Source: Cytophagaceae bacterium (lineage in GTDB: Bacteria; Bacteroidota; Bacteroidia; Cytophagales; Spirosomataceae). From it: a stretch of DNA of 36,112 nucleotides. This document shows, one piece after another, positions 1 through 36,112 of this stretch. The notes under the pieces were generated by a model. That model ran no database searches. It worked only from the letters and a program-made list of their open reading frames with translations, and had not been told where the DNA came from. The stretch lies in assembly GCA_026785975.1 (NCBI GenBank), contig JAJAZB010000113.1:1-36112 (forward strand). Direction: 5' to 3'. Positions within the stretch are counted from its first letter, which is position 1. Each line of letters starts with the position of its first letter. The translations under genes were made by a program, and so were the position numbers.

Positions 1-1003
1 AATTTTTGGCCCCCAGTGATTTTTGAATGCCAATCAGGTTGGTACGCTCTTTGACCGACACAAACATGATGTTGGCAATACCGAACCCGCCCACCAGAAT
101 CGAAAAACTACCGATCACCCAACCCGCCAGCGTGAGTACACTGAATAATCCCGAAATCGCCTTCAACCCCGCCTCGGGGCGATTAATGGCAAAATTGTCA
201 TCCTGCGAAGGCTTCACGCCGCGCCGGGTGCGCAGAAGGCCGGTAATTTCGCTCTCGAGCTGTTGCAGGCCAACGTCACTCTCGTAGCCCTTCACGGCAA
301 TGGTCAGTTGCGAGTACCGGGTATGAAACAACTTCACGTAAGCCAGGTAGGGCAGATAACACTTGGTGTCGGGACTGCCACCAATATCGAACGTACTCTT
401 GCCTTTTTTCTCCTGAACTCCAATGACTTGAAAACGTACTCCCTTCAGCTTAAACTCTTTCCCCACCGGATCGGTACCCGGGAAAAGTGTCTCCGCAATT
501 TCTGCCCCGATGATGGCCACGTTGCGGGCGGCCTCCACTTCCTGCGGCGAAAAGTATCGCCCATTTTCCACGGGTACCTCCGTAATCTGATTGAAGTCGT
601 ATGAAATACCCTGTACGTCGGCATCGAGGCTGTTGTTTCCGTTCTTGAACATTATCCCACCTCGTCCCTCAATCAGGCTGATAGCCGAGGCATTTTCGAG
701 GTTACGCTCCATGTATTTGTATTCGTCCAGCGTGATGACCGGCCGCTGAAAGTACTTCCACCAGGGATAGTCACCACCGCCGAAAAACCAGGGCCATTTC
801 TGCACGTATAGCACATCACGACCAACAAACGAGAGGCTGTCTTTAATATTCCGTTCCAGCGAATCAACCATCGTGAACACCGCAATGATGGAAAAAATAC
901 CGATAGTCACCCCCAGCAGGGACAACATGGTACGGAGCAGGTTGGATTTCAGGGCCTGCCAGGCAAACCTGAAGCTCTCCCAAATGAGGCGTAAAGTGAG
1001 CAT
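1..1003 (-). CDS. ABC transporter permease, MacB/FtsX type (partial, C-terminus outside window)
   Basis: Inner-membrane permease subunit of a MacB/FtsX-like ABC system, whose family moves lipoproteins, peptides or drugs across the envelope. The frame opens at ATG 1003 and stays open to the window edge. It shows a first membrane segment at about residues 21-43 (MLSLLGVTIGIFSIIAVF), a MacB-type periplasmic domain with conserved VAIIGAEIAETLF and DPVGKEFKLKG stretches, and a second membrane segment followed by the family signature KERTNLIGIQKSLGAKN at the left edge. About 334 residues are visible of a usual ~410. The substrate cannot be deduced and no ATPase partner lies in the window. It is divergent from queA. 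Confidence 0.9.
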   Translation of the reverse strand, partial: MLTLRLIWESFRFAWQALKSNLLRTMLSLLGVTIGIFSIIAVFTMVDSLERNIKDSLSFVGRDVLYVQKWPWFFGGGDYPWWKYFQRPVITLDEYKYMERNLENASAISLIEGRGGIMFKNGNNSLDADVQGISYDFNQITEVPVENGRYFSPQEVEAARNVAIIGAEIAETLFPGTDPVGKEFKLKGVRFQVIGVQEKKGKSTFDIGGSPDTKCYLPYLAYVKLFHTRYSQLTIAVKGYESDVGLQQLESEITGLLRTRRGVKPSQDDNFAINRPEAGLKAISGLFSVLTLAGWVIGSFSILVGGFGIANIMFVSVKERTNLIGIQKSLGAKN

Positions 1004-1198
1004 AAATTACCCTGTTTTATCAGTGAGAAAAACCCCCGAACGGGTACCGGACAAGAGTTCACAAAAATACCATTCCGACCCCGATTTACTTAAAAGTTGC
1101 CCAACCAGGCCCATTTCTGTGCTGAACGGACGATGTTCCGGAAGGCCGGACGGCGGGGGGAATTTGGGCAGCGGAGAACCAAACGGGAAACTGTTGCC

Positions 1199-1206
1199 TA
1201 TTTTTG
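1199..1206 (+). promoter_or_regulatory. Possible Bacteroidota -7 element upstream of queA
   Basis: TATTTTTG fits the Bacteroidota -7 consensus TAnnTTTG and lies 46 nt before the queA ATG, inside the 249-nt divergent region between the ABC permease and queA. No good -33 TTG-type box at the expected spacing was found, so this is weak. Confidence 0.25.
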
Positions 1207-1252
1207 CAGTTTATGCGTTAAATTACCGCATTGAAATAGCACCGTTTTCCCG

Positions 1253-2299
1253 ATGAAATTATCCGAATTCAAGTTCGACCTTCCCCAGAATCTTATTGCC
1301 CTTTACCCCCCTGAACACCGAGGCGACTCGCGGTTGATGGTCGTACACCGGAAAACCAGGGAAATCGAACACAAAATGTTCTCCGACATTGTCAATTATT
1401 TTGGCGAAGGCGACGTCCTGGTGATCAATGACACGAAAGTATTTCCGGCCCGCCTCTACGGGCAGAAAGAAAAAACCGGCGCTAAAATCGAAGTGTTTTT
1501 GCTGCGTGAACTCAACCGCGAACACCGACTTTGGGACGTGCTCGTCGACCCGGCCCGCAAAATCAGAGTGGGTAACAAACTTTATTTTGGGGAAAGTGAC
1601 CTCGTCGCCGAAGTGATCGACAATACCACTTCGCGCGGTCGCACGATCCGGTTTCTTTACGATGGTTCGCACGATGATTTGATGAAAACCATCGACGAAC
1701 TCGGCGAAACGCCCCTGCCGCGCGAAATCCGCCGCAAAACCGAAGACTCTGACCGCGAGCGCTACCAGACCATTTTTGCCCAGCACGTCGGAGCGGTAGC
1801 CGCACCAACGGCGGGGATCCACTTCACCAAAACCATCATGAAGCGCATGGAACTGAAGGGTACGCGCTTCGCTCCACTGACGCTCCACGTCGGATTGGGG
1901 ACCTTTCGGCAGGTGGACGTGGAAGATTTGACCAAGCATAAAACCGACTCGGAAAACTTTTCAATTCCCGAAAAAACCGCTCAACTGGTCAATGAAGCCA
2001 TGGACGGCCATCACCTCGTATGCGCCATTGGCACGACGGCCATGAAGGCACTCGAATCGTCGGTATCGGCGAATGCCCGGCTGAAAGCCGCCAGCGGCTG
2101 GACCGATAAATTCATCTTTCCGCCCTACGAATTTCGCATCCCCGATGCCCTGCTGACCAACTTTCACCTGCCCGAGTCGGTGCTGCTGATGATGACTTCC
2201 GCCTTTGGTGGGCACGATCTGATCAAGGAAGCCTACCAGGTGGCCATGAAGGAAAAATACCGGTTTTTTGGCTACGGAGACGCGATGCTTATTTTGTAG
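1253..2299 (+). CDS. queA: tRNA preQ1(34) S-adenosylmethionine ribosyltransferase-isomerase QueA
   Basis: QueA transfers and isomerises the ribosyl group of S-adenosylmethionine onto preQ1 at tRNA position 34, giving epoxyqueuosine in the cytoplasm. The 348-residue protein has the usual family length and opens with [19 protein letters not shown]. It carries the conserved blocks [34 protein letters not shown] (about residues 180-192), [12 protein letters not shown] and [11 protein letters not shown]. The ATG at 1253 is the only reasonable start. ispD follows on the same strand 83 nt downstream, so co-transcription is possible. Confidence 0.97.
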
Positions 2300-2382
2300 A
2301 AGTGCGTAGACAGGAGTTAGAAGTGAGTAGGATAGCCCGGTTGCATTTATCTCCTCCCTCCTCCCTCCTCACTCCTGATTCC

Positions 2383-3063
2383 ATGCAACACTTCGCTATC
2401 ATCGTCGCCGGGGGCAGTGGCAACCGGATGGGCAGCGCGGTACCCAAGCAGTTTCTCCAACTCGCCGGTAAGCCCATCCTGGTGCATACGATTGAGAAAT
2501 TCCTCGCGTATTCGGCGGATGTACAGATCATCCTGGTGCTTCCCCAGGCCGATTTTCCGCGCTGGACAACTTTAAAGTCCGACTATTCCTTCATTCACTC
2601 ATTCACTCATTCGATCATTGAAACCGAGGGCGGTGCCACGCGTTTTCAATCGGTGCGAAACGGGCTGGCTTGCGTCGAGGGAAACGGATTGGTCGCGATT
2701 CACGACGCCGTGCGGCCCCTGGTTTCGGTGGAGATTATCGGGCGAAGTTTTGCTGCCGCCGCCCAACATGGGTCGGGTATCGTGGCCGTTTCAGCTAAAG
2801 ATTCGATTCGACAGGTCCTAGGCAGAGACAAAACCATCGCCTTGGATCGGTCGACGCTCCGGCTGGTGCAAACCCCCCAAACGTTTCGGGTCGACCTGAT
2901 TAAGAAAGCGTTTGAGCAGCCGGAAAGTCCCCTCTTCACCGACGACGCCAGCGTGGCCGAAGCCGCCGGTTTTCCCATTCACCTCGTTGAAGGTGCCTAC
3001 GAAAACATTAAAATCACTACCTCTGGGGATTTAGTGGTGGCGGAGGCGTTGTTGGGGCGGTAA
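2383..3063 (+). CDS. ispD: 2-C-methyl-D-erythritol 4-phosphate cytidylyltransferase IspD
   Basis: Third step of the non-mevalonate isoprenoid pathway: CTP plus MEP gives CDP-ME. The protein has 226 residues. The start ATG at 2383 is chosen because MQHFAIIVAGGSGNRMG begins at the conserved nucleotidyl-binding glycine-rich loop (residues 6-18); upstream in-frame sequence is repeat-like. Further motifs are PKQF, AIHDAVRP (about 105-112), FTDDASVAE and ENIKITTSGDL. Between residues 67 and 82 the sequence SDYSFIHSFTHSII is encoded by an 8-nt tandem repeat and appears a few residues longer than the usual linker. Confidence 0.96.
   Translation: MQHFAIIVAGGSGNRMGSAVPKQFLQLAGKPILVHTIEKFLAYSADVQIILVLPQADFPRWTTLKSDYSFIHSFTHSIIETEGGATRFQSVRNGLACVEGNGLVAIHDAVRPLVSVEIIGRSFAAAAQHGSGIVAVSAKDSIRQVLGRDKTIALDRSTLRLVQTPQTFRVDLIKKAFEQPESPLFTDDASVAEAAGFPIHLVEGAYENIKITTSGDLVVAEALLGR
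2591..2614 (+). repeat. 8-nt tandem repeat inside ispD
   Basis: Unit TCATTCAC occurs at 2591-2598 and 2599-2606, with an imperfect third copy TCATTCGA at 2607-2614. It lies within the ispD reading frame and encodes the IHSFTHSI stretch. Eight is not a multiple of three, so gain or loss of one unit would frameshift ispD. Confidence 0.85.
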
Positions 3064-3125
3064 TTGCGAATACGAACCAGAAAGCTGTTTAGGGTTCCGA
3101 TTTTTAGATGTAGGGTTGCTTTTTC

Positions 3126-3170
3126 AACCTTTTTTGTCATCCTTCGTTCCTCAGGATGACAAAAAAGGTT
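3126..3170. repeat. Perfect 18-bp hairpin after ispD (terminator-like or dispersed repeat)
   Basis: Arms 3126-3143 and 3153-3170 are perfect inverted copies around a 9-nt loop. The arms contain GTCATCCT/AGGATGAC and a run of six T/A. It could act as a bidirectional terminator for ispD. The GTCATCC...GGATGAC core also resembles a dispersed intergenic repeat common in bacterial genomes. The 204-nt gap between ispD and meaB holds nothing else recognisable. Confidence 0.7.
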
Positions 3171-3267
3171 ATTTTCCAGAATCCTAAATCGCCCCTGCGT
3201 CAACTGCATTGGACGCTCTCTGAGAAATTTAAAAATTAAGCCCTAAAACTCCCCTATTTTGCCGTTC

Positions 3268-4254
3268 ATGCAGCCTCGCCTTTCCCAATCCGACTACATC
3301 GAAGGCATCCTGAACGGCAATCGTGTGGTACTCAGCCGGGCTATCACGTTGATTGAAAGTCAATTGCCTGCCGATCGCCAACTGGCGCAGGACGTTCTGG
3401 AGGCGGTGCTGCCGCGTACCGGCAATTCCGTGCGACTGGGGATCACGGGCGTACCGGGCGTGGGCAAAAGTACGTTCATCGAAACCTTTGGTCAGCACCT
3501 CACCGCCCAGGGCAGGCGCTTGGCCGTGCTCACCGTCGACCCCAGCAGTCCACGAAGCCGGGGGAGTATTCTGGGCGACAAAACCCGGATGGAGATTCTC
3601 GCCCGCGACCCGCTGGCGTACATTCGCCCGACCCCGGCGGGTACGTCGCTCGGCGGGGTGGCCGATGCCACTCGTGAAGCCATTCTCCTTTGCGAAGCAG
3701 CTGGTTTTGAAGTCATTATCGTGGAAACCGTGGGCGTGGGCCAGAGCGAAGTGTACGTCAAGGGCATGGTCGATTTTTTTTTGCTGCTGATGCTGGCCGG
3801 GGCCGGTGACGAGTTGCAGGGTGTGAAACGCGGCATCATGGAAATGGCCGACGCCGTAGTCATCACCAAAGCCGACGGCGATAACGTAGCCGCCGCGCAA
3901 CGCGCGCAGGTGGAGTACCGGAATGCGTTGCATCTGTACCCGGCGACCGAAACGGACTGGTCACCGCCCGTACAAATCTGCTCGGCGCTGACCGGAGCGG
4001 GCGTTCCTGAAGTGTGGGCACTCGTCGAGGAGTACGTAACCCGCACCCAACGGAACGGCTTTTTTACCCAAAACCGCCAGCAACAGCAGGTAACCTGGTT
4101 GCATCAGCGCATCCGGCGAAGTTTAGAAGAATCTTTTTACCAAAATCCGTTGATTCAGAACCGATTGACCCAACTGGAAGCCGCTGTGCGGGCCGGGGAA
4201 CGGTTGCCGGTGCAGGCTGCCTCGGAACTTTTGAATATTTTTGGAGCCAAATGA
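3268..4254 (+). CDS. meaB: Methylmalonyl-CoA mutase-associated GTPase MeaB (ArgK/MeaB family)
   Basis: G3E-family P-loop GTPase that loads and protects the adenosylcobalamin cofactor of methylmalonyl-CoA mutase. The 328-residue protein has Walker A GVPGVGKS (61-68), the DPSSPRSRGSILGDKTRM block (91-108), ETVGVGQSE (153-161) and TKAD (200-203), with a C-terminal arm ending in a LL.IFG-type tail. An upstream TTG would add three residues; the ATG at 3268 is preferred. The stop overlaps the next gene's start as ATGA, implying translational coupling to an RND exporter. No mutase subunit is present in the window. Confidence 0.95.
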   Translation: MQPRLSQSDYIEGILNGNRVVLSRAITLIESQLPADRQLAQDVLEAVLPRTGNSVRLGITGVPGVGKSTFIETFGQHLTAQGRRLAVLTVDPSSPRSRGSILGDKTRMEILARDPLAYIRPTPAGTSLGGVADATREAILLCEAAGFEVIIVETVGVGQSEVYVKGMVDFFLLLMLAGAGDELQGVKRGIMEMADAVVITKADGDNVAAAQRAQVEYRNALHLYPATETDWSPPVQICSALTGAGVPEVWALVEEYVTRTQRNGFFTQNRQQQQVTWLHQRIRRSLEESFYQNPLIQNRLTQLEAAVRAGERLPVQAASELLNIFGAK

Positions 4255-6641
4255 AAAACTTCTGGCGCACTCTTTCCCACTTCATCCTAAAAAATCGCCT
4301 CCCGCTGCTGATTGTTCTGGCCGCAGCAACGGCCTTCATGGGCTACCAGGCGACCAAAATCCGGCTTTCGTACGAACTGGTCAAAATCTTACCCGCCAGC
4401 GATCCCAATTTCAAACTGTACGAGGCGTTCAAAAAACGGTACGGTGAGGATGGCAACGTGATGGTCATCGGCGTCGAAACGGATCGGATGTACCAGGTCG
4501 GTTTTTTCAAGGATTGGTACGCCCTCAGCAACCGCATCAAAGGCCAGGCGGGGATCAAAGACGTGGTTTCCAACGCCAGTTTGTACGAAATAATCCGCAA
4601 TGATTCGCTCCAACGCTTCGACTTCCGGCCCGTACTCAGCCGCTCGCCTACCACCCAGGCCGGGGTGGACAGCCTGCGTGGCAAACTGGCCCGATTGCCT
4701 TTTTACAGCGGTTTTATTTTCAACGAAACCCAGGAAGGTACGCCCGGCAATGCCCACCTGATGGCCATTACCTTCGACCCAAAGGCCCTCAACGACCGCA
4801 GCCGGATCGACATCGTGCTGGGCATCCGGCAGCAGGTGGAGCAGTTTGAGCAAAAGCACAACATCGACCTGCACCTGTCGGGGATGCCCTACATCCGCAC
4901 GCAGTTTATGAAAACGGTGAGTTCGGAAATGCAGCTTTTCACCCTGCTCGCCGTGGGCGTGACGGCGTTGATTCTGCTGCTGTTTTTCCGGTCGTTCAAC
5001 GCGGTGTTTTTTTCCGTCATCGTCGTGCTCATCGGCTGCATTTTTTCGGTGGGTTTGCTCGTGTTGCTGGGTTACCGCATCACCATTTTGTCGGGCCTGA
5101 TTCCCCCATTGCTTATCGTCATCGGAATTCCCAATTCGATTTTTCTGCTCAACAAATACCACGAAGAGTACGCCCGTAGCGGCAATCAGCAGCAGGCGCT
5201 CGGGGTTGCCGTCGAGAAAATTGGCTACACCACCTTCCTGGCCAACCTGATGACGGCCATCGGTTTTGGCGTGTTTGCCTTCACGGGCAGCAATATGCTG
5301 GTCGAGTTTGGGTTGGTGGCGTCGAGCAGCGTTTTACTCACGTTTCTGATTTCGCTCATCTTCATTCCGAGCGTGTTCAGCTACCTGCCTCCGCCCAACG
5401 ACAAGCACGTCGCACGGTTGGAAAACAAGCGCCTGACGGCGGTATTAACGTTTATCGACCAACTGGTGCATACCCGTCGCGGGGCGGTTTACGCCGTTGT
5501 TGCCGCGCTGGTGGCCGTTTCGCTGTACGGCATGACCAAAGTTACGGCCATTGGGTACGTGGTCGATGATCTGCCTTCGGACAGTCCGGTGCTGGCCGAT
5601 CTGAAGTTTTTCGAGCAGCGTTTTCGGGGGGTTTTGCCCTTTGAAGTCAGCATCGACGCCCAACGACCAGGGCGGGTACTTTCGCCCCCCGTGCTGACGA
5701 AGATCCGGCGGATGGAAAAAGAAGTGGCGGCCTTCGGCGAATTCACCGACCCGCTGTCCATCGTCCGGGCGGTTAAATTTCTCTACCAGGGCTACCGGGG
5801 CGGCGATCCGAAGTACTACGTGGTGCCGCCGCTGCCCGAAATCGGCAAAATGCAGCGGTACCAGACCAGTCTGGGCCGGGGTGCGGGGCAGCGTTACGCC
5901 GCATTTATGGATAGTACCCAGCGCTACACGCGGGTGAGTTTTCAGATGGCCGACGTGGGCACGGTGCGCACACGCGAATTGGTCGATGCGCTGCAACCCA
6001 AACTCGACACGATTTTCAACTGGGATGCCGAAGCGAATCGCTGGGTTGCGCCCGCCGATCGGTACGACGCCCGCATTACCGGCAACAGCGTGGTGTTCAT
6101 GCGGGGCAACGAGTATTTGCAAACAAGCCTCATCGAAAGTACCGCCTGGGCCGTTTTGTTGATTTGTCTGGTGCGGGCGCTCTTGTTTTTTGACGTTCGG
6201 CTGATTCTCATCTCGACCCTGCCGAGCCTGGTTCCGCTCCTGATGACGGCCGGATTGATGGGGTATTTTGGCATTCCGCTCAAGCCCTCGACCATCCTGA
6301 TTTTCAGTATTGCCTTTGGAATTGCCTCCGACGGGACGATTTATTTCCTGACCCGTTACAAAGACGAACTAGTCCATAAAGGCCGGAGTGTGCCCGAAGC
6401 CATCACCCAGACGATTATGCACACGGGCGTGAGTATGTTTTACACGGCCGTCATCCTGTTTTTCGGATTTTTCATTTTCGCCGCTTCCACGTTCAAGGGG
6501 ACGCAGTCGTTGGGCATTCTGATCTCGGTTACGTTGCTGGTGGCTATGATTGCTAACCTCGTGTTGCTGCCCGCCTTGCTAATGGATCTGAATAATCGGC
6601 GCGAGGCGAAAGTTGCTGCCGCGCCTCGTCGGACGGCTTAG
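4251..6641 (+). CDS. RND-superfamily exporter with MMPL domains
   Basis: Predicted inner-membrane RND/MMPL-type exporter of 796 residues. It has one N-terminal membrane segment (about 17-33), a soluble domain, a five-to-six-helix bundle around residues 225-385 (QLFTLLAVGVTALILLLFF onward), another single helix near 415-430, a second soluble domain, and a final bundle at about 625-780 with the conserved GIASDGTIYFLTRYKDEL stretch. This duplicated layout is typical of the superfamily. The start at 4251 (MKNFWRTLSHF) is set by the ATGA overlap with meaB and by the membrane segment that follows. The substrate is unknown; lipids or hopanoids are possible from the wider family. A strong terminator lies downstream. 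Confidence 0.9.
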   Translation: MKNFWRTLSHFILKNRLPLLIVLAAATAFMGYQATKIRLSYELVKILPASDPNFKLYEAFKKRYGEDGNVMVIGVETDRMYQVGFFKDWYALSNRIKGQAGIKDVVSNASLYEIIRNDSLQRFDFRPVLSRSPTTQAGVDSLRGKLARLPFYSGFIFNETQEGTPGNAHLMAITFDPKALNDRSRIDIVLGIRQQVEQFEQKHNIDLHLSGMPYIRTQFMKTVSSEMQLFTLLAVGVTALILLLFFRSFNAVFFSVIVVLIGCIFSVGLLVLLGYRITILSGLIPPLLIVIGIPNSIFLLNKYHEEYARSGNQQQALGVAVEKIGYTTFLANLMTAIGFGVFAFTGSNMLVEFGLVASSSVLLTFLISLIFIPSVFSYLPPPNDKHVARLENKRLTAVLTFIDQLVHTRRGAVYAVVAALVAVSLYGMTKVTAIGYVVDDLPSDSPVLADLKFFEQRFRGVLPFEVSIDAQRPGRVLSPPVLTKIRRMEKEVAAFGEFTDPLSIVRAVKFLYQGYRGGDPKYYVVPPLPEIGKMQRYQTSLGRGAGQRYAAFMDSTQRYTRVSFQMADVGTVRTRELVDALQPKLDTIFNWDAEANRWVAPADRYDARITGNSVVFMRGNEYLQTSLIESTAWAVLLICLVRALLFFDVRLILISTLPSLVPLLMTAGLMGYFGIPLKPSTILIFSIAFGIASDGTIYFLTRYKDELVHKGRSVPEAITQTIMHTGVSMFYTAVILFFGFFIFAASTFKGTQSLGILISVTLLVAMIANLVLLPALLMDLNNRREAKVAAAPRRTA

Positions 6642-6712
6642 CGGGGTAGTATCGGGAAGCCAAAAGCACCGCAAGCCATCGGGGACGCCCAGTCGGACGA
6701 GTTTGAAAAATT

Positions 6713-6784
6713 ACCCCCAACCCCCTGAAGGGGGCTTTTTTTATAGCTAATTTATTTTTAAGCCCCCTTCAGGGGGTTGGGGGT
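6713..6784. repeat. 25-bp perfect inverted repeat, 'CCCTTCAGGG' family
   Basis: Arms 6713-6737 and 6760-6784 are exact inverted copies separated by 22 AT-rich bases. Each arm itself contains the near-palindrome CCCCCTGAAGGGGG. The same core recurs at 30235-30260 and, in a variant form, at 28904-28939. It lies between convergent genes. Confidence 0.9.
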
Positions 6785-6810
6785 TTGGTGCGAACTTCTG
6801 CGCGGGTACC

Positions 6811-6860
6811 TAAAAAAAGCAGCGGGTTCTGACCATCGCCAGAACCCGCTGCTTTTTTTA
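6811..6860. terminator. Bidirectional rho-independent terminator
   Basis: A perfect 20-bp stem (6811-6830 with 6841-6860) has a GC-rich core AGCAGCGGGTTCT, a 10-nt loop, and A/T tracts on both sides. It lies between the plus-strand RND exporter and the minus-strand DUF4286 gene, so it can serve both. Confidence 0.9.
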
Positions 6861-6864
6861 GTGG

Positions 6865-7167
6865 CTACACTTCTTCCAACAACGTTCTAAACACCACGTA
6901 CTTGTTGCGATACCGCCGGTCGACTTCGGCCCGGATGCGGGGGTCGTGGTGATCCTGGTACGTTTCGTAATCTTCCATGTCGGCAAAAAAATACTGAAAC
7001 GAATACGTCACACCGCCGTTGTCGATCTCCGTGAGCAGTCGAAAAATCCGGTTACCAATGGGCAATTCGCTGGCCATCACGGCGGGTACGTGGGTTTCTT
7101 TCATCCACTTGAGCCATTCGTCGTGGTAGTCGTTTTCGATGTTGTACGTAACGTTGTAGAGGAGCAT
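6865..7167 (-). CDS. DUF4286 family protein
   Basis: Small 100-residue cytoplasmic protein of a widespread Bacteroidota family of unknown biochemical role. It begins MLLYNVTYNIENDYHDEWLKWMKETHVP, which matches how I recall the family; a 20-residue upstream extension (to 7227) lies in repeat-like DNA and is rejected. A dimeric ferredoxin-like (EthD/ABM-type) fold is plausible from the pattern Y-N-V-T.. W..W....H.P. It precedes the terminator and follows a DoxX gene on the same strand. Confidence 0.8.
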   Translation of the reverse strand: MLLYNVTYNIENDYHDEWLKWMKETHVPAVMASELPIGNRIFRLLTEIDNGGVTYSFQYFFADMEDYETYQDHHDPRIRAEVDRRYRNKYVVFRTLLEEV

Positions 7168-7241
7168 AAGCAAGTCGTAAGCACCGGTCGTAAGTCGAAA
7201 ACCAGCTATCGTAAAGGTGTTTTTCACTTACGACCAGTGAC

Positions 7242-7589
7242 TTAGGACTTACGACCACGGAGGTCGTCGAGCGAATATCGGTTATTTTCCAAAAAGTGGA
7301 TGACGAGAAAGAAAAAAACCGCATAAATCATTTGCGTGGCGACCGTATCCCACTTGGCCTGCAAGCTACTCCCGACGATAAGTGCCAGGATGACCAACGC
7401 CCCAACTGTTGCCGCGAACCGCGTAAACAGGCCCAGAATCAATAAAAGATCAACGAGGAATTCGGTGTAAGTCAACATGTAACCGAAGGGTCGAACCAGG
7501 ATTTCGGGCAAAATGGTGTTTTCAAAACTCGTCACCATTCCGGCCACAAATTTATCGATACCGCTGATGAACCGCGTCAGGCCGTGCAT
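7242..7589 (-). CDS. DoxX-like family membrane protein (start region damaged)
   Basis: Small integral membrane protein of the DoxX family, with hydrophobic segments at about residues 35-55, 58-75 and 85-102 of the 115-residue form read from ATG 7589. The first helix of the family lies upstream in the same frame (NHHLAYFLLRLTLGLNFT, 7590-7643), with no ATG, GTG or TTG in it. The codons preceding it are ATG (7649-7647) immediately followed by TAA (7646-7644). The natural start has therefore probably been lost by a nonsense change at codon 2, or initiation is non-canonical. The gene may be a recent pseudogene. The family role is loosely linked to redox or thiosulfate metabolism. Confidence 0.75.
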   Translation of the reverse strand: MHGLTRFISGIDKFVAGMVTSFENTILPEILVRPFGYMLTYTEFLVDLLLILGLFTRFAATVGALVILALIVGSSLQAKWDTVATQMIYAVFFFLVIHFLENNRYSLDDLRGRKS

Positions 7590-7641
7590 CGTGAAGTTCA
7601 GGCCTAACGTAAGCCGCAGCAGAAAATAAGCGAGATGATGA

Positions 7642-7661
7642 TTTTACATCTTGATGTAAAA
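7642..7661. promoter_or_regulatory. Perfect 20-nt palindrome over the lost DoxX start codon
   Basis: TTTTACATCTTGATGTAAAA is a perfect dyad (9-bp arms, 2-nt centre). It has the size and symmetry of a dimeric-repressor operator; ACATC/GATGT half-sites resemble those of some Rrf2/NsrR-type regulators, but that assignment is only suggestive. It covers the ATG-TAA that precedes the DoxX frame and lies 62 nt downstream of the CNNM gene's stop. Confidence 0.5.
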
Positions 7662-7723
7662 GATAACGCTGGCCAATCAACCCGGTTTCAAGCGCATTGT
7701 TCGGCCCACAACGCTCTTCCCGG

Positions 7724-8998
7724 CTAATCGTCCTCCTCAGTCACGAGCACTTTATCGATCCGGCGATCGTCCATATCGACGACTTCGATGCGCATATCGC
7801 GCCAGGTAAATGTTTCGCCGACCTGCGGAATGCGTTCGAGTTGGTGCAGGATAAAACCGGCCAGCGTACTAAAATCCTCTTCCAGAAATTCGCGCGGATC
7901 GCGATCCATCCGACCCAGAAAGTCAATGAAAGGCATCTGAGCGTCAACCAGATAACTGCCGTCGTCGCGCTTCACAAAACTATAATCTTCGCCCTCGGCG
8001 TCGGGCACGTTGCCTACAATGGCTTCAAAAATATCATTGACCGTCACCATGCCCTGCAAGGTTCCGTATTCGTCCACAATGAATCCCTGATGAACGCGGG
8101 ATTCTCTGAATTTTTCCAGAATCTGGTAGGCCGAATTGTTTTCGGGCACGTAAAGCGGTTTTTTCATCAAATCGCGCGGCCGGGCTTCATCGGGGCTGAC
8201 GTACAGGTCTTTGATGCTGACTACGCCCACCATCCGGTCGATGCTGCCTTCGCAAACGGGATAAATGGAGTGCCGCTCCGCCCGGACAATCGCCTGGTAC
8301 TGATCGGAAGTCGCGTCGGCATCGAGCCAAACCAGGTCGCTGCGGGTGGTCATGAGCGAGGTAATGTTGCGATCGCTGACGTTGAACACGTTCTCGACGA
8401 TTTCCTGCTCAATTTCGTCGATGGTGCCCTGCTCCATGCCTTCGTTGATAATCGCCTTGATTTCTTCTTCCGTCACGGCGCTGTCGTCGGTTTTCCGAAT
8501 ACCCAACACCTTGATCACCAGACTCGTCGAGGTGGAAAGCAACCAGATAAACGGGTGGGCGATCCGCGAAAGAATACTCATCGGCAACGCGACCGCTTTG
8601 GCGATACTCTCGGCGCGGGTCAGGCCAATGCGTTTGGGGACGAGTTCGCCGATAACCAGCGAAAAATAGGTAATGCCGATGAGCAACAAGCCCAAAGCCA
8701 GGGGACGGGCGTAGGGACGGATGGGTTCGAACTGCTCCAGCCAGGTGCGGATGGGTAGCGCGAGCGCGTCGCCCGAAAAAATACCCGTTAGAATGCCAAT
8801 GACGGTAATGCCTACCTGCACGGTCGAGAGAAACGTATCGGGGTGTTCAGCCAGTTTGAACGCCGCCCTGGCGCGGCTATCTCCCCGCTCCGCATCGTGT
8901 TTTAAACGGGATTTTCGGGCCGATACGAGGGCGATTTCCGACATGGAAAATACCCCGTTGAGCACCATCAGGAACAGCAGAATTAGAATTTCAGACAT
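7724..8998 (-). CDS. CNNM/CorC-type hemolysin-family protein with CBS pair
   Basis: Membrane protein of the CNNM/'hemolysin' (TlyC/YfjD) family, linked in characterised members to Mg2+ or Co2+ efflux. The 424 residues run in the standard order: a DUF21/CNNM membrane domain (about 1-195, opening MSEILILLFLMVLNGVFSMSEIALVSAR, with GELVPKRIGL near 125), a CBS pair (about 210-335, including YPVCEGSIDRMVGVVSIKDL and GFIVDEYGTLQGMVTVNDI), and a C-terminal CorC/HlyC domain (about 350-420). Length is normal for the family. It lies 120 nt downstream of the MtnK-like kinase on the same strand and may share its transcript. Confidence 0.93.
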   Translation of the reverse strand: MSEILILLFLMVLNGVFSMSEIALVSARKSRLKHDAERGDSRARAAFKLAEHPDTFLSTVQVGITVIGILTGIFSGDALALPIRTWLEQFEPIRPYARPLALGLLLIGITYFSLVIGELVPKRIGLTRAESIAKAVALPMSILSRIAHPFIWLLSTSTSLVIKVLGIRKTDDSAVTEEEIKAIINEGMEQGTIDEIEQEIVENVFNVSDRNITSLMTTRSDLVWLDADATSDQYQAIVRAERHSIYPVCEGSIDRMVGVVSIKDLYVSPDEARPRDLMKKPLYVPENNSAYQILEKFRESRVHQGFIVDEYGTLQGMVTVNDIFEAIVGNVPDAEGEDYSFVKRDDGSYLVDAQMPFIDFLGRMDRDPREFLEEDFSTLAGFILHQLERIPQVGETFTWRDMRIEVVDMDDRRIDKVLVTEEDD

Positions 8999-9118
8999 AG
9001 CGGGCGTAAGTTAGGGCGACTAAGACAGTTCTCAAAAATAAGTGTTGCTGATCGTCGTCCACAAAAAATCAGTCCGAGGCTCCGGCTGGTTCCTAACGGA
9101 GCGGCCATCCCAGGCCAA

Positions 9119-10174
9119 TCAGTTGAGAAAGGAAACGGTTTCCGGTCGGGAAATAGCCGTGCTGCCCCAGGCGAGCAGCCGCTCTTTTTCGGGCAAACTC
9201 AAATCCACCGGCAACTGCGCCAGTCCGATGAGCCGACGCAGCACCTCGGTCCCGCAGAATCCAGCAAAAAGAGCCGAATCGAACCCGGCGGGGCGTTGAT
9301 ACGTCTGCAAAAGCGTACGAATGCCATTGTCGTCGAGGCGGGCCATTTTCAGGTGGGCCGTCATCACGGCCACGTCGTATTCCGGGCGACCGAAATACGA
9401 AAATTCAGGGTCAATCACCTTCGCGCCGTGTTTGGTGTGGAGCCAACTACCGGGGTAAAAATCGCCGTGCAGCAAGACAGTCCCCGTGCCGAGGTACATT
9501 TCTCCCAGCGCGTGGACGTGCGCTTTCAGCCCCACATCGCGTTTGTACAGTTCGGCAAGCACTTGTAAACCGGGCTGGACTGTATCTAAATTAAAGCCGT
9601 TTTCCTCGCGGTACGGAAAATCAAAAATGTGTTCATGGTTAACCTTCTTCAGGGCCTGATTGGTCGGAAATGCAGCCTTCATTAAACCAAAATTCGTGCT
9701 GTGCAACGTGGAGAGAAACCGGATGAGACTACGTACTGCCTCCAGATCGGGTACTACGGCCTGCCGGTACAAGGCCGTAAAATCAGCGTTAGGACCGAGG
9801 TCTTCCAGCGCCAAAAGCAGGTTTTCGGCGTCGTAGCCGAGCAAGGTCGGTAGAAACTGCTGCAACTCGGGGTGGTTTGAAACAAGTTCGTAGAAACGCG
9901 CTTCGGTGACAACCCGCTCCGCCGGAGCGCTCACCTGCGGGTATTTTTCCACCCAGGGACGTGCTTGCTTGAGGATGAAGGAGCGCCGATTGGTGTTGAC
10001 CCGCAGCACAAAATTCATGTTGCCATCGCCCGGTTTTTCCAGGTTCAACACGGTTTCATCCGGGTCAATCCAGTGTATCATTCGGAGAAAATCGGGTAGT
10101 CCGTCCAGGTGCTGGGCGTCGAGGTAGTACGCGTTTGGAAAATTCTCTTTGAAGAGATCAGGGAGCGTGGTCAT
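9119..10174 (-). CDS. Phosphotransferase, methylthioribose kinase (MtnK)-like
   Basis: Small-molecule kinase of the aminoglycoside phosphotransferase/choline kinase fold, 351 residues. It has the glycine-rich loop PGDGNMNFVLRV (48-59), the ATP-contacting lysine in FILKQARPW (66-74), the catalytic loop LLHGDFYPGSW near residue 235 and the metal-binding VIDPEFSYFGRPEYD. These blocks resemble S-methyl-5-thioribose kinase more than antibiotic kinases, but the typical HGDLHTGS loop is altered and the protein is ~50 residues shorter, so the substrate is uncertain. It starts 9 nt after the FAD/Fe-S oxidoreductase stop, indicating an operon. Confidence 0.75.
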   Translation of the reverse strand: MTTLPDLFKENFPNAYYLDAQHLDGLPDFLRMIHWIDPDETVLNLEKPGDGNMNFVLRVNTNRRSFILKQARPWVEKYPQVSAPAERVVTEARFYELVSNHPELQQFLPTLLGYDAENLLLALEDLGPNADFTALYRQAVVPDLEAVRSLIRFLSTLHSTNFGLMKAAFPTNQALKKVNHEHIFDFPYREENGFNLDTVQPGLQVLAELYKRDVGLKAHVHALGEMYLGTGTVLLHGDFYPGSWLHTKHGAKVIDPEFSYFGRPEYDVAVMTAHLKMARLDDNGIRTLLQTYQRPAGFDSALFAGFCGTEVLRRLIGLAQLPVDLSLPEKERLLAWGSTAISRPETVSFLN

Positions 10175-10183
10175 GCAACGGGG

Positions 10184-13100
10184 TTAGGGTCGGCGCAGGG
10201 CATCGAATAAAATCTCCGCCGGATGGAGTGCCTGACGGCCCGTTCCGTCGAAAATCTGGTGGCGACAACTCGTGCCGGGCGCGGCAATCAGTACCTCGGC
10301 GGGCTGCTCGCGCACCGCCGGAAACAACACCAATTCGCCGATTTGCATGGATACGTCGTAGTGTTCGGCCTCGTAGCCAAAACTCCCCGCCATGCCGCAG
10401 CAACCACTCGGAATCAGGTGAACGGTGTAGTTTTGGGGCAACGACAAGAGTTTTTTCGTCGGTGTCAACGACGACAAGGCTTTCTGGTGGCAATGTCCGT
10501 GCAGTTTGATGAGGCGTTTAGCGTCGGTAAATTGATCCTTTCGGATGCGCCCCTTGTCAATTTCCTGGGCGATAAATTCGTCGAACAAATAGGTGTGTTC
10601 GGCCACTTTTCCCGCGCTACCGCGCAGATGCGCCGGTACCAGTTCGAGGTATTCGTCGCGCAGCGTCAGAATGGCCGAGGGTTCCAGGCCGATGATGGGG
10701 ATTGGGTTTTCGTCGAGCAACTTGCTTAATTTCTCCACGTTACTGATGGCAATCCGCTGGGCATCGCGCACCAAGCCCTTGGAGAGGTACGTCCGGCCAC
10801 TTTCCTCGTGTTCGGGAATCATCACTTCGTAGCCCAGGGCTTCCAGGAGCATCACCGCTTTTTTGCCCAGCTCCACGTCGTTGTAGTTGGTAAATTCATC
10901 GGCGAAGAGGTACACGCGTTTGTCCTCTCCCGTCATGCCCCGCCCCAGGGAGAGGATGGAACTGCCCGGCGTATGGCTGCCCTCCTCGAACGGGGAAGAA
11001 TTGCCCGAGCGCACCACCCGGCTGGTGTGTTTTTTGAACCAGGCCCGCAGCGTTTGCGGCGCCAGCGTCGGGATACGGCGTTGCGGGGCAAAACCCAGCA
11101 TTTTTTTGGCTAAACCACCCGTAAATCCATTCGTCATCAGCGCGTTGTAAAGCCCTGGCGCGAGGCTGGCCATCTGGCTGGCGCGGGTGATGTTGCCAAT
11201 CATGCGAGTGCGAAACGGCACGCCGTGCGCGTCGTAGTAGTGCTGGAGAAATTCGGCCTTGAGTTTGGTCACATCCACGCTGCTGGGGCACTCGGTTTTG
11301 CAGCCCTTGCAACTCAGGCAGAGGTCCATCACTTCCAGGATTTCAGCCCCCCTATCCGTTCCACGGCGGCCCTCAAGGGGGGAGTTTTTTTCCAGACCCC
11401 AAGCTCCTCCTTTGAGGAGGGGTGATTCCGTCAGAAATTGCCGCAGGATGTTGGCCCGCGCCCGCGTGGTATCTTTTTCGTTGCGCGTGGCCATGTAACT
11501 GGGGCACATCGTGCCGCCCGTCAGTTGAGTTTTGCGACAATCGCCTGATCCCGAGCATTTTTCGGTTAGGCGCAGGATGTTTTCCTGACCTGAAAAATCG
11601 AAAACCGTGTCGATCTTCGGAGTCTTCTGGCTTGTTGCATCGGTTGTTGAAACATCCGTTCGGGGAACATCCGTTCGGGGAACATCCGTTCGGGATTCGA
11701 ATCGTAAAAACTGGTTCATCGGCGGCGTGTCCACGATTTTGCCCGCGTTGAAAATGCCTTGTGGATCAAAAAGCTGCTTCACCGCCCGAAACAACTCGTA
11801 CACCTCCTGCCCCATCATCGCCGGAATAAATTCGCCCCGCAACCGCCCATCGCCGTGTTCGCCGCTGAGCGAGCCTCTGTATTTTTTGACCAAACCAACT
11901 GTATCCGCCAGCACGTCGCGAAATTTCTGCTGTCCGGCGGCGGTTTTGAGGTTGATTAACGGCTCAACGTGAATCTCGCCCGCCCCGGCGTGGGCGTAAA
12001 AACTTGCCCGCAGACCGTGGTGGCCCAGTAGTTGTTCCAAATCGGCGATGTAAGCGGGCAGGTCGGCGGGGTCGACGGCGCAGTCCTCGATCAGGTTGAC
12101 TGGCTGCGTGTTGCCGGGCAAATTGCGGATCAGGCCCAGGCCGGCCTTGCGCACGTCCCAAACCTGGTAGGTTTGTTCACCCGTCACGACCGGGTGCGCG
12201 TAGCCCAGGTTTTCGGCCCGCAATTCAGCGACGAGGGCGTTGGTTTTCTGCGCTAATTCCTCGGGGGTATCGGCAAAAAACTCGACCATCAGAATCGCCG
12301 CCGGATTGCCTTCAATAAAAAAGCGATTCTTGCGCTGTTCAGGGTTTTCCTTCGTAAAATCGAGAATGTACTGATCCACCAACTCGGAAGCCCAGGGTTT
12401 GTGCCGCAACGCGACGAGGTTGGCCCGGAGCGATTCATCGATGCTCCGGCAGTGTACGCACACCACGCCCACTTCGGTGGGTGGTAGCGGCATCAGGTTG
12501 AGCGTCAATTCGGTAGCAATCGCCAACGTTCCCTCCGACCCGGCCAGCAGTCGGCAAAGATTGAATTCTTCACCGCCCGGCGTAAACGGCTCGGTATCGA
12601 TCAGGGCATCGAGGGCGTAGCCTGAATTGCGCCGACGAATACTGGGTTTGGGGAAATTCTCACGGATGCGTTGTTGGTTGCCGGGCATACTCAACAGCGC
12701 GTTGAGTTGGCGGTAAATCTTGGTTTCCAGGTCGTTTTCCACGCCTTTGCCCATGAGTTTTGCCTCGAATCGCCAGGGTTTCACTGCCTGAAAACTCGCC
12801 TCCGAGCCATCCGACAGCACCACTTTGGCCGCCCGCAGGTGGTCGCGGGTGGTGCCCCACACGATGCTGTGCAGCCCGCAGGAATTGTTGCCCACCATGC
12901 CGCCGATCATGGCCCGGCTCGCCGTGGAGGTTTCGGGGCCAAACATCAGCCGGTACGGTTTCAGGGCTTTATTGAGATCATCGCGAATAACGCCCGGCTG
13001 CACCCGCACGTAGCGTTCCTGGGGGTTGATTTCCAGGATGTTGGTAAAATGTTTGGAAATATCCACCACCACGCCACTGCCCACCACCTGCCCGGCCAGG

Positions 13101-13342
13101 GACGTACCCGCCGCGCGTGGAATGAGTGTCGTGTTGTGTTCGCGGGCAAATTTGACCAGCCATTTCAAATCCTGGACAGAGCGGGGCAACGCGACCGCCA
13201 CGGGTTGTTCCTGGTACACCGAGGCATCGGTGGCGTACACCCGGAGTTGCGCCTGGTGTAGGGGCGAATTATCGTAAAAAAGCTCCCCTCCAAATACGCT
13301 TTGCAGGAGTTCAAAGGCAGAAAATTCAATGGCTGTGGGCAT
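10184..13342 (-). CDS. FAD-binding / Fe-S oxidoreductase fusion (D-lactate/glycolate dehydrogenase GlcD-GlcF type)
   Basis: Large fused dehydrogenase of 1052 residues, likely oxidising a 2-hydroxyacid and passing electrons to the quinone pool. An N-terminal FAD_binding_4 domain (about 35-270; PRAAGTSLAGQVVG, GGMVGNNSCG) is followed by the FAD-oxidase C-terminal domain (about 290-540; SGEHGDGRLRGEF), a Fe-S domain with CSGSGDC near 595 and CLSCKGCKTECP near 675-687, and a CCG-type domain with HGHCHQKAL and SGCCGMAGSFG near 950-985. Homologues as I know them are roughly 970-980 residues; the excess is explained by three linker insertions that look like dispersed repeats read in frame (see 10921, 11344 and 11651). 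The substrate is not determinable. Upstream partner of the MtnK-like kinase. Confidence 0.9.
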   Translation of the reverse strand: MPTAIEFSAFELLQSVFGGELFYDNSPLHQAQLRVYATDASVYQEQPVAVALPRSVQDLKWLVKFAREHNTTLIPRAAGTSLAGQVVGSGVVVDISKHFTNILEINPQERYVRVQPGVIRDDLNKALKPYRLMFGPETSTASRAMIGGMVGNNSCGLHSIVWGTTRDHLRAAKVVLSDGSEASFQAVKPWRFEAKLMGKGVENDLETKIYRQLNALLSMPGNQQRIRENFPKPSIRRRNSGYALDALIDTEPFTPGGEEFNLCRLLAGSEGTLAIATELTLNLMPLPPTEVGVVCVHCRSIDESLRANLVALRHKPWASELVDQYILDFTKENPEQRKNRFFIEGNPAAILMVEFFADTPEELAQKTNALVAELRAENLGYAHPVVTGEQTYQVWDVRKAGLGLIRNLPGNTQPVNLIEDCAVDPADLPAYIADLEQLLGHHGLRASFYAHAGAGEIHVEPLINLKTAAGQQKFRDVLADTVGLVKKYRGSLSGEHGDGRLRGEFIPAMMGQEVYELFRAVKQLFDPQGIFNAGKIVDTPPMNQFLRFESRTDVPRTDVPRTDVSTTDATSQKTPKIDTVFDFSGQENILRLTEKCSGSGDCRKTQLTGGTMCPSYMATRNEKDTTRARANILRQFLTESPLLKGGAWGLEKNSPLEGRRGTDRGAEILEVMDLCLSCKGCKTECPSSVDVTKLKAEFLQHYYDAHGVPFRTRMIGNITRASQMASLAPGLYNALMTNGFTGGLAKKMLGFAPQRRIPTLAPQTLRAWFKKHTSRVVRSGNSSPFEEGSHTPGSSILSLGRGMTGEDKRVYLFADEFTNYNDVELGKKAVMLLEALGYEVMIPEHEESGRTYLSKGLVRDAQRIAISNVEKLSKLLDENPIPIIGLEPSAILTLRDEYLELVPAHLRGSAGKVAEHTYLFDEFIAQEIDKGRIRKDQFTDAKRLIKLHGHCHQKALSSLTPTKKLLSLPQNYTVHLIPSGCCGMAGSFGYEAEHYDVSMQIGELVLFPAVREQPAEVLIAAPGTSCRHQIFDGTGRQALHPAEILFDALRRP
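10921..11003 (-). repeat. Repeat-like in-frame insertion in the FAD/Fe-S gene (third)
   Basis: This segment encodes SSPFEEGSHTPGSSILSLG and a few further residues, between the Fe-S domain linker and the conserved KRVYLFADEFTNY. It contains an inverted pair CCTCTCCC (10924-10931) and GGGAGAGG (10948-10955) and a CCTCCTCGAACGGGG block, both typical of dispersed intergenic repeats. The protein reads like low-complexity filler rather than folded sequence. Boundaries are approximate. Confidence 0.55.
11344..11429 (-). repeat. Repeat-like in-frame insertion in the FAD/Fe-S gene (second)
   Basis: This segment encodes SPLLKGGAWGLEKNSPLEG followed by RRGTDRGAE, just before the conserved ILEVMDLCLSCKGC. 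At DNA level it holds two copies of a CCTC...GAGGGG-type motif: CCCTCAAGGGGGGAG (11370-11384) and CTCCTCCTTTGAGGAGGGG (11404-11422). 'SPLLKGG/SPLEGRRG' is what the well-known CCCTCCTTTGAGGAGGGG intergenic repeat gives when translated. Edges are approximate. Confidence 0.65.
11651..11695 (-). repeat. 15-nt tandem repeat (x3) in the FAD/Fe-S gene
   Basis: Unit AACATCCGTTCGGGG occurs at 11651-11665 and 11666-11680, with a final copy differing at the last base at 11681-11695. The unit is five codons, so the protein carries a repeated RTDVP pentapeptide in the linker between the FAD domain and the Fe-S domain. Copy-number change would keep frame. Confidence 0.9.
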
Positions 13343-13430
13343 AAAACAAAGGTACTGAAACAGGCTCCAATCTCAAGGAAGGCTGTTTTTATGTAAACTT
13401 AAAAGTGATGTTACGCGAAAACCGCTCTTG

Positions 13431-13574
13431 CCCGTCATTGCGAGCGAAGCGAAGCAATCTGCCGCCGAAGCCAAACCAGAAAAGTCAGTATATCCAGAAG
13501 GCTGGCCCGCACTGACAGATTGCTTCGTCACTCACTACGTTCGTTTCCGCGCGGCGTCCGCTCGCAATGACGGG
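13431..13574. repeat. Composite interspersed repeat with nested inverted arms
   Basis: Outer arms CCCGTCATTGCGAG (13431-13444) and CTCGCAATGACGGG (13561-13574) are exact inverted copies; nested arms CGAAGCAATCTG (13450-13461) and CAGATTGCTTCG (13516-13527) are also exact. The CGTCATTGCGAGCGAAGCGAAGCAATC motif is a widely dispersed bacterial intergenic repeat. No gene is recognisable in the 295 nt between the oxidoreductase start and the following small gene. Confidence 0.85.
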
Positions 13575-13637
13575 TGTCCGCTCTCCTGCGTAACACCAGT
13601 CAAAAAGTCGTCCGACGATACCCTGCCTGACTCGTGG

Positions 13638-13931
13638 TCAAATGGTCAAAAACTCCCGCACCAGCGCCTCCCACTCGGCTCCGAGCGGACCATCGAACAC
13701 CGGGCGGCGGGCGCGGCGATACCAGTATCCCGCATTGCCGATATCACCTTCAACCCGGTGCAGGTAGGCATGGAGCACATCGTAAGCGGGCGTTCCCTCG
13801 CTGGATTGGGCGATGTGGTGGGCGGCCCGCCAATTCCCGCTTTTATCGTGCCAAAGTGCAGTGAGCAGGGGATTTAAATCGGCGGGTGGCCCTTCATTTT
13901 GTAGACTTTCGGTGAAGGATTGATACGTCAT
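13638..13931 (-). CDS. Conserved hypothetical protein, ~97 aa
   Basis: Soluble 97-residue protein with no signal peptide or membrane segment. It has the look of a genuine small family: WHDKSGNWRAAHHIAQ, YDVLHAYLHRVEGDIGNAGYWYRRA and a final EWEALVREFL. The W-H-A spacing suggests a short all-helical, repeat-like fold. I have seen similar small proteins annotated only as hypothetical and give no function. It is divergent from the esterase gene, with a palindromic repeat between their starts. Confidence 0.7.
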   Translation of the reverse strand: MTYQSFTESLQNEGPPADLNPLLTALWHDKSGNWRAAHHIAQSSEGTPAYDVLHAYLHRVEGDIGNAGYWYRRARRPVFDGPLGAEWEALVREFLTI

Positions 13932-13946
13932 GGATGTGTTGAGTAA

Positions 13947-13979
13947 AACTTTGGCAAAGTTCTAAACTTTGCCAAAGTT
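13947..13979. repeat. Palindromic repeat, AACTTTGCCAAAGTT family
   Basis: 15-bp perfect arms 13947-13961 and 13965-13979 around a 3-nt loop; each arm is itself nearly self-complementary (AACTTTGGCAAAGTT). Relatives are found at 27566-27619 and, with altered sequence but the same 15+3+15 architecture, at 16685-16717. It sits between the divergent hypothetical and esterase genes. Confidence 0.9.
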
Positions 13980-14030
13980 AGCCGGGTCAATTGGCAAAAG
14001 CCGGTGTAGTTTTACAGAATTTTTAGCCCG

Positions 14031-15101
14031 ATGCCCGACGCTTTACACCTTGAATTGACCACCGATGCCGACGACGAGCGTCCCGTTTTTATAGGTGGCA
14101 ATTTTAACGATTGGCAACCCGACCAGACTTCCTTCCAACTGCAACGGATTGGGCTGAGGCAATATCAGTACGCATTTCCGGCTGACTTTTCACTGCCCAA
14201 TCCCCTCGAATACAAGTACACGCGGGGCAGTTGGGCCGACGTGGAACTGAGCGAAACCGGGGAAGCCCCACCCAACCGGGTCGTCTGGCAACCAACCACG
14301 TTGCAGCGCGATCACGTGCCGCACTGGCGGCGGGCGGGGGAAGGCTTCGCCCCGCAGCTAATGCCGCATTTGCTTGACATTGAAGGGTTTGAATTACCTA
14401 TTCTTGGTCGACAGCGCCGACTTCGGGTGTTGCTGCCCGCCGATTACGAAGCGCAACCCAAGCGGCGTTACCCCACGCTGTACCTCCTCGACGCCCAAAA
14501 TCTCGTGCAGGGCGGCGCGGGCTTCGGCGACTGGGCTGTGGAACGAAATCTCGCTATTTTGAAAGAACGTGGACTCGGCGACATCATCGTCGTGGGTATC
14601 GACCATGGCGAAGAATACCGCAAGAGCGAATTCAATCCCTACGCGCACCTCTGGCTGGGCCGGGGCGAAGGCAAAGTTTTCCTGGAAGCCCTCGTGGGGG
14701 GCGTTAAACCCTTCATCGACAGTCAGTTTCGCACCAGTCCCGACCGGAAGGCCACCGGCATTGGCGGCAGTTCACTGGGCGGTTTGCTCAGTTTGTACGC
14801 GGGGATCAAGGCTTGGCCCGTGTTTGGCCGGGTACTGGTGTTTTCACCCGCGCTTTGGGTGTCGGCGCGTGCTTATTCCGACGCCGAGAATTTATCTAAA
14901 AGCGCCCACAGCCGGTTTTACCTCTTCGGGGGCGGGCAGGAAACCAAGTCCATGAAAACCTCCCTCGAACGGATGAATGCGTTGCTGAGCCGACACGCCA
15001 ACGTCGCTACCCATTTTTCTTTTGACCCCGAAGGCCGCCACGAAGAAGCTCGCTGGGCCAGGGAATTTCCGAAGGCCACCGCGTGGCTATTTTCGGACTA
15101 A
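14031..15101 (+). CDS. Esterase D-family alpha/beta hydrolase with N-terminal glycogen-binding-like domain
   Basis: Serine hydrolase of 356 residues, without an obvious signal peptide. Residues ~1-95 look like a CBM48/AMPK glycogen-binding E-set (FIGGNFNDWQPD...LEYKYTRGSWADVE). Residues ~115-356 form a putative-esterase (Fes/esterase D-like) domain with LRVLLPADYEAQPKRRYPTLYLLD, the nucleophile elbow GGSSLGG near 245, and a late histidine in FDPEGRHEEARW. Such fusions occur among enterochelin-esterase-like and carbohydrate-esterase-like proteins; the natural substrate is unclear. It is followed 58 nt later by the aminopeptidase gene. Confidence 0.88.
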   Translation: MPDALHLELTTDADDERPVFIGGNFNDWQPDQTSFQLQRIGLRQYQYAFPADFSLPNPLEYKYTRGSWADVELSETGEAPPNRVVWQPTTLQRDHVPHWRRAGEGFAPQLMPHLLDIEGFELPILGRQRRLRVLLPADYEAQPKRRYPTLYLLDAQNLVQGGAGFGDWAVERNLAILKERGLGDIIVVGIDHGEEYRKSEFNPYAHLWLGRGEGKVFLEALVGGVKPFIDSQFRTSPDRKATGIGGSSLGGLLSLYAGIKAWPVFGRVLVFSPALWVSARAYSDAENLSKSAHSRFYLFGGGQETKSMKTSLERMNALLSRHANVATHFSFDPEGRHEEARWAREFPKATAWLFSD

Positions 15102-15159
15102 CGTTGCCAAGGCCCGCGCAATGCCCTGATTCCCCCATTCATCATCAATTCCGTATCCA

Positions 15160-16614
15160 GTGCAATTCACTTTCGCCACCACGCCGACCACCACCACGCT
15201 CGTCCGGCCTTTGGTACAGGATGATTTTCTAACCAAAAACCTCCAGGAAATCGCCGCCGAAACGGGTCTTTCACCGGAAACCCTGACGAACGATTTCAAA
15301 GCGGAGTGCAACGAAATTTTGCCGCTTTACCTCGCTGGGGGGCGCAAGTTGTACTTGATCGGCCTCGGCAAGGAGCCGAAATCGGCGCAGGTACTCAAGG
15401 CCTTTCGGACGTTGTTTCATCAACAAAAACCCAAGTTGCCCGCCGCCGTGAGCCTCGATTTGCGCGGTTGTCCGGTCGAGTGGGTGGAATGGGCCGTCAA
15501 CGGTACCCTGCTGGGGGGGTACAACCTGGCCCTTTACAAAACCGACGAAGCACCCAAAAGTCCTTTTTTCAGCGAAAACGGCCTGCTGGAACTCGTCGTC
15601 GATGCCGCGCAACCCGTTAAGGTTTTGAACACTAAGTTGGAAACGGGCCGCGCCGTGGCCGAAACCCAGCTCCGCATTTTCGATTTGATGAATGCCCCCG
15701 CCAACCACAAAACCCCGCAGACGCTCGTCAGTTGGGCTCTCGGTTCGGGCGAGCAGTACGGCTACGACGTGCGGGCGCTCGATGTCGGTGAAATCCAGGA
15801 GGCCGGATTGGAAGCCCTGCTGGCCGTTAGTCGGGGGAGTTTGCACGAACCGGCGTTGATCATCCTGGACTACCATCCCGCCGGGGCCACGCAAACCGTC
15901 GGTCTGGTGGGCAAGGGCGTGACGTTCGACACGGGCGGAGTTTCCATCAAACCGTCCACGAATATGCACCTGATGAAATCGGACATGGGTGGGGCGGCAG
16001 CCGTACTCGGCACGGTCGAACTGGCGGCTAAATTGAAGTTGCCGGTTCGGGTCGTGGGTATCGTGCCGACCACCGAAAACAGCGTGGACGGCGATGCCAT
16101 GAAGCCCGGCGACGTGATTGGTTCGTATTCGGGCAAAACCATCGAAGTCACCGACACCGACGCCGAAGGCCGCCTGATTCTGGCCGATGGCCTGGCGTAT
16201 TGCCTCAAAAACTACCAGCCCGACGTGCTGATCGACCTGGCGACACTCACGGGCAACGTGATCGCGGCGCTGGGCTACCACGCGGCGGGACTTTTCACGA
16301 CCAACAACGACCTGGGGAAAACCCTGAAACGCGCGGGCGAAACCACCGGCGAGCGCCTCTGGCGGCTACCGCTCTGGGACGAGTACGCCGAGCACCTCAA
16401 ATCGGACATTGCCGACGTGCGCAACTACTCGGGCATTCCGCATTCGGGGGCGATTGCGGCGGGGAAGTTTCTCGAACTTTTCACCGAGAAACACCCTGCG
16501 TGGGCGCACCTGGATATTGCGGGCGTAGCTTTTGGCGACACCGATTTTGCGCCGCAACGGGCGGGTACGGCCTTTGGTGTGCGGTTGCTGGTGGAATGGT
16601 TGCGAAATTTATAA
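15160..16614 (+). CDS. pepA: Leucyl aminopeptidase (M17 family)
   Basis: Cytosolic dimetal exopeptidase releasing N-terminal residues, 484 residues, normal M17 length. The start is GTG at 15160, giving MQFTFATTPTTTTLVRPL; no closer ATG precedes the conserved N-terminal domain. Metal and catalytic blocks are intact: VGKGVTFDTGG near 250-260, MKSDMGGAAAVLG, the M17 signature TDTDAEGRLILAD near 331-343, and LIDLATLTGN. A 25-nt segment at its extreme 3' end is duplicated downstream (16721-16745). Confidence 0.96.
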   Translation: MQFTFATTPTTTTLVRPLVQDDFLTKNLQEIAAETGLSPETLTNDFKAECNEILPLYLAGGRKLYLIGLGKEPKSAQVLKAFRTLFHQQKPKLPAAVSLDLRGCPVEWVEWAVNGTLLGGYNLALYKTDEAPKSPFFSENGLLELVVDAAQPVKVLNTKLETGRAVAETQLRIFDLMNAPANHKTPQTLVSWALGSGEQYGYDVRALDVGEIQEAGLEALLAVSRGSLHEPALIILDYHPAGATQTVGLVGKGVTFDTGGVSIKPSTNMHLMKSDMGGAAAVLGTVELAAKLKLPVRVVGIVPTTENSVDGDAMKPGDVIGSYSGKTIEVTDTDAEGRLILADGLAYCLKNYQPDVLIDLATLTGNVIAALGYHAAGLFTTNNDLGKTLKRAGETTGERLWRLPLWDEYAEHLKSDIADVRNYSGIPHSGAIAAGKFLELFTEKHPAWAHLDIAGVAFGDTDFAPQRAGTAFGVRLLVEWLRNL

Positions 16615-16745
16615 ATCAGCTGAACCGTAGGCAGTACGGGCGGTGCTACCGGTGGCCCCTACTGGTTGCTGTGACGAACAGAACAGATTTGACAACTTTT
16701 GGAAAGTTGTCAAATCTAAATGCTGGTGGAATGGTTGCGAAATTT
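16586..16745 (+). repeat. 25-nt direct duplication of the pepA 3' end flanking a ~110-nt insert
   Basis: The 25 nt at 16586-16610 (TGCTGGTGGAATGGTTGCGA plus AATTT) recur exactly at 16721-16745. Both are followed by a stop in the same phase (A-TAA versus G-TAG), so both would encode LVEWLRNL-stop. The intervening sequence contains the hairpin at 16685-16717. It looks like an insertion with target duplication, or a local tandem duplication. Confidence 0.9.
16685..16717. terminator. Perfect hairpin downstream of pepA (repeat-related)
   Basis: 15-bp arms 16685-16699 (AGATTTGACAACTTT) and 16703-16717 flank a TGG loop. Architecture is the same as the 13947 repeat. It may stop pepA transcripts but lacks a good T tract, so a repeat identity is at least as likely. 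Confidence 0.5.
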
Positions 16746-16823
16746 GTAGACCCTCCCAGCCGAGCAAGTTGCATTTTCCAGTGGTTTGTTTCATTTTTAG
16801 AAATTCAAACCTTCGCGTACGCC

Positions 16824-18038
16824 ATGTCCCAACCGTTCACCTTCCTCTGCATTTCCACCTTTTTTAAAGGCAACGAATTTTTACGGGCGTGCAAAGCAGC
16901 GGGCAACACCGTTTTTTTGCTCACCGACAAAAAAATTGAGCACAAACCCTGGGCGCGGGAAGCCATCGACGAGATTTTTTACGTCGAACCCGACGAGCAG
17001 GGCCACCTCAACCTCGACGAAACCGCCACTGGTCTGGCCTTTGTGATGCGCACCCGGCCCATCGACCGCATCGTGGCACTCGACGATTTTGACGTGGAAA
17101 AAGCCGCTTTTCTCCGCGAGCAGTTCAGGATTCCGGGCATGGGCCAGACCACGGCGCGGTACTTCCGCGATAAACTCGCCATGCGGATGCGCGCCATGTA
17201 CGCCGGACTCCGTCAGCCCCGGTTCAGCCCCCTGTTCAGCGATGCGCAAATCAATGCCTTCGCCGACTCCGTTGAATTTCCTTGTCTGGTTAAACCGCGC
17301 GGGGAAGCCTCCACGACGGGCATCCGCAAAGTGCAGAGCAAAGACGAACTCTGGGCGGTGCTCGACAGCCTCGGCGACCAGCGGCACCGATTTCTGGTCG
17401 AGCAGTTCCGGCCCGGCGCGGTGTACCACGTCGATGCGCTCTCGGTCGATGGTCAGCAGGTGTTTTGTCAGGCCAGCCAGTACCTCAACACGCCGATGGA
17501 AGTGGCCCACGGCGGCGGCATTTTCCGTTCCGTGACCGAACCCTACGACTCCGACGACGAGCAAGCGCTACGTGCCTTTAACCAGGAACTGCTCAATGCG
17601 TTCAACATGAGCTACTCGGCTTCCCACTCGGAATTTATCAAATGCCACGAGGACGGTGAATTTTATTTCCTGGAAACGGCCTCCCGCGTGGGTGGGGCCA
17701 ATCTGGCCGAGATGGTCGAGGCGGCCAGCGGCATCAATCTCTGGCGGGAGTGGGCCAACATCGAATCGACGATGGCGCGGGGCGAAACCTACCAGCTACC
17801 GGCCGTGCAGCCGCAGTACTCGGGCATCATCATCTCGCTCACCCGGCAGCAATGGCCCGACGGCGACGGCTTCAGCGACCCGGAAATCTGGTGGAAAATG
17901 CACGAAGAATACCACGTGGGCCTCATCGTGCAAACCACCGAGCGCGCCCGCATCCTGGAGTTGCTCGATGACTACGCCCGGCGGATTTACGCGGATTTTC
18001 ACGCGTCGGCACCCGTGGGCGCGAAGACGACGCATTGA
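16824..18038 (+). CDS. ATP-grasp domain-containing ligase
   Basis: Cytosolic 404-residue carboxylate-amine/thiol-type ligase. The N-terminal pre-ATP-grasp domain (MSQPFTFLCISTFFKGNEFLRACKAAG) is followed by the ATP-grasp fold from about residue 110: RDKLAMRMRA, FPCLVKPRGEASTTGIRKV (nucleotide-binding lysine near 158), FLVEQFRPGAVYHVDAL, and the metal-binding block FYFLETASRVGGANLAEM near 280-297. The start ATG 16824 is chosen because the conserved first strand begins there; upstream in-frame sequence runs through the pepA tail. No partner gene in the neighbourhood defines the substrate. Confidence 0.9.
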   Translation: MSQPFTFLCISTFFKGNEFLRACKAAGNTVFLLTDKKIEHKPWAREAIDEIFYVEPDEQGHLNLDETATGLAFVMRTRPIDRIVALDDFDVEKAAFLREQFRIPGMGQTTARYFRDKLAMRMRAMYAGLRQPRFSPLFSDAQINAFADSVEFPCLVKPRGEASTTGIRKVQSKDELWAVLDSLGDQRHRFLVEQFRPGAVYHVDALSVDGQQVFCQASQYLNTPMEVAHGGGIFRSVTEPYDSDDEQALRAFNQELLNAFNMSYSASHSEFIKCHEDGEFYFLETASRVGGANLAEMVEAASGINLWREWANIESTMARGETYQLPAVQPQYSGIIISLTRQQWPDGDGFSDPEIWWKMHEEYHVGLIVQTTERARILELLDDYARRIYADFHASAPVGAKTTH

Positions 18039-18131
18039 GCCGTACCCGTACCACCGACATTCCTGCCGGTGCCGTTTCGGGATGAGATTGTATTCCTCGA
18101 TAAAAACAAAGCCTGTAAACTCTCCACTCCC

Positions 18132-19148
18132 ATGCGCCGACGAACGTTTCTAAAAAGCACTCCCCTCCTGCTGTCCGTCCCAACCTGGCGCGTTTCTCCG
18201 GCGATGGCCCTGACCGGTACGCTGCAAACCGTCACCGGTTCCGTACAGGCCGATCAATTGGGCATTTGCCTGCCGCACGAGCACTTATTTTCCAGTTTTG
18301 GGTTGGACGGCGTGGGGCTGACCGCCGAGGAAACCGAGACCATTTTTCAATCGGTGAATGCGTATTTACTAAAACTGAAGGGATTCGGTTGCACGACCAT
18401 CATGGACTGCACAGCGGCGTATTTTGGTCGTAACCCCAAGTTACTGAAGCGATTGTCGGAGGCCAGCGGGATTCACATCCTTACGAATACGGGGATTTAC
18501 GGTGCGGCTAACGACCGCTACGTCCCGCCTTTTGCCTACGACGAAACCGCCGACCAACTGGCGGCCCGCTGGGTGTCCGAATTTCGCGAAGGTATTCAGA
18601 ATACGGATATCAAACCTGGCTTCCTGAAAATCGGTGTCGATCCCGCGCCGCTCTCTGAACTGGACCGCAAACTGGTGCAAGCCGCCTGCCGAACCCACCG
18701 GCAAAGCGGCCTGACCATTGCCTGCCACACCAGCGGCAACGACGGCCAGGCCGCTTTGGAAGAACTGGAGATTGTCAAAACCGAAGGCTTGAAACCCGAA
18801 GCCTGGATTTGGGTACACGCCCAAAATTGCGCCGATTCGTCCCTGCACCAACAGGTGGCGCAACAGGGTGGTTGGGTGTCGTTTGACGGCTTGCAGGCGG
18901 GCCAGGCCGACAAGCATCTGAAGTTGGTGCAGGCCATGAAAGAGGCCAGATTGTTGAACCGGGTGATGCTTTCGCACGATGGCAACTCGTTCCGCATCCG
19001 CAACACCGATACGATGCGCCCTTACGACCTGTTGTTTCAAACCTTTATTCCGATGCTCAAAAGGGCCGGATTTACAGAAACAGACATCCGGCAGATGACG
19101 GTGCTCAACCCCGCCGAAGCCTTCAGCATTCGGATCAGAACCGCTTAA
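18132..19148 (+). CDS. Phosphotriesterase-family (amidohydrolase) exported hydrolase
   Basis: Binuclear-metal hydrolase of the PTE/phosphotriesterase-like lactonase family, 338 residues. It begins MRRRTFLKSTPLLLSVP, a twin-arginine-like signal (RRxFLK), consistent with export of a folded metalloenzyme. Metal ligands are in place: H49 and H51 (LPHEHLF), the bridging lysine K166 (FLKIGVD), H199 (ACHTSGN), H229 (VHAQN) and D283 (LSHDGN). Natural substrates in this family are often lactones; the name does not prove phosphotriester hydrolysis. A broken VOC gene follows 9 nt later, so the two were probably co-transcribed. Confidence 0.9.
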   Translation: MRRRTFLKSTPLLLSVPTWRVSPAMALTGTLQTVTGSVQADQLGICLPHEHLFSSFGLDGVGLTAEETETIFQSVNAYLLKLKGFGCTTIMDCTAAYFGRNPKLLKRLSEASGIHILTNTGIYGAANDRYVPPFAYDETADQLAARWVSEFREGIQNTDIKPGFLKIGVDPAPLSELDRKLVQAACRTHRQSGLTIACHTSGNDGQAALEELEIVKTEGLKPEAWIWVHAQNCADSSLHQQVAQQGGWVSFDGLQAGQADKHLKLVQAMKEARLLNRVMLSHDGNSFRIRNTDTMRPYDLLFQTFIPMLKRAGFTETDIRQMTVLNPAEAFSIRIRTA

Positions 19149-19157
19149 ACGCCTCGC

Positions 19158-19548
19158 ATGAAAATAGAACCCGTGGCCTTCAACGTATCCGATCCGGTGG
19201 CGATGGCCGCCTGGTACGAGGCGCACCTCGGCATGAAGACCGTCAGGCGGCAGGAAGCCGCGCCCTTCACGCGTTTTCTGTTTTCTGGCCGACGAAAGCG
19301 AGAGCGTGTTGATCGAGATTTACAACAACCCGGCCGACCAGGTTCCGGCCTACGGGTCCATGAATCCGCTCCTGCTTCATCTGGCGTTTGTATCGGCACA
19401 GCCGGATGTTCAAAAAGTCGCGCTGCTCTCAGCGGGAGCCACGTTTGTGGAGGAAGTCCACTAGGCCGACGGCTCCCATCTGGTGATGCTACGCGACCCC
19501 TGGGGACTGGCGATTCAACTTTGCAAACGAGGCACGCCGATGTTGTGA
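19158..19548 (+). pseudogene. VOC/glyoxalase-family gene, frameshifted and with internal stop
   Basis: The N-terminus (MKIEPVAFNVSDPVAMAAWYEAHLGMKTV...FTRFLF) is a VOC/glyoxalase-like beginning. At the TTTT run 19281-19284 one extra base shifts the frame; the continuation LADESESVLIEIYNNPADQV, then PLLLHLAFVS, VEEVH and VMLRDPWGLAIQLCKR resumes one base later and ends at TGA 19546-19548. An additional in-frame TAG interrupts it at 19462-19464. Two independent lesions argue for a true pseudogene rather than one sequencing error. The intact product would be ~129 residues, likely a small metal-dependent lyase or dioxygenase-fold protein. Confidence 0.85.
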
Positions 19549-19567
19549 ACTGGTTTGTTTCACCCGT

Positions 19568-19663
19568 TCAGCGGCACAACTGGTTGTAGGCATCGACCAT
19601 GTCGCCAAACTGATTCCAGTCGCGGCGGGTATCGACGGGATATTCGCGAATGAAATCGGCCCA
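19568..19663 (-). pseudogene. Possible remnant of a minus-strand gene C-terminus
   Basis: Read on minus, about 31 codons give WADFIREYPVDTRRDWNQFG and DMVDAYNQLCR before a TGA. The composition looks protein-like, but upstream the frame meets stops within a few codons before the Crp/Fnr gene. I do not recognise the family. It could be the tail of a gene removed by rearrangement. Confidence 0.3.
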
Positions 19664-19715
19664 TCTCCCGCAAGCCTGCTTTTTTTAGTTTCAAATAATT
19701 TCACGACAAACCATC

Positions 19716-20291
19716 TTGGAAAAAACAGCCCTGCAAAATGCCGTTTTCCGGGTATCGCCCCTCTCCGAGGACGAGTGGAACGCCTTTGCCGCCTGCTGGC
19801 ACTCCGTCAGTTACAAGCGAAAGGCCGTCCTGACGAGCGCCGGGGAAGTGGAGCATTACGTGTATTTTGTGCTGGAAGGCGTACAACGCGCTTTTTATCT
19901 GGACGAAAAACACGAAGCCACGCTGGTGTTTTCGTACACGGGTTCGTTTTCGGGCGTGGTCGATTCGTTTCAATTACAAAAACCTTCGCGCTACTACCTC
20001 GAAACCCTCACAACCAGTCGATTCCTGCGATTGGCCTACCCTGATTTTGCCCGACTCACTAATCAGTTTCCCGCCGTTGAACGCTGGGTGCGGCTGGCCA
20101 CGGCCCAGGCATTGGCGGGGGTTCTGGAGCGGCAAATCGAACTGATGACGTGTAGTGCCGAAGAGAAATTCCGGATTCTGCTTACCCGCAGTCCGCACGT
20201 GCTGCAACTGATTCCGCACAAATACCTGGCGTCCTACCTGGGCCTGGACCCGGCTACGTTCAGCAAACTCCTGAAATCCGTCCGATTGTGA
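19716..20291 (+). CDS. Crp/Fnr-family transcriptional regulator
   Basis: Cytosolic regulator of 191 residues with an N-terminal cyclic-nucleotide-binding-like barrel (VSYKRKAVLTSAGEVEHYVYFVLEGVQRAFYL, about 30-62) and a short C-terminal helix-turn-helix (LIPHKYLASYLGLDPATFSKLLKSV, about 165-190). The fit to Bacteroidota Crp/Fnr proteins is good. The only in-frame start consistent with the N-terminus is TTG at 19716. No Fnr-type cysteine cluster is seen, so it is not obviously an iron-sulfur sensor. A DinB-superfamily gene follows, with an inverted repeat between them. Confidence 0.88.
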   Translation: MEKTALQNAVFRVSPLSEDEWNAFAACWHSVSYKRKAVLTSAGEVEHYVYFVLEGVQRAFYLDEKHEATLVFSYTGSFSGVVDSFQLQKPSRYYLETLTTSRFLRLAYPDFARLTNQFPAVERWVRLATAQALAGVLERQIELMTCSAEEKFRILLTRSPHVLQLIPHKYLASYLGLDPATFSKLLKSVRL

Positions 20292-20308
20292 ATTAGAATA
20301 AGTCATTT

Positions 20309-20336
20309 GAAAATCTTGGCCTGCGTCAAGATTTTC
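20309..20336. promoter_or_regulatory. 10-bp inverted repeat between Crp/Fnr and DinB-superfamily genes
   Basis: GAAAATCTTG (20309-20318) and CAAGATTTTC (20327-20336) are exact inverted arms with an 8-nt spacer. It lies 17 nt after the regulator's stop and 15 nt before a TAnnTTTG element. It may be an operator over the -33 region, or a weak terminator of the regulator gene. Confidence 0.45.
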
Positions 20337-20351
20337 CAGTTTACCCCAGTA

Positions 20352-20359
20352 TAGTTTTG
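20352..20359 (+). promoter_or_regulatory. Candidate -7 element of the DinB-superfamily gene
   Basis: TAGTTTTG matches TAnnTTTG exactly, 19 nt upstream of the ATG at 20379. A clear -33 TTG at the expected spacing is absent; the right arm of the inverted repeat occupies that position. Confidence 0.4.
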
Positions 20360-20378
20360 TGCCGTAAATCAAATCAAC

Positions 20379-20984
20379 ATGGTCCATTTCGATAGTCAGG
20401 CGTTGCTACGGCAACTTGAAGAAAACGTATTAATCCTGGGTAAAACGGTTGAACAAGAGTTTAGCGCCTTGTCCGATGCCTATTTATTGCAACCGCCAAC
20501 CCCGGCGCAATGGAGCATCGCACAATGCCTGGAACACTTGAACAGCTACGGGCACTACTACCTGCCGATGCTGAAAAAAGCGACTGAGCGGGGAGAAACA
20601 GCGCGAATGCCCGCCCAGAACGTATTCAAAAGTGGCTGGTTGGGCAATTATTTTGCGAAATCCATGCAGCCCAAAGCCGATGGAGCCATTGGCCTTAAAA
20701 TGCAGGCCGTCAAAAACCACCGGCCAGTTATGCATCTGGATGCCCAGGCGGTGCTGGCTGAATTTCTTAACCAGCAACGACAGTTGGTTGACTTGCTACG
20801 ACGAGCGCAACGGGTGAACATTGGTCAGTTGCGCGTACCCATTTCAATCGCCCGATGGATTACGCTCTCGGTGGGCGATACTTTCCGGTTTTTGATTGCG
20901 CACCAGCAGCGGCACGTGTTGCAGGCGCAACGAGCCAATGCCGCCCTTGCGTCTGCTTCACCCGTCGAGCGGGCAGTTGGATAG
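20379..20984 (+). CDS. DinB-superfamily (DinB_2-like) protein
   Basis: Predicted cytosolic four-helix-bundle protein of 201 residues, related to DinB/YfiT metal-dependent thiol-transferase-like enzymes; unrelated to DNA polymerase IV despite the name. Signature elements are WSIAQCLEHLNSYGHYYLPML (about 47-67) and the final histidine pair in LIAHQQRHVLQAQRA, which with H54 would make the metal triad. It is downstream of a Crp/Fnr regulator and followed by a strong terminator. The biochemical role in this branch is unknown. Confidence 0.85.
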   Translation: MVHFDSQALLRQLEENVLILGKTVEQEFSALSDAYLLQPPTPAQWSIAQCLEHLNSYGHYYLPMLKKATERGETARMPAQNVFKSGWLGNYFAKSMQPKADGAIGLKMQAVKNHRPVMHLDAQAVLAEFLNQQRQLVDLLRRAQRVNIGQLRVPISIARWITLSVGDTFRFLIAHQQRHVLQAQRANAALASASPVERAVG

Positions 20985-21019
20985 ACAAAAAAGCCGCTGA
21001 AGTCTTTTTATTCTCTACG

Positions 21020-21047
21020 AATGACCTCCGCGCGGAGGTCATTTTTT
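21020..21047 (+). terminator. Rho-independent terminator after the DinB-superfamily gene
   Basis: Perfect 24-nt palindrome at 21020-21043 (AATGACCTCCGC and its complement) runs directly into a T tract at 21042-21047, 36 nt after the stop codon. Confidence 0.9.
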
Positions 21048-21112
21048 GTGCTTAACCTAAACCCATTGGTTTGTATCTATTCAACCGCCATTTTTGCGCA
21101 AAAACTTTGATT

Positions 21113-22105
21113 ATGGAATACAGACAATTGGGAGAAACTGATTTGCACGTGTCCGTCATTACGTTTGGGGCCTGGGCGGCGGGGGGCTGGATGTGGGGCG
21201 GTACCGAACGAAAAGACGCCCTCGACGCCATCCGGGTTTCGCACGATTTGGGCGTGACCTCCATCGACACAGCGCCGGTATACGGGCAGGGGGCCAGCGA
21301 GGAAATCGTGGGCGAGGCCATCAAAGACCTACCCCGCGACAAAGTCCAGATTCTCACCAAATACGGGATGCGCTGGGATTTAACCAAAGGCACGTTGTCG
21401 ATGAATAGCAAAAACAACGCCGGGGAGGACATCGCCATTTACCGGTACGCGGGCAAAGAAAGCGTCATCAACGAATGCGAAGATAGCCTGCGCCTACTGG
21501 GTACCGACTACATCGACCTGTACCAGATTCACTGGCCCGACAAAACCACGCCCGTTGATGAGACGATGGAAGCCGTGTTGCGGTTGATGGAACAAGGGAA
21601 AATCCGGCAGGCGGGCGTCTGCAACTACAACGCCGAGCAGATGCGCGAGGCGGAGAAAACCATCAAACTGGCCTCCAATCAAGTGCCGTTCAGCATGGTG
21701 AATCGGGGCATCGAAGCGGACGTCGTGCCGTACTGCCTCGAAACCAACAAGGCAATTCTGGCCTACAGCCCGCTGGAAAGGGGTTTGCTGACGGGAAAAA
21801 TAAAGCCGGGTCACCAGTTTGCCGAAGGCGACCACCGGGGCGGTTACCGGTTTTTCAAGGATGAAAACATTGCCCGGACGGATGCGTTTCTGGAAAAAAT
21901 CAGACCCCTCGCCGAGAGCAAATACGCGACGTTGGGGCAACTCGTTCTGCGCTGGACCATTCAACAACCCGGCATTACCATCGCGCTCGTCGGTGCCCGC
22001 GACGCCGAACAAGCCGCGCAGAACGCCAAGGCCCTTGAGGTGAAGTTATCCGCCGAAGAAATGGCTTTTATCGACCAGCAGTTGGAAGCGGTGGAATTGG
22101 TGTGA
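21113..22105 (+). CDS. Aldo/keto reductase
   Basis: Cytosolic NAD(P)H-dependent oxidoreductase of the aldo/keto reductase superfamily, 330 residues. The catalytic tetrad is complete: D52 and Y57 (SIDTAPVYG), K83 (LTKYG) and H140 (YQIHWPD). The C-terminal cofactor region (ALVGARDAEQAAQNAKAL) is also present. The start ATG at 21113 (MEYRQLGETDLHVS) is the canonical family start; a TTG 14 codons upstream lies before the family's first strand. It stands alone between a terminator and a repeat-rich 144-nt gap. The substrate is not predictable. Confidence 0.93.
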   Translation: MEYRQLGETDLHVSVITFGAWAAGGWMWGGTERKDALDAIRVSHDLGVTSIDTAPVYGQGASEEIVGEAIKDLPRDKVQILTKYGMRWDLTKGTLSMNSKNNAGEDIAIYRYAGKESVINECEDSLRLLGTDYIDLYQIHWPDKTTPVDETMEAVLRLMEQGKIRQAGVCNYNAEQMREAEKTIKLASNQVPFSMVNRGIEADVVPYCLETNKAILAYSPLERGLLTGKIKPGHQFAEGDHRGGYRFFKDENIARTDAFLEKIRPLAESKYATLGQLVLRWTIQQPGITIALVGARDAEQAAQNAKALEVKLSAEEMAFIDQQLEAVELV

Positions 22106-22249
22106 GGGGTTTTTATTCCCGGTTCGTCCGCGTCGCAGACTTTCCACCTTTGAGATTGATAATTCAGGCGGAGGCCTTTTGTCATCCCTCCTACGTCGGA
22201 ATTGTAAATCCCCTTGTCCATCGCTAACGCGGATTCGCAACCGAATCAA

Positions 22250-22603
22250 TTAGTCATGGGCGATGATTTCATCGTTGGTCAACTCAATCAAATTGTAGGA
22301 ATTAAACAGACGGATAATTTCGTGAAAGTTTTTGCAAAATAAGTCTAAACGCTGACGGTTCTTCAGGTTGCCTGCCGTGATGAGAAGCAATTTCGCGGGT
22401 TGTTTCTGCAACAAATAGCTATCGTGAAAATCTGAATCTTTGGTAATAACAATTCGATTTTAGCTATCGGCTACCTGCCTGATGTAGTGATCTTCGGTTT
22501 CGTCCCGGTCGGGCAGGTCGTCGGTATGTTTGGTATCAAAGCCCCTCTCCGACAACCAGATAGCCAGCAATGGTGGTAGTTGAGCATCTACCAGGAATTT
22601 CAT
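22250..22603 (-). pseudogene. DUF5615 PIN-like toxin-type gene with in-frame nonsense codon
   Basis: Reads MKFLVDAQLPPLLAIWLSER, then DTKHTDDLPDRDE..VADS, a TAA at 22460-22462, then NRIVITKDSDFHDSYLLQ and on to HEIIRLFNSYNLIELTNDE, ending at TAA 22250-22252. Without the internal stop it would be ~117 residues, the usual DUF5615 size, with PIN-like acidic positions D6, the DLPDRDETED region and KDSDF. The TAA could come from AAA by one change. Start overlaps the DUF433 stop as ATGA. As it stands only the first 47 residues would be made. Confidence 0.88.
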
Positions 22604-22833
22604 ACCAATACTTTCTGAATACTTTTGACGCGGGCTAATTTGGCAGCATATGCCAGACAAGCCAGAATATCAGCTTCTTCCAGCGTAGGGTAATCGGCTA
22701 AAATTTCCGCGTGGGTCATCCCCGAAGCCAGCAAGTCCAGAATCAGTTCGACGGGGTAGCGTTTGTTCCGGATCGTCGGCTTGCCATGACAAACATTTGG
22801 GTTCAGGGTGATGCGCGTGAGCAGGTTATCCAT
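22600..22833 (-). CDS. DUF433 antitoxin-like protein
   Basis: 77-residue DUF433 protein (MDNLLTRITLNPNVCHGKPTIRNKRYPVELILDLLASG...YPTLEEADILACLAYAA), a small winged-helix-like domain usually found directly upstream of DUF5615 genes in presumed toxin-antitoxin pairs. The start at 22833 is preferred over 22854 because homologues begin near the ITLNPNVCHGKP motif. The 4-nt overlap with the DUF5615 frame supports translational coupling. With the toxin-like half interrupted, the antitoxin-like half remains intact. Confidence 0.88.
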   Translation of the reverse strand: MDNLLTRITLNPNVCHGKPTIRNKRYPVELILDLLASGMTHAEILADYPTLEEADILACLAYAAKLARVKSIQKVLV

Positions 22834-22929
22834 GCTTCTTTGGGTTTTAAGCAAGTTATCGTTTTAGGGTGGCTAATCAAAGCTAAAGCCATCACACGCA
22901 ACCAGGAGTTATTTATTCTCATCTTTACC

Positions 22930-22981
22930 CGCAGTCGCTTGCCTCTGGCGAGTGACTGCGCTTCGCGAGCTACTGCGGGGG
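22930..22981. repeat. 52-nt direct repeat, copy 1 (overlaps SGNH gene stop)
   Basis: 50 of 52 positions match 24394-24445. Internal arms CGCAGTC (22930-22936) and GACTGCG (22954-22960) give it hairpin potential. It supplies the TAG stop (22970-22972) of the SGNH hydrolase gene. Confidence 0.95.
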
Positions 22982-24250
22982 CAGCGGCACATCAACCTTT
23001 TCCAGCAGTCGATGACGACGGATAACTTCGTTTAGCCGTTGAGCTACTTTTCGGTGACCTTCTGGAATGATATGGTTGTCGAACGCAAAATAATCAGCGG
23101 ACCTGAGCACGTCCGACATATCGGCTAAATACACGCCCGGCATCGGGTTAGCTTTCAAGTGAGATTCGAAGTCCCGAATAATTTCCGGCCCGGTGCCGAC
23201 CGCTTCGATGTGAGTGACAAGCACGGGGCCCCGGTAATACCGCCGCAAGTGCCTCAGGATTTGAAAGAAAATGTCCGTGGGCGTCGCTTCGGCAGCTACT
23301 GACGCAGCGGATGTCGCCGCTACGTGAGCTGCCCGCCGAGCAGTCCAGGCACGCTCCCAAGGCATTACAACCGTGCGCAACGCTGAATACAGGAACTTGA
23401 AGGGAAAATACTGACCCGTTACGTCGTTGTAGCGGACGTACCGATCATACACCTCCCGCCCGGATGATAGCAAGTGAAAATTGGCCTGCTGATACATCTT
23501 GTTTTCGTAATCATCGTTGGCGCAGTACTGTACTATTAGCAGGCGGCACGAATCGAGGTCGAGGCGTTTAAGCAATTCAGTTTCGCGCGCCGTGCCAAAT
23601 GACGACATTCCCGCGTTGAGGGTTTTACAGGCCAGTAAGCGTTCGAGTTGCGAGGTAAAACAGGCCGTATCGTCCACCCCCCACCCCACCGTGAACGAAT
23701 CGCCAAGGAATACCACCGACGGGTCCCGGAGTGAAGCTTCGTCGTCGCGCAGGCCCGCGCTATTGGCGTCGATTTTCGTAGTGAACTCCCAGCCTTTATA
23801 CGTCCCCGCCCGCAGGTTGGGCCGCAAGGTATAGAACAGTTCGGGGTCGTACTGGCTGAGTGACTGGTCGTACTGAAAAATATTTCGATGCCAATCATCC
23901 GCCATGTTGCGCATAAAAGCAAAACCAGGGGCGCTATAGCGCCGCCCTTGCACGAGTCGATTTGCGTAGAGCCAGGCACCCGCTTCGACCACTATAAAGA
24001 CGCCCAATAGCCCCCAAACTCGCACTCCCAACACGCGGCTGAACCACGTTGATAGCCAGATGACGCTGAACAGCACGAGTGCTTTAAACACCCAAACCAT
24101 AGCGGAGTGATGCAAAAACCAATCGAGGTGAAACACGATTAGGGCAACGACGAGAACGAGAGCCAATAGCTCAACCAGCCGACCTTGCGAGCGAATCATA
24201 AGCAGGAAAACAAAAGATAGATGCATCTCCACGCTCCATCGATATTTCAC
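22970..24250 (-). CDS. Membrane-anchored SGNH/GDSL-type hydrolase
   Basis: Up to 426 residues. The N-terminal ~110 residues carry three hydrophobic segments (LLALVLVVALIVFHL, VFKALVLFSVIWLSTWF, GLLGVFIVVEAGAWLYA); the rest is an SGNH domain with block I VVFLGDSFTVGWGV (near 178-191), a following GMSSFGTARE, block III-like YCANDDYEN and the catalytic DNHIIPEGH near 390-398. Members act as esterases or acyltransferases on envelope polymers. ATGs at 24250, 24226 and 24199 are all possible; 24199 (MIRSQGRLVELLALV) is the best alternative. The last codons and the stop come from a dispersed repeat, so the native C-terminus may be altered. Confidence 0.85.
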   Translation of the reverse strand: MKYRWSVEMHLSFVFLLMIRSQGRLVELLALVLVVALIVFHLDWFLHHSAMVWVFKALVLFSVIWLSTWFSRVLGVRVWGLLGVFIVVEAGAWLYANRLVQGRRYSAPGFAFMRNMADDWHRNIFQYDQSLSQYDPELFYTLRPNLRAGTYKGWEFTTKIDANSAGLRDDEASLRDPSVVFLGDSFTVGWGVDDTACFTSQLERLLACKTLNAGMSSFGTARETELLKRLDLDSCRLLIVQYCANDDYENKMYQQANFHLLSSGREVYDRYVRYNDVTGQYFPFKFLYSALRTVVMPWERAWTARRAAHVAATSAASVAAEATPTDIFFQILRHLRRYYRGPVLVTHIEAVGTGPEIIRDFESHLKANPMPGVYLADMSDVLRSADYFAFDNHIIPEGHRKVAQRLNEVIRRHRLLEKVDVPLPPQ

Positions 24251-24393
24251 ACCAATGGGCTAATCATCCGCCCGGTGGCTCCAAACTCAATAGCCGTGAA
24301 TTGTACTTCTTATAGGTCGGAAAGAAAGATGGAGCGCAAAACGCCCACTAAATGCTGATTCTACTTGTCATGAAAAGCTATAAATCTGCTTTC

Positions 24394-24445
24394 CGCAGTC
24401 GCTTGCCTCTGGCGAGTGACTGTGCTTCGCGAGCTACTACGGGGG
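24394..24445. repeat. 52-nt direct repeat, copy 2 (2 nt after the DUF5677-like gene stop)
   Basis: Same orientation as copy 1, with two transitions. It ends 2 nt from the stop (24448-24450) of the AT-rich minus-strand gene. The two copies bracket the SGNH gene. Confidence 0.95.
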
Positions 24446-24447
24446 AA

Positions 24448-25338
24448 TTAATTGGAATCATACAGGTTATTTTTTGTCCTTATTCTGTGCATAATTCTTA
24501 TCAGATTACTTGGGCCTTCTATATTCAAATGGTCAAAAGTCACAATTTCAGGCCAATCGCTATCTTTCGTTTTATTTCTCCAATCATAAATTTCGCTCAT
24601 AAATTTTTTGTCTAAACGAAGGTATTTTCTTAGTAACATTGCTTGTTCTGACAGCAAATACATCCCATAGAAAGTATTAAAAGCTAAATAGTAACGATGA
24701 TAATGTTTATATGAAAAAGTTATCTCACTGAGTTTTTGAGATTTATCTAAATCTCCCCAACCCATTTTTAGTAAGACGTCCGTTCTAAAATGCACCACAC
24801 TTGAAGTAGCAAAATATAAATAATCATAGAGCTCTTTATATCCAGTTTCAATAGCCATTTGGGCTGCCGAAGGTAAGTCGTAGTGACCACTTTGACGCGC
24901 TTTATTCTTGTTGAATGATTTTTCTTCAACAAATTTGACCTTTTCGGCACCTAATAATTTTTCTGCATCAGGTATAATTTGACCAGGATTAAATTTTTGA
25001 AGAAAATTTTGTTGAACAACAATACTTTTGTGTAAATAAAAATTGGTTAAGTATCTTAGATGAGTGTTTCTTTCTTTAACATTTATTTTAAGTAGGTATT
25101 TAATAGAGATTAAATCTTCACAAATGCTTCTTAAAGAGGACATTCTGAAAAAAGATGTAGCATGATCGTCATTAAATGCATTGTAATGATTAAAATCAAA
25201 ACATTTAACAAATGCTGCAGTAATTATTGCCCTTAATTCTATTCGATTCGTCAATTCATACCTTCTCAATTCATCAATACTATCAGTAAGTGATGCGTAG
25301 AGTTTCTGATAGTGCTCTAAGTATTCCAGTTTTTCCAT
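24448..25338 (-). CDS. AT-rich DUF5677-like protein (unknown function)
   Basis: A 296-residue, probably cytosolic, mostly helical protein. The stretch SSLRSICEDLISIKYLLKI and the later ATSSVVHFRTDVLLKMGWG resemble the R...E...L and S..vH blocks of DUF5677 proteins (HEPN-like helical bundles), but I cannot confirm the assignment. By eye it is about 30% GC and uses AT-rich codons throughout, unlike every neighbour, which points to recent horizontal transfer. Start ATG 25338 follows an AT-rich leader with a palindrome. Lone AT-rich genes of this type often belong to mobile or defence cargo; no partner gene is visible. Confidence 0.7.
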   Translation of the reverse strand: MEKLEYLEHYQKLYASLTDSIDELRRYELTNRIELRAIITAAFVKCFDFNHYNAFNDDHATSFFRMSSLRSICEDLISIKYLLKINVKERNTHLRYLTNFYLHKSIVVQQNFLQKFNPGQIIPDAEKLLGAEKVKFVEEKSFNKNKARQSGHYDLPSAAQMAIETGYKELYDYLYFATSSVVHFRTDVLLKMGWGDLDKSQKLSEITFSYKHYHRYYLAFNTFYGMYLLSEQAMLLRKYLRLDKKFMSEIYDWRNKTKDSDWPEIVTFDHLNIEGPSNLIRIMHRIRTKNNLYDSN

Positions 25339-25354
25339 AATATAAATTCTATTT

Positions 25355-25368
25355 TACTATAAATAGTA
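25355..25368. promoter_or_regulatory. AT-rich palindrome upstream of the DUF5677-like gene
   Basis: TACTATAAATAGTA is a perfect dyad 16 nt before the start codon of the AT-rich gene. It may be a promoter or operator site. In AT-rich DNA a short dyad can occur by chance. Confidence 0.3.
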
Positions 25369-25458
25369 TACTCTAACTTTTTACAAGTTTAGTGAATTGT
25401 TACTTATTTGTATTCATTTTACCATTTTGCAAATAACACCCACCTTCAATCACCTGCA

Positions 25459-26304
25459 CTACCTCTTCAAATCCCGATACCCAATCAACTGAATTCCCTT
25501 CGCTTTGATGAGTTCCCGGATGCGTGGGCTTGTCCAGGCGTCGGTGACGCCCTGCCGGTCGAGGGCCACCTGCTCGTAGCCGATGTGATGAATGGCCCGC
25601 AGTTCGGGCGTGTCGAGGCCGGGATGATCCACGAACAGGTAGGTTTTGCCCGCTTCCAGGCTTTCGAGCAATTTAAGCATACTTTCTATTTTCTCCGCCG
25701 GGGTCGCGTGGGCACCGGGGTAGCCAATGTTTGTGACGCCTAAGTCGCTGGGAATGATGTCGATGTGGTATTCCTTCGCCAGCTTCCGAACCATTGCTTT
25801 TACGTCGCTGCCCATGTCGGCGCAGCCCATGTGGCCCGAAAAATGGCTGATGCGCGGGATGTATTTCAGGGCCAGTTCAATCTGCGCACGAAACTCCTTT
25901 TCCACGTCGGCCAGTTGCCAGTCGTTCTCCACCACCGAGCGTTTGGGGTAGTTTTTGTTGGGATAAATCATGGGATAAAAATACCCGTCGGCATCGCGCA
26001 GGCTGGGGCAATCCGATACGGGCCGCCATTTTATATTGTCCCACTCGCTGCTGAGGGCCAGGTGAATACCCACGTCCACGCCGGGATTTTCGGCCAGCAT
26101 CTTCACGGCTTCCGGAAACCAGGGCGAGGGCACGATGACCTCGATGGAAGTCTCAATGCCTTCCTTGAAACACTTTACCAACGCCTCGTTGCCCGAGTGG
26201 GAATAGCCCATGTCGTCGCCCCGAACGATGAGCCGGGGCGGAGCAGTTTGGGCGAAAGCACTGTGGCTGAGCAGGATGAAGAGTACCGGGATTAGCTTTT
26301 CCAT
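25459..26304 (-). CDS. YdjC/ChbG-family carbohydrate deacetylase (secreted)
   Basis: 281-residue protein beginning with a Sec signal (MEKLIPVLFILLSHSAFAQ, cleavage likely after AFA). Metal-binding motifs of the YdjC/ChbG/HpnK family are present: RGDDMGYS (28-35), GIHLALSSEW near 79-88 and SHFSGHMGCADMGS. The family removes acetyl groups from N-acetylated sugars; the periplasmic location suggests action on imported or envelope oligosaccharide. The gene returns to the local GC-rich composition just downstream of the AT-rich gene. It has no obvious operon partner. Confidence 0.9.
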   Translation of the reverse strand: MEKLIPVLFILLSHSAFAQTAPPRLIVRGDDMGYSHSGNEALVKCFKEGIETSIEVIVPSPWFPEAVKMLAENPGVDVGIHLALSSEWDNIKWRPVSDCPSLRDADGYFYPMIYPNKNYPKRSVVENDWQLADVEKEFRAQIELALKYIPRISHFSGHMGCADMGSDVKAMVRKLAKEYHIDIIPSDLGVTNIGYPGAHATPAEKIESMLKLLESLEAGKTYLFVDHPGLDTPELRAIHHIGYEQVALDRQGVTDAWTSPRIRELIKAKGIQLIGYRDLKR

Positions 26305-26380
26305 AAATTAATCTTGGTTAACAGAAGCCTACATTCACCACAAACTACGCCCGGCAAATCGGGCGATCAGCCTGTTTTCC

Positions 26381-27514
26381 CTACCGATACGCCTCCCACC
26401 AACGCGTTGCGGGAACTGGCCCGCCGAGCACGGTTAATTCGCCGATGCGGGGCGTCGCCACGGCGGTACCCAGTTGGGCGGCTTTCCGGGTCAGGCGTTC
26501 GATGGGGTCGGTCCAGGTGTGTAGCGCCAGGTTAAACTTCCCCCAGTGAATCGGAATCAGCAATTTCCCCTTGACGTCGAGTTGCGCCTGCGCCGTTTGT
26601 TCGGGCATCATGTGGATGCTGATCCAATCCTGGTTGTAGGCGCCGCATTCGAGCAGGGCGATGTCGAAAGGGCCGTACTTATCGCCGATGGTTTTGAAAC
26701 CAGAATAGTACCCGGAATCGCCGCCGTAGTACACTCGCCGTTGGGTGCCTTGCAGTACCCAGGAACTCCACAGCGTGGTGTTTCGGTTGGTGAGGCCCCG
26801 GCCCGAAAAGTGCCGGGCGGGCGTACACACCAGCTTCAGGTCGTCGAGCCGGGCCGTTTCCCACCAATCGAGTTCGGTGATGTGTTCGGGCGAAATCCCC
26901 CATTTTTCCAAATGCACCCCCACGCCCAGCGGCACAAAAAACCGGCTGACTTTGCCCTTCAACTGGAGGAATGTTTCGTAGTCGAGGTGGTCGTAATGGT
27001 CGTGCGAGAGGATGACGGCGTCGAGTTTTGGTAAATCCTCCAACCGGATGTGGTGATCGAACGGGAATCGTTTGGGACCAAAAAACGACACCATCGAGGG
27101 GCGTTCGCCAAAAACCGGGTCGGTCAGCAACGTCTTGCCCTGAATTCGGATGAGTACCGACGAATGCCCAAACCAACTCACCGCGACCTCATCGGGTTGC
27201 CCCGTTCCCTCAAACCGTTTTGCGTCGAACGGCGCCGTCTGGATCGTGTCTTTGGGTTCGTTAATCGCACCTTTGCTGAGCATTTCCCAGCTTACGTTCA
27301 CGGTTTTGCCGAAGGACATGGCGATGCTGGTTTCAACCAGATTCTGGAACTTGCCCTCTTTGTAATTGGGCGAAGCCTGCATCCGTTTGAGTCGTGGTCC
27401 GGTGGCGGCGGAACCGATTTGCGGGGCCAGATTCACAAAAGCTACAACCGTCAGCGCGATCAGAACGACAAGGGAAAGCAAGACGAGAAGGCTAATTTTT
27501 AAACTCTTTTTCAT
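26381..27514 (-). CDS. MBL-fold metallo-hydrolase (UlaG/NAPE-PLD-like)
   Basis: 377 residues beginning MKKSLKISLLVLLSLVVLIALTV.., an N-terminal membrane anchor placing the enzyme outside the cytoplasm or on the membrane. The metal-binding motif SHDHYDHLD (near 168-176), VSWFGHSSVLIRI ahead of it, the HFSGRG block, YYGGDSGYYSGF and PIHWGKFNLALH complete the MBL site. The layout resembles NAPE-PLD/UlaG-type phosphodiesterases or lactonases. The start at 27514 is preferred; the upstream in-frame extension is encoded by intergenic repeats. It is divergent from DNA polymerase IV. Confidence 0.92.
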   Translation of the reverse strand: MKKSLKISLLVLLSLVVLIALTVVAFVNLAPQIGSAATGPRLKRMQASPNYKEGKFQNLVETSIAMSFGKTVNVSWEMLSKGAINEPKDTIQTAPFDAKRFEGTGQPDEVAVSWFGHSSVLIRIQGKTLLTDPVFGERPSMVSFFGPKRFPFDHHIRLEDLPKLDAVILSHDHYDHLDYETFLQLKGKVSRFFVPLGVGVHLEKWGISPEHITELDWWETARLDDLKLVCTPARHFSGRGLTNRNTTLWSSWVLQGTQRRVYYGGDSGYYSGFKTIGDKYGPFDIALLECGAYNQDWISIHMMPEQTAQAQLDVKGKLLIPIHWGKFNLALHTWTDPIERLTRKAAQLGTAVATPRIGELTVLGGPVPATRWWEAYR

Positions 27515-27565
27515 GGGTGGGGCCGAATCGGGCACGTCGAATTTACTGCTACAGGATTGTTTGCC

Positions 27566-27619
27566 AACTTTGGCAAAGTTCTCAAACTTTGCCAGAGTTC
27601 TGAAACTTTGCCAGAGTTC
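27566..27619. repeat. AACTTTGCCAAAGTT-family repeat cluster in divergent promoter region
   Basis: An inverted pair AACTTTGGCAAAGTT (27566-27580) / AACTTTGCCAGAGTT (27585-27599, one mismatch) is followed by a direct copy of 17 nt (27584-27600 and 27603-27619). It lies between the MBL hydrolase and DNA polymerase IV starts. Confidence 0.9.
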
Positions 27620-27632
27620 AACGTTCAATCGT

Positions 27633-28712
27633 ATGGCCCCGGAATCACCCCGCAAAATCATTCACGTCGACATGGACGCGTTTTACGCCTCGGTCGAACA
27701 ACGCGACAACCCCAGTTTGCGCGGCAAACCCGTGGCCGTGGGTGGTTCGCGGGAGCGGGGCGTGGTGGCAGCGGCGAGTTACGAAGCGCGGAAGTTTGGC
27801 GTTCGGTCGGCGATGGCCTCGGTGGTGGCCTTGAGAAAGTGCCCGGCCTTGCTGTTTACCCGGCCCCGGTTCGACGTGTACAAGGCAGTTTCGGCCCAAA
27901 TCCGGGAAATCTTCGCTGAGTACACCCCGCTCATCGAGCCGCTTTCGCTCGATGAAGCCTACCTCGACGTCACCGAAAATCGCCAGGGCATCGCCTCGGC
28001 CACGGAGATCGCCCGGCAAATCAAGGCGGCGATTCGGGAACAAACGCAGCTAACGGCCTCGGCGGGGGTATCGTACAATAAGTTTCTGGCAAAACTGGCC
28101 TCGGACTACAACAAACCCGACGGGTTGTACGTCATCCGGCCCGGTCAGGGGCTGGCTTTTGTGGAAAGCCTGGAGGTTGGTCAATTTCACGGCATCGGGA
28201 AAGTGACCGCCGAAAAGATGAATAAACTGGGGATTTTTGCCGGAATCGACTTGCGCGAGCAAACGGAGGATTTTCTGCGAACTCATTTTGGCAAAGCGGG
28301 TAGCTATTATTTCCACATTGCCCGGGCCGTGGATGAGCGTCCCGTTAACCCCGACCGGATTCGCAAATCGGTCGGTTCGGAAAACACCTTAGACCGCGAT
28401 CTGGACACGCGGGCGGAACTCGAAGCGGGCCTGCTGCCCCTCCTCGACGACGTGTGGAACTACTCCGGGCGTACCCGAATTTACGGACGCACCGTTACGC
28501 TGAAGGTAAAATATGGGGATTTTCAGCAAATCACCCGCAGCCGCACGACCTTTTCCCCCATCGTGGATAAGCCGTTTTTCGACAAAATCACCTTCGATTT
28601 ATTGGAGCAATTGCTTCCGGTGCCCAAGGGCGTGCGATTGCTGGGCGTTTCGCTGTCTAACCTCGAACCCGCCGATGAGGTGGAAGGTCGGCAGTTGACA
28701 TTGAGTTTTTAG
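27633..28712 (+). CDS. dinB: DNA polymerase IV (Y-family)
   Basis: Error-prone translesion polymerase, 359 residues, full family length. It begins MAPESPRKIIHVDMDAFYAS; D13 and the SLDEAYLDVT acidic pair (near 106-115) are the catalytic metal ligands. The finger/palm blocks VAVGGSRERGVVAAASYEAR and ASAGVSYNKFLAKLASDYNKP, the thumb FHGIGKVTAEKMNKLGI and the little-finger domain are present. The start ATG 27633 is the last before the conserved first strand. No LexA-like site was recognised; the upstream region is filled with repeats. The last 24 nt are duplicated downstream. Confidence 0.96.
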   Translation: MAPESPRKIIHVDMDAFYASVEQRDNPSLRGKPVAVGGSRERGVVAAASYEARKFGVRSAMASVVALRKCPALLFTRPRFDVYKAVSAQIREIFAEYTPLIEPLSLDEAYLDVTENRQGIASATEIARQIKAAIREQTQLTASAGVSYNKFLAKLASDYNKPDGLYVIRPGQGLAFVESLEVGQFHGIGKVTAEKMNKLGIFAGIDLREQTEDFLRTHFGKAGSYYFHIARAVDERPVNPDRIRKSVGSENTLDRDLDTRAELEAGLLPLLDDVWNYSGRTRIYGRTVTLKVKYGDFQQITRSRTTFSPIVDKPFFDKITFDLLEQLLPVPKGVRLLGVSLSNLEPADEVEGRQLTLSF

Positions 28713-28786
28713 GGCCATTCGATTAAGGTTTGAGGGTTTGAAAAGGTTTGAGGGTTTGATGGCGGTAGTTGACACTGAGTTTTTAG
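28689..28786 (+). repeat. Duplicated dinB 3' end flanking a 50-nt repeat-containing insert
   Basis: The final 24 nt of dinB including TAG (28689-28712) recur at 28763-28786 with two C/T differences, one of which turns a CAG codon into TAG. Between them lies a 17-nt unit AAGGTTTGAGGGTTTGA at 28725-28741 and 28743-28759. This mirrors the pepA 3'-end duplication. Confidence 0.9.
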
Positions 28787-28796
28787 TGCTGGTTTT

Positions 28797-28838
28797 CAAC
28801 AAAAAAGGAACTGCCGTGTTGCAGTTCCTTTTTTGTTG
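28797..28838. terminator. Terminator downstream of dinB
   Basis: Perfect 18-bp stem (28797-28814 with 28821-28838), GC core GGAACTGC, 6-nt loop, and A/T tracts on each side; likely serves dinB and can act on the opposite strand as well. Confidence 0.85.
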
Positions 28839-28903
28839 AATGGCCTTCTAAATTCTAAAAGCGAATCAAGATCTGGAATTGACAACCAGGCCATCCGCGC
28901 CTT

Positions 28904-28939
28904 AAACCCCTAAATCCCCTGAAGGGGATTTAGGGGTTT
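28904..28939. repeat. 17-bp hairpin, 'CCCCTGAAGGGG' family
   Basis: Arms AAACCCCTAAATCCCCT (28904-28920) and its complement (28923-28939) around GA. Related in core to 6713-6784 and 30235-30260. It lies between convergent dinB and the SMP-30-like gene and may also terminate transcription. Confidence 0.85.
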
Positions 28940-28962
28940 TCGCCATCTCTTGATTCACATTC

Positions 28963-29935
28963 TCACTTAAACTGTTGAATGGTGTAGTCCCTGGCTTGCA
29001 ACAGACCGGGATTCATAGCCGCCGCCGCCGCGCCTACTTCGCCGATTCGGGCATTGAGTGTGTATATTTTCCCGCCAACCTCCACGTTGGTCGTCGCCTG
29101 ATCGTACCCAATTCTGTCGGTTTTGATGATGCTTGCCGTTTGCCAATTATCCAAACTCCGCAACCGCGATACTTGGGTTCGGCCATGCACCACGTATAGA
29201 TCCGTCACGAAAAGCGTCATGCCATCGGCCCCGGACAAGGTGCCAAAACCCGTTATTTCGGTGATGACATTGTTACTCAAATTGACCTTGAAGAGCTTTC
29301 CCTCGTTACTTTTCGCGACGATCAAATAGCCATCCGGGTGATACACGATGCCATTGAGGTTGAAACCCGAGCCAGAAAAACGAGGGTCGTTGACCAGAAT
29401 ACTGGCCTGCCCATCGCTAGTCACTTTGTAGATCACCGGCGAAACCGAATCCGTAATGTAAGCATTGCCCTGGGCATCGACCGCCACGTCGTTCGCGAAA
29501 TGGGGTTGATTGGGCAACAGGGCGTCCAGGTTTACCCGACGCACCAACTGCCTGGTCGTTACGTTGAAAATAAGCAGTTCCGCCGTTTTCAGCATCGTAG
29601 CTGGGGAACTCCTCACCGATAACCCCTGGTCGCTATTGCACACGTACAGCAGTCCGTTGCGCTCTTTGATGCCAATGGCGGCAATCAGGAGGGTCCGTCA
29701 CCAAGTCTTCGTACTTCCCGCTGGGGTTTACGGTGCCTACTTTACCCTGCGTAATCGAACTCACCAGAAAACGACCGAGTTGGGGCGAAAACGCGATGCC
29801 TTCTGGGTAGAGTCGCTCGGATACAAACGCAATTCGCTCCCGTAAGGTTGGGTTTGGAATTTCGTGGTCGGTGCAGGCGGTCACGCCAAAAAGTGCGGCC
29901 AAAAGCCACGCCGTTGAACGCAGGGTAATTTTCAT
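28963..29935 (-). pseudogene. SMP-30/NHL-like beta-propeller lipoprotein, frameshifted
   Basis: The N-terminal part starts at ATG 29935 with a lipoprotein signal (LLAALFGVTAC, lipobox cysteine 21) and reads to GKYEDLVTDP. Near 29689 the frame changes by one base; the remainder (LIAAIGIKERNGLLYVCNSD, then NDVAVDAQGNAYITDSVSP, GFNLNGIVYHPDGYLIVAK and so on) continues to TGA 28963-28965. Joined, the ~324-residue product is an SMP-30/gluconolactonase-like beta-propeller. Only one lesion is seen, so a sequencing error is a real alternative to a pseudogene. Function is probably envelope-associated; substrate unknown. Confidence 0.82.
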
Positions 29936-30141
29936 GAAAATTGGATTGGTTGGTTGATGAATACTATTTGAACGCCAAAAAATGAACGCTGAAACGTCAT
30001 TCAAAAAGTTTGTACCGCGCTTATCTGGCCGACCTGAAGGGGGGCAATCGGGCAAGACTCGCCCATTGGTGACGCGAAAAGTCCACAAAAACCGACCCGG
30101 CTCAACGCACGCTACGGATCGTGGCAGAGCGCATTCAAACC

Positions 30142-30167
30142 AAAAAAGGGGCCGAAGCCCCTTTTTT
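30142..30167. terminator. Strong terminator downstream of the DUF3500 gene
   Basis: 11-bp stem AAAAAAGGGGC (30142-30152) / GCCCCTTTTTT (30157-30167) with a CGAA tetraloop. A and T tracts make it bidirectional. The 358-nt gap 29936-30293 holds this and the following inverted repeat, and no credible gene. Confidence 0.85.
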
Positions 30168-30195
30168 TCTCTACGCTGTAAGTTCATAAAAGTTG

Positions 30196-30281
30196 TCTGA
30201 AAATCATGTCGGCGTACCCCCATTTGCCGTTTCGTAAAGCCCCCTTCAGGGGGTTGGGGGTACGCCGACATGATTTTCAGA
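30196..30281. repeat. 26-bp perfect inverted repeat with nested CCCTTCAGGG repeat
   Basis: Arms 30196-30221 (TCTGAAAATCATGTCGGCGT plus ACCCCC) and 30256-30281 are exact inverted copies. The 34-nt centre contains AAGCCCCCTTCAGGGGGTT, the core of the 6713 repeat. It lies 12 nt downstream of the DUF3500 stop. It resembles a small non-autonomous palindromic element. Confidence 0.9.
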
Positions 30282-30293
30282 TAGTCTTTTACT

Positions 30294-31331
30294 TTACTTA
30301 TGCTCCCGTTTGTAATGATCCGCCAGCGCATCATCCCCAAAATCGTTGGTCAGGTCGCGCACGACGGTGTGTACGTGGTTGGCGTTGTTTTGGGTATTGT
30401 CGTACTCGATCAGAATCGTTGGGCCGTGGATCCGGTAGTAGTGGCCCTTGCCAACGCCCATTTCGGGTTGGCGATTGCCCGCCCAGGCAAACCGAATGTT
30501 GTCGAGGCCGTTTAGTTTCAACCGATCCATCTGCTGGTTGGCCAGCGTGATGGGGTATTTGCCGAGGTATTCCTGCAAAAGCGCCATGAATGCTTTTTTC
30601 TGCGGGGCCGTCATTTCCGCCACCGTCAACCCTTCCTGTTTTTCGAGCGAAGCCTTACGGCTGTTGGCCGTGAAGATTTCGTTGGGCGATGTTTCCGCAA
30701 TCACGGTCTTCTTGAGTTGGGTTTCATCCAGTAGATTCAAAAGTTGAAACCCCAGTTCCGTTTCGCCCTTGAGCACCTGTTTGCCCTTTTGGGGTACGTC
30801 GGCCAGCACCGTGCCCGGATTGCTTCCCATGAACGTGGGCGTCATGGAAATAACCTTATTTTCGATGGATGAAAAATGCAGCGACAAGTGGTGCCCATCC
30901 ACGCGCCAGCCCCAGGGCTTAGCACTGGCCGGGTCACCAAAGACGGTAAACGAATAGTTTTCGGGATCGCGGCGGGTATCGTTGGGGGGGCGGCTTTCGA
31001 CCACGCGCAGCACGTTTTCAAGATCGAATATGGCTGCTGCTTCGGCGTAACCCTCGTCGCTGAGCCCCGTGTGGAGCAAGGCCAGTGCCGCCTGCCGCTG
31101 GGCGTCGTTCATGCGTTTGAGAGGTAAACCCTTGCGCTCGCGGGGAATGTAATGCCAGTCGAAACGCTCGGCATTGTCGAAGGCAAACGTAGCTTGCTGG
31201 CGTTGCCCCTCGTCAAGCGATTTTACAAAGGTTTGCGCAGCCTGGCGCATGGCGGGGGCGTTGGGCTGCTGGGCCAGTGCAAACGTACTGAGCAGCAACA
31301 GGTTCAGGAGGAGGCAAGAAAAATTTTTCAT
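30294..31331 (-). CDS. DUF3500 domain protein (secreted)
   Basis: 345 residues with a Sec signal peptide (MKNFSCLLLNLLLLSTFALAQ). The mature part is a typical DUF3500 protein: FDNAERFDWHYIPRERKGLPLKRM, an HTGLSDEGYAEAAAI stretch, PWGWRVDGHHLSLHFS, and a C-terminal YYRIHGPTILIEYDNTQNNANHVHTVVRD with clustered histidine/asparagine residues suggestive of a metal or catalytic site. Function has not been established as far as I know. It is divergent from the MFS transporter gene and ends close to a large inverted repeat and terminator. Confidence 0.9.
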   Translation of the reverse strand: MKNFSCLLLNLLLLSTFALAQQPNAPAMRQAAQTFVKSLDEGQRQQATFAFDNAERFDWHYIPRERKGLPLKRMNDAQRQAALALLHTGLSDEGYAEAAAIFDLENVLRVVESRPPNDTRRDPENYSFTVFGDPASAKPWGWRVDGHHLSLHFSSIENKVISMTPTFMGSNPGTVLADVPQKGKQVLKGETELGFQLLNLLDETQLKKTVIAETSPNEIFTANSRKASLEKQEGLTVAEMTAPQKKAFMALLQEYLGKYPITLANQQMDRLKLNGLDNIRFAWAGNRQPEMGVGKGHYYRIHGPTILIEYDNTQNNANHVHTVVRDLTNDFGDDALADHYKREHK

Positions 31332-31451
31332 GAAGGTTTCAGAATGGTTACCCCAAAGTAAAGGAAAGTAAAGGGCTTGTTCTACTCAGCGTTTTATTTT
31401 TCCCGGATAAACTGCTATCATTACCCATTCCCCACCTTTTTGTTAAATCCG

Positions 31452-32810
31452 ATGAAATCTCCCCGGTATGCCTGGTACGTGGTCACGGTGTTGATGCTGG
31501 CCTATGTATCGTCGTTTGTGGATCGGCAAATTCTGGCCCTGCTCGTCAAACCCATCAAGCGCGATTTCGGCCTCAGCGACACCCAGATGAGCCTGCTCAT
31601 GGGCCTGAGTTTCGCGGTGTTCTATACCTTGCTGGGTATTCCCATCGGGCGGCTGGCCGATACCCGCAACCGTCGGGGGATTATTACTGTGGGCATTACC
31701 CTCTGGAGCCTGATGACGGCGCTGTGTGGATTGACCAATACATACATTCAACTATTTCTGGCCCGAATGGGCGTCGGGGTGGGCGAGGCGGCCCTAACCC
31801 CGGCGGCCTACTCGATGATCAGCGACTATTTTCCCAAAGAGCGCCTCTCTTTTGCGCTGAGTGTGTACTCGATGGGTATTTACATTGGTTCGGGGCTGTC
31901 GCTCGTCATTGCCGGGCTGTCGCTCCAACTCGTCTCGGTGCAGGAAGTCTGGACGTTGCCGTTGGTGGGCACTATTTTTCCCTGGCAATTGGTCTTTTTC
32001 GTCGTGGGCCTACCGGGTTTGCTCATTGCGTTGTTGATCCGGCTGACGGTGCGCGAACCGGAGCGAAAAGAACTCGACGTCCACGCCGGGCAGGGAGTCG
32101 AAGTCGTTAGTTTTGGGGAGGTGAGGCGGTACATTGGTGCCAACCTGAACAGTTTTCTTTCGATTTCGCTGGGTATGGCCTTCATTGCCATGGCTGGGTA
32201 TGGGGCTACGGCCTGGGTTCCCTCGGCGTTTGAGCGGGTATTTGGCTGGAGCCAGGCCAAAACGGGTCTGAGCTACGGACTGTTAATCACGATCTTCTCG
32301 ACGGCGGGTATCATCACCGGGGGCCGACTCGGCGACCGCTACCGGCGGCAAGGCCGAACCGACGCGCCTTTGCGCGTGGGGATGATTGCGGGCCTGGGCC
32401 TGCTGCTGAGTGCCCCGCTGTTTGCGTTCATGCCCACCGCCGAACTGGCTCTGATTAGTCTGATTCCCACGGCGTTTTTCATTAGTTTCGCGCAGGGTGC
32501 GGCGGCGGCGGGTATTCAGCAAATGATGCCCAACCGGATGCGGGGGCTGGCTTCGGCGGTGTTTTTCTTCATCCTCAACCTCATCGCGCTGGGCTTCGGC
32601 CCAACCGCCGTTGCTTTACTGACCGACTACGTGTTTCAGGACGAAAAACTGGTGCGCTACTCGATTATGGTCGTGTGCGCCACGGGCGGGGGATTGGCGT
32701 TTTTGAGTCAGTATTTGGGGCGGGCTGCGTATCGGAGAAGTCTGAACTATTTGGAAACCTATCAGCGACCTTCCCGGCAGACGCCGGAGGAAAGGGTTGC
32801 TGAAGAGTGA
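31452..32810 (+). CDS. MFS transporter, spinster-like
   Basis: Inner-membrane major-facilitator permease of 452 residues with twelve predicted helices. The opening MKSPRYAWYVVTVLMLAYVSSFVDRQILALL, the loop GRLADTRNRRGIITVG (about 72-87) and ARMGVGVGEAALTPAAYSMI with DYFPKERL are diagnostic of the spinster-like subfamily. ATG 31452 is chosen because the first helix follows directly. A GH42-like glycosidase gene begins 57 nt downstream on the same strand, so uptake of a sugar or sugar acid is possible but not proven; bacterial members have varied substrates. Confidence 0.92.
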   Translation: MKSPRYAWYVVTVLMLAYVSSFVDRQILALLVKPIKRDFGLSDTQMSLLMGLSFAVFYTLLGIPIGRLADTRNRRGIITVGITLWSLMTALCGLTNTYIQLFLARMGVGVGEAALTPAAYSMISDYFPKERLSFALSVYSMGIYIGSGLSLVIAGLSLQLVSVQEVWTLPLVGTIFPWQLVFFVVGLPGLLIALLIRLTVREPERKELDVHAGQGVEVVSFGEVRRYIGANLNSFLSISLGMAFIAMAGYGATAWVPSAFERVFGWSQAKTGLSYGLLITIFSTAGIITGGRLGDRYRRQGRTDAPLRVGMIAGLGLLLSAPLFAFMPTAELALISLIPTAFFISFAQGAAAAGIQQMMPNRMRGLASAVFFFILNLIALGFGPTAVALLTDYVFQDEKLVRYSIMVVCATGGGLAFLSQYLGRAAYRRSLNYLETYQRPSRQTPEERVAEE

Positions 32811-32867
32811 CTTTATCTGACACCGTAGGATAAGACCCTTGCTGCAACCGCTTAAGTTCGCCAACGT

Positions 32868-35051
32868 ATGCCCCGTATCGTTTTTCTTTTCTGCCTTTTC
32901 TCCGTTAGCCTGGTTCAGGCCCAGTTGCCCATTGCGGCCAAAGTGGCTCCCTACCAAGGCAAACCCAGCATTTTTCTTAATGACACGCCCGTCACGCCTA
33001 TGATTTATGCCATGACCGACAGCCCAGGCGGGCGCTGGAGTTGGGAAGAGTACCCCCAGCGACACCTGAAGCAGTTCACCCAGGCGGGCTTCAATCTGTT
33101 TATGGTCAGCATTTGGTTTCAGGACATCTGGCGCCCGGACGGCCGTTTCAACATGGACCTCGTCCGGCGGCAAATGCGCGGCGTCCTCGATGCTAATCCC
33201 AATGCAGCTATTATTATCCGGCTGCACATCAACGCGCCTTTTTGGTGGAATACTGCCAATCCCGACGAATGCACCCGCTACGCCGACGGCCCCTGGCTAC
33301 GCGACACCACCTACTGGGAGGCCCGGCGGTACATCGAAGAAGATATCCGCCGGTTGAAAATTCACAGTCTGGCTTCAGAAAAGTGGAAGACAGAAACGAC
33401 CCAAAAGCTCACGCAGTTTTGCCAGGAATTATCGGCCTTATCCGAAGGCAATGCCGTGGTCGGCATTCATCCCTGCGACGGCGTGTCGCATGAATGGCAC
33501 TACTGGGGTTTTATTGACCATGAACCGGATACGAGTCAACCGATGACGGTTTATTTTCAGAACTGGTTGAAAACCAAATATAAAACCGAAGCTGCCCTGC
33601 GCGTGGCCTGGAACAACCCGGCGGCAGGTTTCACAACGCTTACCGTGCCCGACACGGCCGAACGCAATCACTTCACCGATGGCCTGTTTCGTGATCCGGC
33701 AGTTGGTCGCCGGGTTATGGACTACTTCGAGGCCCAGCACCAGGTGGTGGCCGACGATATTATTCATTTTTGCCGAACCATCAAGGAAAACTGGACCCGG
33801 CCCATCCTTACCGGCGTGTTTTACGGGTATTACTTTATGCTGTTCAGTCGACAGGTGACGGGCGGGCACCTCAAAATCGATCAAGTATTGCGATCGCCGT
33901 ATGTCGATTACCTCTCAGCCCCGCAATCGTACTGGGGCGGCGCGCGTAACCTGGGTGGCAGCGGACAATCGCGCGGACTCTCGGCAGCGGCGCGGCTCCA
34001 CGGCAAGCTATTTCTCGACGAAATGGACGATGGCACCGCGCTCGGTCATCCGTACGACAAAGCCTGGAAAAGCACGATTCCACTGGACCTCATCAAACTC
34101 ACCCGCAATACGGCTCAACCCCTGGCGCGGGGAGCCGGGTTGTGGTATTATGATTTCGGCCCGAATTTCCAGGGCGGCTGGTGGGATCATCCCCAACTGA
34201 TGCAACGAATTACGGCGTTGAAAACCCTGTACGACACCCATTACGCCGCACCGCTCAACCACCCGGCCGACGTGTTGGTCGTGTACGATACTGACCATTA
34301 TTACGCCTACAAAAATCGCTGGAATCCCCTCTCCGAGAACAGTCTCGACGACTTTTCCACCGACTTGTACCGCAGTGGGGCGGCCTTTGATGAAGTCTAT
34401 TTATCGGACTTAAAAGGTCTTGACATTGGGAAATATAAAGTCGTCGTTTTCGCCAACACCTGGCGCATAGATGAACTGACGAAAGCCTTCATCCAAAAAA
34501 AAGTAGCCAGGGACGGGCGACACCTCGTCTGGAATTACCTGCCGGGCTACACCAATGGGCAACGCAACGACCTCGCGATGGTTAGTCAACTGACCGGAAT
34601 CAAAGTAGCGCCTTTTGCCCTACCGACTACGCCAAAAATTACGCTAACCGCCCCGGACTGGCCCGCCGTTTCATTCGCCCTGAAAAAAGGCACCGTGCAG
34701 CCCCTGGCCCAACTCCGCGACCCCAAAGCCGCGACCCTCGCCGTGTACGAGGGCACCAACGCCGTGGCGCTGACGATGAAGAAGGAGAAAACCTTCACTA
34801 CCTATTTTTGCACCTTGCCCCTGCGCGCCCCCGAACTCTGGCGGGCCATTTTTAGCCGGGCGGGAGTACACCTGTACGTCGAAACGAACGATGTCATCCA
34901 TGCCGGGGGTGGCCTGCTGACGCTTCACACCAAAACCGGAGGGCCAAAACACGTTCGGTTGGGCAATGGGAAGTCAGTTGAATTAAACCTGCCCGACGGA
35001 GCAGCCACGGTGGTTCTCGATGCCGCAACGGGAGCAGTACTCATGCAGTAA
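32868..35051 (+). CDS. Secreted GH42-like beta-galactosidase-type glycosidase
   Basis: 727 residues with a signal peptide (MPRIVFLFCLFSVSLVQAQ). A TIM-barrel region (about 45-430) contains QAGFNLFMVSIWFQD, IIRLHINAPFWWN, a candidate acid/base region GVSHEWHYWG (near 205-214), and a candidate nucleophile in KLFLDEMDDGTALG near 382-395. It is followed by a domain resembling the GH42 trimerisation domain (PADVLVVYDTDHYYAYKNRW; YKVVVFANTW; GRHLVWNYLPGY) and a C-terminal beta domain. Overall order fits GH42-related beta-galactosidases, but the catalytic motifs are divergent, so substrate and even family are uncertain. Likely periplasmic; co-oriented with the MFS gene. Confidence 0.78.
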   Translation: MPRIVFLFCLFSVSLVQAQLPIAAKVAPYQGKPSIFLNDTPVTPMIYAMTDSPGGRWSWEEYPQRHLKQFTQAGFNLFMVSIWFQDIWRPDGRFNMDLVRRQMRGVLDANPNAAIIIRLHINAPFWWNTANPDECTRYADGPWLRDTTYWEARRYIEEDIRRLKIHSLASEKWKTETTQKLTQFCQELSALSEGNAVVGIHPCDGVSHEWHYWGFIDHEPDTSQPMTVYFQNWLKTKYKTEAALRVAWNNPAAGFTTLTVPDTAERNHFTDGLFRDPAVGRRVMDYFEAQHQVVADDIIHFCRTIKENWTRPILTGVFYGYYFMLFSRQVTGGHLKIDQVLRSPYVDYLSAPQSYWGGARNLGGSGQSRGLSAAARLHGKLFLDEMDDGTALGHPYDKAWKSTIPLDLIKLTRNTAQPLARGAGLWYYDFGPNFQGGWWDHPQLMQRITALKTLYDTHYAAPLNHPADVLVVYDTDHYYAYKNRWNPLSENSLDDFSTDLYRSGAAFDEVYLSDLKGLDIGKYKVVVFANTWRIDELTKAFIQKKVARDGRHLVWNYLPGYTNGQRNDLAMVSQLTGIKVAPFALPTTPKITLTAPDWPAVSFALKKGTVQPLAQLRDPKAATLAVYEGTNAVALTMKKEKTFTTYFCTLPLRAPELWRAIFSRAGVHLYVETNDVIHAGGGLLTLHTKTGGPKHVRLGNGKSVELNLPDGAATVVLDAATGAVLMQ

Positions 35052-35091
35052 GGGCCTATCGGGGGAAGTTGGTTTTTGCGTACTTTTATCA

Positions 35092-36000
35092 ATGGAAATT
35101 AAAAACAGCCGCCCAAAAACAAGCAGTAACAAAAAACCGGACACCCGTCTGACCGTCACGGAAGAGGCCGAATTAATGGCGTTTTTGCTGGCCAAACTGC
35201 CCCACAAAAGCCGGAACAACATCAAAACTCTCCTGCGGGATAAGCAAATATTCGTTGATGATCAGGTTGTTACGCAGTACAACCATCCTCTGAAGCCGGA
35301 TCAAAAAGTTAACGTCCGCTGGGATAAACCGCCCGAAGAACAGCACTACCGGGGGCTGAGCATTGTCTTTGAAGACGACTATTTGATTGTTATCAACAAG
35401 CAGGAGGGCCTGCTGTCCATTGCCACGACGAAGGAGAAAATCCACACCGCTTACAGCATTTTGAGCGATCATATCAAAAAGCAGGACCCAAAAAACAGGC
35501 TCTTCATCGTGCATCGCCTCGACCGCGAAACGTCCGGCCTGATGCTGTTTGCCAAAAGCGAACGAATCCAGAAACTTCTCCAGGAATCGTGGGGCACGAC
35601 GACGAAAGAACGCACCTATCTGGCCGTGACCGAAGGCCCCGTGGAAAGACCGGAGGGCGTGATCTCGTCGTATCTTCACGAAAGCAAAGCCCTGATTGTG
35701 TACTCGGATCAAAATTCGTACAACGGACAGCGGGCAATCACCCATTACGAAACGCTCAAAAGTAACGGGTACTATTCGCTGTTGAAAGTGAGCCTGGAAA
35801 CCGGGCGTAAAAATCAGGTACGGGTCCACATGCAGGACATCGGGCACCCCATCGTGGGCGATGCCAAATACGGCGCGACCATCGACCCGATTGGCCGGTT
35901 GGGCCTTCACGCCTGGGTGTTGGCGTTTGCTCACCCGGTGACCAGGGAGCAACTTCGCTTTGAAACGCCGATCCCCGTGAAATTTTCAGGCTTATTCTGA
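35092..36000 (+). CDS. RluA-family RNA pseudouridine synthase
   Basis: Cytosolic enzyme of 302 residues converting uridine to pseudouridine in rRNA or tRNA. An N-terminal S4-like RNA-binding region (LPHKSRNNIKTLLRDKQIFV, about 37-56) precedes the catalytic RluA domain with FEDDYLIVINKQEGLLS, the motif HRLDRETSGLMLF (141-153; catalytic aspartate D144), LETGRKNQVRVHM and GHPIVGDAKYG. ATG 35092 is used because upstream in-frame codons belong to the GH gene tail. It lies 40 nt after the glycosidase stop. Target uridine cannot be assigned. Confidence 0.94.
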   Translation: MEIKNSRPKTSSNKKPDTRLTVTEEAELMAFLLAKLPHKSRNNIKTLLRDKQIFVDDQVVTQYNHPLKPDQKVNVRWDKPPEEQHYRGLSIVFEDDYLIVINKQEGLLSIATTKEKIHTAYSILSDHIKKQDPKNRLFIVHRLDRETSGLMLFAKSERIQKLLQESWGTTTKERTYLAVTEGPVERPEGVISSYLHESKALIVYSDQNSYNGQRAITHYETLKSNGYYSLLKVSLETGRKNQVRVHMQDIGHPIVGDAKYGATIDPIGRLGLHAWVLAFAHPVTREQLRFETPIPVKFSGLF

Positions 36001-36112
36001 ACCGGTTCGTCCAAGGTGTTGAACGGCAAAAAGCCACCAGGGACGCCCAGTCCGGCGGGGGGGGGGGCGCGGGGGGGGCGCCCCCAGAATTTTTTTAAGA
36101 CCACCAAAAAAA
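36001..36112. other. Low-complexity end of window, probable contig end artefact
   Basis: After ~50 ordinary bases the sequence degenerates into long G runs with interspersed C, then a T run and A run. No gene or hairpin of biological appearance is seen. The first part contains a sequence AAGCCACCAGGGACGCCCAG (36031-36050) resembling 6673-6692. Confidence 0.7.

Follow-up and report, generated by a model that had tools for sequence, protein, structure and literature searches.

A stand-alone, AT-rich DUF5677 gene in a Cytophagaceae genome: an acquired gene with a probable role in phage defence

Why does a single AT-rich gene lie among GC-rich neighbours in the genome of a Cytophagaceae bacterium, and what might it do there? 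The gene lies in a stretch of 36,112 nucleotides (contig JAJAZB010000113.1), hereafter the window, taken from a draft assembly of 4.9 Mb (523 contigs, 88% complete) belonging to the family of Runella. An initial annotation, made from the letters alone, had described a lone DUF5677-like gene with a helical, HEPN-like pattern, probably a recent acquisition and possibly a cargo or defence gene. The gene and its immediate borders are as follows.

24448..25338, minus strand: DUF5677-family gene (P0001), 296 aa, AT-rich, stand-alone, with a Pfam match
25339..25455, minus strand: AT-rich leader that separates the P0001 gene from the YdjC-like gene
25459..26304, minus strand: YdjC-like gene, upstream neighbour of P0001; a host gene that has family homologues but lacks a conserved context
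24393..24445, no strand: palindromic repeat of 53 bases with a 14-bp hairpin, ending 2 bases from the P0001 stop codon

The P0001 reading frame was uninterrupted over its 296 codons on the minus strand and had a GC content of 30.9% (GC3 25.3%). For comparison, we used 198 ORFs (100 aa or longer) drawn from the window plus 20 further contigs of this assembly, 246 kb with a GC of 53.2%; their mean GC was 54.5% (SD 4.3) and their mean GC3 64.7% (SD 8.0). P0001 had the lowest GC of all 198, at -5.5 SD for GC and -4.9 SD for GC3, so the interval and the low GC first reported both held. The edges of the AT-rich block were sharp: in 80-base steps, GC fell below 0.40 just past the end of the repeat at 24445 and came back up at ~25440-25480. 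The block thus consisted of the gene plus a leader of ~100 bases and stopped just short of the YdjC-like gene. A strict pattern search of 25339..25455 matched no strong promoter of Bacteroidota type. The same genome contained a second extreme AT-rich ORF (L046, 616-1500, 31.9% GC, 294 aa), hydrophobic and membrane-like, located among GC-rich genes and with no Pfam match over the cut-off.

A profile search bore out the DUF5677 identity. The sole Pfam match of P0001 was DUF5677 (PF18928), over residues 66-190, with an E-value of 1.7e-10 and a score of 41.7 bits, above the curated cut-off of 27.1. P0001 matched no family of PADLOC-DB 2.0.0 at E<=10, had no NCBIfam match, and gave no significant match in PHROGs or among PDB sequences. 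The DUF5677 profile itself, searched against PDB sequences, had as its best match 9n2y, which was not significant (E 0.061), and 22 DUF5677 proteins compared with PADLOC gave weak matches only. Among the full texts of 5.4 million open-access papers, the name DUF5677 appeared in only one study, on genome statistics.

The gene was rare among relatives of the host. Protein-level searches found a P0001 relative in 1 of 148 other related genomes and in none of 394 other genomes sampled from the phylum; a two-sequence profile gave a match in 1 of 394 other genomes of the class, a truncated copy of 131 aa. DUF5677 as a family was found in 37/390 genomes of the order and in 29/296 genomes of the phylum, that is, in roughly one-tenth of the sampled Bacteroidota genomes. 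Besides the truncated copy, the close relatives found were three full-length proteins (25-34% identity): L176, the nearest (E 1.5e-48, 33% identity), L186 (E 2.5e-33, 30% identity), and a copy in Runella zeae DSM 19591, from the same family as the host. A C-terminal PE(I/V)xTFxxLNI block marked P0001 and these three as a small subfamily, reading PEIVTFxxLNI at 263-273 in P0001. The truncated relative (L141, 1513-1908) kept the R-x3-E half of the domain, missed the His half, and was directly followed by an alpha/beta-hydrolase-like gene. P0001 as a housekeeping or core gene was ruled out, since nearly all relatives lacked the gene and its context was not conserved. Neither core synteny in relatives nor a match to a housekeeping family was found, and a gene missing from almost all relatives, as from the phylum genomes sampled, fits the view of a lone accessory gene.

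No P0001 relative was detected in phages and plasmids (tblastn) or in viral contigs (scans), and other DUF5677 queries added no further relatives from viral contigs; a phage or plasmid origin was accordingly set aside. At the borders of the AT-rich block, we found no exact repeat of at least 7 bases that could be a target-site duplication, and a Pfam scan identified no mobile-element gene among the neighbouring genes. In no fetched relative were the window neighbours of P0001 adjacent to each other, which prevented the demonstration of an empty site.

The low GC proved not to be peculiar to this locus. Among the 53 DUF5677 loci having enough neighbours for comparison, the DUF5677 gene was below the local median GC in 49 (mean difference -0.10, Wilcoxon p 9e-10) and was the lowest-GC gene of its locus in 28, against 4.8 expected. 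Where neighbours exceeded 50% GC (17 loci), DUF5677 genes averaged 40% and their neighbours 56%. Low GC is thus a trait of the whole family, GC-rich hosts included. It fits repeated transfer from an AT-rich gene pool; the amino-acid make-up of the protein may contribute part of the effect. Since the family keeps its low GC in most hosts, low GC alone cannot date the arrival of P0001. Hence, of the proposed recent acquisition, the acquisition stood, the composition being that of a transferred gene, while the word "recent" was not supported. That the P0001 gene is an acquired accessory gene seems to us highly probable.

We then turned to an alignment of 55 DUF5677 proteins, in which R70 and H183 (P0001 numbering) were invariant (55/55 each) and position 74 was Glu or Asp in every sequence. 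Tyr occupied position 175 in 49/55, and position 179 was Ser or Asn in 54/55, giving a family signature R-x3-[ED] ... Y-[RK]-x2-[SN]-x3-H. P0001 and its three full-length relatives had R70, E74, Y175, S179, and H183 in common, and the PF18928 match of P0001 spanned this R-x3-E ... S-x3-H core. The invariance of R70, E/D74, and H183 suggests chemistry. In HEPN proteins, the active site combines an Rx4-6H that closes helix 3 with an acidic residue in helix 2 (PMC3710099). P0001 differed from most of the family at position 176, seven residues before the His, where 33/55 proteins have Arg or Lys, spaced as in a HEPN R-x6-H; it carries Phe there, as against His in two close relatives and Arg in L186, which is one of 16/55 proteins with R-x6-H. 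With Phe176, and no Arg 5-7 residues ahead of H183, P0001 departs from the textbook Rx4-6H. As a matter of record, some HEPN families keep the His without the Arg, and another conserved basic residue may serve instead (PMC3710099).

An AlphaFold2 model of P0001 built from 35 aligned sequences was all-helical (pLDDT 74.9, pTM 0.72); an earlier model from 22 sequences had reached a pLDDT of 61. R70 and E74 were modelled in helix 59-84, and H183 right at the end of helix 168-182. E74 is therefore on a helix ahead of the His helix, and equating that helix with HEPN helix 2 needs a fold match. When the model was compared with PDB and BFVD, no fold match was obtained at E<=0.001, HEPN or otherwise. 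The helical part of the HEPN-like pattern first noted was thus borne out by the model, and the HEPN part did not extend beyond the level of motifs, there being neither Rx4-6H nor a fold match.

A likeness was found at that level with DUF4145 (PF13643), a family of the HEPN clan that is linked to defence and occurs in many fusions with restriction modules (PMC3710099, PMC3506569). Some of four DUF4145 copies had a layout similar to that of DUF5677, with R-x3-E on one helix and a later N-x3-H, but DUF5677 is longer, with a large segment separating the two motifs. Comparison of DUF5677 with DUF4145 and AbiV by hhalign gave no similarity, and the positive control, AbiV against DUF4145, was also negative, so this comparison lacked power. 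Judged from these sequences, the likeness is a resemblance of motifs and not proof of homology. The R-x3-E ... N-x3-H layout of the DUF4145 proteins L210, L211, and L215 hints that DUF5677 may belong to the HEPN clan.

A gene-neighbourhood survey placed relatives of P0001 among defence genes, in line with the suggestion of a defence gene. Directly after L176, on the same strand, came genes for an AbiU homologue, matched at E 2.2e-128 in PADLOC and at E 3.2e-48 by Pfam AIPR, and for an Abi_C protein. These three genes were at 28-33% GC and the next genes of the contig at 40-42%. They form an AT-rich three-gene block, DUF5677-AbiU/AIPR-Abi_C (L176, 170-3916), which is possibly a multi-gene system. 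AbiU/AIPR abortive-infection proteins adjoin L176 in this same block, yet they are a different protein family and are absent from the P0001 window; AbiU1/AIPR has been linked to restriction systems (PMC3506569). Genes for an OLD-like AAA ATPase (E 1.6e-18) and for a Fic protein that matched the SoFic model at E 2.0e-45 were within ~6 kb of L186. Another DUF5677 member, on a Paenibacillus polymyxa plasmid, adjoined a DNA cytosine methyltransferase and was near DndB. The Runella zeae copy was alone among host-type genes, with no defence neighbours at its locus, and the P0001 window had none apart from a damaged toxin-antitoxin (TA) pair. On a wider scale, 112 neighbours of 21 DUF5677 genes matched 360 PADLOC families, as against 101 for 112 control proteins of the same genomes. 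Such family tallies run too high because ATPase and methyltransferase models cross-match. Matches of the neighbours included PDC-S54 (1.3e-135) and LmuB (1.6e-126); the strong matches shown for the control set were mostly methyltransferases. Collectively, these data make anti-phage defence the best-supported role for P0001, and a reasonably probable one, by analogy with its relatives and not from its own locus.

A gene whose closest relative has AbiU/AIPR and Abi_C genes as its direct neighbours might also be a passenger of defence islands. P0001 would then be a regulatory or nucleic-acid-binding protein, either a non-catalytic HEPN-like domain or another helical one, for example a brake or sensor for AbiU/AIPR-type partners, orphaned in this genome. 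Non-catalytic HEPN domains have been described (PMC3710099), and P0001, unlike most members, lacks a basic residue at 176. However, a regulator does not readily account for the chemistry that the invariant R70, E/D74, and H183 suggest, nor for a gene standing alone both here and in Runella zeae, and we regard this explanation as unlikely. Equally unlikely, in our estimate, is that P0001 is selfish or neutral cargo, an AT-rich and rarely shared gene with no defence role, kept briefly and then lost. Its extreme rarity, the truncated copy in another genome, and the lack of any partner or mobile-element gene beside it in the window are what one would expect of such cargo. Yet the reading frame is unbroken, and relatives at 25-34% identity have retained the core residues, which argues for selection on the protein somewhere, and the neighbourhoods of relatives are biased to defence.

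The surroundings of the gene in the window had also been taken as a sign of cargo or defence. They include the following features.

22929..22981, no strand: second copy of the 53-base repeat, 96% identical
22970..24250, minus strand: SGNH/GDSL-type gene, 426 aa, of host-like GC; not part of a DUF5677 system
22600..22854, minus strand: DUF433 (antitoxin-like) gene, Pfam match, intact
22460..22660, minus strand: DUF5615 (PIN-like) gene, first half, its frame cut by a TAG at 22460-22462

The two 53-base repeats, which fold strongly into a plus-strand hairpin, flank the SGNH/GDSL gene and not the DUF5677 gene. Two further copies in the assembly (L056 near 8787-8836 and L057 near 8617-8661) lie beside ordinary genes, and near-copies were almost absent from 58 related genomes. 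The repeat is a dispersed intergenic palindrome of ~50 bases with three arm-like segments, the first of which can pair with either of the other two. In the L056 copy, the stem differs yet still pairs fully, as would a REP-like element peculiar to the lineage. As mobility marks of the P0001 gene the repeats were rejected, because the other copies are by ordinary genes and those of the window flank a different gene; being ordinary intergenic palindromes, they add little to the case for cargo or defence. No RNA families were found in the window. The toxin-antitoxin-like pair, ~1.6 kb from the P0001 gene, likewise adds little, since its DUF5615 frame is broken; that frame stays open for ~69 codons beyond the in-frame TAG, which is either real or an assembly error. 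That P0001 is itself the toxin of a TA pair, its antitoxin missing or encoded elsewhere, is quite improbable: HEPN-type toxins are known in TA pairs (PMC3710099) and the DUF433/DUF5615 pair is at hand, but no small partner ORF lies beside P0001, none is common to the loci of the subfamily, and the neighbouring pair owns a toxin-like half of its own, interrupted as it is.

We favour the reading that P0001 is an acquired and mobile, stand-alone, HEPN-like effector of the abortive-infection type, which would cut or bind RNA against phage, and we give it a probability of about 0.47. Acquisition is well supported and defence moderately so; the RNase mechanism we only infer. In this scheme, P0001 would stay quiet until a phage cue, the trigger being conjectural. 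On the cue, it would act through a composite site in which Arg70 and Glu74 share a helix and His183 comes from where a later helix ends, and would most plausibly cut or bind RNA, so that phage growth is stopped. Read from conserved residues, the likeliest mechanism is that of a HEPN-like RNase with such an R70/E74/H183 site, although we hold it tentatively, at slightly short of even odds. No partner gene was found in the window; P0001 may act alone, or it may be the lone counterpart of a gene that has AbiU/AIPR next to it in a relative. A parallel is Tha, a HEPN protein encoded by Staphylococcus aureus prophages that acts against phage as a single gene (PMC11087260). Like P0001, Tha is stand-alone and of similar size (301 aa), and its demonstrated, His-dependent defence is what we propose for P0001 (PMC11087260). 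In contrast to P0001, which has no Rx4-6H, Tha carries R-N-x3-H, and HHpred detects a HEPN domain in it.

Taken by the window alone, P0001 is an ordinary acquired accessory gene. What is new here is the low GC found across the family, the core residues present in 55/55 proteins, and the AbiU/AIPR-Abi_C and Fic/OLD-like neighbours of relatives. More speculatively, and with a clearly smaller chance of being right than our reading of P0001 itself, DUF5677 proteins as a whole could be unrecognised, widely transferred, single-gene phage-defence RNases. Their composite active site would draw its Arg from the helix with R-x3-E and its His from the later one with S-x3-H. The classical HEPN basic residue would thereby be dispensable, and P0001 would be an extreme member that has lost it. 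The AT bias, the invariant residues, and the AbiU, Fic, and OLD neighbourhoods turn an anonymous domain into a testable defence hypothesis.
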